Shown piece by piece: positions 1-64,000 of a stretch of 64,000 bases of DNA. Made by a program: the position numbers and the translations under genes. The stretch is from SAR86 cluster bacterium AG-422-O05 (GTDB lineage: Bacteria > Pseudomonadota > Gammaproteobacteria > Magnimaribacterales > D2472). Location of the stretch: positions 1 to 64,000 of the forward strand of contig QCMW01000001.1 in assembly GCA_003213495.1 (NCBI GenBank). The letters are read 5' to 3'. The first letter of the stretch is position 1. Each line of letters starts with the position of its first letter. The notes below the pieces were generated by a model. It was not told the origin of the DNA. It searched no databases and worked only from the letters and a program-made list of their open reading frames with translations.

Positions 1-254
1 GCATCTTGGTTAAAGTGATTTTCCCATTTTTCCAAAAGCATAGCTTTTGTTAATTTAATATCTAAATCTAGCCCGTTATCTTTGGCGACACTTACAATAT
101 CAGCCTTTTTCATCTTATTTAAAGCGGACTTTGAAGGAATTTCACTTTTATTTTCAGTTGTTTTTTCTTGAATGTTATTTTCATTAGGCGATGAAGATCT
201 TCCAAAAAGTCTGGAAAAAAAGCCTTTTTTCTTATTATCTTTATTATCACTCAT
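1..254 (-). CDS. Partial ORF (N-terminus only, runs off window start): MSDNKDNKKKGFFSRLFGRSS... with a Rho_N/HeH/SAP-like motif; possibly the FtsY N-terminal region
   Basis: My translation of the minus strand from ATG at 252-254; open to the window edge; KKADIVSVAKDNGLDLDIKLTKAMLLEKW resembles short HeH/Rho_N motifs. Confidence 0.5.
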   Translation of the reverse strand, partial: MSDNKDNKKKGFFSRLFGRSSSPNENNIQEKTTENKSEIPSKSALNKMKKADIVSVAKDNGLDLDIKLTKAMLLEKWENHFNQD

Positions 255-273
255 AATATTCGCCTAAAAAGGG

Positions 274-1005
274 CTATAGGATAGCCTTAGATGCTAATTC
301 TTCCAAGAGTTTTTTTTGTTTTTTTGATAATTTTATTTTCTCGAATAGATCTGGTCTTTTCAAAAAAGTTTTAAGTAAAGAATTTTCTTCCCTCCATTTT
401 GAAATTTCTTTATGATTTCCTGAAAGAAGTACTTCAGGAACCCTTAATGAACCTAATTTTTCAGGCTTAGCATATGTATCCCATTTTAAGAGTCCGTTTG
501 AAAAAGTATCTTTTAAATAAGAGTTTTTATTTCCTAATGTCCCTGGAATATGCCTTGATATCGCATCAATTATACAAATTGCAGCATATTCACCTCCAGA
601 TAAAATAAAGTCTCCGATTGATAGCTCCTCATCAACATATTCATCAATAACTCTTTGATCTATTCCTTCATACCTTCCACAGATTAGAGTGATATTTTTT
701 AATTTAGATAAAGATTTAACTTTTTCTTGATTAAGTCTTTTTCCTTGGGGAGATAAATAAATTATTTTTCCAGTATTTTTATTATCAATTTCTTTAAGAG
801 TACTAATTATTGGTTCAGCCATCATCACCATTCCTTCTCCACCACCATAAGGCTTAGAATCAACTTGATCATGTTTATTTATTGAATTCTTTCTTATATC
901 AAAAGTTTTTACTTTTAATAAATCTTTGTCTAAAGATTTTGATACTACCCCAAAATTAAGTGCATCAAATATTTCAGGAAATATAGTTAAGATATTAATA
1001 TTCAT
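274..1005 (-). CDS. trmD: tRNA (guanine-N1)-methyltransferase TrmD
   Basis: MNINILTIFPEIFDALNFGVVSKSL, GGGEGMVMMAEP, LICGRYEGIDQRVID, SIGDFILSGGE motifs; listed ORF extends to 1026 but MNINIL is the likely start. Confidence 0.95.
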   Translation of the reverse strand: MNINILTIFPEIFDALNFGVVSKSLDKDLLKVKTFDIRKNSINKHDQVDSKPYGGGEGMVMMAEPIISTLKEIDNKNTGKIIYLSPQGKRLNQEKVKSLSKLKNITLICGRYEGIDQRVIDEYVDEELSIGDFILSGGEYAAICIIDAISRHIPGTLGNKNSYLKDTFSNGLLKWDTYAKPEKLGSLRVPEVLLSGNHKEISKWREENSLLKTFLKRPDLFEKIKLSKKQKKLLEELASKAIL

Positions 1006-1007
1006 AA

Positions 1008-1529
1008 TCAAAAATCTTTTTGCCAATCTACGTATATAATCTTATTTGTTTTATCAATTTGATTTATGAATTTATCTTTAATAAAAGGAATTAGTCTTTC
1101 TTTATTATCAATTGAATCTTTTGTGCTAGCTACTACCAAGCAATCATCTGAACCAAAATTATTCATTTCTTTAACAACACCAAGATTTTCGTTTGTCTTA
1201 TGAACAAAAACATTCATGCCTTTAAGCTCATGCCAATAAGCTTCTTTATCAGAGAGCTTTGGAAGATCAGAGTTTTTTATGTAAAGTTTTTTGTTGGTGA
1301 ATAACTTAATTTGGTCAAGATCAGATACATTTACAATTTTTGAAACAAACTTATTATGAGATTTCTTTATATACTCAATCTTATGCACATTATTATCTTC
1401 GATTGTTATTAAAGGTCGGTAAGTAACAATATTGTCAGCAGGATTACAAAAGGAATTTAAAAAAAACTCACCCTTTAAACCTCTAGGCTTGCCTATAGAA
1501 CCGATGCAAATAAGATTACTTTGATTCAT
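1008..1529 (-). CDS. rimM: Ribosome maturation factor RimM
   Basis: [19 protein letters not shown] start, position between rpsP and trmD. Confidence 0.9.
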
Positions 1530-2040
1530 TTTCTGAAGAATCTTTTTCCTCAGATTCTTCTTCAGCAGGTGCTTCTTCAGCAGGAGCCTCTTCTTCTTCT
1601 ACAGGAGCTTCTTCAGCAGGAGCCTCTTCTTCTACAGGAGTCTCTTCAGCTGGTGCTTCTTCAGCGGCAGCCTCTTCTGAAGCAGCCTCTTCTGCAGCAG
1701 CCTCTTCTGCTTCTTTAGCAAGCTTTGCAGCAAGAGCTGCTTTTTTTTCAGCAATCTTTGCTTTTTTAGCCTCAACTTTTTGGGCAAACTCTTCAGGCGT
1801 TAATTTAGCTTCTTTAGTTAAAGCTAAAACTCTATCACTTAGTTGCGCACCTTTTGATACCCATTCGTTTAACTTTTCTAGATCAATTCTAAGTCTCTCC
1901 TCTTGGCCTTTTGCGGTTGGATTAAAAAAACCTAATCGCTCAATAAAAGCTCCATCTCTTGGACGTCTTTCATCTGCAACAGTAATAAAATAATAAGGGT
2001 TTTTTTTGGCCCCGCTTCTCGCTAATCTAATAACTACCAT
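1516..2040 (-). CDS. rpsP: 30S ribosomal protein S16 with long acidic Ala/Glu/Pro C-terminal extension
   Basis: [41 protein letters not shown] is canonical S16; total 174 aa versus about 80-90 for typical S16. Confidence 0.95.
1558..1705. repeat. Imperfect in-frame repeats encoding [16 protein letters not shown] units within the rpsP 3' end
   Basis: Recurring cttcttcagcaggagcctcttcttc-type units. Confidence 0.8.
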
Positions 2041-2144
2041 ACTTGAAAATTAATAAAATTATTTAAAAAGATGTGTATTTTAGGTTAACCTTGCTAATAT
2101 TGATAGTATATTTTATGCAAAACTTTAATTAATCTTTATCATTA

Positions 2145-2711
2145 ATGAATTTCATTACACAAGTAACTATAAGTATAGTTATTTACTTTATTATTAGGAT
2201 ATTTAATAAAAGTGAGAAATCACTATACATATCTGCATCTTTTGCAGGAATTTCTTATATTCTTATCTATCTTTTAAACTTTGAAGTAATAACAATTTTG
2301 CCAACGATACATTTTATGGTCACAGGTCTGAGCTTGTTATTTTTATTTATTGCATATAATGAAATAATCATTCTTGAAAGAAAGATGCGGAAGATAAAAA
2401 AAGGAGACTTTCTAAATGCAGAACTTTTTCCAATTGAAAAAAACTATAAAATTGTATTCAAGCTTCTGGGTATAGGCCTTACTTTTTTATCATTTGCACT
2501 AATATCAGGATTTAGTTTGCAATCAATTTTCACTGCAAATATTGTTTTTAAAGCAATTTTTACTTTTATCGCTTGGATAATTTATATAATTACAATGGTA
2601 GGTATTAAGTTCTTTAATTTTCCAATTAAATATGCAACAAGAAGTTTATTTCTAGCTATGTGGGCAGTTTTGGGAGCATACTTCATGAATTCTTATATTA
2701 TAGGATCCTAA
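2145..2711 (+). CDS. ypjD: YpjD/CcsA-like cytochrome c assembly family inner membrane protein
   Basis: Multi-TM protein, neighbour of the CNNM/CorC-family gene and divergent from rpsP as in other gammaproteobacteria. Confidence 0.65.
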   Translation: MNFITQVTISIVIYFIIRIFNKSEKSLYISASFAGISYILIYLLNFEVITILPTIHFMVTGLSLLFLFIAYNEIIILERKMRKIKKGDFLNAELFPIEKNYKIVFKLLGIGLTFLSFALISGFSLQSIFTANIVFKAIFTFIAWIIYIITMVGIKFFNFPIKYATRSLFLAMWAVLGAYFMNSYIIGS

Positions 2712-3970
2712 TGGAAGATACTCCGTCTCTTTTAGTTTTAAGTCTTACTTTAGTGTCTCTATTAATTATTAGTGGGTTCTTCTCTGGTTCTGAGACGGGC
2801 ATGATGGCAGCTAATAAAATTAAACTGAAAAATTTGTCAAAAAAATCTAAAAGAAGTGCCAAAAGAGCATTAACTTTATTAAAAAGGCCTGACCAATTGT
2901 TATCTGCAATTTTAGTTGGAAATAACTTCGCCAATATCCTAGCCTCAGCGATAGTAACAATTATGATGATAAATTATTTTGGCGGAAATGTTTTACTAGG
3001 GTCAATAATATTAACAATAGTAATATTAATTTTTTCTGAAATTACACCTAAAACAATAGCCACGATCAAACCTGAAAGCTTTGCAACAAAATCTTCATTT
3101 ATATTAAATGTCCTTGTTAAAATTTTTAAACCACTGATATTCCTAACTAACTTTTTAAGCAGACTAATTCTTAAAATATTTAAACTAAATGCAAAAGATG
3201 CTACTTTAAATGACAATCTTAATACCGAAGAGCTAAGAACTTTACTCGATGAGTCTGGTGATTTGATTCCAAAGCAATATAGAAAAATGTTATCTTCAGT
3301 CTTGGGCATGGAGGAGCTTGTGGTTGAGGATATTATGATTCCAACTTCAGAAATTATAGGTATTGATATAAGCAAAAACTATGAGTGTGCAACAAAAACT
3401 ATTGAATCTACCGACTACACAAGGCTTCCAGTCTATGATGAATCAATAGATAATCTTGTTGGCATTCTCCATTTAAAAGATTCTCATGCTTTTTTAGAAC
3501 AATTTCATTTAAATAATAAAAATAATCTTTCGAAACTTCTTCAAGACACTTATTTTGTTTCTCAGTCTACTCTTTTAATGAAACAACTTAGAGAATTTTT
3601 AGCTAATAATCAAAGCGTAGCTTTAGTGGTCGATGAATATGGAGAAATTGAAGGGTTGATTTCTGTTGAAGACATTTTTAAAGAAATAACAGGTAAATTT
3701 GGTGGAGACAAAGAAGAGCTAGAAAAAGAGTTTTATCAACAACAAGATGGCTCAATTCTTACAGATGGTAATTCAAAAATTAGAGATCTGAACAACTATT
3801 TAGGATGGAACATCTTAGAAGATGGTCCTAAAACAATAAATGGGCTGATTACAGAATATCTTGATCAAATACCTCAAGCGAATCTGTGCATTGAAATAGA
3901 AGGTTATAGGTTTGAGGTATTAGAATTAGATGAAAACCTCATTTCCAAAATTAAAATCACTAAAATTTAA
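2711..3970 (+). CDS. CNNM (DUF21)-CBS-CorC family transporter (YfjD/CorB-like)
   Basis: ISGFFSGSETGMMAANKIKL, CBS domains (IMIPTSEIIGID, LPVYDESIDNLVGILHLKD, VDEYGEIEGLISVEDI), CorC_HlyC C-terminal domain; start ATG overlaps the ypjD stop (TAATG). Confidence 0.9.
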   Translation: MEDTPSLLVLSLTLVSLLIISGFFSGSETGMMAANKIKLKNLSKKSKRSAKRALTLLKRPDQLLSAILVGNNFANILASAIVTIMMINYFGGNVLLGSIILTIVILIFSEITPKTIATIKPESFATKSSFILNVLVKIFKPLIFLTNFLSRLILKIFKLNAKDATLNDNLNTEELRTLLDESGDLIPKQYRKMLSSVLGMEELVVEDIMIPTSEIIGIDISKNYECATKTIESTDYTRLPVYDESIDNLVGILHLKDSHAFLEQFHLNNKNNLSKLLQDTYFVSQSTLLMKQLREFLANNQSVALVVDEYGEIEGLISVEDIFKEITGKFGGDKEELEKEFYQQQDGSILTDGNSKIRDLNNYLGWNILEDGPKTINGLITEYLDQIPQANLCIEIEGYRFEVLELDENLISKIKITKI

Positions 3971-4232
3971 GAATAACTTTCCCAAGGACTTGGTCTATGT
4001 TGTATTCATGATCATATGACTTTGAGGAGTATTCTTTATTGTCACCCTCAATAAGTATTTTTTTTTCTTTTATATTTTTTATTCTTTTTATTATCACTCC
4101 TAATGCGGGAGTTTTTATTAAAATGACATCGCCTTCTTTAAGTGAATAAAAATGTTTAAGGCAGATTATAAGATCATTGTCATGAAAGTTGGGGATCATG
4201 CTTGACCCCCTTACTCTGAAGAAACTAATCAC
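3960..4232 (-). CDS. sodX: Nickel-type superoxide dismutase maturation protease (S24/S26 signal peptidase-like, SodX)
   Basis: FRVRGSSMIPNFHDNDLIIC (Ser motif) and IIKRIKNI (Lys motif); immediately downstream of sodN. Confidence 0.85.
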   Translation of the reverse strand: MISFFRVRGSSMIPNFHDNDLIICLKHFYSLKEGDVILIKTPALGVIIKRIKNIKEKKILIEGDNKEYSSKSYDHEYNIDQVLGKVILKF

Positions 4233-4689
4233 TAAGCATTGGTACTATCATATCCATATGAGGTGGATTAAGTGATTTCTTAGTTTCAGTATTTACATCC
4301 TTTGTTGCCCAAAATATTTCAGCAAATCTATTAACTTTTTCAACTAAATCTATGCCATTTTGGCGATCTATATCTTGTTTGCATTTTGATGCAGTCATCA
4401 TAATAGAATGTGCCAATTCATGTATCTCAGGAAACTTCTCAATATGAGGATCTTTAAAATAATCTCCCCAAATAGTTCTTACAGCATCCTTGACCTCAAT
4501 AGCATGCTCTTCTTTTTGCTGAACAAGCCTTGAAAGATGTGCAAGATCTTTTTTTGATTCAATGTTTTCTGGCATCTCTCCGATTAAGTCTAAGAACCTA
4601 ACTACGCTTAATGCGGCGTATTGAGCTACGCCAGGGTCATAAACAGCGCATGGTATATCACAATGTGCTTTTGCTTCTTGAATTTTCAT
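4225..4689 (-). CDS. sodN: Nickel superoxide dismutase SodN
   Basis: MKIQEAKA leader followed by HCDIPCAVYDP nickel hook; paired with the SodX-like protease. Confidence 0.93.
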   Translation of the reverse strand: MKIQEAKAHCDIPCAVYDPGVAQYAALSVVRFLDLIGEMPENIESKKDLAHLSRLVQQKEEHAIEVKDAVRTIWGDYFKDPHIEKFPEIHELAHSIMMTASKCKQDIDRQNGIDLVEKVNRFAEIFWATKDVNTETKKSLNPPHMDMIVPMLSD

Positions 4690-4848
4690 TTAAACATCTC
4701 TCCTTTTTAAGATTTTTATAACGCCGAATGTTACAACAGTAACAACCGCTAATATCAAATAATCTGATACATGATAATGAAATGTCGCATTGCCTTCATG
4801 AGCGTGAGAGCTCACAGCAAATAATGCTAACAAATAAATGGCTTTCAT
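4690..4848 (-). CDS. Small (52 aa) membrane protein with signal-peptide-like N-terminus and His-rich segment, MKAIYLLALFAVSSHAHEGNATFHYHVSDYLILAVVTVVTFGVIKILKRRDV
   Basis: Own translation; stop codon directly abuts the sodN ATG (TAAATG); below the size cutoff of the supplied ORF track. Confidence 0.75.
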   Translation of the reverse strand: MKAIYLLALFAVSSHAHEGNATFHYHVSDYLILAVVTVVTFGVIKILKRRDV

Positions 4849-4904
4849 TTTTTACTCCAAATTTAATTAGTTTAATAATTTATATACTATCTTAAATTAA
4901 TAAA

Positions 4905-4940
4905 ATAAAAATGGGGCAAAAAGCCCCATTTTTTTATATT
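4905..4940 (-). terminator. Rho-independent terminator downstream of groEL (potentially bidirectional)
   Basis: aaaaatggggcaaaaagccccattttttt inverted repeat with flanking A/T tracts. Confidence 0.8.
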
Positions 4941-4951
4941 AAATATCAGGC

Positions 4952-6598
<1,647 letters not shown>

Positions 6599-6620
6599 TT
6601 AACTCCCTATATATATAAAT

Positions 6621-6908
6621 TTATTTAACAACACCAAAAATATCTTTTTCGCATAGAATTAGATACTCTTCGCCGTCTAACTTAATCTCATTTCCGCCAT
6701 ATTGACCAAAAATTACAATATCTCCTACTGATACATTCATAGGAACAGTATCGCCTGAATTAGATATTTTTCCGGGTCCAACTGCAACAACTTCGCCTTG
6801 CGATGGTTTTTCTTTTGCAGAACCAGAAAGAATGATACCTCCAGATGATGTTTCTTCTTCTTCTGTTCTTTTGACAAGAACATTGTCATGTAAAGGTTTT
6901 AACTTCAT
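6621..6908 (-). CDS. groES: 10 kDa chaperonin GroES
   Basis: MKLKPLHDNVLVKRTEEEETSSGGIILSGSAKEKPSQGEVVAVGPG. Confidence 0.99.
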   Translation of the reverse strand: MKLKPLHDNVLVKRTEEEETSSGGIILSGSAKEKPSQGEVVAVGPGKISNSGDTVPMNVSVGDIVIFGQYGGNEIKLDGEEYLILCEKDIFGVVK

Positions 6909-6980
6909 TTATCTCTCCATATAAATATTTTAAATTTATCTACTGCTCTAATTATGGGCTAATAGATATAAATCAATAGA

Positions 6981-7316
6981 TTATTTTGTTTTAAATCTAT
7001 AAATTTGAAGCGCAATTGTAACCCCAATTAAGTTCGCAAGTAAGTCAAAATATTCAAAAAATCTATTTGGATGAAAAATATGTATTATTTCTATGAAAAA
7101 ACCAAACATAAAAATATAAAATATCAACACAATTTTTCTAGTCTTAAAAGAACACATGAGTCCAATTAAAGCTAAATAAAGATAAATAATAAGATGAATT
7201 GCTTTATCTGTTAGAAATCCAAGTGCATTAATTCTTGGAATTTCATTTGCATTTACAATGCTAAAAATAAAAACAACTGCAAGCGATGAAAAAAATACTA
7301 ATCTAGTGAAATTCAT
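6981..7316 (-). CDS. VanZ-like family membrane protein
   Basis: LTDKAIHLIIYLYLALIG...IEIIHIFHPNRFFEYFDLLANLIGVTIAL resembles VanZ-like proteins. Confidence 0.65.
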   Translation of the reverse strand: MNFTRLVFFSSLAVVFIFSIVNANEIPRINALGFLTDKAIHLIIYLYLALIGLMCSFKTRKIVLIFYIFMFGFFIEIIHIFHPNRFFEYFDLLANLIGVTIALQIYRFKTK

Positions 7317-8666
7317 TTACCAATTTTTAGGGCTATCTTTTGATTTCCAATATTTATCATCATCGTAGGATTTTTTTTCGTCTTGAGTGGGTGATGATTT
7401 TAATAAATCAACATCTTGTTTTTCTTTGAAAAAGCTTCTATTAAAAAAAATCAATGAAATTGCTGGTAAAGCGAGTACTGAGGTAAAGATATAAAATGTC
7501 ATCCATCCATATGAAAAACCAAACATTTCTTGAAAGTTTTCAACAAAAATTCCTGAAAAGCCGCTAAATATTTTCCCTAAAAATGCCATTAATGAAGTTA
7601 ATAAAGCATACTGAAAACCTGTATATTTGATTGAAACTAAGCTGGTTAAAAATGTAATATTTACTGTTCCAACAATACCAGCAGTAATACTGTCTGATGC
7701 AACAATTAATGACAACAGAGTAAGATTTTTTTCGCTTATTGCTGCTAAAGAGAAGAATAAGTTAGTAAACATAACCAAAAAAGCACCTATCATTAAAGAT
7801 CTATAAAGTCCTATTTTTTTAATGAGGAATCCCCCAATAAACACACCAATAATTGTTGCGATTAACGCAACTACTTTTACATATCCAATTTCTGATAATG
7901 TATAACCTAAATCAATATAAAAAGGGTTGGCCATTGGTCCCATCACAATATCAGTCAATCTATAAGTTGCTACGATCAGCAAAAGCATTGATGCTAATTT
8001 AATGCCAAATCTTTCAAAAAAATCCTTTAATGGCTCTACAACTGAATTTATGTGGTTTAACTTAACTAAATTTTCATTCTTCTCTTCTATAGATATTGCA
8101 AATGACCAAAGAACATTCAGAGCTATTATTAGGGCCATTAATTGATATGCGATTGGCCAAGAATATGCATCAGCAATAAGCAGGGATAAGGATGATCCCA
8201 CCAAGATTGAAATTCTATAACCAAATTGATAACCAGCAGCCAAATTACCTTGATCTTCTAAGGGTGCACTTTCTATTCGATAAGCATCAATAGCTATGTC
8301 CTGTATTGAACCTGCAAAAGCTATGATTAGTGCAACGAGTGCGAATATTAATAAATTATTTGTTGGATCTATTAAAGAAATAAATATAAGTGATATCAAA
8401 ATAATAATTTGCATTAATAATATCCAACTTCTTCTTGAACCTATGATGCTTAATACAGGAATAGAAAATCTGTCTACAAAAGGAGCCCATAAAAATTTTA
8501 ATGAATAAGTAAGTGTTATCCATCCAAAAAATCCAATAACGCTTAAATCCAGGCCTTCGCTTCTTAGCCAAGCAGTTAAAGTAATAAAAACCAATACATA
8601 AGGAAGACCAGAAGCAAAACCAAATCCTGTAAATGACAAAATTCTTTTTAGTTCTCTTTGATTCAT
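7317..8666 (-). CDS. ampG: AmpG-family muropeptide MFS transporter
   Basis: FTGFGFASGLPYVLVFITLTAWLRSEGLDLSVIGFFGW and paired with ampD. Confidence 0.9.
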   Translation of the reverse strand: MNQRELKRILSFTGFGFASGLPYVLVFITLTAWLRSEGLDLSVIGFFGWITLTYSLKFLWAPFVDRFSIPVLSIIGSRRSWILLMQIIILISLIFISLIDPTNNLLIFALVALIIAFAGSIQDIAIDAYRIESAPLEDQGNLAAGYQFGYRISILVGSSLSLLIADAYSWPIAYQLMALIIALNVLWSFAISIEEKNENLVKLNHINSVVEPLKDFFERFGIKLASMLLLIVATYRLTDIVMGPMANPFYIDLGYTLSEIGYVKVVALIATIIGVFIGGFLIKKIGLYRSLMIGAFLVMFTNLFFSLAAISEKNLTLLSLIVASDSITAGIVGTVNITFLTSLVSIKYTGFQYALLTSLMAFLGKIFSGFSGIFVENFQEMFGFSYGWMTFYIFTSVLALPAISLIFFNRSFFKEKQDVDLLKSSPTQDEKKSYDDDKYWKSKDSPKNW

Positions 8667-9202
8667 ATTTTACTTAGATACCTAGTCCATTCAAATTTAT
8701 CTCCTGGATCTGTTTTTCTTCCAGGAGCTATGTCTGAATGACCTTTAATTGAATTTTTTTTAATATCCGGGTATTTGTTCATCAATTGTTTAGTAACATT
8801 AATTAAAACTTGATATTGATGATCTGTAAAATTATCACAATCCGAACCTTCGAGCTCAATTCCAATAGAAAAATCATTGCAATCAAATTCACCATTAAAA
8901 CTAGATTCGCCCGCATGCCATGCTCTTTTATTAAAAGGGACAAACTGTATTATTTTGCCATCACGTTTAATATACAAATGAGAAGATACTTTTAGATCTT
9001 TAATTTCTTTAAAATATTCATGATCTGAAATCTTTAATTTATTCAAAAAAAATTTTTCTACATAATCTCTACCATACTCGTTTGGAGGTAAGCTTATTGC
9101 ATGAATAACAAGTAACTTAATACTATAATTTTCTGATCTTTCATTAAAATTAGGTGATTTAATATATTCAATATTTTTGATGAGATGATTTTCAATCTCC
9201 AT
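8663..9202 (-). CDS. ampD: 1,6-anhydro-N-acetylmuramyl-L-alanine amidase AmpD
   Basis: LLVIHAISLPPNEYG, SSHLYIKRDGKIIQFVPFNKRAWHAGES, GHSDIAPGRKTDPGDKFEW. Confidence 0.95.
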   Translation of the reverse strand: MEIENHLIKNIEYIKSPNFNERSENYSIKLLVIHAISLPPNEYGRDYVEKFFLNKLKISDHEYFKEIKDLKVSSHLYIKRDGKIIQFVPFNKRAWHAGESSFNGEFDCNDFSIGIELEGSDCDNFTDHQYQVLINVTKQLMNKYPDIKKNSIKGHSDIAPGRKTDPGDKFEWTRYLSKI

Positions 9203-10141
9203 TTATCTCAATCCTGGAGGTAATTTGAAGTAAATATCTTCATTGTCTTCACCATGCTCAATAATTTCTGCATCTGTGTACAGTTCTAAAGATTTTGCAA
9301 TTTCCATAACTTTTGATTCAGGAGCTGAAGCACCTGCAGTAATAGAAATTTTAGAATACTTATTTAAATCATCTAAATCAATATCTGTAAATTCATCGAT
9401 TAGAATTGATCTACAGCCACATTTTTCAGCTAGCTCACTAAGTCTATTTGAATTTGAGCTATTTTTTGAACCAACAACAATCATAAAATCTGATTCAAGA
9501 GCAAGCTGCTTAACAGCATCTTGTCGATTTTGTGTGGCATAACAAATATCGTCCTTCTTTGGTATATGTATATCTGGAAACCTATATTTCAAAATATCAA
9601 TAATTGATTTTGTTTCATCAACGCTTAAAGTTGTTTGTGTGACTAAAGCTAATTTTGTTGGATTATTGATTTTTATATTTTTAGCATCTAACTCATTTTG
9701 AACAAGGAATATTGAACTATTATCAGAATTTATGTGCCTACCCATTGTTCCTTCAACTTCTGGATGACCTTCGTGACCAACTAGAATAATATCTTTACTA
9801 GCTTTTGCATGCTTTCTGACTTCCATATGAACTTTTGTGACAAGTGGACATGTTGCATCAAAAAAGTTTAAATTTCTTGATCTCGTTTCTTCTTCTACAG
9901 CGCTTGAAACACCATGTGCACTAAAAATTACAAGTGAGTCATCTGGAATTTCATCAATTTCTTCTACAAAAATTGCACCTCTATCTCTTAAGTCTGCAAC
10001 AACAACTTTATTGTGAACGACCTCATGTTTTACATAAACTGGTGCTCCGTATATATCCAAAGCCTTATTTACAATATCAATTGCTCTATCAACGCCAGCA
10101 CAGAAGCCGCGAGGATTTGCTAATTTAATCTGTTTAGTCAT
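9203..10141 (-). CDS. ispH: 4-hydroxy-3-methylbut-2-enyl diphosphate reductase IspH
   Basis: LANPRGFCAGVDRAIDIVNKAL, YVKHEVVHNK, FSAHGVS, DATCPLVTKVH. Confidence 0.98.
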   Translation of the reverse strand: MTKQIKLANPRGFCAGVDRAIDIVNKALDIYGAPVYVKHEVVHNKVVVADLRDRGAIFVEEIDEIPDDSLVIFSAHGVSSAVEEETRSRNLNFFDATCPLVTKVHMEVRKHAKASKDIILVGHEGHPEVEGTMGRHINSDNSSIFLVQNELDAKNIKINNPTKLALVTQTTLSVDETKSIIDILKYRFPDIHIPKKDDICYATQNRQDAVKQLALESDFMIVVGSKNSSNSNRLSELAEKCGCRSILIDEFTDIDLDDLNKYSKISITAGASAPESKVMEIAKSLELYTDAEIIEHGEDNEDIYFKLPPGLR

Positions 10142-10626
10142 TGTTTTGCCTTATAAATTAATTCAAAGTATATAATCAAAATGGCTCCAAGCGTTATAAA
10201 TGCATCTGCTAGATTAAAAATAAAAAAGGAAAAGCTTCCAAACTCTAAATGAAGAAAATCAGTAACTTTCCCATCAATAAATCTATCAATAATATTTCCT
10301 AATGCACCAGCAATAATTAATGACAATGCAAACTTAGCAATCTGTACTTTTTCTTTTGCAAGCAATCTAATTAGATATATAAGAATAAAAATGGTAATTA
10401 CTAATAATAGGTTTGAGGCTAAATTGCCATAACCATCAAATATACCAAAAGCAATTCCAGAATTATAAATTAGCAAAAAATCAATGAATGGTATAAAAGT
10501 TGAATATGATTGTGCAAATAAGAAATTATTAGCTGCATAATCTTTTGAAAATAAGTCTAATACTACAAGAAGAATAATTAAGACTGGATAAATTAATTTA
10601 TACAAAACTTCTTTTTTCGCCCTCAT
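10138..10626 (-). CDS. lspA: Lipoprotein signal peptidase LspA
   Basis: NSGIAFGIF, GALGNIIDRFIDGKVTDFLH, FNLADAFI motifs. Confidence 0.95.
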   Translation of the reverse strand: MRAKKEVLYKLIYPVLIILLVVLDLFSKDYAANNFLFAQSYSTFIPFIDFLLIYNSGIAFGIFDGYGNLASNLLLVITIFILIYLIRLLAKEKVQIAKFALSLIIAGALGNIIDRFIDGKVTDFLHLEFGSFSFFIFNLADAFITLGAILIIYFELIYKAKQ

Positions 10627-13369
10627 CATCTATATTTTCAATGCATCTAGTACACAATTCAGGATGTTCTTTGCTAGATCCTACTGAAAAACATCTATGC
10701 CAGCATCTGACACATTTTGAGTTCTTTGAGGGATTTACTTTAATTTTGAAGTTTTTTCCTTCATTTACATTCGCTTCTGAGGAAATAAATAAAAAATGAA
10801 GTTCTGAGCCTAACTTTTTAAGAATATTAAGATCATTTGAAGTAGCTTGAATATCTACTACTGAATCAAGCGATCCTTTGATTTTATTTTCATTTCTCAT
10901 TTCTTCTATAGATTGATTTACAGCGTCCTTAACTTCAAAAATTCTCTTCCATTCAGATTGATTAATATCTGATTCAAAACTTAGCTCAGAAATATCAAAG
11001 TTAGATAGAAAAACAGAGTCCTCCTGACTATTTAGTCTATTACTTGACTGCCATATTTCTTCTGCCGTGTATGAAAGAATGGGTGCAATCAACCTAACTA
11101 ATACATTTAAAATAAAATCAAGGCTGGTTTGACATGATCTTCTTGCAGACGAATCATTTTTGCAGGTGTAAAGCCTATCTTTTACAACATCAAGGTATAT
11201 TCCACCTAATTCGTTAACACAAAAGTTATGTATTTTTTGGATTGCCTTATGGTAAGAATACGATTCATAAAGGCTGATTACTTCTTTTTGAAGAATTTTA
11301 GTTTCATTAATTATCCATTTATCTAATTCAACTTGATTCTCAAACTGAACTTTATTTTTATTGTTAAAATCACTTAAGTTTCCAAGAATAAATCTGAAAG
11401 TATTTCTGATACGTCTATACTGATCGGAAGTTCTCTTCAATATTTCATCAGATGCTACCATTTCACTTCTAAAATCTGTTGAAGCAACCCAAAGTCTTAA
11501 AATATCTGCTCCCAAGCTGTCCCACACTTTCTGTGGAGAGACAACATTTCCGAGTGATTTTGACTGCTTTCTTCCTTGTTCATCCACAACAAATCCGTGA
11601 GTAAGAACTGTTTTATAAGGTGCAGAATTATTCATTGCTATACTTGTCAATAATGAGGATTGAAACCATCCTCTGTGCTGGTCTGAGCCTTCCAAATAAA
11701 GATCTGCGACAGTATTTTCACCAAATCTTTTTGAGGAAACGGCATAATGTGTTATTCCAGAATCAAACCAAACATCAAGAGAATCAGAAGTTTTAACATA
11801 CTCATCATAATCTTGAATATAATCTTTCAAATCTAACTTATCCCATGCTGAAATTCCTTGTTTTTCAATTGCGAGTGCAAATTTTTCAAATAGATCTTTT
11901 TGATTTGGATGTATTTCCCCAGTATCTTTATGAACAACTAAAGTTATTGGTACTCCCCAGTTTCTTTGTCTTGAAACACACCAATCTGGTCTATCGGTAA
12001 GCATGGATTGGATTCTTTGAAGACCCCACGAGGGCTCCCAATTAACATTATTAATTTGATTAAGGGCTTCATTAATAAGATTATTTTTTTTCATAGAAAT
12101 AAACCATTGAGGAGTAGATGTAAAAATTAGTGGCGTTTTACGTCTCCAACAATGAGGGTAAGAATGATGATAATCTTCTATGTTAACTAGGACATCATGC
12201 TCTTGTAATTTCTCAATGATAAATGGGTCTGCTTTCAAAGCAGGTAATCCTGCAATAAAATCTAATTCATCTTTGAATAAAGCCTTGTTATTAAGTGAGT
12301 GGATGGTATCAATATTATTTTTCTTACATATTAAATAATCATCCATACCATGAGCTGGAGCAGTATGAACACAACCTGTTCCTGCTTCAGTTGTAACGTG
12401 ATCTGCATGAAGAAGAACTGATTTTCTATCTAGAAAAGGATGAATAAGATTAATATCAATTAATTTTTCACCCTTAATTGTTGATATAGGATCGAATTTT
12501 TGCTTCCATCGTTTGGTGCATTGTTCTATCATCTCAAAAGCTAATACATAAAATTTTTCATTCATTTTAATTAATGAATACTTATACTTAGGATTGATAC
12601 ATACAGCTACATTTGAGGGTATTGTCCATGGAGTTGTTGTCCATATAATAAATGATATTTCATCTGGCTCGTCGCAATTAAATAAGCCTTTTACAGTGTC
12701 TAAAGAAGAATCTTCAACTCTGAAAGCAACATCAATTGCTTTTGATGTTTTATCAATATATTCAACTTCAGCCTCTGCTAAAGATGATTCACTTTCTTGG
12801 CACCAATGGACAGGTTTTTCACCCTTTTCTAGATATCCTTCATTGTAAATAATACCAAGCGATCTGACGATATCTGCTTCAAATTTTGGATCTAATGATT
12901 TATAAGAATTTTCCCAATCACCTAGGACGCCTAGTCTTTTAAAATCAACTAATTGTTTTTTTATTTGGCTCTCAGCATATTCTTTACATGCTTTTAGGAA
13001 GCTCTCTTTATTCTTAACAAGCTCACTATTTTTTCCATGTTTCTTTTCAACATTCAGCTCAATGGGAAGACCATGACAATCCCAACCTGGTACAAATGGT
13101 GCATTAAAACCCTGCATTGTTTTATGCTTGATAGTAATATCTTTTAAGATTTTATTAACTGAATGTCCAAGATGTATGTCACCATTTGCATATGGAGGTC
13201 CGTCATGTAAAAGAAATAATTCTTTATCCTCATATTTTTTTCTTATCTTTCCGTATAAATCTGAACTTGACCACAAATCCAATATTTCTGGTTCTTTTCT
13301 TGGTAATCCTGCTTTCATTGAGAAATCAGTAACCGGCAGATTTAATGTATCTCTATAATTAATTGTCAT
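10598..13369 (-). CDS. ileS: Isoleucyl-tRNA synthetase
   Basis: HDGPPYANGDIHLGHSVNKILKD, GWDCHGLPIE, KQSKSLGN, C-terminal zinc finger CVRCW...CTRC. Confidence 0.98.
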   Translation of the reverse strand: MTINYRDTLNLPVTDFSMKAGLPRKEPEILDLWSSSDLYGKIRKKYEDKELFLLHDGPPYANGDIHLGHSVNKILKDITIKHKTMQGFNAPFVPGWDCHGLPIELNVEKKHGKNSELVKNKESFLKACKEYAESQIKKQLVDFKRLGVLGDWENSYKSLDPKFEADIVRSLGIIYNEGYLEKGEKPVHWCQESESSLAEAEVEYIDKTSKAIDVAFRVEDSSLDTVKGLFNCDEPDEISFIIWTTTPWTIPSNVAVCINPKYKYSLIKMNEKFYVLAFEMIEQCTKRWKQKFDPISTIKGEKLIDINLIHPFLDRKSVLLHADHVTTEAGTGCVHTAPAHGMDDYLICKKNNIDTIHSLNNKALFKDELDFIAGLPALKADPFIIEKLQEHDVLVNIEDYHHSYPHCWRRKTPLIFTSTPQWFISMKKNNLINEALNQINNVNWEPSWGLQRIQSMLTDRPDWCVSRQRNWGVPITLVVHKDTGEIHPNQKDLFEKFALAIEKQGISAWDKLDLKDYIQDYDEYVKTSDSLDVWFDSGITHYAVSSKRFGENTVADLYLEGSDQHRGWFQSSLLTSIAMNNSAPYKTVLTHGFVVDEQGRKQSKSLGNVVSPQKVWDSLGADILRLWVASTDFRSEMVASDEILKRTSDQYRRIRNTFRFILGNLSDFNNKNKVQFENQVELDKWIINETKILQKEVISLYESYSYHKAIQKIHNFCVNELGGIYLDVVKDRLYTCKNDSSARRSCQTSLDFILNVLVRLIAPILSYTAEEIWQSSNRLNSQEDSVFLSNFDISELSFESDINQSEWKRIFEVKDAVNQSIEEMRNENKIKGSLDSVVDIQATSNDLNILKKLGSELHFLFISSEANVNEGKNFKIKVNPSKNSKCVRCWHRCFSVGSSKEHPELCTRCIENIDDEGEKRSFV

Positions 13370-14330
13370 TTGGCGTATTTAAAATATTTTTAGCTAAAGA
13401 TATATCCTTTTGAATTTGTAATTTTAGCATGTCTAAATTATCAAACTTCTTTTCATCTCGTATTTTTTTTATAAATCTGACTTGCAATCTTTTAGAGTAA
13501 ATATTTTTATTAAAATTGAATAGATGTACTTCTAAAACTGGTTTATCTCCTCCAACTGTAGGTCTTATTCCCATATTAGCAATTCCATTCAATTGTTCTT
13601 TTTCTAATTTACATTTAACAGCATAAACGCCCTTTATCGGTAATCTTTGATCTGGAAGCCAAATATTTGCAGTTGGAATATCAATGGTTCTGCCAAGGTG
13701 TTGACCATGAACCACTTTGCCTGAAAAAGTATATGGTCTTCCCAACAATTCTTCAGCTAAATCAAAATTATTATTCATTAATTCGTTTCTAATTCTTGTG
13801 CTGCTAACTCTTTCACCTTTGTGAAGAATAGTTTCAGTATTTTCTACAATTACATTATTTTTATCTCCCCAGCTTTTTAATAGATTAGAGTCGCCTTTTC
13901 TATTCTCGCCAAAGCGAAAATCATCCCCAACAGTAAAACTTACTAAATTAATTGATTCTAAAATTTCTGAAATAAAATCTTCAGGCGGCATAGTTCTTAG
14001 AGAATCATTAAATTTTAAGAAAAATGCGAAATCAATTTTATTCTGTCTCAGCAATTTTAGTTTCTCACGCCAAGGACATATCCTTGGTGGAGGCATAACA
14101 TTTTGGTCTCTCACCTTCGCAAAATATTCTGAGGCATGTGGCTCGGTAAAAAAAACTATTGTTTTAGCATCATTTTGTTGAGCATTTTTTTTTACTTTAT
14201 TTAATATTGCTTGATGTCCTAAATGCAAGCCATCAAAATTACCAATTGTTCCACAAAGTCTTAGTCTTGGAAATCTTGAATTGAATAAATCTAAATTATG
14301 CTGTCCTCTAATCAAATACATCTTATTCAA
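13359..14330 (-). CDS. ribF: Bifunctional riboflavin kinase/FAD synthetase RibF
   Basis: GTIGNFDGLHLGHQAIL, VGDDFRFG, VVHGQHLGRTIDIPTANIWL. Confidence 0.95.
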   Translation of the reverse strand: MNKMYLIRGQHNLDLFNSRFPRLRLCGTIGNFDGLHLGHQAILNKVKKNAQQNDAKTIVFFTEPHASEYFAKVRDQNVMPPPRICPWREKLKLLRQNKIDFAFFLKFNDSLRTMPPEDFISEILESINLVSFTVGDDFRFGENRKGDSNLLKSWGDKNNVIVENTETILHKGERVSSTRIRNELMNNNFDLAEELLGRPYTFSGKVVHGQHLGRTIDIPTANIWLPDQRLPIKGVYAVKCKLEKEQLNGIANMGIRPTVGGDKPVLEVHLFNFNKNIYSKRLQVRFIKKIRDEKKFDNLDMLKLQIQKDISLAKNILNTPNDN

Positions 14331-15891
14331 AAATTTTTCTTAATGATTTTCCATAGATAACTCTGGAAATTGTAAAATAAATTAACGTGGCTATTGTCAC
14401 TTCTATAAATAAGAAAAGAATTCTATCAAGATGATTTAATTCTATAAAATTAATTTTTTGAGTATAAAAGTGTAAAAACAATGCCAATGAGCAGCTTGCT
14501 AATAAAATCATTAAACTAAATCTGCTTACAAAAGAATATGATTTAATAAACCCACTTCTGTATAAAATTAATTCTAATATGCAAACACTAACTAAGGCTG
14601 CTAATGAGCTGCCTATCGCAATACCTACATGACCAAGATCTAGAACAAAAGCCAAATAATAGTTCAGAGCTGCATTTAAAAAAAGCGATATTAGAGCTAC
14701 TCTCATTGGAGTAGTAGTATCTTTTCTTGAAAAAAAAGCTGGAGTTAATACCTTCATTAACATAAAAAAAGGTAATCCAAAAGAAAAAGCCATCAAACTA
14801 TATGATGAATTAATTACATCTACTTCCGTAAAAGCGCCTCTGTAAAAAATAGTACTTATTAAGTCTTCTGCACAATAAAATAATCCAATTAATGAGGGAA
14901 TTCCAATAAATAAAACAAATTTTTGTCCTTTTTTAATAGTGCTAATAAAGTTATTTTTCTCAGTGCTCAAATCATATTTTGATAATGTTGGCAATAAAAC
15001 TGTTCCTATTGCAATTGCAAATATTCCCATTGGAAATTGTATTAACCTGTCTGATATATATAGCCAGGTTGGGCTTCCTGTTTCAAGCAACGAGGCAAAG
15101 ATAGTATCAATCAATAGATTGATTTGAAGAATACCTCCAGCAATGATTGCAGGAAATATTATGGTCATAAACTTCCTTACACCTTCGTTGTTAAAATCTA
15201 ATTTAGGTACTGGAAGTTTATCTATATTGATAAGAGGCGAGACTTGAATTATCAACTGCACAAATCCTGCCAATAAAACACCCCAAGCAAGAACCAGGAT
15301 GGGCATATCGTAGTTGGGTGCTATAAAAGAAGCTGCGATTATAAGAATCACATTAAATAATACTGGAGTGAATGCTGGTATTGAAAATTTCTGATGAGTA
15401 TTTTGAATACCACTTGCAAATGCTACTAAGGATATTAAAGCTAGATAAGGAAACATAATTCTTAGAACTTGAATAGAAAGATCTTTTTTTTCAGGGTCAA
15501 TATAAAAACCAGGAGCAAATATCAATATAAAAACAGGAGTAAATATTAAAACAACAATAGTAAAAATAAATAAAACAGCTAATAAAGCTCCAGCAATTGC
15601 ATTTAAAAATTCTTTCGTGTCATTATTATTTTCATTTTTGTAATAATCGCTATAGACAGGAATAAATGCTTGATTAAATGCGCCCTCTGCAAAGAATCTT
15701 CTAAAGAGATTGGGAATTTTTAAACATACAATATATATGTCATGAAATACTGATGCGCCCATTAGGTTAGTTGTTGCTATGTCTCTTATTAAGCCAAAAA
15801 ACCTAGATAAACTTGTACCAGAAACAACTTTTTTAAGGTTGCTTAAAATATCATTTGAATCTCTTTTTTTAAGTTCAGTTGTTTTTTTCAA
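14323..15891 (-). CDS. murJ: Lipid II flippase MurJ
   Basis: [46 protein letters not shown]; upstream of ribF as in gammaproteobacteria. Confidence 0.95.
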
Positions 15892-16273
15892 AATCTAATG
15901 CAGCTGAATTTATACAATACCTTAAACCAGTAGGCTGAGGTCCATCATCAAAAACATGTCCAAGATGAGCATCACAATTAGAACATTTAACTTCTGTTCT
16001 TGTCATTCCCAATGAATTATCTTCGAATTCATTAATAATATTATTATTGGCAGGCACAAAGAAGCTTGGCCAGCCACAACCTGAATCATACTTAGAAAAT
16101 GAATCAAACAAACTCTCACCACAACAGATGCATTTATATACTCCATCTTCATGAAAGTTCCAATATTTGCCTGTGAATGCTCTTTCTGTTCCAGATTCTC
16201 TTGTTACTCTATAACTCTCATCAGTTAGTAGCTGTTTCCATTCCTCTTTATTTCTGTTCAACTTCGACATCAC
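15875..16273 (-). CDS. msrB: Peptide methionine-R-sulfoxide reductase MsrB
   Basis: [50 protein letters not shown]. Confidence 0.97.
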
Positions 16274-16318
16274 TACATTGTAATTAAAAAGAAGTTATAT
16301 AGGTAGATTTAGAAAATA

Positions 16319-16705
16319 TTATGCAGTTTTAGAATTAATTGCATCTACATAACTTAGAAAGTCACTCATAAGTGCTGGAGTAGGCTCATACAGTCTTCTT
16401 CTTTTATCTGTACTGGAAGATGTTTCGCTAATATAACCCAATTTTACCGCTTGTTTTAGAACTTGAAGACGTTTAATTCTAGATGCAAATTTCTTTGGTA
16501 CTAATGAGATCGCATATTCTTGAGAAATTTCAGAGCCTTCTAAATATTCCCACATAAAACTCATTAAGAAAATAAATTTATAAGTGTCAGATTGAAAAAA
16601 ATTAAGAGAAGCGGGATTTTTTGAATTATCAAGTGTCTTATCTAAAACTGTCCTGATCAACCTTTTGGCATTTTTAATTGAATCTGGATTTTTAGAATCA
16701 AACAT
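16319..16705 (-). CDS. Hypothetical protein with C-terminal winged-helix (MarR-like) appearance
   Basis: ...RLQVLKQAVKLGYISETSSSTDKRRRLYEPTPALMSDFLSYVDAI resembles recognition helix plus wing. Confidence 0.5.
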   Translation of the reverse strand: MFDSKNPDSIKNAKRLIRTVLDKTLDNSKNPASLNFFQSDTYKFIFLMSFMWEYLEGSEISQEYAISLVPKKFASRIKRLQVLKQAVKLGYISETSSSTDKRRRLYEPTPALMSDFLSYVDAINSKTA

Positions 16706-16800
16706 AAAACTCCTGTTGTATATAATTTAAATATATAGTTTATATAAGTTTTAATGCAATTTATGTGCCAATTAAGAATCGAACTATAAGTTTTAGCTTG

Positions 16801-17520
16801 TTAATGAGTATTGTCAGGCTTAACAATACTTTTAACCCAATTAAATATTGAGTTATTTTTTAAATTAAATCTATCAAGTGCATCAAAGTCTTTTGCAAGT
16901 TTAATTGGATCATTAAAAAAATCTTTTCGAGATATGAACGAATCTTGATCAAGTTTTTTTACTAATTTTGCAGGATTGCCTGCATATATTGAATTGTCTG
17001 GAACATCTTTTGTTACTACTGCTCCAGCACCAATAATACTGTTCTTGCCAATAGTTACGCCTTTACAAATAATTGCACTATCACCTATCCAGACATTATC
17101 TTCTAATATAACTGGTGCAGTTTTACCAACAGGCTGTGCTCTGTCATAAATTCCATGCCAATCAGCATCTGATATGTAAGCTCCATGAGCAATCATGCAG
17201 GCATCGCCAATTTGTATTTTCTCTGCGGCCATAATTCTAACGCCAGGAGTAATAAGAGAATATTTTCCAATTGAAATTTCGCCTATATTTTCTCCAATAT
17301 TCCATGATGTAAACTGAAGAATGGCATCAGGCGCTCCTATAAGGGTTGGATAATCGCCAATGCTTACGCAGTTGCCAAATACTTTTATATATCTTGGCTT
17401 AAAGTATGCGCCACCCTTTCCTAAATACTTAAATTGTGGTTTTAAAAAATGTCGAACGTATAAATTATTTAATTTTGTAGCATATTTTTTTAACCAATAT
17501 GGCCTATTATCTTTTCTAAT
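16801..17520 (-). CDS. Left-handed beta-helix (hexapeptide repeat) acyltransferase, apparent ATT start
   Basis: Reading frame continues upstream of the listed ATG (17232) to IRKDNRPYWLKKYATKLNNLYVRHFLKPQFKYLGKGGAYFKPRYIKVFGNCVSIGDYPTLIGAPDAIL...; AGGAG 6 nt before ATT at 17518-17520; in-frame TAG just upstream. Confidence 0.8.
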   Translation of the reverse strand: MRKDNRPYWLKKYATKLNNLYVRHFLKPQFKYLGKGGAYFKPRYIKVFGNCVSIGDYPTLIGAPDAILQFTSWNIGENIGEISIGKYSLITPGVRIMAAEKIQIGDACMIAHGAYISDADWHGIYDRAQPVGKTAPVILEDNVWIGDSAIICKGVTIGKNSIIGAGAVVTKDVPDNSIYAGNPAKLVKKLDQDSFISRKDFFNDPIKLAKDFDALDRFNLKNNSIFNWVKSIVKPDNTH

Positions 17521-17591
17521 AATATTCTCCTAAATATATTATTTTAATATGATAAAGTACCCCAAAAAAAAATAACAAATTTATTTTTAAT

Positions 17592-18965
17592 ATGAAAAAA
17601 TATTTTTTTGAGTTCAAAAAGCTTATAAAAATTGGGATTCCGATTTTTGGTTCTCAACTATCCTATGCACTTATGGGAACTACTGATACGATTATTGCTG
17701 GAAGAGCAAGTGCAAATGATCTTGCCGGACTTGCAGTTGGAACTGCTTTTTCCAATACAATTTGGTTCTTTTTTACAGGAATTATTTTTGCAGTAACTCC
17801 AATTGTTGCTCAATTATATGGAGCTAGGAGGTTTATTGAAATTGGACAGAAATTAAGAGAAATTCTTTGGGTCGCTGCTGGCCTTGGTTTATTAATGGCA
17901 TTTATATTTTTCAATATGGATTTAATAATAAATCTACTTCCCATAAAAAGTTCAATTACTTCGATTACCATTGACTATCTCAAAGCAGTATCAATTGGAT
18001 GGTTTTTTGTAACAATCTTTACATGTTTGAGATGTTATAGCGAAGGTATGACTTATACAAAACCAGTTTTTTACATCGCTTTTGCCGGTATGCTCTTAAA
18101 TATCCCTCTTGATCTAGTATTTGTTTATGGTTGGTTGGGTGCTCCAAAACTTGGTGGTGTAGGTTGTGGGATTGCGACATCAATTGTTTCATTTATTATG
18201 ATGATATCGATAATCATATACATAAACTTCTCAAAGAAGTACAAGAAGACAGAGCCATTTTCTAAATTTTCTTTGCCATCTGGAGATACATCAAAAGAAG
18301 TGTTTAAGCTTGGTTTACCTATAGGTCTTGGGATTTTTATTGAGTTAAGTATGTTTTCGGGAGCAGCAATAATTTTAAGTGTTCTTGGAGAAGTGGTTGT
18401 TGCAAGTCATTCTGTAGCAATCAATATAGCTAGTCTGTTTTTTATGGTCCCACTGGCCATTGGTTTGGCTTCATCAACAAGAGTTGGTAATTTAATTGGA
18501 GAAAATAATCCAATACAAGCAAAGATTGCTGCAACCTCTACAATAATTCTGTGTATGGGAGGTGCTTTTATTAACAGTATTATAATTATTAGCTTTGGAA
18601 GTTTAATAGTTAGCCTTTATACAACAGAATTACCAGTATTAGAATTAGCAGCAAGTTTAATTTTATTTGCAGCTATATTTCAACTTCCAGATGGAATTCA
18701 AATGGGTGCTTTAGGAAGTCTACGCGGTTATAAAGATACATTCATACCGATGATCCTTCTACTAATATCATATTGGATTTTTGCAATGCCAATAGGCTAC
18801 TACTTAACAAATGTAGGTTTAAGTTCTCCAATGGGTGCAAAAGGAATGTGGTATGGAATGATTATAGGATTAACAATTTTTTCATTTTTATCGATCATGA
18901 GATTAAGATGGATAATGAAATCAAAAATAAAAAGATATTTTAACCAAGCACCTCAGCAACTTTAG
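17592..18965 (+). CDS. MATE family efflux transporter
   Basis: [42 protein letters not shown]. Confidence 0.93.
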
Positions 18966-19809
18966 AACCAATAGATACTAAATTATCTGCTACATATACA
19001 CCACATTCTTGAAGTTTCTCAATTTTGTTATCAGCTGTCCCTTTTCCGCCAGCAATAATTGCACCTGCATGACCCATTCTCTTGCCAGCAGGCGCTGTTT
19101 TGCCAGCAATATATGAGATTACAGGTTTTGTAACATTATTTTTTATATACTCTGCAGCTGCTTCCTCTGATGTGCCGCCAATCTCTCCTACCATCACAAT
19201 AGCTTCCGTTTGTGTATCATCTTGAAATAATTTAAGCATATCAATAAATGAAGATCCTGGTATTGGATCTCCTCCAATCCCAACACAGCTACTTTGTCCA
19301 AAGCCTAAATCGGTAGTCTGTTTAACTGCTTCATAAGTTAAAGTGCCAGATCTTGAAATTATGCCAATTGAGCCTGGCATATGAATATCTCCAGGCATTA
19401 TTCCTAACTTAGCTTTACCCGGTGTTATGATTCCAGGACAATTAGGTCCAATCAATCTTACTCCAAGCTCATCAACTCGTTTTTTAACTTCAAGCATATC
19501 TAATGTTGGAATTCCTTCGGTTATACAAATAATCAATTTGATGCCTGCTTCAGCTGATTCCAAAATTGAGTCTTTACAGAATCTTGCTGGCACAAAAATT
19601 ATAGAAGCATTTGGATCTAGAGAACGCTTAGCATCTTCAACAGAATTAAAAACTGGCTTACCTAGATGCTCTATTCCTCCTTTGCCAGGAGTAACACCTC
19701 CAACTATATTTGTACCATACTCTATAGACTGCTCAGAATGTAATGTTCCTTGAGAGCCAGTAAAGCCTTGAACAATTACTCTGGTGTCTTTATTAACTAA
19801 AATACTCAT
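18940..19809 (-). CDS. sucD: Succinyl-CoA ligase alpha subunit
   Basis: [47 protein letters not shown]. Confidence 0.98.
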
Positions 19810-20966
19810 TTTGCAAGTAAGACTGCTTTTTTAGCAGCCACAGCTAAATCGTTAATACTTTCAATCTTGATTTTTGCTTTAGATAAAATTTTTGATCCAA
19901 TGTCTGCGTTATTACCTTCCAAGCGGACAACAACTGGAATTTTTACTTCAACTTCTTTAATAGCGGCAATAATACCTTCTGCGATTAAATCACATCTCAC
20001 AATGCCACCAAAAATATTTACCAGAACTACTTTTACTTTTGGATCATCAAGAATTATCTTAAAAGCTTTAGCAACTCTTTCTTGGGTTGCAGTACCACCA
20101 ACATCCAAAAAATTTGCAGGATTTCCGCCAAAAAATTTTATAGTATCCATAGTCCCCATTGCTAGGCCTGCGCCATTAACCATGCACCCAATATTTCCAT
20201 CCAAAGAAACATAACTTAAATCATTTTTAGCAGCTTCTGATTCACTAGGATCTTCTTGTGTTTCATCACGCATATCTAATAATTCTGGTTGTCTGTATAG
20301 TGCATTTGAATCAATATTTATCTTTGCATCCAAACAATGTAAATCTCCATTTTCTGTAATCACAAGCGGATTAATCTCAAGTAAGCTCAAGTCCTTTTCA
20401 ACAAATAGTCTTAATAGGTTATCTATGATTGGTATAAATTGTAATGTTTGTTGATCATTCAATTTAAGAACTTTTGCGATATTTTCAGCATTTTCATTCA
20501 GTGAATCATCTTTATAAACGAAACCTTGATAGATAATTTTTTCAGGCATATTTTTAGCAACATCTTCAATATTTACTCCGCCTTCGCTAGATCCAATGAA
20601 AACAATTTGTTGTGATTCTCTATCAATAATGGCACTAAGGTATAGCTCTTTTGCTATATTGGTACATTCCTCTACTAAAATACAATTGACAGGTTGGCCT
20701 TTTTTATCGGTTTGGTAAGTAACTAAATTTTTTCCAAGCCATTTTTGAGCAAATTTAACACCATCCTCAGGATTACTAATTAACTCAACGCCACCAGATT
20801 TACCTCGACCTCCAGCATGGACTTGAGCTTTTACAACCCACTTTGAGCCGCCAATTTCATTACATGCATCAATTATATCCTCAGCTTTAAATACCACTTT
20901 TCCTTTTGATACAGGTAAGTTGTATTCTGCAAATAATGCTTTGCCTTGATACTCATGTAAGTTCAT
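19806..20966 (-). CDS. sucC: Succinyl-CoA ligase beta subunit
   Basis: [39 protein letters not shown]. Confidence 0.98.
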
Positions 20967-22390
20967 TTCTTTTTATTTCCTATATGGATTGCTAGATTAT
21001 TAGCAGATAAAGCTGCTTCATGAAATGCCTCTGATACAGTCGGATGACTGAACATAGTTAGTGCAATATCTTCAGAACTTGAACCAAATTCCATTGAAAT
21101 AAGGGCCTGTTGAACTATTTCAGCAGCTGCAGGACCAAACACATGAACTCCCAGAATAGTGTCAGTTTTTGCATGAGACAAGACTTTTACAAAACCAACT
21201 GATTGATCAACTGCTAGAGCCCTTCCACTCGCTGCAAAAGGAAACTTACCTACTTTATAATCAATATTATTATCTTTTAATTCTTTTTCATTTTGACCCA
21301 CCCATGCTATCTCAGGATGGGTATATATTACTGAAGGAACCAAATCATAATTTACTTCAGTATGTTTTTCTGCAATTCTTTCTGCAACCATAATTCCCTC
21401 TTCACTACCCTTATGAGCAAGCATGGGACCTCTAACAACATCGCCAATTGCCCATATGTTATTTACGCTGGTTTGGCAAAAATCATTAACTTTGATAAAA
21501 CCATCTTCTATCTCAATATTTAATTCATCGCTAATTACATTTGAGGAATTTGGTGCCCTGCCAACAGCCACAATTAATTTATCAAATTCCATCTCATTTT
21601 CTTGATCATTACTTTCAAATTTGACCTTAACTGAATTTTTTAATTCTTTTGTACTGGTAACCTTAGAACCTAATTTTATATCCAAGCCCTGTTTTTTAAA
21701 TTCTTTTAAGGTTTCTTTAGAAATGTCATGATCTGTCATTGGAAGAAATTCATCAAGAGCTTCTATTACAGTCACCTCAGAACCAAGCCTAGACCATACA
21801 CTTCCTAGTTCTAGTCCAATAATACCAGCGCCAACTACGCCTAGCTTTTTGGGGACTGAATTCAAGCAAAGCGCACCAGTGCTATCTACAATATGTTTAC
21901 TATATTTAGCCGACGGTATCTCTATTGGCTTAGACCCTGTAGCTACAATAATATTTTTAGCATCTATAGTTTCTGTGCTGCCATCTGGTTTTGTAACTTC
22001 TACAGTATTGATATCTGTAACCTTACCTCTACCTATCATAGATTCAACTTTATTTGCAGAAAAAAGACCACTTATGCCTCCAGTCAGTTTGTCTACAATA
22101 TCGTCTTTTCTTTTCATCATAGATTTTAAGTCTAACTTTAAACTTTCTATCTGTATTCCATGTTCAGATAGCTTCTTATTTGCTTCATAATATCTGTGTG
22201 AAGAATCCAAAAGAGCCTTTGAAGGTATACAACCAACATTAAGACATGTACCACCAAAATTAGGTTTGCCATTGTCACTATGCGATTCCTCTATGCATAA
22301 CGTTTTAAGACCTAACTGTGAGCATCTAATAGCAGATACATAACCAGCAGGTCCACTTCCTACAACTACTACATCAAACATTTTTTCCAT
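20963..22390 (-). CDS. lpd: Dihydrolipoyl dehydrogenase
   Basis: [38 protein letters not shown]-terminal [11 protein letters not shown]. Confidence 0.97.
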
Positions 22391-22398
22391 TTAATAAT

Positions 22399-23613
22399 TT
22401 ATAAGTTAAGTAATAATCTCTCAGGCGATTCAAGTTGTTCTTTAATAGATACTAAGAAAGTTACGGCCTCTTTGCCGTCTAAAAGTCTATGATCATAACT
22501 CATTGCTAAATACATCATGGGTCTTATAACAACTTCTCCATTAATTGCAACTGGTCTATCTTGAATCGCATGCATTCCTAATATCGCTGTTTGCGGAGCA
22601 TTAAGAATTGGCGTTGAGAGCAAAGAGCCAAAAATTCCACCATTTGAAATAGTAAATGTGCCTCCCTGCATTTCATCAATAGACAACTTTCCATTTCTTG
22701 CTTTATCAGAGTAACTTAATATTGCTTTTTCAATTTCAGGCAAAGATTTAGTATCTGCATCTTTTATCACTGGAACTACTAAGCCTCTTTCTGTAGATAC
22801 AGCTACTCCTATGTCTTGAAAACCATGATACACAACATCATTCCCATCAATAGATGCGTTGACTACTGGGAATTTTTTTAGAGCTTGTACTGCTGCAATT
22901 ACAAAGAATCCCATAAAACCAAGCTTAACATCATGCTCCTCTTGAAATTCAGCACCATATTTTGCTCTAAGTTCTTTAATAGGTAGCATATCAACTTCAT
23001 TAAATGTTGTTAGCATCGCAGTTTCTTGTTTAACTGATACTAATCTTTTGGCAATAGTAGATCTGAGTCTGGACATTGGAACTCTTTTTTCAGGTCTATC
23101 CTCACCTGAAGCTATACTTTCAGAAAAAATATTATGATTTTCCTTATCAATGTCTTTAGTTTCTAAATGATTAATTACATCTGCCTTCGTAATAGTGTTA
23201 TTTTTACCAGATGCGTTTATATTTTCTGGATCAATATTTTTTTCAGATATAATTTTTTTTGCAGCAGGACCCATTTTTTTTGAGTTATCTAAATCATCAC
23301 TTTTATCAAGTTTGGTTTCTTCATTAGATTCACTTTTTTCTTCTTTTTGAACTTTTTGTGTTATTGAACTTCCATCTGATTCCTCAAATTCACCTATTAA
23401 TTCAGAACTAGCAACAATCTCGCCTTCAGGTTTAATAATTTTTGAGACTACCCCGTCTGATTGTGCAAGAACCTCAAGAACAACTTTATCAGTTTCTATC
23501 TCAACAATTACCTCATCTTGATTAACAAGGTCTCCCTCTTTTTTAAGCCATTTAGCAATTGTTCCATCTGCAACAGATTCAGGGAATGTCGGTGATTTAA
23601 TTTCTATACTCAT
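22399..23613 (-). CDS. sucB: 2-oxoglutarate dehydrogenase E2 (dihydrolipoyl succinyltransferase)
   Basis: Lipoyl domain [12 protein letters not shown]2 catalytic [17 protein letters not shown]. Confidence 0.97.
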
Positions 23614-26417
23614 TAAACGATTGCCTCATTAATTAATGTCTCTTGTTGCTTTAAATGAAGTTTCATCAAACCAACTGCAGGTGCTGCGGCTGGTGGTCTG
23701 CTTACGAGCTTAACTTCATTATTATTACCAAGCCTATCTAAAACCCTTTGTATTCTGTGTCTATGGCTAAACCATGCTCCTTGATTTAAAGGCTCTTCTT
23801 GACACCAGATATATTCATGTACATTTTGATACCTTAAAAGAATTTCTTCAAGGTCGTCGTAAGGAAAAGGGTACAATTGTTCTATTCTAATAACTGCTAT
23901 GTCATGACGTTTTTCTTTGTTTCTTTTCTCAATCAATTCATAAAAAACTTTTCCAGAGCACATAATTATCTTTTTTACATCATTTTTATTATCTAATTCA
24001 TCATCGATTACACACTCAAAACTTCCATCGCTTAAATCATCAAGCGTAGAAACTGCGTTAGGATTTCTTAAAAGACTTTTAGGTGAAATAACAATTAAAG
24101 GTGTACGCATTTTTCTTATAGCTTGCCTTCTAAGAAGATGAAAAATTTGTTTAGGTGAGCTTGGTACACATACTTGAATATTTTCTGAAGCACATAATTG
24201 AAGAAACCTTTCTATTCTCGCGCTACTGTGCTCAGGCCCTTGCCCCTCATAACCATGAGGTAAAAGCATAATTAGTCCTGACAATCTCTCCCATTTATGT
24301 TGTGCTGATACAATAAATTGATCAATGACTACTTGAGCACCATTAGCAAAATCACCAAACTGCGCTTCCCAAATTGTTAATCCTGATGGCCATGTAGCAG
24401 AGTATCCATATTCAAACCCTAAAACCGCTTCCTCTGAAAGCAAAGAATCATATATATCAAAGCTTGTCTTGTTTTTTTCTGCAAGTTCAGAAAGCGATAT
24501 ATGCCCCATTCCAGTTTGAGAATCAAATATACAAGCATGCCTATGTGAAAATGTACCCCTTCTGACATCTTGACCCGTAAGTCTTATTGGATAGCCATCT
24601 TTTAGTAATGTTGCATAGGCCATTACCTCTGCATACCCCCAATTTATTGGAATATTTCCTTGATTCATTTCATGTCGATCTGCAAATATTTTTGATGCTT
24701 GAGAACCCATATTAAATTCTTTAGGCACTGAAATAATTTCTTTACCTAATTTTTTTAATTCTTTTTTACTATATTTTGTATCGACCTTTGGCCACCATTT
24801 GACATCTAAATAGGGTTCCCAATCAAACCATAGAGAATCATTTGGTTTTTTAGCTAAATTTTTAGCGACACTCTCACCCCCCTCTAATGATTTTCTATAA
24901 TTTGATTTTATTTTCTTTGATTGTTCAGCATCCAATATCCCATCTTTCATTAAATTATTTTCGTATTGATTTAAAACCGAGGGATGGTTAGAAATTTTTT
25001 CATACATTAATGGCTGAGTGGCAGACGGATCATCAGCCTCATTGTGGCCTCTTCTTCTGTAACAGAATAAATCTATCACTATATCCTTCTTAAATTTATT
25101 TCTATATTTACATGCAATTTTTGCAGCATTAACTACCATCTCTGGATCATCGCCATTCACATGAATGACAGGAGCTTGAATTATTTTTGCAACATCAGAA
25201 GAATAGTCTGTAGATCTTGAATCATTTACATTGCTTGTTGTAAATCCTATTTGATTGTTGACTATAATATGAATTGTTCCTCCAACATTAAAACCTCTAG
25301 TTTGAGACATCTGAAGTGACTCCATTACTACACCTTGGCCAGAGAATGCTGCATCACCATGAAGTAATACTGGTATTACCTTTGATCGATCTTTATCATT
25401 TATTCTGTCTTGTCTAGCTCTGACAGATCCTATTACAACTGGGTCAACTATCTCGAGATGAGAGGGATTGTTAAATAATGACACATGGACCTCGCCCCCT
25501 GGAGTGTCAAAGTTAGAAGAAAATCCTAAGTGATATTTAACATCTCCTGTGCTTGCTCCCTCTAATTCAAAATCTTCACTAAAAGCTGAAAATAAATCGG
25601 ATGGTAGCTTACCTAAAACGTTTACTAATAAATTAAGCCTGCCCCTGTGAGCCATGCCAAAACATATTTGAGATGCTCCTAATGATCCACAATCTTGTAT
25701 TACAGTTTCAACTAATGGAACTAAGGACTCAGCACCGTCAATTCCAAAACGCTTCATTCCAGGGTATTTTGCTGAAAGATACTTAGCTAAACCTTCAGCA
25801 GAATTTAATCTTTCGTAAATATTTAATTTTTCCTTTTCATTGAAACTATATCCCTTTAATTTTGATTCAAATTTATTTTGAAACCAGCGTCTTTCTGAAG
25901 AATCTATAATATGATTGCATTCAATACCAATCACGCCGCAATAAATATCCTCCAACTTTTGAATAATATCTCTTAGAGGAAGTTTTTCTGATTCGGTATT
26001 AAAGGTATCTGTATAAAACTCTTCATTAAGATCCCCATGAGATAAGCCATGAAATTCTATATTTAAATCTTCTACTAGCCTTCTCTCCATCATACCTAAA
26101 GGATCTAACTTTGCTTTAAGGTGACCTCTATTTCGATATGATTGTATTAGTCTTATTACCTTGCCCTGTCTTTCATCTACGGATTTCTTTATTACATCAC
26201 TATTTCTTGAAAAGTTCCTAAATTCATTAATAATCTTTTGGTGAGAAATCTCTCCATTTGAATTTGGCGGCTTTGGAAGATTGGTAAAAAAATCAAGCCA
26301 TTCCTTTGAGAGTTCTTCAGGATTATTGAGGAAGGTTTCATAAAGGCCTTCGAGATAGGCGGCATGTCCTGCTGAAATATGCGAGCTCCCCCAAAGCTCT
26401 TTCATAGATAGACTCAT
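23613..26417 (-). CDS. sucA: 2-oxoglutarate dehydrogenase E1
   Basis: [52 protein letters not shown]. Confidence 0.98.
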
Positions 26418-26431
26418 TTTATTTGTTTTTT

Positions 26432-27172
26432 TTATAATTTATCAGAGACAATTATATCCTTTTTATTTTTTTGTAACATGGATTTTATTTCGCCAATAGC
26501 CTTATTTGGATTAAGTCCTTTAGGACAAACATTTACACAATTCATAATTCCGTGACATCTGTAAACACTAAAAGGATCAGATAAAGCCTCTAACCTTTCA
26601 TAAGTTTTAAGATCACGGGAATCAGCAAGAAATCTATATGCTTGTAACAATGCTGCAGGCCCAACAAATTTATCAGGATTCCACCAAAATGAGGGACAGC
26701 TGGTAGAACAGCATGCGCATAGAATGCATTCGTAAAGTCCATCAAGCTTATCTCTATCTTCGGGCGACTGAAGCCGCTCCTGTTCAGGGGCAGTAGTTTC
26801 ATTTTGTAGAAAAGGTTTAATTTTTTCATATTGAGCATAAAACTCACTCATGTCTACAACTAAGTCTCTTATGACTGGTAGTCCTGGAAGTGGTCTTAGT
26901 TCAATTTTATTTTTCTTAATAACAGATGAGATAGGAGTTATACATGCTAATCCGTTTTTACCATTAATGTTCATTCCATCTGAACCACAAACGCCCTCTC
27001 TACACGATCTTCGATACGAAATGGATTGATCTTCTTCTTTTAGTAAATTTAATAAATCTAAAACCATAATATCTTTGGATGGCTTGCTAATTGAGTATGT
27101 CTTCATGTAAGGAAATTTATCCACCTCTGGGTTATATCTGTACATACTTACTTCTAATTTATTATTAAGCAT
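26432..27172 (-). CDS. sdhB: Succinate dehydrogenase iron-sulfur subunit
   Basis: [39 protein letters not shown]. Confidence 0.98.
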
Positions 27173-28957
27173 TTAGTATGTCCTTACCTTTGGTGGAAAT
27201 GCATCTACTTTTGTAGGTTCAAAATTTACTTTTCTTTTTGAAACAGACTTGTTAAGAGGATCAAAAATTGTATGGCATAACCAATTCTCATCATCTCTTT
27301 CAGGATAATCATCTCTTGCGTGAGCTCCTCGGCTTTCTATTCTTTCATAAGCAGAAACAGCAGTTGCAACTGCAACCTCATATAGATTTTGTAGTTCTAT
27401 AGCCTCAACACGGCTTGTATTAAATGCATCACTCTTATCTTTTAGGTGAAGATTATCTACTTTATTTTTTAGCTCATCAAGTTGGTCGAGACCCTTTTTC
27501 ATAAACTCTCCCCTTCTAAAAACTCCAAAATAATTTTGCATACATTCTTGCAGTTCTCTTTTTACTTCAGCTGTGTCAAATCCATCAGATGACTCATTAA
27601 GTTTTTGCAACCTTTCAAGGGAAAAATCAATATCGCTTTTGGTAGCAGGATCAACTCCACCTCCAGATTTAAGCTCATTCTGAATATGCATACCTGTTGC
27701 TCTTCCAAAAACCACCAAGTCAAGCAATGAGTTTCCTCCTAACCTATTGGCACCATGAACTGATACACAAGCAGCTTCACCAGCTGAAAATAATCCAGGT
27801 ATTAGATAATCTTCTCCATTTTTTCTTGTGAATGCCTGACCAGAAACATTCGTAGGCGTTCCTCCCATCATGTAGTGGCAAGTTGGTACTACCGGTATAG
27901 GTTCGTATATTGGATCTACATGAGCAAAAGTTCTTGATAGCTCACAAATACCTGGCAATTTTGAATTTAAAACTTCTTCTCCTAAATGATCTAATTTTAA
28001 AAAGATATGATCATTTTTTTCTCCACATCCTCTTCCTTCTAAGATCTCAAGAACCATAGATCTTGCTACAACATCTCTTCCAGCCAAATCTTTAACATTA
28101 GGAGCATATCTTTCCATAAATCTCTCACCATCTTTATTGATAAGATATCCACCCTCTCCTCTACAGCCTTCTGTAACAAGAGATCCGGCTCCATAAATTC
28201 CAGTAGGATGAAATTGCCACATTTCCATATCTTGAGCTGGGTAGCCTGCTCTTAAAGCCATTGCCAAACCATCGCCTGTATTGATCAGAGCATTTGTAGT
28301 TGATGCATAAATCCTTCCTGCCCCACCTGTAGCTAAAACCGTTGCTTGTGCCTTAAGATATGCTACTTCTCCATTTTCGATTGAGAATGCAATTACTCCA
28401 GTAACTTCATCTTTTGAATTTTTAACTAAATCAACAGCAAACCACTCATTGAGAAAGTTTGAGCCTTCTTTTACATTGTTTTGATACAAAGTATGCAATA
28501 AAGCATGTCCTGTTCTATCAGCAGCCGCACACGTTCTAGCTGCTTGTCCTCCCTTGCCAAAGTCTTTAGATTGACCACCAAACGGTCTTTGATATATACG
28601 ACCATTATCAAATCTAGAGAATGGTAGCCCCATATGCTCTAGTTCAAAGACAGCTTTTGGTCCCTCAGAACACAAATATTCTATTGCATCTTGATCTCCA
28701 ATAAAATCTGCACCTTTAACTGTATCATACATATGCCATCTCCAATCATCATTTGGGTCAGCACTTGCAATAGCACATGTAATACCGCCTTGAGCAGAAA
28801 CTGTATGAGACCTTGTCGGAAAAACTTTTGAGACAACAGCAGTGTTTAAGCCTGATTTAGCTAGCTCTAAAGAAGCACGCATTCCAGAGCCACCACCTCC
28901 AATAATAAGTGCATCGAATTCTATAGTTTTTATATTATTACCAAAGATACTATTCAT
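27173..28957 (-). CDS. sdhA: Succinate dehydrogenase flavoprotein subunit
   Basis: [52 protein letters not shown]. Confidence 0.98.
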
Positions 28958-28992
28958 TATTAAAAATACTTATAACCTTTTATCATTATTAT

Positions 28993-29367
28993 TTATAACC
29001 ATATTATATATAAAATTAAAGTTAAATAAATAAAACCCATCAAACCAAAGCATAAAAAATATAAGTTTCTAATTAAATCTGCATATTTGGTTAAACTCTG
29101 ATTTAAAAGGCCAAGAGTTCTTTTGGTTAAATAGTCTGTGCCAACTGTCCACAATCCAATAAATGCATGAAAAAGTAAAAGAATAAAAATAATGGAAGTT
29201 AAAGATCTCATCTGAAAAGAGAGAAAAAAGTCTGACCAAGTAAAAAAACTAACTTCTTGTGATTGAACGAAAAAACTTAATACGTAAGCTAGGTATGCAA
29301 AAATTATTAATGCGCTATATCTTTGCAGTCTCCAAATTATTAAACCCTTCACAAGAATAAATACCAA
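28993..29367 (-). CDS. sdhD: Succinate dehydrogenase membrane anchor subunit SdhD
   Basis: Small 3-TM protein in sdh operon; FHAFIGLWTVGTDYL. Confidence 0.85.
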   Translation of the reverse strand: MVFILVKGLIIWRLQRYSALIIFAYLAYVLSFFVQSQEVSFFTWSDFFLSFQMRSLTSIIFILLLFHAFIGLWTVGTDYLTKRTLGLLNQSLTKYADLIRNLYFLCFGLMGFIYLTLILYIIWL

Positions 29368-29732
29368 AAAGAAATTACCAGACTAACCAGCCAAATAAAT
29401 ATTACAAATAAGGAAGAATATCGTGAACCATTGATAGTCTCTCCAATATGCAAAAAATCCATTATTAAGTGTCTTAGTCCAGTTAGAATGTGATACCAGA
29501 AAATAAACAGACTAAAAAATACAAACATAGAAAATAAAGATACTGTTTCAATTTTGAGTATAAGAGCATCGAATTCTGCTTTTGTTGAAGTTGTACCATC
29601 TATAAGAAATAACATTAATGGGAGTGTCACAAAGAAAATATACATACCTGAAAGTCTGTGGGTTATCGATGATAGTGCAGAAGCGGGAAGACTAATCTTT
29701 GTTAGATCAAGATAAACTGGTCTTTTGTGCAT
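29349..29732 (-). CDS. sdhC: Succinate dehydrogenase cytochrome b556 subunit SdhC
   Basis: RPVYLDLTKISLPASALSSITHRLSGMYIFF...HILTGLRHLIMDF. Confidence 0.93.
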   Translation of the reverse strand: MHKRPVYLDLTKISLPASALSSITHRLSGMYIFFVTLPLMLFLIDGTTSTKAEFDALILKIETVSLFSMFVFFSLFIFWYHILTGLRHLIMDFLHIGETINGSRYSSLFVIFIWLVSLVISFWYLFL

Positions 29733-29825
29733 TGTGTGCTTTTTTAATATTTAATTACTTTAAAATATACAACGAATTATACAGCAGAATAATACTTTAA
29801 ATTAGTTAAAATTGAATATGTCGTT

Positions 29826-31211
29826 TTACTTTTTAGAACTTTTAATATGCTTAATAAGTCTTTTTCTTTTTTTAACCTGTCTTTCACTTAAAATATTTTT
29901 TTTATCTTTATAAGGATTATCTGCTTTTCGAAATAACAATCTAAGTTGGACGCTTTTAAGCTCTAAAGCATCCCTGAAGGAATTGATTAAATAACGCTTA
30001 TAATTCTGTGGTATTTTTTTATCTTGATTAGCATGAACTATTAATGTAGTGGGAAATGTACCACCAAAATGTACATGTTTAAATTTTAATTGTCTGCCTT
30101 TAACAGAAGGTGGGGAGTTTAATTCTACAAACTCTCTTAGGTGCTTATTTAATTGAGACGTAGTATATTTTTTCTTTGATTTTTCAATTAATTTATTTGT
30201 TGAGTTAAATATTTTTTTAAAACCCTTTTTTTGGATAGCTGACATTTCCAGTACGAATATATTTGACATAAAGTCAGATTGCATTTTTTTTGTTGTATAA
30301 ATCTTACTTAGATCTTTTTTTGATAATAAATCAATCTTGTTAAACAAAAATAAAATAGGCTTACCGCTGTCAATTATCATATTTAAGATTTTTAAGTCTT
30401 GATCAACCAGTCCCTCTGTTGCATCACAAATAAAAATAACAACATCACTTTGATCAATTGAATGAAGCGTTCTGACATAAGAGAAATATTCAACTTTGTG
30501 ATGATACTTATACCCTTTTCTAATTCCAGCAGTATCAATAAAAATAAACTTTTCGTTATCGAATTCAAATGGTATTTGAATTGAGTCTATTGTTGTGCCT
30601 GCAATTTCACTAACTATTAATCTATCTTGATCAATTAAATTATTTATAAAAGTTGATTTGCCTGCATTAGGCCTGCCCAATACAGCAACTTTTTTTCCAT
30701 CATAAATTGTTTTTTTGATGTTCGTTGCTCTTTCTTTGATGCAAGACTTTAACGATGATAAATTTTTTGAATGCTCAGCGCTTATTTCAATAGCACTATG
30801 AATCCCCTCCTTTTGTAGGTCGTTTTTTATTAATGAATCTGTTTTTTTATCAACTTTATTAAGAACAATGACATAGTCTTTATTAAACTTTCTAAGCTTA
30901 TGAAGTATATCTAAGTCATCTTTTGTAAGATTTTCAGATGAGTCTAACATCAAAATTATAAAACTTGATTCTTCAACTGCAGACCAAGCCTGATTAGATA
31001 TTGCTTCTTTTAAATTATCAGATTCATTTACAATACCGCCAGTATCAATTATTAGGATCTTATTATCATCTAAATTAAGAAAACCATAATTCCTATCTTT
31101 GGTAAGACCTGGAAAGTCAGAAACTATAGCATCTCTTGATTTAGTAAGCTTATTAAATAGGGATGATTTACCTACATTTGGACGACCTATAATTGCAACT
31201 GAAGTAAACAT
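29826..31211 (-). CDS. der: Ribosome biogenesis GTPase Der (EngA)
   Basis: Two GTPase domains: IIGRPNVGKSSLFN and VLGRPNAGKSTFINN; KH-like C-terminus. Confidence 0.97.
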   Translation of the reverse strand: MFTSVAIIGRPNVGKSSLFNKLTKSRDAIVSDFPGLTKDRNYGFLNLDDNKILIIDTGGIVNESDNLKEAISNQAWSAVEESSFIILMLDSSENLTKDDLDILHKLRKFNKDYVIVLNKVDKKTDSLIKNDLQKEGIHSAIEISAEHSKNLSSLKSCIKERATNIKKTIYDGKKVAVLGRPNAGKSTFINNLIDQDRLIVSEIAGTTIDSIQIPFEFDNEKFIFIDTAGIRKGYKYHHKVEYFSYVRTLHSIDQSDVVIFICDATEGLVDQDLKILNMIIDSGKPILFLFNKIDLLSKKDLSKIYTTKKMQSDFMSNIFVLEMSAIQKKGFKKIFNSTNKLIEKSKKKYTTSQLNKHLREFVELNSPPSVKGRQLKFKHVHFGGTFPTTLIVHANQDKKIPQNYKRYLINSFRDALELKSVQLRLLFRKADNPYKDKKNILSERQVKKRKRLIKHIKSSKK

Positions 31212-31225
31212 TTCTATTCCTCATT

Positions 31226-32386
31226 TTATAGATTAATAGAGAAAAGATTAAATGATTCATCAACTACATATAAATTATTACTCCTGCTAAAAATTGACTT
31301 GATAGGATGTTTGGTAATTTTTTTTCTTCCAACTGTAATACCATTTAGTGGATCTATAATATGAATATAGCCTTCTAAGTCACCAAATATTAGGTTGCCT
31401 TTGTAGCCTACAGCATTTGAAAGGTTTCTATTTAAATAGTCTTGACTACTCCATGACTCCTCAAGAGTTTGCATTGAAAAGGATTTTAAAGATGAATTTG
31501 ACTCAACTACTATTAACATACCTCTGATTACAATTGGTGAATAAAATGATGAAATATCATAAGACCAAATGGATCTTCTTTGAGTTGTATCAAAAATATT
31601 TAATTTTCCTTGATAATTAGTTGTATAAACAAGTCCGCCTTCAACTAAAGGATTCGAGTCTGAATCAATAAGATTTTCTAATTCTGAAGTTCCAGATACA
31701 TATGAGATTGCACCGTCCCATATTAAATATCCTGAATCCAGTTCAAATACTGCTAATCTTCCATTGTCAAAAGATACATACACTTTATCATCAACTATTA
31801 CAGGACTACTGCTTCCACGAACGGTTAATGTTGGTAGTTTTGATCGATAAGACCATTTTATAGTGCCATTGTCCTTATTAAGACCCAATAATTCTCCTGA
31901 ACCAGTTTTTACAACTACAATCTTTGCATCAATTGCAACTTTACTAAGAACCTCTCCTTTAACATTTTGGGTCCATATTTTTGTTCCATCATTTTGATTT
32001 AAAGCAATAACATTTCCATCAATATCTGCTACTACAATGATACCGAAGCCTGCAGCAACACCTGATGACAAAAAATTAAGCTCGCTTGACCAGTTTTGTT
32101 CGCCGTTTTCACTTTGAATTGAATAAACGCTTCCATCAGTATCAGCAAAAAATATCTTGTTTGAGCTAAAATCAGGTTCAAAATTTCCTATTTCATTTTT
32201 GCCACTAAATGATTTACTCCATTCTAACGAAATTATTTTTTTATTTGAAAAGGATTCAAGCTCTCTTGGTTCATCCGGATCAACCTCGTCAGTATTCCAA
32301 AAACGTAAACCATCTAAAGATGAACATGCACTTAGAGCAAAAATAAATTGAAATATTAAAAAGGAATGCACTAAATTTTTTTTCAC
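31226..32386 (-). CDS. bamB: Outer membrane assembly factor BamB (PQQ-repeat lipoprotein)
   Basis: Lipobox LSACSS, PQQ repeats, between der and yfgM-like gene. Confidence 0.92.
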   Translation of the reverse strand: MKKNLVHSFLIFQFIFALSACSSLDGLRFWNTDEVDPDEPRELESFSNKKIISLEWSKSFSGKNEIGNFEPDFSSNKIFFADTDGSVYSIQSENGEQNWSSELNFLSSGVAAGFGIIVVADIDGNVIALNQNDGTKIWTQNVKGEVLSKVAIDAKIVVVKTGSGELLGLNKDNGTIKWSYRSKLPTLTVRGSSSPVIVDDKVYVSFDNGRLAVFELDSGYLIWDGAISYVSGTSELENLIDSDSNPLVEGGLVYTTNYQGKLNIFDTTQRRSIWSYDISSFYSPIVIRGMLIVVESNSSLKSFSMQTLEESWSSQDYLNRNLSNAVGYKGNLIFGDLEGYIHIIDPLNGITVGRKKITKHPIKSIFSRSNNLYVVDESFNLFSINL

Positions 32387-32387
32387 T

Positions 32388-33032
32388 TTACATTCCTAAA
32401 TTTGCAATTTTCATTGATATTATTGATTGCGAAGTCTCATCATTATATTTATTTGAAGCTAATTCATATTGTGCAAGTGCCAACTCAATTTTGTTTTGTT
32501 TAGCAAGAATATCTCCAGTTAATTCGTGGATGTACCCGTTAGTAGCATTAGATGAATAAAGCTCTATAAAAGATAAGGCTTCATCATATTGTCCATTAGA
32601 TAACAACAATCTCGATGCACTCACCCTTGCAATTTTATTAAAGATTTTATTTCCGTTATAACCATCAGTTAGCTCTACTAACTTCTTAAAATTCATAAGT
32701 GACAATTCAATATTATTATTTCTAGCATCAAAACTAGCCTTATTTAACAAAGCAAGTTGTGTATAACCAGTATTTTTGAATTCAGCTAAAAGCTGTTCTA
32801 AAATATTATCAAGTTTGATTGTATCGGGACTTTCGAGCGATATTTCTTTTAACCATTCAGAATAAATAAGTGATGCTTTCTCATTATTTTGTTTCTTAGC
32901 TTGATTCGATAGTACCAAATAACTCATGGAAATAATTATGGTTAATATAATCAGGATAATTACTTTTTTATATTTATCAAAAAATTTCAATATTGGTAAA
33001 AACCTCATATTATTTTCATATTCATTATTCAT
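32388..33032 (-). CDS. yfgM: YfgM/PpiD-like ancillary TPR membrane protein
   Basis: N-terminal TM anchor plus TPR; synteny hisS-yfgM-bamB-der. Confidence 0.8.
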   Translation of the reverse strand: MNNEYENNMRFLPILKFFDKYKKVIILIILTIIISMSYLVLSNQAKKQNNEKASLIYSEWLKEISLESPDTIKLDNILEQLLAEFKNTGYTQLALLNKASFDARNNNIELSLMNFKKLVELTDGYNGNKIFNKIARVSASRLLLSNGQYDEALSFIELYSSNATNGYIHELTGDILAKQNKIELALAQYELASNKYNDETSQSIISMKIANLGM

Positions 33033-33043
33033 GATTTATACCT

Positions 33044-34312
33044 TTAAGTAATATCTTCAAAAAAACTACTAATCTCGTTGATATCCATTACTGTTTGTTC
33101 TGAATTTTTTTCAACCAGCGGTTTTATGATTATTGTATTAGTTTCTATTTCTTCCTCACCAATAATTATTGCAAACTTAGCATTATTTTTACTTGCCTTT
33201 CTAAGTTTGGACTTTAGGCTACCCTCAGCAAGCTGAACATCTATTATTATTTCAGGATTGATAGTTCTTAAGTCGTGGGCTATTTTATATGCTTTCTCTT
33301 CAAAATTACTAGACAAAATTATAAAAGATACCAATGTTTTATCTTCAATATCTATATTAGATAGCAATGCCAGCCTCTCAATACCAATAGCCATACCAAT
33401 ACATGGAATATTTTTACCACCTAATTGCTCAGATAAATTATCATATCTGCCTCCCCCTAGATAGGCGTCTTGGGCACCTAATTCATCTGAAATAACTTCA
33501 AAAACAAGACCAGTATAATAATCTAGCCCCCTCACCAATCCATAATCAATTTGTATACTACAATCTTTTGAAAAAGTATCTTTCAAGACCTGGAGCATTG
33601 TTAATGATTCATCTGAAAGAAAATCTTTTATTGTTGGAGCATCTTTAAGTATCTTTTGCGTATTTTGATTTTGCGAATCAAGAATTCTTAAGGGATTTTT
33701 TTCTAGCCTACTTTGATCTAGTTGATCTAATTGAGATGAAAACGGTTTTAAATATTCTAAAAGAGCGTTGCAATAATTGGTTTTAGTGCCCTGGTTGCCA
33801 AGATGATTAATTTTAATTACTGAATTTTTAATATTTAACGCATTATTAATTGAACAAATCATTGAAATTATTTCCAATTCAGCAACACCCTCTGGATGTC
33901 CAATAATTTCAATTCCTGCTTGATTGAACTGTCTGTATCTGCCTTTCTGAGGTCTTTCATATCTCCACATTGGTCCTAGATACCAAAATTTATGGGTATT
34001 TACATCGATTTTCTTTTCAATCACAGAGCGGATAACGCCTGCAGTATTTTCAGGTCTTAAGGTAATATTTTTTTCATTTTTATCTAAAAAAGAATATAGT
34101 TCCTTATTTACAATATCCGATGAATCTCCAACAGATCTTTTAAAAAGGTCAGCATCTTCAAGAGTTGGTGTCCTAATTTCAGAATAACCAAAATTCACAA
34201 AAATATTTTTTAGAGCATCTTCAGTTCTAAATATTGATTCTGCAAAATCGTCTGGATTAGATCTATCAGCAATCAAATCAATCATACCTTTTAAAGATTG
34301 AATCTTATCCAA
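33044..34312 (-). CDS. hisS: Histidyl-tRNA synthetase
   Basis: SLKGMIDLI, RPENTAGVIRSV, YLGPMWRYERPQKGRYRQFNQAGIE, GGGRYDNL. Confidence 0.97.
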   Translation of the reverse strand: MDKIQSLKGMIDLIADRSNPDDFAESIFRTEDALKNIFVNFGYSEIRTPTLEDADLFKRSVGDSSDIVNKELYSFLDKNEKNITLRPENTAGVIRSVIEKKIDVNTHKFWYLGPMWRYERPQKGRYRQFNQAGIEIIGHPEGVAELEIISMICSINNALNIKNSVIKINHLGNQGTKTNYCNALLEYLKPFSSQLDQLDQSRLEKNPLRILDSQNQNTQKILKDAPTIKDFLSDESLTMLQVLKDTFSKDCSIQIDYGLVRGLDYYTGLVFEVISDELGAQDAYLGGGRYDNLSEQLGGKNIPCIGMAIGIERLALLSNIDIEDKTLVSFIILSSNFEEKAYKIAHDLRTINPEIIIDVQLAEGSLKSKLRKASKNNAKFAIIIGEEEIETNTIIIKPLVEKNSEQTVMDINEISSFFEDIT

Positions 34313-34313
34313 T

Positions 34314-35420
34314 TTAACTCCTCAATATAATCTTATCTGATTTAATTCTATTATCTTCAATCTTAATTCTGACTTGCTTTTCAAGCTCATCAACAAGATT
34401 ATCATTTTTAATTTTTTTATTAGGAGAGCCATCTATATACAAAAGATTGCTTGGGCTTGCCCCGGTGAGTCCAATGTCAGCTGCCTTGCTTTCTCCTGGG
34501 CCATTAACGTAACATCCTATAATAGCTACTTCAATATCATCAGATATATCTTCAAGTCTTTGTTCTAAATCGTTTACCACCTTTATTACGTTAAAGTTTT
34601 GACGTGAACAACTTGGACATGCAACTATTTTGACTCCTCTACTTCTAATATTTAAGCTTTTTAAGATATCCCATCCAATTTTGATTTCATCAATAGGATC
34701 TGAGGCTAGGGAAATCCTAATTGTATCTCCAATGCCTTCTGTAAGTAGCATGCCCACACCAATTGAAGACTTGACCGTACCTGCTCTATAGCTTCCAGCC
34801 TCAGTAATGCCTAAATGAAGTGGCTGATCAATAACCTTTGAAATTTTTCTATAGGCTTCAACTGTCATTTCTATGTTAGAAGCTTTTAGGCTCATTTTAT
34901 AATTTTCGAAATTATATTTATCAAGAATTTCAACATGTCTTAATGCAGATTCAACAAGCGCATCTGCATTTGGCTCTCCATACTTTTTTTGCAAATCTTT
35001 TTCCAAAGAACCAGCATTTACCCCAACTCTTATTGGAATATTGTTATCAAGAGCAGCATTTATGACCTCTTGAACACGATCTTCTTTTCCAATATTGCCT
35101 GGGTTAATTCTCAGACAATCTGCTGTATCTGCAACCTCCAAAGCTATCTTATAATCAAAATGTATATCAGCAACCAATGGAATATTTACTGCATTTTTAA
35201 TTTCTTTGAATGCTTTGGCCTCATCAAAACCTGGCACCGAAACTCTAACAATATCAGCACCTGCTTTCTTTAAATCATTTATTTGATTCATAGTTGAAAC
35301 AACATCACAAGTATCTGTGTTAGTCATGGATTGAACTGAAATAGGATTATTTCCGCCAACAGGAACATTACCAACATAAATGGTTTTAGTTTTTTTTCTT
35401 TTAATCCAATTTGTTTTCAT
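34314..35420 (-). CDS. ispG: 4-hydroxy-3-methylbut-2-en-1-yl diphosphate synthase IspG
   Basis: [49 protein letters not shown]. Confidence 0.98.
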
Positions 35421-36162
35421 CAAAATTTATAATGTTCACTTTAGTAAGTCTATTAGCATTGGCCATAAAATCAATCTCATTTCCATTATATGTTCCTTTG
35501 ATAGCATCAGCATTGCCAACAATAATTTTAAATGGTATTTCTATTTTCTTTTTATAATTATCATTTTCATCAAAATACAATGCTTCAATGAGCTCATCAC
35601 CTACATACAATTCAATCCAACATTCACCTAAGAAATCTAAATAAAGCTCGTTTTTTGCAGTTGAATTTTTTAATTCTGTTAAAGAATAATTTTTTTGATC
35701 AATAGTTTTAGATAAATAAATGATTTGCTGATCACTTGACATAAACTCTCTTTGACTTTTTTGTGTATCTCCAGATTCAACAAAATAAATTGCAACTAAC
35801 GCTCCAAATACAATTAGAATAGGTACAGCTATATATAAATAATTAAAATTATTATCATTTAAGCTGCTTATAGTTTCTATTTTTGGAGCCTTCTTAGTTA
35901 TTTTTTTTTCAGTCTGTGAGTTGAATATATCTGGCAAGTCAGAATTAATTTTTAAATATTGTGAATATTTCTTAAAATAGGCTCTGGCAAAAGATTCACT
36001 TGGAAAAATACTATAATCTCCTTCTTCAATAGCATTAAGATAATCTTCATTTATAACAAGAATTTTTGAAGTTTCCTCAAGAGACAAGCCTAATGAAATT
36101 CTCTTATTAGAAAATCTTTTTCCAATTTTAACTGTGCTTGCTGATTTTAAAATTCTATCCAT
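35401..36162 (-). CDS. rodZ: RodZ-like helix-turn-helix/TM protein with C-terminal DUF4115-like domain
   Basis: HTH ([52 protein letters not shown]), TM, syntenic with ispG and rlmN. Confidence 0.85.
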
Positions 36163-37241
36163 TATATTGATTTGTGCGATATAAGTTTTTTTCCTTTTAC
36201 TGTATTACTTAAATTACCCACTAATTGTCCACATGCGCCATCTATAGCATCGCCTCTTGTGATTCGCAGTGTTGCAATATAACCCTTATTCATCAAATGT
36301 CTTTTGAAGCTATTGATTTTCTTCATGCTTGGTCTTTTATAATTTGAACCTTTAAAGCTATTAAAAGGTATTAAATTAATTTTGCACGAAATGTTAGATA
36401 AAAGTTTTGAAAGTTTTTGTGCGTGATCTAATGAATCATTGATTTCATCAATTAAAATGTACTCTATGGTAATACTTCTTTTGTTCTGATAATCCTCTAA
36501 ATATTCTTTGCAAGACTTAAGAAGAGATTCTATTGGATATTTCTTATTAATTGGTACTATTTGATCTCTAAGTTTATTTTCAGATGCGTGCAAAGAAATT
36601 GCTAACGAAACGTCTATCTCTTTTGAAAGACGATCAATATTAGGGACTATACCTGAAGTGCTTATCGTTACACGTTTTCTTGAAAGCCCATATGCTAACT
36701 GATCTTTCATGATTTTTGCAGATTCAATTACAGCATCAAAATTCAAGAGAGGCTCCCCCATTCCCATAAAAACAATATTTGTTATAGGCTTACTATTTTT
36801 AGCATTAAAGTTAGCCAGCCATAGCTGCCCAATAATTTCACTACTTTTAAGATCTTGGTCGAATCCCTGAGCACCAGTTGCACAAAAAGTACATTGAAGT
36901 GCACATCCTGCCTGTGATGAAACACACAAAGTTCTCCTATTTTTTTCTGGAATAACAACCATCTCAACCATTGAACCAGATTCGATTTCAACTAAATACT
37001 TTATAGTACCTTCATCTGAAATGTGTTCTTCAATAATTTTTGGTGGCTCTATAATCGCAATATCTTTTAGTTTTTCACGCAAGTTTTTATTAAAGTTAGT
37101 CATTAAACTAAAATCTAAGACGCCCTTTTGATGTACCCAATTCATGAGCTGTTTTGCTCTAAACAGTGATTCATCTATTTCAGAAAAAAATCTTTCAAGA
37201 GACTCAAGTGAGTAACCTAAAAGATTTATTTTTTTTGACAA
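36162..37241 (-). CDS. rlmN: 23S rRNA/tRNA adenine-C2 methyltransferase RlmN
   Basis: CVSSQAGCALQCTFCATGAQGF, GMGEPLLNFDAVI, SLHASENKLRDQIVPINKKYP. Confidence 0.98.
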   Translation of the reverse strand: MSKKINLLGYSLESLERFFSEIDESLFRAKQLMNWVHQKGVLDFSLMTNFNKNLREKLKDIAIIEPPKIIEEHISDEGTIKYLVEIESGSMVEMVVIPEKNRRTLCVSSQAGCALQCTFCATGAQGFDQDLKSSEIIGQLWLANFNAKNSKPITNIVFMGMGEPLLNFDAVIESAKIMKDQLAYGLSRKRVTISTSGIVPNIDRLSKEIDVSLAISLHASENKLRDQIVPINKKYPIESLLKSCKEYLEDYQNKRSITIEYILIDEINDSLDHAQKLSKLLSNISCKINLIPFNSFKGSNYKRPSMKKINSFKRHLMNKGYIATLRITRGDAIDGACGQLVGNLSNTVKGKKLISHKSI

Positions 37242-37242
37242 T

Positions 37243-37668
37243 TTATTTATTCAATATCTCTTCTGGTGAGAAAAAATATTCAATCTCCCTTTTTGCACTA
37301 TTAATTGAATCAGAACCATGAACTGCATTAGCATCAATGCTATTTGCAAAATCAGCTCTTATCGTACCTGGCGATGCTTCTTGAGGATTAGTACTTCCCA
37401 TAAGATCTCTATTCAACTGAACTGCATTTTCTCCTTCTAGAACCTGAACAAATACAGGGCCTGATGTCATAAATTTCTTTAAATCATTAAAAAAAGGCTT
37501 TCCATCATGCTCTGCGTAGAAGCCAGAAGCTTTTTCATCATTAAGTTGAATTAATTTACCTGCAACAAGGTGTAGACCGTTTTCTTCAAATCTAGCAATA
37601 ATCTTTCCAATTACGTTCTTTGCTACTGCATCTGGTTTGATAATTGATAGTGTTTTTTCAATTGCCAT
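37243..37668 (-). CDS. ndk: Nucleoside diphosphate kinase
   Basis: [35 protein letters not shown]. Confidence 0.98.
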
Positions 37669-37704
37669 AGTTAATCCTTAAAAATATTCGCTATTATATT
37701 AAAG

Positions 37705-37908
37705 TTAGTCGCATTCTTCTATCCAATGCATTTGAATAGCTTCTAAAATTTTTTCATTAGACTTTTCAGGATCTCCAATAAAATTTTCAAGTTTGCATAT
37801 TTTATTATGCAAATCAGGAAAACTTATCCATTGAGGATTAACATCTGGATATTTATCGGATAACTCAATAGCAATATCTAATACATCTAACCAATCTAAG
37901 TTATTCAT
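37705..37908 (-). CDS. iscX: Fe-S assembly protein IscX
   Basis: LDWLDVLDIAIELSDKYPDVNPQWISFPDLHNKICKLENF. Confidence 0.95.
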   Translation of the reverse strand: MNNLDWLDVLDIAIELSDKYPDVNPQWISFPDLHNKICKLENFIGDPEKSNEKILEAIQMHWIEECD

Positions 37909-38249
37909 TAGTGATCCTCTGAAACCATATTTATATTATATTTTGGAAGCTCGATCTCAATTTCTTCATTTTCAGGTGGTATTGTTTGACAGCTCAGCCG
38001 TGATGTTTGTTCTAAACCCCACGCCTTATCAAGTAAATCTTCTTCCATATCACTAGCTGCTTCAAGCTTATCAAATCCTTTTCTAACAATACAATGACAG
38101 GTTGTACATGCACATGACATTTCACAGGCATGCTCAATTTTAATATCATGTCTTAGTGCTGCTTCACAAATGGTTTCATCGGGATATGATTCAATTTCAG
38201 CTCCAGCTGGACAAATCTCCTCATGTGGCCAGATTTTAATTTTTGCCAT
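37908..38249 (-). CDS. fdx: ISC-type 2Fe-2S ferredoxin
   Basis: ALRHDIKIEHACEMSCACTTCHCIVRKG; adjacent to iscX. Confidence 0.96.
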   Translation of the reverse strand: MAKIKIWPHEEICPAGAEIESYPDETICEAALRHDIKIEHACEMSCACTTCHCIVRKGFDKLEAASDMEEDLLDKAWGLEQTSRLSCQTIPPENEEIEIELPKYNINMVSEDH

Positions 38250-38252
38250 TAT

Positions 38253-38594
38253 CTAAAGGGTAAAGCTTTCACCGCACCCGCAGACGGCTTTAGCATTTGG
38301 ATTGATGAATTTAATTCCTTTATTTAGTCCGTCATCAACATAATCGATTAGACTGCCTTTCAAAAAAGTAAAACTAGTTGAATCAACAAATATTGTGCAG
38401 CCTTCCTTATTGAAACTTATGTAATCATCTAAAACATGATCAGCAAAATCAAATGTATATTCATATCCAGAACAACCAGCTTTCTTGATGCCTATGATGA
38501 TGCCTTCGCCTTTGCCACGCTCTTTGAGCATTTCAGTAAAATGAGAAACTGCACTGTCAGAAAAATTTATTTCTGAAGTATTAATTGAATTCAT
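38253..38594 (-). CDS. iscA: Iron-sulfur assembly protein IscA
   Basis: GIKKAGCSGYEYTFDFAD; AVCGCGESF. Confidence 0.96.
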   Translation of the reverse strand: MNSINTSEINFSDSAVSHFTEMLKERGKGEGIIIGIKKAGCSGYEYTFDFADHVLDDYISFNKEGCTIFVDSTSFTFLKGSLIDYVDDGLNKGIKFINPNAKAVCGCGESFTL

Positions 38595-38606
38595 AATAAC
38601 TCTTAT

Positions 38607-39011
38607 TTATTGTTTAGCTTCATAATCTTCTATTGCTTGTCTAATAGAGTCTTCAGCAAGAACAGAGCAATGTATTTTAATTGGAGGCAATTCAAGAGCT
38701 TTTACTATCTCAATATTTTTAATTGCCTTAGCCTCTTCAAGTGTTTTTCCAATAAGCATATCAACTAATTCACTGGAAGATGCTATTGCACTTCCACACC
38801 CATAAGTTTTAAATTTTACATCTTTAATAACATGAGTATTTCCCTTGGGTTCACATTTAATCTGTAGTTTCATTACATCTCCACAAGCAGGCGCTCCAAC
38901 CATACCCGTTCCAACATTTGATTCTTTTGGATCAAACCTACCTACGTTAAATGCTTCAGGATTATTTAATGTATTTTCAAACTTTTCGACAACTTTTTTA
39001 CTATATGCCAT
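38607..39011 (-). CDS. iscU: Fe-S scaffold IscU
   Basis: VGTGMVGAPACGDVMKLQIK; FKTYGCGSAIASSS; LELPPIKIHCSVLAEDSI. Confidence 0.98.
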   Translation of the reverse strand: MAYSKKVVEKFENTLNNPEAFNVGRFDPKESNVGTGMVGAPACGDVMKLQIKCEPKGNTHVIKDVKFKTYGCGSAIASSSELVDMLIGKTLEEAKAIKNIEIVKALELPPIKIHCSVLAEDSIRQAIEDYEAKQ

Positions 39012-39020
39012 GACAATCTC

Positions 39021-40241
39021 CTAATGTAAATTCCATTCTACTTTATCAAGATCAACTCCATCTAAATGCATTTCCCACAAGGGAGATAACTCTCTTAGCC
39101 TATGAACTACATTTCCTAATATATCCAATGTATTTTCAACATCTTCATCACTCGTAAATCGTCCAAAGGAGAATCTTATAGAACTATGTGCTAATTCATC
39201 TTTTCTACCTAATGCTCTTAAAACATATGATGGTTCTAGACTGGCTGATGTACATGCAGAACCAGAAGAAACCGCTATATCTTTTAGACCCATAATTAAT
39301 GATTCGCCCTCAACAAAATTAAAACTAACATTAAGAATGTTAGGTACTTTATTATCAAGATCTCCATTAATGTAAACATGATCTATTTTTTTAACTTTTT
39401 CTAAAAATTTTTGATGAAATTCTGAAACTTTTTTATGATCAGTATCCATTTCTTCCTTAGCAATTCTAAAAGCTTCTCCCATACCCACAATTTGGTGTGT
39501 TGCAAGAGTTCCTGATCTCATACCTCTTTCATGACCACCGCCATGAATGAGCGCCTCTAATCTGACTCTTGGCTTTCTTCTAACATATAACGCTCCGATT
39601 CCTTTTGGTCCATATGTTTTGTGAGCTGAAAAAGACATTAAATCAATTTGCATTTTTTCTAAGTCAATTAGAGTTTTACCAGTGCTTTGAGCGGCATCTA
39701 CATGAAAAAATATACCTTTTTCCCTAGCAATTTCTCCAATTTTTGAAATATTATTAACAGTACCCAGCTCATTATTTATGTGCATAATGGAGATTAAAAT
39801 TGTTGTATCTTTTATTGCTGACTTTACATCTTCTGGATCAATAACACCTTTATCATTTGGGTCTAAGTAAGTAACTTCAAACCCCTCTCTTTCTAATTGT
39901 CTGCATGGATCTAATACTGCTTTATGTTCAATTTTTGAAGTAATAATATGATTACCTTTTGATTTATAAAACCTAGCAACGCCTTTAATTGCTAGATTGT
40001 CTGCTTCTGTAGCACCAGAAGTCCAAACAATTTCTCTTGGATCACAATTAACGAGATTAGCAACATGAGATCTAGCTTCTTCTACTGCTTCATCTGCTTT
40101 CCAACCAAATCTATGAGATCTTGATGCAGGATTACCAAATTGCCCATCAGGTGTTAAAAATTCCATCATTTTAGATGCAACTCTGGGGTCAACAGGTGTA
40201 GTCGATGCGTAATCTAAATAAATGGTAGATCGTGTGCTCAT
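39021..40241 (-). CDS. iscS: Cysteine desulfurase IscS
   Basis: [72 protein letters not shown]. Confidence 0.99.
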
Positions 40242-40676
40242 CTAATTTATCTCTTTAAACTTAATATATGGGCTATCGCTATTTTCTACAAGACTTTCAA
40301 TAGTTATTTTGTCTAAATAATTTTCTACAACAATATTCAAATCATGCCATAAATCATGGGTGATACACTTCTTACCATTATGACAGGCTGAGGTTCCGTT
40401 ACATTTAGTAGCATCCAGAATCTCATCGACTGCATTCATCACCTCTTTAATGGATACACTAGAAGGATCTTTTGCATATACATATCCTCCATTTCTACCT
40501 CTGATGCTTTTTACAATACCAGCGATTCTTAGCTTTCTAAATATTTGCTCTAGATAAGTTAGTTTTATATTTTGGTTTACCGAAATATCACTCAAAGAAA
40601 CTGGTCCTGTAGATTGCAAAAAACTAAGTTCTGTAAGTGCACTAACAGCGTATCTGCTTTTTGTAGTTAATCTCAC
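40242..40676 (-). CDS. iscR: Rrf2-family Fe-S regulator IscR
   Basis: [17 protein letters not shown]; cluster ligands [16 protein letters not shown]. Confidence 0.97.
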
Positions 40677-40689
40677 GGGCGAATTATAA

Positions 40690-40714
40690 ATACCTGACTA
40701 AATTAGTCAAGTTT
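40690..40714 (-). promoter_or_regulatory. IscR type-1 binding site upstream of iscR
   Basis: ATACCTGACTAAATTAGTCAAGTTT matches consensus ATASYYGACTRWWWYAGTCRRSTAT at 24 of 25 positions by eye. Confidence 0.8.
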
Positions 40715-41423
40715 CTATATTCATGCCTAATCTATCTGCAACTTGATGATAGGACTCAACGACATCACCTAGTCCTTGTCTAAACCTATCCTTGTCCATT
40801 TTCTTTAAGGTTTTTGAATCCCATAATCTACATCCATCGGGCGTAAATTCGTCTGCTAAAAGTATTTTGTCTTTATAAACACCATACTCAACCTTAAAAT
40901 CAACAAGAATTAGACCAGAATCTAAAAAAAGCTTAGATAGGACCTGATTGACTTTGTAGGTCTGTTTTTTCATTTCTTGAATCTGCTCGGTATTAGCCCA
41001 GCCAAAAGAAATAATATGTTCGTCATTAATCAAAGGGTCTCCTAGATCGTCATCTTTTAAAAAAAACTCAAATAAAGGATTTTCCAATATTAAGCCATCT
41101 TCGGTTCCAAGTCTTTTACAAATTGATCCTGAGGCTCTGTTTCTGATAACACATTCAATAGGAAACATATCTAGTTTATAAACTAATGAGTCCGTGCTAT
41201 CAATTACTTCTATTAAATGAGTTTCTATACCATTATTTTTTAAGTGCTCCATTATAAAAGCATTAAATTGATTATTTACTGCTCCTTTTCCTAGCAATGC
41301 CTCCCTCTTTTTACCGTCGAATGCAGACGTGTCATCACTGAAGTGCATAATTAAATGATCTTCGATATCAGTAGTAAACATTGATTTTGCTTTGCCTTTA
41401 GTTATTTCGTTTATTTTTTTCAT
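40707..41423 (-). CDS. purC: Phosphoribosylaminoimidazole-succinocarboxamide synthase
   Basis: GKAKSMFTTDIEDHLIMHFSDDTSAFDG; LADEFTPDGCRLWD. Confidence 0.97.
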   Translation of the reverse strand: MKKINEITKGKAKSMFTTDIEDHLIMHFSDDTSAFDGKKREALLGKGAVNNQFNAFIMEHLKNNGIETHLIEVIDSTDSLVYKLDMFPIECVIRNRASGSICKRLGTEDGLILENPLFEFFLKDDDLGDPLINDEHIISFGWANTEQIQEMKKQTYKVNQVLSKLFLDSGLILVDFKVEYGVYKDKILLADEFTPDGCRLWDSKTLKKMDKDRFRQGLGDVVESYHQVADRLGMNIET

Positions 41424-42406
41424 TAGCTTAGAGATTCATTAATTTTTGATAAAAGTTGTTCTGATTCTTCAATATTACCATCTTTTGAAATAGCTCTTAC
41501 ATAGGATTTATCATTCTCTTGAGTAATAATTATTTCAAATTGTGACTCTTCACCAAAAACAACTTCTGAAGAATTAATATCAGACTTTCCACCAAAAAGT
41601 CCAAAGAGTCCTCTATCTTCTTCTTTTGCATAACTAACAAAAAATATTCCGCTACTTCTATCTCTATCATTAGTGACAATTTCCGCAGCAGTAAGAGCTC
41701 TACTAACTGCTGACCAAGCTCGATCAAAGTTTAAATCTAATGCAATTACTGTTCTTCCATCTTGAGTAAAGATATTTGCTTTTTTCATTTCATTTAAATT
41801 TTGTGCTGCCAGAGATGTACCGGAAAAATTAGATATAGATGATGCAAAATAGTCAACAATTTTTTCAAGTTCACTTTGAATAAATTCTGGATTACTTTGA
41901 ATTAAATCATCTGTCTTGCTAACTTGATATAGAAAAATTTCGGTGGATGCCTCTTTGATACCATGTTCAACTTTCATTTTTAATACTGAGTTGGTATCAA
42001 AATCAATCTCAATTTCACCAAGATTTGGATCAGCACTTATTACTTCATAGATTGACGTATCCCAATAATTTTTTGATATTGGCCATGAAGTCGATGGCAA
42101 AGTTTCTATATATATCCACATCAGTTCGCCCAACCTTCTTAGCTGCACAGAGCTGTTTCCTGATGATGCAAATATTTGTCTAGGCTTAGGAATTTCTAAT
42201 TGCTCATCTAGCAGTTCGAGATCAATAACAGGATAATGATTTTCTTTATTTGGATTTGATAAAGAGCCTGGCAAAGCAATATCTTCTTCAACTTTCTCTT
42301 CTAAAAAATCATATTTTTTTTCTGGAAAATAGCCATCAGACCCTCCAAACATAGAACATGATGTCATATAAAATATCAGAAATAAAAATATTGAAAGCCT
42401 TCTCAT
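41423..42406 (-). CDS. bamC: BamC/NlpB-like outer membrane assembly lipoprotein
   Basis: Lipobox MTSCSM; position between dapA and purC; RAWSAVSRALTAAEIVTNDRDRSSGIFFVSY. Confidence 0.85.
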   Translation of the reverse strand: MRRLSIFLFLIFYMTSCSMFGGSDGYFPEKKYDFLEEKVEEDIALPGSLSNPNKENHYPVIDLELLDEQLEIPKPRQIFASSGNSSVQLRRLGELMWIYIETLPSTSWPISKNYWDTSIYEVISADPNLGEIEIDFDTNSVLKMKVEHGIKEASTEIFLYQVSKTDDLIQSNPEFIQSELEKIVDYFASSISNFSGTSLAAQNLNEMKKANIFTQDGRTVIALDLNFDRAWSAVSRALTAAEIVTNDRDRSSGIFFVSYAKEEDRGLFGLFGGKSDINSSEVVFGEESQFEIIITQENDKSYVRAISKDGNIEESEQLLSKINESLS

Positions 42407-43293
42407 AATAGTCCTAATTTTAACATCTCAGTGTGAATATTATCTCTATATTTTTCATCTAATGAAACTAAAGGTAATCTTAAAGAGTTTTCTATCATTT
42501 TCATTTTATACAGCATCCATTTAACAGGAACTGGATTTGATTCTACAAAAAGTAAATCATACATGTTTTCTAATTTCTTATTTTGCTTTAAAGCTTCATC
42601 AGAATCTCCCATAAAGACATTCGAGCATATATTTGAAATCTCATTAGGAAGGATATTAGCGGCAACTGATATTACTCCATGACCTCCCATCATTAATAAA
42701 TTTAAAAAAGATGGATCATCGCCAGAAAAAATGTAAAAGTCATCTTTATGACTCGTTGAAATTTCAATTAATTCCTTAATTCTTATTTCATCATCCAATG
42801 ACTCTTTAATGCCAATGATATTTTCATGATTTGACAGTGTGGCGACTGTGGTTGGCAAAATATCACATACTGTTCTTGACGGAACATTATATAAAATTTG
42901 TTTAATGTCACAGGAATCTGCAATTTTTAAATAGTGATTGATTAATCCATTTTGACTTGGTTTATTGTAGTATGGTGTCACAAGGAGAGCGAAGTCTGCA
43001 CCAATTTTTTTTGATTCACAGGTAGTTTCTATAGCTTGTGATGTTGAATTTGAACCAGAACCTGCAATAACGGGTATTCTTTTATCCACCTTTTTTACAG
43101 TATGTTCTATGACTTTTAAGTGCTCTTTAACACACAAGGTAGCTGATTCGCCAGTGGTGCCAACAGAAACAATAGCATTTGTACCATTACTAATATGCCA
43201 CTCAATTAATTTATCCAATGACAAAAAATCTATGTCACCATTTTTCATTGGTGTTACTAAAGCTACAATACTTCCTTTTAACACTTGATTCAT
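42403..43293 (-). CDS. dapA: 4-hydroxy-tetrahydrodipicolinate synthase
   Basis: GSIVALVTPMKNGDIDF; VGTTGESATL; YYNKPSQNGLINHY; YNVPSRT. Confidence 0.98.
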   Translation of the reverse strand: MNQVLKGSIVALVTPMKNGDIDFLSLDKLIEWHISNGTNAIVSVGTTGESATLCVKEHLKVIEHTVKKVDKRIPVIAGSGSNSTSQAIETTCESKKIGADFALLVTPYYNKPSQNGLINHYLKIADSCDIKQILYNVPSRTVCDILPTTVATLSNHENIIGIKESLDDEIRIKELIEISTSHKDDFYIFSGDDPSFLNLLMMGGHGVISVAANILPNEISNICSNVFMGDSDEALKQNKKLENMYDLLFVESNPVPVKWMLYKMKMIENSLRLPLVSLDEKYRDNIHTEMLKLGLL

Positions 43294-43357
43294 TTTAAAA
43301 ATTAGTAAGAATATGACTATACACTATTTTTTATAAAAATTTATTTAGGAAAAAGCT

Positions 43358-43825
43358 ATGCAAAAAAATTTAGAAGGAAAAAAATGTCCAAGTTTTTCAG
43401 GAGAATGTACAAGTGGAGTTACTTTAACTGATAAAGATTTTAATGATAAAAACCTAGTTATCTATTTTTATCCAAAAGATAGCACACCTGGATGTACTAC
43501 TGAAGGTCAAGACTTTAGAGATAACTATGATGAATTTCAGAAATATGAAACTGAAATTATTGGTGTTTCGAGAGATAGCATTAAATCACACGAAAATTTT
43601 AAACTTAAACAATCGTTCCCTTTTGAATTGCTATCTGATCCTGATGAGAAAATGTGCAAATCATTTGATGTAATGAAAATGAAATCGATGTATGGAAGAG
43701 AATATCTTGGAGTTGATCGATCAACTTTCTTAATTGATAAAAATGGTAAAGTTGTGAAAGAATGGAGATCTGTAAAAGTTAAAGGCCATGTAACAGAAGT
43801 TTTGGCAGAAGTAAAAGCTCTTTAG
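43358..43825 (+). CDS. bcp: Thioredoxin-dependent peroxiredoxin (BCP/PrxQ)
   Basis: LVIYFYPKDSTPGCTTEGQDFRDNYDEF. Confidence 0.95.
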   Translation: MQKNLEGKKCPSFSGECTSGVTLTDKDFNDKNLVIYFYPKDSTPGCTTEGQDFRDNYDEFQKYETEIIGVSRDSIKSHENFKLKQSFPFELLSDPDEKMCKSFDVMKMKSMYGREYLGVDRSTFLIDKNGKVVKEWRSVKVKGHVTEVLAEVKAL

Positions 43826-44784
43826 TATATAGCTACATAAAGTTCTGATTTATTTGTAAAGCTTCCTCTTATCATTCCGTCTGTATTGAATGGCATTGAT
43901 GTATTTGCATTTTTATCAATTGCGATAATCCCTCCTCTTGCATCAATTTTTAATAATTCTTTGATTATGTCACTTGAAGCTTTTTCTAGGGTTTCGTTAA
44001 GATATTCGATTCTTGTACATACTTCTTTTGCTACCTGATACTTGATAAAAAATTCTCCATGTCCTGTGGATGAAACTCCACATACATCATTCTGGGCCCA
44101 TGTTCCAGAACCAATAATTGGAGTATCTCCCACTCTTCCAGGCATTTTATTTGTCATTCCACCTGTTGAAGTAGCAGCTGCTATGTTTCCATTTTTATCC
44201 AATGCAACAGCTCCTACTGTTCCGATTTTATCTTCAATAATATTGTTATCGCTTATTCTTTTTTTAGCTTTTTTTAATCTTTTTAAATTTTTCTCAGAAT
44301 GAAAATAACTTCTATCAACTATAGTTTCTTCAATGTCTTTTGCAAATATCTCTGCACCTCGTCCAACAAGAAGAACATGATCTGTTTCTTCTAGAACTTT
44401 TCTTGCTAATTTGATTGGGTTTTTGATTATTTGCACAGAAGCAACTGCGCCAGCAGATCTGTCTGCTCCATTCATAATAGAGGCGTCCATTTCTTGTACT
44501 TCGTCTGAGTTATATACCGAACCTTTACCAGCATTAAATAAAGTAGAGTCTTCAAATTCAGATACCGCAAACTCAACAGCGTCCATACTTGATCCACCAT
44601 CTTCAAGAATTTTGTATGCGGAAATTAATGTATCTTTAACTTTATTTTCTATCTCTTGCTGTCTTTCAATGCTTAGGCCTGAAAGTACGCCTGCCCCTCC
44701 ATGAACAACTATTCCAAAACTTTCAGCGCTCGTAATTAAAGACATATTTAAAGTTAAAATTAAAAATAAAACCTTAAGTTTCAT
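43822..44784 (-). CDS. Exported isoaspartyl peptidase/L-asparaginase (Ntn-hydrolase)
   Basis: VVHGGAG; IGTVGAVALDKNGNIAAATSTGGMTNKMPGRVGDTPIIGSG; N-terminal signal MKLKVLFLILTLNMSLITSAES. Confidence 0.9.
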   Translation of the reverse strand: MKLKVLFLILTLNMSLITSAESFGIVVHGGAGVLSGLSIERQQEIENKVKDTLISAYKILEDGGSSMDAVEFAVSEFEDSTLFNAGKGSVYNSDEVQEMDASIMNGADRSAGAVASVQIIKNPIKLARKVLEETDHVLLVGRGAEIFAKDIEETIVDRSYFHSEKNLKRLKKAKKRISDNNIIEDKIGTVGAVALDKNGNIAAATSTGGMTNKMPGRVGDTPIIGSGTWAQNDVCGVSSTGHGEFFIKYQVAKEVCTRIEYLNETLEKASSDIIKELLKIDARGGIIAIDKNANTSMPFNTDGMIRGSFTNKSELYVAIY

Positions 44785-45838
44785 TCTTATTTGATAATCC
44801 TGGCCAAGCATTCCATACCGCTTTAATGAATGTTGCTAATGGAATTGAAAAGAATACCCCCCAAAAACCAAAAAGACTGCCAAAAATAAAGACCGCCAAA
44901 ATTATTACAATTGGATGAAGTTCTACTGCCTCAGAAAAAATGATGGGCACCAATAAATAACCATCAAGGAATTGCAATAATAAGTACAACCCTATTAGTA
45001 AATAAAATTCTGTTCCTAGTCCAAATTGCAATAAGCCAATAATTACTAAAGGAATTGTTACGGCGAAAGCACCTACATAAGGAATTAAAACAGATATTCC
45101 AACTAAAACGGCTAAAAGTGCTGAATAGTTTAAACCAAACGATGCAAATAGTATTGCCGCAGCCACACCAACTATAAATATTTCAAGGACTTTCCCTCTT
45201 ACGTAATTACTCAACTGAACATCCATTTCAGCCCAAACTTTAGTAAGCATAACTCTGTCACCAGGTAGAACCTTTAAAAAACCTTCAATAATATTTTTTC
45301 TGTCAAAAAGAAAAAAATAAACAAGAATTGGAAAAAGTATTACAAATATAAGCACTGTTATAGCGCTTTGAATCCCAGCTATGGATGACTTTACAATATT
45401 TTGGGTTATCGATGACAATTCAGATGAAACAGCTTGGAAGAATATTGAAATCTGATCAGAATCTACTAATTCAGGAAAAGTAGTTGGCATAGTCGATACA
45501 AAATTTAAAAATTCATTGAATAATCTTGGAATATCTAAGACAAAAGACTGCAGCTGTACATATATTAAAGGGATTAACCATGTGAACATTGCTGCACCAA
45601 TAATTATGAAAATTGCAAAAGCAAGAATTCCAGCCATTCCTGCAGAGATATTAAACGTCTGTATTTTTTTTTGAAGACCTACTAATAAATAAGCAACTAT
45701 AATGCTAATAATAAATGGTGTTAGTACTGAAGCAAAAAAACTAAACACCACTAATGCAACAATTATTATTAGAGCAAACGTTACAGTTTCTTCATTGTTG
45801 AAGACTTTTTTAAATATATTACTTAGATGTTCAATCAT
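44774..45838 (-). CDS. AI-2E family (PerM-like) transporter
   Basis: Eight-TM-like architecture; VSVLIPYVGAFAVTIPLVIIGL; LVPIIFSEAVELHPIVIILAVFIFGSLFGFWGVFFSIPLATFIKAV. Confidence 0.9.
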   Translation of the reverse strand: MIEHLSNIFKKVFNNEETVTFALIIIVALVVFSFFASVLTPFIISIIVAYLLVGLQKKIQTFNISAGMAGILAFAIFIIIGAAMFTWLIPLIYVQLQSFVLDIPRLFNEFLNFVSTMPTTFPELVDSDQISIFFQAVSSELSSITQNIVKSSIAGIQSAITVLIFVILFPILVYFFLFDRKNIIEGFLKVLPGDRVMLTKVWAEMDVQLSNYVRGKVLEIFIVGVAAAILFASFGLNYSALLAVLVGISVLIPYVGAFAVTIPLVIIGLLQFGLGTEFYLLIGLYLLLQFLDGYLLVPIIFSEAVELHPIVIILAVFIFGSLFGFWGVFFSIPLATFIKAVWNAWPGLSNKNET

Positions 45839-45954
45839 ATTATTTCACATTATATATAAGATTTGCCAAAAGATGCAGATTGCTCAAATAGCTTGAACTT
45901 TAAAAAAATTTTTTTGTTCTAATATACTGAGTTAAAATCTTTATTTATACAAAG

Positions 45955-47397
45955 ATGCGAATTAAATTTTTTACCATATTCTTAATTATCACATCGCTTC
46001 ATGCAAGTGTTCAATCCGATGATGTTTTTGAAACCGAATTAGCTTTACCTGAACTAGGTGATAGAGTTTCTGGTGCTGTTTCGGCAGCTCAAGAACGTGC
46101 AATTGGTAATATAGTTTTAGAACAAATTTACTCTCAGGCCCCTCTAATTTCCGATCCTTTGTTGTTTGATTACACGGAGCATCTCATTTACAGACTGTCT
46201 GAATATAGTCAAGTAAAAGATAGGTATTTTAAGGTGTTATTAATTGATGACAAATCTCTAAATGCATTCGCAGCTCCTGGGGGTATTATAGGTGTAAACG
46301 GTGGTCTATTTCTTCATGCTGACAATGAAGGGCAATTTTCATCAGTATTAGCTCATGAGCTAGCACATTTAAGTCAAAGACACTTTGCAAGAAATGTACT
46401 TCAATCGCAAGATAGTAATCTTGCATCCGCATTGGTAATGGTTTCATCTATTGCTATAGCTTTAATCAGTAATAATCCTAATGCAATAAGTGTTGGTCCT
46501 GCATTCCTACAATCTCAAAATTTAAGATATAGCAGACTATTTGAAAAAGAGGCTGATAGGGTTGGATTTATAAACCTTGTAAATGCTGGTTATAACCCGA
46601 AATCAATGGGTGAGATGTTTGAGAATATGAATGAGTTAAGAAGACTCTCGGGTGATCTTCCTCCAGAGTTCTTGCTAACACATCCACTTTCATCATCTAG
46701 AATTAGCGATGCATTTAATGCTGCTGAGAATATCTCTGATGCAGGAACAAAATCTGATTCTCTGGAATATTCCCTGATGAGAGCTCGACTTGAAGTTTAT
46801 TATGAAGTTATTCCATCAAATTCTTTAAGATTATTTCAATCAAAATTTGATAAAGATCCAAACGATGCAAATACTTATGGCTTAGCATTAGCTCATCAAA
46901 AAAATAATAATTATGAACAAAGTATTAACCTTTTAGACGAACTAATAAAAAAATATCCAAAAAATTTAGTAATTAATACTACAAAGGTAGACATCCTAAC
47001 TGCTTTTGGTAATTATAGTGATGCCCTTGAACTAGTAGACAAATTCTTAGAGATTTCTCCAAAAAATTACCCTCTTTCAATTTCAAAATCAAAACTACTA
47101 TTAGCAATGAAAAGTTATTTTGAATCAGAAGAAATAATTAGAGATCAACTATTAAGAAAAAATGACGATCCTGAACTATGGCTTTTGCTTTCTGAAATTC
47201 AAAGAAATAGTCAAAATATACTTGGCTACCATCAAAGCAGAGCAGAATACTTTCTTCTGCTTGGACAGGATGAACAAGCTCTGAATCAACTTGAATTCGC
47301 TTTAAAGATGACTCAAAACAATTTTCAGGCATCAGAAAGGATAATGACTAAAATTGTAGATATTAAAAAAGATTTAGGTGATTCTAGAGGTCTTTAA
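45955..47397 (+). CDS. bepA: BepA-like periplasmic M48 metalloprotease with TPR domain
   Basis: Signal peptide, AAPGGIIGVNGGLFLHADNEGQFSSVLAHELAHLSQRH (HExxH), TPR repeats. Confidence 0.93.
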   Translation: MRIKFFTIFLIITSLHASVQSDDVFETELALPELGDRVSGAVSAAQERAIGNIVLEQIYSQAPLISDPLLFDYTEHLIYRLSEYSQVKDRYFKVLLIDDKSLNAFAAPGGIIGVNGGLFLHADNEGQFSSVLAHELAHLSQRHFARNVLQSQDSNLASALVMVSSIAIALISNNPNAISVGPAFLQSQNLRYSRLFEKEADRVGFINLVNAGYNPKSMGEMFENMNELRRLSGDLPPEFLLTHPLSSSRISDAFNAAENISDAGTKSDSLEYSLMRARLEVYYEVIPSNSLRLFQSKFDKDPNDANTYGLALAHQKNNNYEQSINLLDELIKKYPKNLVINTTKVDILTAFGNYSDALELVDKFLEISPKNYPLSISKSKLLLAMKSYFESEEIIRDQLLRKNDDPELWLLLSEIQRNSQNILGYHQSRAEYFLLLGQDEQALNQLEFALKMTQNNFQASERIMTKIVDIKKDLGDSRGL

Positions 47398-47400
47398 CTT

Positions 47401-48723
47401 TTACCAATTGCTTGGGTGATTTGTAGACGAATTTGATTTTTCCATTGAATCTAATTCAGATTCAGTTCTATCCATTTTCGTATTTATATCCTTTGAAATT
47501 TTTATTCCAAGAATAGATAAACATCCTGCTAAAGGTATCGCTATTAAAGGCGCTGCGTTAGATGCAACGTTTATAAGCTTTGAGACTGCAATAAAGCTAC
47601 TACCACTTAAATCACCAAATCTTGAAATAAATGTGTCAATAAAAACAGTTGATTTGTATCTGTCATTCTTTCTAAATGAACTAAAGATCGTTTCTCTTGT
47701 TGGTTTATTTATACCGTATTCAAAAATTCTTAACACAACAGTGACTATTGCCACAGAAACAATAGAAGGAATCAATCCATAAGCTAAATAAGCTAAGAGA
47801 AATAAAAATCCATATAAAAACATTATATTTCTTATACCAAATTTCTTAATAATGATATTTGTCAAAAATAATTGTACAAATAAAACAAGTGGTGAAATAA
47901 CTTGTTCGATTGTTGCAAAAAACCATACTCTCCTTTCCGGATCTTGGGACCATTCTTCTACGATTCCTATTGCAGTAATCCATTGGATTGTCATCAATGC
48001 GGTCCAAATCCATACGTAAATAGCAATGTTCCGTATTTCTGCAATTTTTAAAGAATTCTGAATTGCATCGAAACTTCCTCCTCCAACATTTTCATGCTCT
48101 ATTAAATTTTTATTTCTTGATTGAGATGATATGAATATTGCTAACAACATTGCAAAAAATAAAAATAAAGCTGACGAAAGACTAAATAGCTCTAATCCAT
48201 ATTCATTAAATGAATTTGAGAATCTTTTAGAAATTTCGGAGCCAAATAGTGCACCCAATGAACCACCTGCCATGATTACTCCATAAAATGCTCTTTTTTT
48301 TGAGTCTCTGTAAAGATTTATAATTATTACCCAGAATATAGAAACGACAAAAAATGAATAAATATTACACCAGATATAAAATATTCTCCCAAGCCATACT
48401 GAATCTTCGAGGCCAAATACTTTCCATGATAGAAGAAAAAGAATTAGGTTGCTTATTAGAAATGAGTAACAGTAAATTACTATCTTTCTTAAATCTGACC
48501 TCGAGGCTAACCATGAATAAAGAGGATTAACAAGTAACATAGCGATAGCGCCTGCAGCAAGAAGATATGGAAGCTCATTTACATTTGCTACTGCCATTTC
48601 ATTTCTTACTGGCCTCAAAATATACCAAGAAGTAAGAACTAAAAAAAATAAGGCAGAACCTAAAAATGATTCTCTCGAGAATGATTCAGAAATTTTAAAT
48701 ATGGAGTTCTTTATAGCGTTCAT
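47401..48723 (-). CDS. MFS-fold transporter of the TlcC/ATP:ADP-antiporter-like group
   Basis: FFLVLTSWYILRPVRNEMAVANVNELPYLLAAGAIAMLLVNPLYSWLASR resembles the 'YYILRPVRdEmg' family. Confidence 0.65.
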   Translation of the reverse strand: MNAIKNSIFKISESFSRESFLGSALFFLVLTSWYILRPVRNEMAVANVNELPYLLAAGAIAMLLVNPLYSWLASRSDLRKIVIYCYSFLISNLILFLLSWKVFGLEDSVWLGRIFYIWCNIYSFFVVSIFWVIIINLYRDSKKRAFYGVIMAGGSLGALFGSEISKRFSNSFNEYGLELFSLSSALFLFFAMLLAIFISSQSRNKNLIEHENVGGGSFDAIQNSLKIAEIRNIAIYVWIWTALMTIQWITAIGIVEEWSQDPERRVWFFATIEQVISPLVLFVQLFLTNIIIKKFGIRNIMFLYGFLFLLAYLAYGLIPSIVSVAIVTVVLRIFEYGINKPTRETIFSSFRKNDRYKSTVFIDTFISRFGDLSGSSFIAVSKLINVASNAAPLIAIPLAGCLSILGIKISKDINTKMDRTESELDSMEKSNSSTNHPSNW

Positions 48724-48739
48724 CTAAAGAATTCTAAAA

Positions 48740-48815
48740 TGGTGGGTCGCACAGGATTCGAACCTGTGACCAATTGGTTAAAAGCCAACTGCTCTACCAG
48801 CTGAGCTAGCGACCC
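48740..48815 (-). tRNA. tRNA-Lys (UUU), CCA encoded
   Basis: GGGTCGCTAGCTCAGCTGGTAGAGCAGTTGGCTTTTAACCAATTGGTCACAGGTTCGAATCCTGTGCGACCCACCA folds as a cloverleaf with anticodon TTT. Confidence 0.97.
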
Positions 48816-48840
48816 ACAGTAATACATATAAAGATGAGGA

Positions 48841-49497
48841 TTATTCCATATTTTTCAATAACTGCAAGGCTAAAGATGAGGCGCTATTATTAGGGTATTC
48901 TCTTACAACAAAATTATATTTATCCTTAGCTCTTTGAATGTCATTCGATTTTAAATAAATATCTCCAATTTTTTTGTGCGCCAAAGGAACTCTATAATGA
49001 TTTGGGTAAGAACTGATTAACTCCATAAAGTGATTTTTAGATTTGCTTAGATCATTTTCTATCAAAGATATTTCTCCAAGCCAAAAGTGAGAAAGTGGAT
49101 TTTTCTCTTCATCTTCAAAGCTTTCTACAAAATAATTAAATAACTCATAAGATATGTCGTATTTCTGTTCTTCTAAAGCAGAAATAGCTGAATTAAAAAC
49201 CTGATCCTTACTTTTTGGATCATCAACACCAATTAGTTTGATATCCTGACTCAATATTAATTCATCTGCATTTTTCGATTGATTATCAGATATGTCATCC
49301 AATGACTCATTTATAAGCTTTTCTATTAAATAATTTTGAGACTCAATTTTATTTCTAAGTTCGGCTATTTCAGTTTCTAGTTCTTGTATTTTTAAAAATA
49401 AAATATCGGTTTTTATAGATTTGTTGTCTTCTGCAAATAAAATTGGTTGTATTAAAAATAGTGAAACAAAAAAAATAAAATTAGATTTTATTTTCAT
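48841..49497 (-). CDS. cpoB: Tol-Pal system protein CpoB/YbgF (coiled coil + TPR)
   Basis: Signal peptide, coiled coil, TPR (HFWLGEISL, YPNHYRVPLAHKKIGDIYL), downstream of pal. Confidence 0.92.
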   Translation of the reverse strand: MKIKSNFIFFVSLFLIQPILFAEDNKSIKTDILFLKIQELETEIAELRNKIESQNYLIEKLINESLDDISDNQSKNADELILSQDIKLIGVDDPKSKDQVFNSAISALEEQKYDISYELFNYFVESFEDEEKNPLSHFWLGEISLIENDLSKSKNHFMELISSYPNHYRVPLAHKKIGDIYLKSNDIQRAKDKYNFVVREYPNNSASSLALQLLKNME

Positions 49498-49502
49498 AAA
49501 AA

Positions 49503-49991
49503 TTAATTAATTTCAACTCTTCTATTTTTTGAGTAACTTGTTTCGTCTTGACCAAATTCTACTGGACGCTCTTCACCGTAGCTTCGTACAGTTATTCTGT
49601 CTGGACTAATACCATTTAAAACAAAATAATCGCTTACAGCCTCTGCTCTTCTTTGACCTAAAGCTAAATTATATTCTCTAGTTCCTCTTTCATCTGCATG
49701 CCCTGACAATGTAATCATAATTGAAGAGTTTTCATTGAGCGCATTAACAGCACTCTTCAATGTCTGTATGGACTTGCTTGTTAAATTTGATTTATCAAAT
49801 TCAAAATAAACTGTAGCATTTGCAAAAACAGCCATACTGTCATAATTTACATTACTAGATTTTGTGGATGATGCTTTAACTGTTTTTACATCACCAGAGT
49901 ATACTTTTTCTTCTGTTACATTCATGCTTGAACAAGATGCAAGAAAAAAGACAACAACTATAAAATTTAATTTATTTTTTAAAAAAAACAT
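49503..49991 (-). CDS. pal: Peptidoglycan-associated lipoprotein Pal
   Basis: Lipobox LASCSS; VYFEFDKSNLTSKS; LSGHADERGTREYNLALGQRRAEAV. Confidence 0.97.
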   Translation of the reverse strand: MFFLKNKLNFIVVVFFLASCSSMNVTEEKVYSGDVKTVKASSTKSSNVNYDSMAVFANATVYFEFDKSNLTSKSIQTLKSAVNALNENSSIMITLSGHADERGTREYNLALGQRRAEAVSDYFVLNGISPDRITVRSYGEERPVEFGQDETSYSKNRRVEIN

Positions 49992-50007
49992 AACAACTCC
50001 ATTTAAA

Positions 50008-51264
50008 TTATCTTAAATAACCAGACCATGCAGGCTCTCGAACAGCTCCTTTTGATGCAGGAAGTCTAAACTTTGCACCACTTAAGGTCACGCCTGAGAG
50101 TAAACCCATACCATCATCCTTAATAGCATAAACTATAACATTTCCATTGGGAGAAATACTAGGTGATTCATCCATTTGAGCATTAGTTAGAGGTCTTACA
50201 AAGTTCTCATTAAAATATTTTAAAGCTATCTGAAAATTTGTATCTGCTCTATGAACAAAGACTATTCCCTCATTGTTTGGCAAATAAGACCCTTTTGCGT
50301 TGTAATTTCCATCAAATGTAATTCTTTTTGGCCTAGAATTAAATTTTTTTAAATCAAGTTCATATAATTGTGGTGATCCTGATCTACCGGAAGTAAACAT
50401 AATCTTTGATCCTTTTGGAGACCATGAAGATTCTGTATCAATAGAATAGTGATTAGTAAGCCTTGTTAAGTTTTTATTTTTTAAATTTAATATATATATC
50501 TCAGCATTACCATCTTGGTACATTGTCAATGACAAAAACTTTCCATCAGGAGACCATGCAGGTGAACTTATCTGTGATGAATTCTCAACAGCAACTTGTC
50601 TATTCCCTGAAGCAATATCTTGTATATAGACTTTTGCAATTCCTGTTTCAAATGAAACATATGCAACTTTTTTTGAATCTGGTGACCATGATGGTGAAAT
50701 TATTGGTTCAGTACTTTCTAAAAGTACTTGCTCATTACTTCCATCTGCATCAGAGATTAGTAATTTAAAATTAATATCTTCGGTTACATATAAAATTTTT
50801 GTAGAAGCGATGCCTGGTATGCCTGTAATCTCTTGATAGATGCCGTCACTTACGTAATGAGCTAGCTGTCTATTCTTATTAGGTATGCCATACACAGTTG
50901 AGGTTCTAATTTTTTTTGCTTTTGAAATATCAAATACTTGATATTCAACCGCAATATTTAACCCGTCATCCTCAACCTTTCCCATGATAAGAAAGTCTAT
51001 ATCCAATATTCTAAAATCATTAAATACTATATCCTCTTCAATTTGCGGGATTGACAACAAATCTTCATTATTAAAAATTGTAAACTCTCCTGTTCTTAGG
51101 AGATTATCAAAGACAACTTTTTGAATATCAGTTGTTGCTTTATCGCCTCCACTAAATTTAATTATGGCTACTCGGTAAGGGTCTTCTGTACCTTGTGTTA
51201 TTTCTAAAGTAAGTTCAGATATTGCATGAAATGATAAGAAATAAATAAGAAGAATTTTTTTCAT
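50008..51264 (-). CDS. tolB: Tol-Pal translocation protein TolB
   Basis: WSPDSKKVAYVSFETG, WSPDGKFLSLTMYQDGNAEIYILNL beta-propeller repeats. Confidence 0.97.
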   Translation of the reverse strand: MKKILLIYFLSFHAISELTLEITQGTEDPYRVAIIKFSGGDKATTDIQKVVFDNLLRTGEFTIFNNEDLLSIPQIEEDIVFNDFRILDIDFLIMGKVEDDGLNIAVEYQVFDISKAKKIRTSTVYGIPNKNRQLAHYVSDGIYQEITGIPGIASTKILYVTEDINFKLLISDADGSNEQVLLESTEPIISPSWSPDSKKVAYVSFETGIAKVYIQDIASGNRQVAVENSSQISSPAWSPDGKFLSLTMYQDGNAEIYILNLKNKNLTRLTNHYSIDTESSWSPKGSKIMFTSGRSGSPQLYELDLKKFNSRPKRITFDGNYNAKGSYLPNNEGIVFVHRADTNFQIALKYFNENFVRPLTNAQMDESPSISPNGNVIVYAIKDDGMGLLSGVTLSGAKFRLPASKGAVREPAWSGYLR

Positions 51265-51887
51265 GATGGGTTAAAAGTTATAACAATATTTTTAAAATTT
51301 GATGAGTAAATATTCAAAGGAATTTTATTAAAAAAATCAAATGCTTCTACTCTTTGGACTGCTTTTAATGCAGAGTTATCAAATCTTATATTACCACTGC
51401 TTTTTATTAGGTTTACATTAACCACTCTTCCATTTTTATTTATAGAAAGTCTTAAATTACAAACGAGGCCATCCTGAATATTGATAGGTTTTCGCCATGC
51501 AGACTGAATACTTTCTATAATAAGAGAGCTGTATAAATTAACTTGATTTTCTTCAGACTCCATCAAAAAAATATTGTCTTCTTCTATGAGTTCTTCAACA
51601 TTAGTTGATTTTATTAAAGAATCAAATGAAATACTTTTAGGTGTTATATTTTCAATATTGGTTGCTTTGATTTGAGGTGTTTCTTGTATTTTTTGATTTG
51701 AATCAGGCACTGATCTATTTTCGCGTGTGGGCTCCTCTTTGAAAATTAAATTTACACTGACAGGCTTACTTAAAACAGATTTATCTCTTATTTCAAAATA
51801 AAAAAAACCTAGTAAGTAAACAATAATTAATCCATGAAATACAAAGGAAATAAAAGAGGCTTCAAGATATGTTTTATTAATTTTCAT
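51261..51887 (-). CDS. tolA: Short TolA-like protein (TM anchor, short linker, TolA/TonB C-terminal domain)
   Basis: Position tolR-tolA-tolB; C-terminal AWRKPINIQDGLVCNLRLSINKNGRVVNVNLIKSSGNIRFDNSALKAVQRV. Confidence 0.88.
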   Translation of the reverse strand: MKINKTYLEASFISFVFHGLIIVYLLGFFYFEIRDKSVLSKPVSVNLIFKEEPTRENRSVPDSNQKIQETPQIKATNIENITPKSISFDSLIKSTNVEELIEEDNIFLMESEENQVNLYSSLIIESIQSAWRKPINIQDGLVCNLRLSINKNGRVVNVNLIKSSGNIRFDNSALKAVQRVEAFDFFNKIPLNIYSSNFKNIVITFNPS

Positions 51888-52299
51888 AACCAGAAGTTAC
51901 GATACCAATTTTAGAAATACCAACACTTTGCACAGATGCCATAGCTTTTGCTACAAAATCAAAAGATACATCTTTATCACTTTGAAAGACTACTTCAATC
52001 TCTGGATTTGCATCATAAATAACTTTTGATTTCCTTTTTAACTCATCGAGATCAATTGCTAAAGACTCCTCGCCTACATTGATAAAATAATTTCCACTTT
52101 CATCGATAGAAATCACTAGAGGCTCATTTTGGATACTCATTTTAGTCGTGTCTGTTTTTGGCAAATCTACTTCTATGCCTTGAATTAATAAAGGAGATAG
52201 GATCATAAAGATGATTAGTAATACCAGCATAACATCGATGTAAGGAACAACATTTATCTCTGCTTTTAGATTCTTCTTTTTTGCTAACCTATATATCAC
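51877..52299 (-). CDS. tolR: Tol-Pal protein TolR (ExbD family)
   Basis: AEINVVPYIDVMLVLLIIFMI. Confidence 0.97.
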   Translation of the reverse strand: MIYRLAKKKNLKAEINVVPYIDVMLVLLIIFMILSPLLIQGIEVDLPKTDTTKMSIQNEPLVISIDESGNYFINVGEESLAIDLDELKRKSKVIYDANPEIEVVFQSDKDVSFDFVAKAMASVQSVGISKIGIVTSGYEN

Positions 52300-52967
52300 T
52301 GTTTCTTAAATGTTTTTTTATAAAAAATACTTGCCATCTCTTCTGCAAAAATTAATGTATTTTGACTAATGGTTTCTGACTCTGCTGTAAATTTATTAAA
52401 TGCTACAACTGCAGGTATTGCTGCAAATAATCCCATCCCAGTAGCAATCAATGCCTCTGATATTCCTGGTGCAACTGCATTGATAGTAGCTTGAGTTGCG
52501 TCAGATAGCCCCTGAAATGATGTCATAATTCCCCATACAGTTCCTAACAAACCTACATACGGACTAACTGAACCAACATTAGCCAAAAAAGGAAGATGTT
52601 TATTCATTTCCTCTTCATCAGATGCTATGGAAACTCTCATTGATCTATTGATTGACTCTAAATCTACTTCAACAATTTCAGCTTGAGATTCAATTTGATG
52701 AAATTCGTCAAATGAATTTTTAAATAGACTCATAGAGCCATAAAGAACTTCTTTATCTTGTATTTCTTTATGTAAAATACTTAAGTCCTTTCCGCTCCAA
52801 AATTTTTTAAGAAAAGTATTATTTTCATTTTTTACTTTTCTAAAAAATTTATACCTTTCTACAATAACTATCCATGACAAAATTGACGCCACAAATAACA
52901 AGATCATTACAACTTTAACTACAATTCCTGCTTGTAAAAATAAATTTAAGACTGAAATCTCTTCCAT
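52296..52967 (-). CDS. tolQ: Tol-Pal protein TolQ (ExbB/MotA family)
   Basis: LPFLANVGSVSPYVGLLGTVWGIMTSFQGLSDATQATINAVAPGISEALIATGMGLFAAIPAVVAFN. Confidence 0.97.
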   Translation of the reverse strand: MEEISVLNLFLQAGIVVKVVMILLFVASILSWIVIVERYKFFRKVKNENNTFLKKFWSGKDLSILHKEIQDKEVLYGSMSLFKNSFDEFHQIESQAEIVEVDLESINRSMRVSIASDEEEMNKHLPFLANVGSVSPYVGLLGTVWGIMTSFQGLSDATQATINAVAPGISEALIATGMGLFAAIPAVVAFNKFTAESETISQNTLIFAEEMASIFYKKTFKKQ

Positions 52968-52976
52968 AAACTTTTC

Positions 52977-53387
52977 CTATTTAAAAATTAATAATAAATC
53001 ATCTGGAAACTTTTTTGGTTTTTTTGTGTTTAAATCTATAAAACACACTTCAACTTTTCCATTAACATATTCTCTTTTATTATCTTCGCATCTTATATTT
53101 TGATGAAAAATCATTCTTGCATTTGATTTCTTCTCAACAGCGGTATGGACAACTAAATTATCTCCAAGCTCAGCTGCATATAGGTAATTTAAATTAATGC
53201 TTTTGATTACAAATGCTTGATTTTTAGTTCTTAATTCACGTTGAGAAACTTTAATAGTAGATAAAAAATTTGATCTCGCTCTTTCAAAAAATTTCACGTA
53301 ATTTGCGTGATAAACAAATCCTTGGAAATCTGTATCCTCAACATATATAGTGATTTGTAATTCTTCAGATTTGATAATTTTGTTCAT
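52977..53387 (-). CDS. ybgC: Acyl-CoA thioesterase YbgC (hotdog fold)
   Basis: VYVED-like YVEDTDFQGFVYHANYVKFFERARSNFL motif; upstream of tolQ. Confidence 0.95.
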   Translation of the reverse strand: MNKIIKSEELQITIYVEDTDFQGFVYHANYVKFFERARSNFLSTIKVSQRELRTKNQAFVIKSINLNYLYAAELGDNLVVHTAVEKKSNARMIFHQNIRCEDNKREYVNGKVEVCFIDLNTKKPKKFPDDLLLIFK

Positions 53388-53790
53388 GCAATTCAATATC
53401 GTTTTGAAAAAGCTCAAGTATTATTTCTATAAAATCCGGCCACAACAAGTCTACTGTTACTAAATCATTTTTAATTTTAGTGTTTAAACATTTAGCAAGT
53501 ATTCTCACTTTTATTGGTCTATTATTAAATTTATATACAAGAGCTGGCTTTAACCCCTCTGCATCAGATGAGGCTAGAACTTGTTCCCACCAATCGGGTC
53601 TTGGTTCAGCGCCAGAACCATAAGCTTTGCATTCAATACACCAAGTTCCTAGCATTAGGTCTGGAAGTTCTTTTGTTCTTGTTTGTTCAAGTATTCTTTT
53701 TACAGGGTTAGTTAGATTTAAATCGTTAATTAGAGCATTAGCTATCTGTCTTTCAAATGCTGCTCCTTTATTTCTTGAATTAATAGACAA
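53365..53790 (-). CDS. Putative PD-(D/E)XK nuclease, Holliday-junction-resolvase/phage Hjr-like
   Basis: SRNKGAAFERQIANAL ... LPDLMLGTWCIECKAYGSG: E...PD...ExK nuclease signature; located between yebC and ybgC. Confidence 0.75.
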   Translation of the reverse strand: MSINSRNKGAAFERQIANALINDLNLTNPVKRILEQTRTKELPDLMLGTWCIECKAYGSGAEPRPDWWEQVLASSDAEGLKPALVYKFNNRPIKVRILAKCLNTKIKNDLVTVDLLWPDFIEIILELFQNDIELHEQNYQI

Positions 53791-53793
53791 GAT

Positions 53794-54531
53794 TTATTCC
53801 TTTACTTCAAAATTTTCTGGAAATTCTGCGTTGGTATGAACTTCTTGAACATCATCTAAATCATCCATATATTCCATAATATTTAATACTTTCTCAGACA
53901 TATCATTATCAAGAGGAACAAGAGTATCTGCTCTTAAAGTTAATTGTGCATCAATATATTCAATTTTTTTTTCTTTAAAAACATCCAATACATTGCTAAA
54001 TACATTTGCTTCAGTTGTTACTTCATAAAAATCATCTTCTGTTGAAAAATCTTCTGCTCCTGATTCAATGACAACCTCGATCAAGTTTTCTTCTGATAAA
54101 TTTTTAGAAAGATGAATAATTCCAAGCTTTTTAAATAAATAGGAGACAGAGCCATCGGTGCCCAAATTACCACCATATTTTGAAAAGGCATGTCTCACAT
54201 CAGATACAGTTCTGTTACGATTATCTGTCATTGTTTCTACTAATATTGCTACTCCGCCTGGACCGTAACCTTCAAAAACTATCTCTTCTAATTCTCCTGT
54301 TTCACCAGTTCCAGAACCCTTCTCAATAGCTCTTTTTATGGTATCTTTTGGCATATTGGCAGCATTAGCCTTTTCAAGAGCTAATCTTAATCTAGGATTA
54401 TCATTAGGATCAGGCCCATCTTTTGCTGCAACTGTTATCTCACGAATAACTTTCGTCCAAACTTTACCGCGAGAGGCGTCTTGCCTTGCTTTTCGATGTT
54501 TTATGTTTGCCCACTTTGAATGACCTGCCAT
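53794..54531 (-). CDS. yebC: YebC/PmpR/TACO1 family protein
   Basis: MAGHSKWANIKHRKARQDASRGKVWTKVIREI. Confidence 0.98.
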   Translation of the reverse strand: MAGHSKWANIKHRKARQDASRGKVWTKVIREITVAAKDGPDPNDNPRLRLALEKANAANMPKDTIKRAIEKGSGTGETGELEEIVFEGYGPGGVAILVETMTDNRNRTVSDVRHAFSKYGGNLGTDGSVSYLFKKLGIIHLSKNLSEENLIEVVIESGAEDFSTEDDFYEVTTEANVFSNVLDVFKEKKIEYIDAQLTLRADTLVPLDNDMSEKVLNIMEYMDDLDDVQEVHTNAEFPENFEVKE

Positions 54532-54534
54532 AAA

Positions 54535-56301
54535 TTATTCTTCCTTGAAGGTACTTATAATTTTTAGTTCATCAAGCTGATCTTTTTCAACCTTACTTGG
54601 TGCATCTGTTAGCAAACAAGCAGCACTCTGTGTTTTAGGGAAAGCAATAACATCTCTTATGTTGGTCGTATCAGTAACTAGCATTACTATTCTATCAAGA
54701 CCAAATGCTATTCCTCCATGAGGTGGACAACCAGATGAAAGAGCTTTTAATAAGAAACCAAATTTACTTTCTGCGTCTTCTTTTGAAATATTAAGAATAT
54801 TAAAAATAATTTTTTGCATTGCATTTTCATAAATTCTTAAAGAACCACCTCCTATTTCATAGCCATTTAAAACAACATCATATGCATGAGCAATTGAATC
54901 CTTGGGATTATCCTCCAATTCTTTAGCTGAACATTTTGGAAGCGTAAATGGATGATGAAGTGGTGTTAAATTACCCTCTTTACTGGTTTCAAACATTGGA
55001 AAATCTACAATCCAACAAGGCGCCCATTTAGTTAAATATAAATCTAAGTCTTCTCCTAATTTTTTAATTAAACTACTCATAGACAAATTTACAACTGACT
55101 CACTCCCGGCACCAAAGAAAATTAAATCATCAGTTTTTGTATCTAGAGACTTGATAATGTTTGTTACCGTTTCTGGTTTTAAGAATTTTAGTATTGGTGA
55201 TTGAATACCGTTCTCTAAATCGTTTACATCATTTATCTTTATGTAAGCCAAACCTTTTGCACCAAGCTTAGATACAAATTTTGTAAAGTCATCGATTTGT
55301 CCTCGGGATAATAAATTACCTTTTGGTACTTTTAAAGCGACTACTCTTGATTCTTTTTTTTGTGCAGGTTCAGAAAAAACTTTAAATTCCTCATCTTTGA
55401 CTAATTCAGATATATCAACGAGTTTAAGTGGTATTCTTAAATCAGGTTTATCGCATCCATAATCTCGCATAGCATCATGCCAATTAATTATTTCAAATTT
55501 TTCTAGCTTATCTCCACAGAATTCCTTGATAATATCTTTAATCATCTTTTCGCTTATCTTCATAATTTCATCTTGATCAATGAATGACGCCTCAATATCT
55601 ATTTGAGTGAACTCTGGTTGTCTATCAGCTCTTAAATCTTCATCCCTAAAACATCTAGCTATCTGATAATATTTATCTAGACCACCTATCATTAATAGCT
55701 GCTTAAAAAGTTGAGGTGACTGAGGCAAAGCATAGAAACTTCCTGGTTGAACTCTGCTGGGTAAAATATAATCTCTAGCTCCCTCTGGAGTAGCTTTAGT
55801 TAATATAGGTGTTTCAATCTCATGAAAATCATTTTTATCTAAATAATTTCTTATTAAAGAAGTAATTTTCGACCTAGTTATTATTCTTTCATTCATTTCA
55901 GGTCTTCTTAGATCTAAAACTCTATTTTTTAACCTAACATCTTCATTTACTTCTTGATACTCATCAATTGGAAAGACAGGTGTATTTGCTTTACTGAGAA
56001 TAATTAAGTCTTTAACCTCAATTTCTATCTCTCCCGTATGCATATTTTTATTTATTGTTCCTTCTAACCTTTTTCTTACAATACCTTTAATCTTAACAAC
56101 GTATTCATTTCTAATTGACTCAGCTAATTTAAAAGACTTTTCATTGTCAGGATTGACTACAGCTTGGCAAATACCTTTTATATCTCTTACATCAAGAAAA
56201 ATTACACCGCCATGATCTCTTCTTCTATGAATCCAGCCACAGATTGTTACCTCTTCTTTAAGATTTGAGGATGTTATTTCACCGCAATAATGAGACTTCA
56301 T
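54535..56301 (-). CDS. aspS: Aspartyl-tRNA synthetase
   Basis: VTICGWIHRRRDHGGVIFLDVRDIKG; QSPQLFKQLLMIGGLDKYYQIARCFRDED; GIAFGLDRIVML. Confidence 0.98.
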   Translation of the reverse strand: MKSHYCGEITSSNLKEEVTICGWIHRRRDHGGVIFLDVRDIKGICQAVVNPDNEKSFKLAESIRNEYVVKIKGIVRKRLEGTINKNMHTGEIEIEVKDLIILSKANTPVFPIDEYQEVNEDVRLKNRVLDLRRPEMNERIITRSKITSLIRNYLDKNDFHEIETPILTKATPEGARDYILPSRVQPGSFYALPQSPQLFKQLLMIGGLDKYYQIARCFRDEDLRADRQPEFTQIDIEASFIDQDEIMKISEKMIKDIIKEFCGDKLEKFEIINWHDAMRDYGCDKPDLRIPLKLVDISELVKDEEFKVFSEPAQKKESRVVALKVPKGNLLSRGQIDDFTKFVSKLGAKGLAYIKINDVNDLENGIQSPILKFLKPETVTNIIKSLDTKTDDLIFFGAGSESVVNLSMSSLIKKLGEDLDLYLTKWAPCWIVDFPMFETSKEGNLTPLHHPFTLPKCSAKELEDNPKDSIAHAYDVVLNGYEIGGGSLRIYENAMQKIIFNILNISKEDAESKFGFLLKALSSGCPPHGGIAFGLDRIVMLVTDTTNIRDVIAFPKTQSAACLLTDAPSKVEKDQLDELKIISTFKEE

Positions 56302-56314
56302 GATAATTCCCTAT

Positions 56315-56605
56315 TTAATCCTTAATTTTATCTTGTTTAGCACCTTTCTTGGAGTTTGTTTTCGAAGTTTCTTTAGATTTATTCTCTTTTGAGGATTCGT
56401 TTGTAGAAATATTCTTCTTTTTGCCGGTTTTAAAGTCAGTTTCATACCAACCGCCACCCTTTAACCTAAAAGATGGTGCAGAAATAAGCTTCTTAAGACT
56501 TTTTGTATTACATTTAGGACAAATCGTCTTAGGTTTATCGCTTATTTTTTGTATTACTTCAATTTCATGTCCACATTGGGAACATTTGTAATCATAAATA
56601 GGCAT
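56315..56605 (-). CDS. FmdB-family zinc ribbon protein
   Basis: MPIYDYKCSQCGHEIEVIQKISDKPKTICPKC; upstream of aspS as commonly seen. Confidence 0.92.
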   Translation of the reverse strand: MPIYDYKCSQCGHEIEVIQKISDKPKTICPKCNTKSLKKLISAPSFRLKGGGWYETDFKTGKKKNISTNESSKENKSKETSKTNSKKGAKQDKIKD

Positions 56606-56636
56606 AAGTCCTCAAAAAAAGATAAAATTATAAACT

Positions 56637-57917
56637 ATGTTATTTTCAAAGCTACTAATACCTACTTTAAAAGATGCCCCGCAAGAAGCTGAAGTTATCA
56701 GTCACAAATTAATGCTTCGAGCAGGAATGATTCGAAAAGTGGCATCTGGGATATACACATGGCTACCTTTAGGTTTAAAAGTTCTCAAAAGAATAGAGAA
56801 TATCGTTCGAGAGGAAATGGATTCATCTGGGGCACAAGAAGTTTTCATGCCAATGGTTCAACCAAAAGAATTATGGGATGAAACAAAAAGGTGGGAAAAA
56901 ATGGGTCCAGAACTTTTAAGAATTAAAGATAGGCATGAGAGAGATTTTTGTCTGGGCCCTACTCACGAAGAAGTTATAACAGACATAATTAGAGATAATG
57001 TAAAAAGTTATAAAGAACTTCCACTTAATATTTATCAAATTCAAACTAAGTTTAGAGATGAAGTTAGACCTAGATATGGAATTATGAGGGGAAGAGAATT
57101 TCTGATGAAAGATTCATATAGCTTCAATATTGATGAAGAATCTCTTCAAGAAACTTACCTACTAATGAGGGACACCTATAAAAAAGTACTAGAAAGAATT
57201 GGACTTGAATATAAAATTTCTGCTGCTGATTCTGGAGCAATTGGTGGAGACAGTTCTGAAGAATTTCATGTCTTGGCTGAAAATGGAGAAGATACTATTG
57301 CTGTCAGTGACTCATCTGAATTTGCAATAAATACAGAACTACTCTTGAAAGAAGGTGAAGATATAAATTCACTTGAAGGAAAACCTTCCCCAGACGGAAA
57401 TGGAACAATACAAATTAAGAAAGGTATTGAGGTTGGTCATATTTTCAAACTTGGTAAGCTTTACGCCGAATCAATGAAAGCTAATGTTTTAAATGCTGAA
57501 GGTAAAGCTTCAACATTGTATATGGGTTGTTATGGTATCGGTGTATCGAGACTAGTGGCAGCAGCTATAGAACAAAATTTTGATGACAGAGGAATTATTT
57601 GGCCTCATAGTATAGCTCCGTTTGGCATTAATATTATCGCGATCGGTTTTGATAAAAATAAAGAAATTGCGTCGGCATCAATAAAATTATATGAAGAATT
57701 AACTGACATGGGTTATGACGTTCTTCTTGATGATAGAAAGGACGGTTATGGTGCAAAAATGAAGGATTCTGAACTCATAGGTATTCCTTTAAACATAATA
57801 ATTGGCAAGTCATTCCTTGAAAATCAAGAAGTTGAGCTAAGGGGAAGGAATGGTCAGAGCTCATCTAATCCAGTTTCAGATATAAAAACAATAATGGATT
57901 TTTTTAAAAATAAATAA
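56637..57917 (+). CDS. proS: Prolyl-tRNA synthetase lacking the INS editing domain
   Basis: SKLLIPTLKDAPQEAEVISHKLMLRAGMIRKVASGIYTWLPLG; RHERDFCLGPTHEEVIT; only 426 aa. Confidence 0.96.
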   Translation: MLFSKLLIPTLKDAPQEAEVISHKLMLRAGMIRKVASGIYTWLPLGLKVLKRIENIVREEMDSSGAQEVFMPMVQPKELWDETKRWEKMGPELLRIKDRHERDFCLGPTHEEVITDIIRDNVKSYKELPLNIYQIQTKFRDEVRPRYGIMRGREFLMKDSYSFNIDEESLQETYLLMRDTYKKVLERIGLEYKISAADSGAIGGDSSEEFHVLAENGEDTIAVSDSSEFAINTELLLKEGEDINSLEGKPSPDGNGTIQIKKGIEVGHIFKLGKLYAESMKANVLNAEGKASTLYMGCYGIGVSRLVAAAIEQNFDDRGIIWPHSIAPFGINIIAIGFDKNKEIASASIKLYEELTDMGYDVLLDDRKDGYGAKMKDSELIGIPLNIIIGKSFLENQEVELRGRNGQSSSNPVSDIKTIMDFFKNK

Positions 57918-57921
57918 TTTA

Positions 57922-59100
57922 TTAAATTCTTTTTATAATTGTTGCATTTGCAGTACCGCCGCCTTCACAAATAGCTTGCAATCCATAAGTAGATTCTCTT
58001 CTTTCCATTTCATGTAAAAGTGTTGTCATAAGCTTAGCACCGGTAGCTCCTAATGGATGGCCAAGCGCCATTGCCCCACCATTCACATTAAGTTTTGATT
58101 TATCTGCCTTCAAGTCTTCAGCCCATGCAAGCGGGACAGGAGCAAAAGCTTCATTCACTTCATATAAATCCATATCATCTATAGTTAGATTTGCTGTTTT
58201 AAGAGCCTGTATTGATGCAGGAATTGGTCCAGTTAACATGAAAACAGGATCGTCTCCTACAACTGATATAGATACTATTTCAGCTCTTGGATTTGCTTGA
58301 ATTTTCTTTAGCCCTTCATCATTGCACACCATAACTGCTGCAGCACCATCTGTGATCTGGCTTGCATTACCAGCAGTAATAACTCCACCTTCAGTAACTG
58401 GATTTAATCCAGCCAACTTATCAAGGCTTGCATCAAATCTAATACCCTCATCAGCCATTACTAAATCATTCATTCCTTCTGCATTTCTTCCTTCTACAGG
58501 AAGTATTTCTCTGTCAAAGTATTTTGATTCAGTTGCATGAGCAGCTTTCTGATGGCTTTCTAGTGCAAACTTGTCTAAATCTTCACGAGATAAATTCCAT
58601 TTATCAGCTACAAGTTCTGCACCTGTGAATTGTGAAAAAAATACTCCAGGATATCTTTCTTTCATACCTTCAGAATCAAAAGGCAACCCATGGCCAGCAT
58701 CGTAACCATCTTTGACTGCAGCACCAATTGGGACCATAGACATTACTTCAACTCCACCGCCAATTACAATATCTTGAGTACCAGACATTACTGCCTGTAT
58801 TGCAAAATGGATAGCTTGTTGAGATGAGCCACACTGTCTGTCTACAGACGTACCGGGAACTGATTCAGGAAAAGAAGAGGAAAGAATCGCATTTCTAGCA
58901 ACATTTCCTGATTGCGCACCAACTTGGTCAACACAACCAAAAACTACGTCATCTACAAGAGCTGGATCCATATCCAATTTTGTTACTAACTCATCTAAAA
59001 CTTTAGCTCCTAAATCTGCTGGATGCCATAGACTAAGTCTTCCATCTCTTTTGCCACCGGCAGTTCTAACTGCCTCTACTATGTATGCTTTTTCTGCCAT
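57922..59100 (-). CDS. Acetyl-CoA acetyltransferase (thiolase)
   Basis: VDRQCGSSQQAIHFA; NVNGGAMALGHPLGATGAKLM; CEGGGTANATI. Confidence 0.95.
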   Translation of the reverse strand: MAEKAYIVEAVRTAGGKRDGRLSLWHPADLGAKVLDELVTKLDMDPALVDDVVFGCVDQVGAQSGNVARNAILSSSFPESVPGTSVDRQCGSSQQAIHFAIQAVMSGTQDIVIGGGVEVMSMVPIGAAVKDGYDAGHGLPFDSEGMKERYPGVFFSQFTGAELVADKWNLSREDLDKFALESHQKAAHATESKYFDREILPVEGRNAEGMNDLVMADEGIRFDASLDKLAGLNPVTEGGVITAGNASQITDGAAAVMVCNDEGLKKIQANPRAEIVSISVVGDDPVFMLTGPIPASIQALKTANLTIDDMDLYEVNEAFAPVPLAWAEDLKADKSKLNVNGGAMALGHPLGATGAKLMTTLLHEMERRESTYGLQAICEGGGTANATIIKRI

Positions 59101-59156
59101 AATAAAAATCCCTGCTAATAAATTGATTGATTAATAGGGATTATTGTATCAAAAAA

Positions 59157-60185
59157 TTATTTTGATTTACTTGAAATGTAAGATGATCTTATTTCTTTAA
59201 CAAGTTTATCTCTAATTTTAGTATTCTCTTTTAAGAAAGTGCTTGCTTTGACTTTTCCTTGACCAATACTCTCGCCATCAAGTTTGTAAAATGCACCGGA
59301 TTTATCAACCAAGCCCAACTTGTTACCGTAATCTAAAATTTCGCCTTCTTGGTTGATGCCTTGACCATACATAATTTGGAATTCAGCCTGTTTGAAAGGA
59401 GGTGATACTTTATTTTTAACAACTTTGACTCTGGTTTCATTACCCATCACTTCGTCACCTTCTTTTACAGAACCTATCCTTCTGATATCTAATCTTACGG
59501 ATGAATAGAATTTCAGGGCATTACCACCAGTGGTTGTTTCTGGACTTCCAAACATAACACCGATTTTCATTCTAATTTGATTAATGAAAACAACCGTTGC
59601 TCCTGATCTTTGAATGTTACCAGTTATTTTTCTTAATGCCTGAGACATTAAGCGAGCTTGTAAACCAACATGATGGTCTCCCATTTCTCCTTCAATCTCT
59701 GCTCTTGGAACTAATGCTGCTACAGAGTCTATTATCACCAAATCAACATTTTTTGATTTCACCAACATATCTGCAACTTCAAGTGCTTGTTCTCCAGTAT
59801 TTGGTTGAGACAAAATAAGTTCATCAATATTTACACCAAGCTTCTCTGCATATTGAGGATCAAGAGCATGCTCAGCATCAATAAATGCACACACACCACC
59901 TTCTTTTTGACATTGAGCAATTATCTGAAGCGTTAACGTTGTCTTTCCAGATGATTCTGGTCCATATATTTCTGTGACTCTCCCTTTTGGAATTCCACCA
60001 ATGCCAAGTGCAATATCGAGACCCAATGAACCTGTCGAAATAGAAGGAATATCTAATTTTTCTTGATCGCCCATTCTCATTACGGTTGAACCACCACCAG
60101 ACTCTTTTTCAAAATGTAAATTTATATCTTTTAAAGTGTCTTTAAGTGATTTACTGGAAATTTCTTTAGATTTTGATTTAGGCAT
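59157..60185 (-). CDS. recA: Recombinase RecA
   Basis: [60 protein letters not shown]. Confidence 0.99.
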
Positions 60186-60204
60186 AACTAAGCTCCTTGA
60201 TTTA

Positions 60205-60220
60205 CTGTATATTTATACAG
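60205..60220 (-). promoter_or_regulatory. LexA/SOS box upstream of recA
   Basis: CTGTATATTTATACAG, a near-perfect CTGT-N8-ACAG palindrome 19 nt upstream of the recA start. Confidence 0.9.
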
Positions 60221-60303
60221 TATATATGATATTTTGAATTTTTTAAATAGTTTTATGTAAATTTAAAAATTAGTAAGCTAAAATTCAAATTTCTCAAGTA
60301 ATT

Positions 60304-60621
60304 ATGACATACGTAGTAACAGAATCATGCATTAAATGTAAATACACTGACTGTGTTGAAGTATGTCCTGTTGATTGCTTTTATGAAGGTCCTGAATTTC
60401 TTGTAATTGATCCCGAGGAATGCATTGATTGTGGTTTGTGTGAGCCAGAGTGCCCTATTGAAGCTATAAAAGCTGATGATGAGCTACCTCCAGATCAAAT
60501 TGAATTTATAGAAATAAATTTAAAGCTAGCTGAAGTATACGAAAATATTACCGAAGCTAAAGACCCTCTTCCTGAGGCAGAAAAATATAAAGATATTAAA
60601 AATAAAAAACAGTTCTTATAA
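60304..60621 (+). CDS. fdxA: 7Fe ferredoxin FdxA
   Basis: [46 protein letters not shown]. Confidence 0.96.
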
Positions 60622-61308
60622 AAAATGAGCCAAGCCTGCTGTAAGAATTAAACCACCGAAAAAAACTAACACTGATTTACCAAATTTTTTATAGGCTTTA
60701 TTTATTAATCTTGGCATTAATATTAATGCCGCCAACATTCCAATTGCAAAAGGTAACAAAACATTAAAATTTAAATTTGCAATACTCTGTATTATTAACG
60801 TATATACACCAACAGATAGTAAGAATGCGCTTCCAGAAATACCTGGAAAAAGTAAAAAAGAACATGCGATAAAACCAAGAATTGCTAACAAAATCATTGT
60901 AGGTTCCTCACTGCTATACATTTGAAAGCTACTTAAACTTAAACCAATAAAAATTGCTAAGAATAATGTTAAATAAAAGCTCATACCTTGAGAAATATTT
61001 TCCTTAAGATAATTATTTATAATTAAGAAGACTCCATATCCAATCATTAAAATAGCAATAAGAATATTAAAAATATCTGTAAAGTTTTCATACAAATAAT
61101 TAATTAGCGAAGAAAATAGAAAAACACTTAAAACCATCCCTATTAATAGCGGAATTATCAGACTAAATCCTTTCAATTGAGTTAAAAAAGCTAATATTCT
61201 TTCATAAACTCCAAACATTAATGCAACAGTAGCGCCAGATATTCCTGGCAATAATTCTGATATTCCAATGAAGATTCCGGCTATAAAATATCTTATTTGA
61301 TCTTTCAT
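60616..61308 (-). CDS. DUF368 membrane protein (PopT-type polyprenyl-phosphate transporter family)
   Basis: [48 protein letters not shown]. Confidence 0.9.
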
Positions 61309-61985
61309 AGCTCATTGCCCTCTTCAGAGATTCCTGGCAGCATGGGCACAAAAGAAACATCATCAAATTCTTCTTCATTGATTTCATTTTTTTCATTTAC
61401 CGAAATTACATTAAGTTTTTGATCTTTACCACCTACTGGTATGACCAATTTTGCATTTGGCTTAAGAGCGGAAACTAAATCATCTGGGAAAACCCTTGGT
61501 GCCGCTGCACATAAAATACCATCATATTTAATATTTTTTTTCCAATCTTGATATCCATCGCCGTGTTTGAAAAATACATTATCTATACTTAGATTTGATA
61601 AATTTTTTTTTGCCTCTTCAACCAATGGCTTTATTCTTTCGATTGCATCTACTTTTTCACTAAAAAATGATAAAACTGCTGATTGGTAGCCACAGCCAGA
61701 ACCAAGTTCTAATATGTTTTCAAAAATTTTGCCTCTTGAATTTGTATGAGATATTAATAACTCAGTCATTCTTGCAACAATGTAAGGCTGAGAAATTGTC
61801 TGGCCATATTGAATCGACCATGATCTATTTTCATATGCTCTAGACCACAGAGCTTCTTCAATGAACAGGTGTCTTGGAACTTGTGACATAGCGTCAAGAA
61901 CTCTAAAGTCTTTGATACCCATATCAAGAAGATTTTCTATCATATCCTCTCGGACTCTTCTAAATGTAAAACCTGAGCTATTCAT
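61305..61985 (-). CDS. pcm: Protein-L-isoaspartate O-methyltransferase
   Basis: MSQVPRHLFIEEALWSRAYENRSWSIQYGQTISQPYIVARMTELL; LELGSGCGYQSAVLS. Confidence 0.97.
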   Translation of the reverse strand: MNSSGFTFRRVREDMIENLLDMGIKDFRVLDAMSQVPRHLFIEEALWSRAYENRSWSIQYGQTISQPYIVARMTELLISHTNSRGKIFENILELGSGCGYQSAVLSFFSEKVDAIERIKPLVEEAKKNLSNLSIDNVFFKHGDGYQDWKKNIKYDGILCAAAPRVFPDDLVSALKPNAKLVIPVGGKDQKLNVISVNEKNEINEEEFDDVSFVPMLPGISEEGNEL

Positions 61986-62724
61986 TCAAAACTTCAGTTA
62001 TTTCTTCAATAAAATTTCCAGAATTTAAACTGTAATCTAATACAGATAAGGATACATAACCATTTTTAACAGCTTCGGCATCTGTCATATATTTATCCTC
62101 TAAGGGCTCACCAGATAAATTATATTTGAACCTATATGAATTTGACGATGAATTATCAACCCTGATTGGCTTAGCAGGAACATCTCTTTTGGATAATCCG
62201 GTAGCTAAAACTCCTTTGAATTCGTTTTGATCAATATCAGGAAAATTAATATTAATAACTTTGCCTACAAATGCTCTTGATGAAATTAGTTTTTCGACTA
62301 ATTCAACTGATTTTTTAGAAATAAAATTTATGTCTTTTGCATTATAGGAGGCAACTGAAATTGCAATTGGAGGATACTTCAGATTTCTTCCACCAATAGC
62401 AGCTCCTACAGTACCTGAATATAGAACATCATTACCAATATTTGCACCATGGTTTATACCTGAAATTACAATATCAAATTCAAAATCAACGATGCTCAAT
62501 AATCCCAAATAACTACAGTCTGCAGGTGTTCCGTCAACAGCGTAAATTTTATCGTCTAATTTAGTAACTTCTATCTCATTTAAATATGATATTGCAGCAC
62601 TCATTCCGCTACAATTATTTTTTGGAGCAACTATCCAAACCTCGTGGTTTTTTGATAACTCTTTACAAAGACTTTTTATATTTTCAGCATCATAACCATC
62701 ATCATTTGTTAACAATATTTTCAT
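61978..62724 (-). CDS. surE: 5'-nucleotidase SurE
   Basis: MKILLTNDDGYDAENIKSL; VSGINHGANIGNDVLYSGTVGAA. Confidence 0.98.
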   Translation of the reverse strand: MKILLTNDDGYDAENIKSLCKELSKNHEVWIVAPKNNCSGMSAAISYLNEIEVTKLDDKIYAVDGTPADCSYLGLLSIVDFEFDIVISGINHGANIGNDVLYSGTVGAAIGGRNLKYPPIAISVASYNAKDINFISKKSVELVEKLISSRAFVGKVININFPDIDQNEFKGVLATGLSKRDVPAKPIRVDNSSSNSYRFKYNLSGEPLEDKYMTDAEAVKNGYVSLSVLDYSLNSGNFIEEITEVLNE

Positions 62725-63866
62725 AACTTTTCTTTTAAATTAACGAGACTTTGAACAGCAATTGCTTTGTTTTCACCAATAATACCAATTTGCTCAGAAG
62801 TCGTTGCTTTCAAGCCTATTTTTGAAACTGGTATTTTGAAGATCTCAGACAATTTATTCAAAATTTGCTCTCTCCATGGATTAATTTTTGGATATTCACA
62901 AATTATAGTTGTATCAATATTAAATATCTCAAGATTTTTTTTATCAAGGATATTAAGACAATGATTAATGATTTTTCGGCTATCTAGATTTTTATTTTTT
63001 GGATCTTTATCAGAAAAAAATAATCCTATGTCACCTGAGCCAGTGGCTCCAAGAATTGAGTCTGCAATTGAATGCAGCAATACGTCACCATCAGAATGTG
63101 CAACAATTCTATAGTTACAATCAATCTTACAACCTCCTAATATTATTCCATCTCCATTTTCGTATCTATGCAAGTCAAATCCAATTCCACTTATGTTCAA
63201 AAAGTTATTCAGCATTTCTAAATCACTTTTTTCAGTTATTTTTATATTTGATCTTCTTCCTTTGACTTTTGATAATGATAAATTTGAATACTCAATTGCA
63301 TAAGATTCATCAGGACATTCAACTTCGTCTTTTATGCATTTATTTAATGAGTTACAGAGATCTTCTAGCCTGCATATCTGAGGAGTTTGAACTAAAAGAA
63401 ATTTATCCTTATCTTTTGTGATGTCATTCTCACCAACAATCTTAATTGAATCATAAACAGGTGTATATAAAAATGAACAACTTACATTTTTATTTAAAAT
63501 ATCTTTATACAAATTAGCAATATCCGCTTCAGAAATATTTGGTCTTACGGCATCATGAGTTATTACAAACTCAAAGTCTTTGTAATCAAGAGCTAGAGCA
63601 TTCTTAATAGAATCCTGTCTTGAATCTCCTCCATGAACAAATTCAACTTTTTTAGAATTGTAAAAATCCTGTTTTTCAATAAATTCATCATTTTTAGAAA
63701 TTGCTATTATTACTTGCTTAACATATTTTGATACCAGAAAAGGATAAACTGAATTTTCAATAACTGACTTTCCATTTAATTTCATGTATTGCTTAGGTGT
63801 GTCGCCTCCAAACCTTTCTCCGGAACCAGCAGCAGCAATTATTACTAATAAACTATTTTCTTTCAT
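62721..63866 (-). CDS. ispDF: Bifunctional IspD-IspF (MEP cytidylyltransferase / MECDP synthase) fusion
   Basis: IspD: AAAGSGERFGGDTPKQYMKLNGKSV, THDAVRPNI; IspF: GIGFDLHRYENGDGIILGG, AHSDGDVLLHSIADSILGATGSGDIGLFF; one continuous ORF. Confidence 0.96.
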   Translation of the reverse strand: MKENSLLVIIAAAGSGERFGGDTPKQYMKLNGKSVIENSVYPFLVSKYVKQVIIAISKNDEFIEKQDFYNSKKVEFVHGGDSRQDSIKNALALDYKDFEFVITHDAVRPNISEADIANLYKDILNKNVSCSFLYTPVYDSIKIVGENDITKDKDKFLLVQTPQICRLEDLCNSLNKCIKDEVECPDESYAIEYSNLSLSKVKGRRSNIKITEKSDLEMLNNFLNISGIGFDLHRYENGDGIILGGCKIDCNYRIVAHSDGDVLLHSIADSILGATGSGDIGLFFSDKDPKNKNLDSRKIINHCLNILDKKNLEIFNIDTTIICEYPKINPWREQILNKLSEIFKIPVSKIGLKATTSEQIGIIGENKAIAVQSLVNLKEKL

Positions 63867-64000
63867 CTTCTTCTATTTCATCTTCTTTGAAGGTAATAAA
63901 TTCCTCTTCAGGATAAGTAAGATTCAATTTTTCTCTTGCAAAATTTTCTATATGATCGTTTGAATCTTGTGCATTTTGGATTTCAAATTCTAAAATTTCA
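63853..64000 (-). CDS. ftsB: Partial septum formation protein FtsB (C-terminal part; gene continues past window end)
   Basis: Own translation ...EILEFEIQNAQDSNDHIENFAREKLNLTYPEEEFITFKEDEIEEDERK*; 'ENFAREKLNLTYPEEEFI' resembles the FtsB/DivIC C-terminus; upstream of ispD. Confidence 0.8.
   Translation of the reverse strand, partial: EILEFEIQNAQDSNDHIENFAREKLNLTYPEEEFITFKEDEIEEDERK

Follow-up and report, generated by a model that had tools for sequence, protein, structure and literature searches.

Few components of bacterial recombination are as conserved as RuvABC, and the locus described here raises the question of what serves in its place when a single small gene stands where ruvC, ruvA and ruvB would be expected. 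The window, that is, the whole stretch of 64,000 nucleotides analysed, comes from a SAR86 marine gammaproteobacterium with a genome of 1.28 Mb (96.7% complete). Its gene order is proS-fmdB-aspS-yebC-nuclease-ybgC-tolQRAB-pal, with recA close by, and the nuclease is encoded by a 141-aa ORF on the minus strand (53365-53790), with a TTG start at 53790 and a TGA stop at 53365. The first-pass annotation had placed this ORF between yebC and ybgC, 3 nt after the former and overlapping the latter, and had named the motifs KGAAFERQ, LPDLMLG and CIECKAY in its product; the coordinates were confirmed and all three motifs were present. We describe it as an Hjc-like PD-(D/E)XK nuclease gene and a predicted Holliday junction resolvase, on the basis of the ORF, a match to PF24608, Foldseek and hhalign comparisons with Hjc, and order-wide orthologues.

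The upstream neighbour yebC (53794-54531, minus strand; NF001030, 338 bits) also stands beside ruvC in most genomes of the class, and its stop codon is separated from the TTG start of the nuclease gene by 3 nt. This TTG start is supported by the orthologues, which carry ATG at the same codon. The downstream neighbour ybgC (52977-53417, minus strand) scored above the cut-off of TIGR00051 and reached 126 bits with TIGR02799, below the cut-off of that model. It overlaps the nuclease gene by 23 nt when started at the ATG at 53387, which is the likely start, or by 53 nt when started at the TTG at 53417. On the same strand, ORFs assigned by synteny to a conserved block were aspS (54535-56301) and, downstream of ybgC, tolQ, tolR, tolA, tolB and pal (49503-52967). 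The recA ORF (59157-60185, minus strand) lies near the nuclease locus in order-wide loci as well, and recA is retained in SAR86, so the strand-exchange step is kept. The GC3 of the nuclease gene was 0.19 versus 0.18-0.22 in its neighbours; since its composition matches theirs, the gene is not a recent arrival. As a side observation, ProS (56637-57917) has only 426 aa, which we take to be much shorter than the usual gammaproteobacterial enzyme, and it may lack the editing insertion.

The position of the gene was compared with RuvC loci of the class. RuvC was found in 343 of 369 sampled Gammaproteobacteria genomes, yebC was near ruvC in 25 of 30 class RuvC loci, and ybgC or tolQ followed about 2 kb downstream of ruvC in 15 of the 20 larger class loci. 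In one locus that was fully read (L268), ruvC was followed directly by ORFs that match ruvA and ruvB in size and sequence. In SAR86, 49 loci from four families of the order were checked, and the nuclease gene adjoined yebC in every one; named genome contigs, a second set that overlaps the first, showed the same adjacency. Since class loci run from yebC to ruvC and then, about 2 kb on, to ybgC or tolQ, the SAR86 nuclease fills the exact ruvCAB slot, as had been proposed from the window. In three loci of family f4 (L050-L052), no ybgC lay between the nuclease gene and tolQ, and the nuclease gene was kept. RuvC was also not found in other nearly complete gammaproteobacterial genomes, for example G137 and G383 of family f42.

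The first-pass annotation had further claimed that ruvC, ruvA and ruvB are missing, and had named an intact ruvABC elsewhere in the genome as one result that would overturn its reading. No ruvA, ruvB or ruvC was found anywhere in the 1.28 Mb source genome, including beyond the window, and the claim held in 100 relatives too. Among these 100 SAR86-order genomes, RuvC (PF02075) was detected in none, RuvA in none above its cut-off and RuvB in none above its 299-bit cut-off (best 37 bits), while E. coli and the other expected controls were found in each search. The RuvB-like matches of up to 37 bits were long AAA+ ORFs (about 420 to 800 aa, ClpX size or larger) and were rejected on length and score. 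The nuclease was present, and RuvA, RuvB and RuvC were all absent, in six single-contig genomes that represent four families (G034, G039, G061, G063, G065 and G068).

The nuclease gene is a core gene of the SAR86 order. It was present in 91 of 100 related genomes and in all 20 genera; of the 40 genomes with a completeness of at least 90%, 38 had it. The closest copies in named genomes were from SAR86 cluster bacteria (best 98% protein identity; SAR86A 87%). Within the genus, protein identity was 87% for the nuclease, 84% for yebC and 84% for aspS; order-wide, the values were 56% for the nuclease, 55% for yebC, 56% for aspS and 56% for proS, and the nuclease was better conserved than ybgC and tolQRAB. 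Because orthologues occur in 91 of 100 relatives and are conserved to the same degree as yebC, aspS and proS, the 141-aa ORF is not a chance reading frame. Judged from these sequence identities, its conservation pattern is that expected of a housekeeping gene under purifying selection.

By profile score, the nuclease belongs to PF24608 (PDDEXK_15, phage putative PDDEXK endonuclease) and not to RusA or RuvC: it scored 37.4 bits against a curated cut-off of 27, all 25 members of the nuclease family alignment matched the model, and phrog_244 matched at 5e-13. No match was obtained to PF05866 (RusA), to PF02075 (RuvC) or, even at an E value of 10, to the Pfam Hjc model. RecU, VRR-NUC and T7 endonuclease I gave no Pfam match and were not identifiable among the 50 best PDB Foldseek hits. 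Ribosomal protein L25 and Bud20 gave weak profile matches, which were regarded as chance. The phrog_244 family is labelled RusA-like, yet its SAR86 members have no RusA match and show an Hjc-like PD-(D/E)XK fold, so the label looks misleading for the SAR86 branch; the name was not counted as evidence, as no RusA signal was present in the nuclease.

Sequence searches of the PDB gave no significant match, and hence no solved close homologue by sequence; the Hjc assignment therefore rests on the fold and on profile-profile comparison. AlphaFold models of the nuclease were confident (pLDDT 86.6 and 89.3), and among solved structures in the PDB the fold was most similar to archaeal Hjc, which occupied Foldseek ranks 1-11 with the first model and ranks 1-16 with the second (for the second, probability 0.93-1.00, best E value 3.7e-4 and TM-score about 0.5). 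In hhalign, 58 nuclease family sequences aligned with four solved Hjc sequences at a probability of 95.7 and an E value of 9e-9, against at most 2.2 for the controls, namely reversed alignments and the families of eight neighbouring genes. Several annotated Holliday junction resolvases were also among the matches of a structural search against viral proteins. The phage or archaeal type assigned to this protein in the first-pass annotation is thus borne out by PF24608, by its phage relatives and by the alignment to Hjc; where a restriction or repair nuclease would have spoken against it, Hjc-type Holliday junction resolvases came first.

In the numbering of the P. furiosus Hjc sequence, which is a full-length match to PDB 1gef, hhalign paired nuclease residues G9, E13, R14, R32, D44, E53, K55 and K87 with Hjc G5, E9, R10, R25, D33, E46, K48 and K81. 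All four catalytic residues of Hjc (E9, D33, E46 and K48) were therefore aligned, with E13, D44, E53 and K55, which were invariant in 133 of 133 SAR86 copies and 83 of 83 viral copies and are the candidate active-site residues. The SAR86 site reads E-PD-ECK. The other paired Hjc residues, G5, R10, R25 and K81, are invariant in the four Hjc compared, and their counterparts G9, R14, R32 and K87 are invariant in SAR86. The calculated pI was 5.5 for the whole nuclease versus 9.3 for residues 1-100; the whole-protein value is lower than usual for a junction binder and counts against a resolvase. The PD-(D/E)XK catalytic motif is common to many proteins that are not resolvases.

Other enzymes that process junctions were then considered, including RusA and RecG, for which a search had been proposed along with the original reading. 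RusA was found in none of the 60 SAR86 genomes searched, and YraN was undetected in the source genome. Families f2-f4 and, within the source family, genera g3, g7, g8, g9 and g10 had full-length RecG; in g1 (the genus of the source genome), g2, g4, g5 and g6, only Mfd-size and PriA-like matches were seen. The RecG-like match in the source genome (347 bits) is a 1101-aa ORF and was read as Mfd from its length and the partial match. RecG may drive branch migration in those SAR86 genera that keep it, and since the nuclease gene persists with or without RecG, the nuclease is independent of it.

The source genome also encodes a complete YqgF (RuvX) of 134 aa, and YqgF or prophage resolvases have been named as possible stand-ins in the few genomes without both RuvC and RecU (Rocha et al. 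2005, PMC1193525). YqgF could accordingly be the SAR86 resolvase, and the PD-(D/E)XK protein a different repair nuclease. We consider this improbable and YqgF a weak rival: in the majority of genomes YqgF occurs together with RuvC or RecU, of which it is no simple analogue (PMC1193525), and the Deinococcus protein is an RNase without resolvase activity (PMC9601230). Moreover, YqgF lies outside the ruv slot, and assigning resolution to it leaves an order-wide Hjc-like gene in that slot unexplained.

The nuclease might instead serve other branched or damaged DNA, such as flaps, mismatches or stalled forks, with RuvABC lost by streamlining and not replaced. In favour of this, SAR86 has small genomes (0.7-1.8 Mb), many nuclease families have the same catalytic motif, and the loss of RecG in some genera makes a loss of junction processing conceivable. 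Against this, it is specifically Hjc that gives the best matches by structure and by profile, and these include the non-catalytic R14, R32 and K87, the gene occupies the exact RuvCAB slot, and recA is retained; we therefore regard this explanation as unlikely.

The distribution of relatives bears on the origin of the gene. Cellular relatives outside SAR86 were nearly absent, being found in 3 of 365 other genomes of the class, one of them inside phage-like genes. In viral collections, an alignment-based scan recovered hundreds of relatives, whereas a single-protein scan of viral contigs found none. The relatives in Roseobacter phages and in one SAR86 prophage stood beside a PD-(D/E)XK exonuclease, an ssDNA-binding protein and a primase/helicase, and in a tally of neighbour families on viral contigs the most frequent were primase/helicase, DnaB-like helicase and polymerase/primase. 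The two phage groups closest in sequence carried their relative in the late or structural region, outside a recombination module. The SAR86 prophage copy (L053:6001-6420, genome G044) is the second in its genome and distant (36%); it belongs to a recombination module, and this genome holds both the cellular and the phage version. A phosphoadenosine phosphosulfate reductase-like gene recurred near phage copies (L229, L230 and other viral neighbours).

In the tree, one strongly supported clade (100/99) took in all SAR86 copies, with three marine viral sequences nested among them, and the nearest neighbours of this clade were other viral sequences. The tree, with no root inferred, comprised 140 columns, too few to show which way the gene passed between SAR86 and the three nested viral sequences. 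These three copies (L141:5995-6408, L142:5989-6402 and L145:5995-6402) stand beside lysis and structural genes, and their carriers are possibly SAR86 phages that exchanged the nuclease gene with their host. A phage source, fixation before the SAR86 radiation and later exchange with phages fits the sequence comparisons best, the direction being one that we infer. That SAR86 keeps a captured phage gene for a phage-related purpose, such as defence or interference with infecting phages, unrelated to host recombination, could draw on the close phage relatives and the nested viral sequences, and is very unlikely, as the gene is vertically conserved order-wide at one housekeeping locus at the rate of aspS and proS, defence genes are usually patchy, and PADLOC gave no match.

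Taken together, the nuclease is probably a phage-derived Hjc-type Holliday junction resolvase that took the place of ruvCAB between yebC and ybgC and became fixed in the ancestor of SAR86. It would have replaced RuvC and apparently the whole RuvABC system; the non-orthologous replacement first suggested from the window is supported at that strength, with no intact ruvABC found in the source genome or its 100 relatives and no restriction or repair nuclease ahead of Hjc in the structural search. Junction cleavage and dimerisation are predicted by analogy with Hjc. RecA would make the joint molecule with its four-way junction, and the nuclease would act on it as a homodimer. With E13, D44, E53 and K55, each subunit would bind Mg2+ and cleave one strand of an opposing pair in the junction; the two nicked duplexes that result would be sealed by ligase. 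A broader proposal, which we put forward tentatively and at somewhat less than even confidence, is that this one phage-derived Hjc-type nuclease took over all the work of RuvABC order-wide at the original ruv locus and that, in genera also without RecG, RecA and the resolvase may complete homologous recombination without a recognised branch-migration motor.

Compared with known systems, the nuclease shares with archaeal Hjc (P. furiosus 1gef, A. fulgidus 2wcw/2wiw and Sulfolobus), its top structural matches, the size, the PD-(D/E)XK fold, the KG..ER start, the E-PD-ECK active site and the equivalents of R10, R25 and K81. It differs in being bacterial, in its identity of about 20% and lack of a Pfam Hjc match, in having 31 residues between the first two acidic residues where Hjc has 24, and in the longer helical C-terminus of its model. 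Hjc_15-6 of Thermus phage Tth15-6, an archaeal-type enzyme with an E-x-D-ExK site, cuts Holliday junctions in vitro, and E-PD-EVK is given as a motif of such archaeal-type enzymes (PMC8805305). Like the nuclease family it is phage-borne and of archaeal type with this site; unlike the SAR86 nuclease it is a thermophilic phage enzyme and not a fixed cellular gene, and it was outside the top 50 Foldseek hits. The PF24608 and phrog_244 phage nucleases are of the same family by profile score, but are phage genes of putative activity. RecU, too, has a PD-(D/E)XK fold. It replaces RuvC in Firmicutes and Mollicutes, also a non-orthologous replacement; there only the nuclease is exchanged, RuvAB stays, and recU is rarely near ruvAB (PMC1193525, PMC3403352). 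In SAR86, by contrast, RuvA and RuvB are gone as well, and it is the ruv slot that the new gene occupies.

What is new here is that a free-living order lacks all three ruv genes and has, fixed in their slot, a single gene of phage/archaeal type; in the openly searchable literature, as distinct from subscription papers, no link between SAR86 and RuvC or Holliday junctions was found. The bacteria concerned are very abundant in the ocean, and RuvABC is missing from their entire order. If the proposed role is confirmed, the RuvAB motor would be dispensable in free-living bacteria, the nuclease would be a clear case of a phage gene turned core cellular gene, and the large phage nuclease family PF24608/phrog_244 would gain a likely function.
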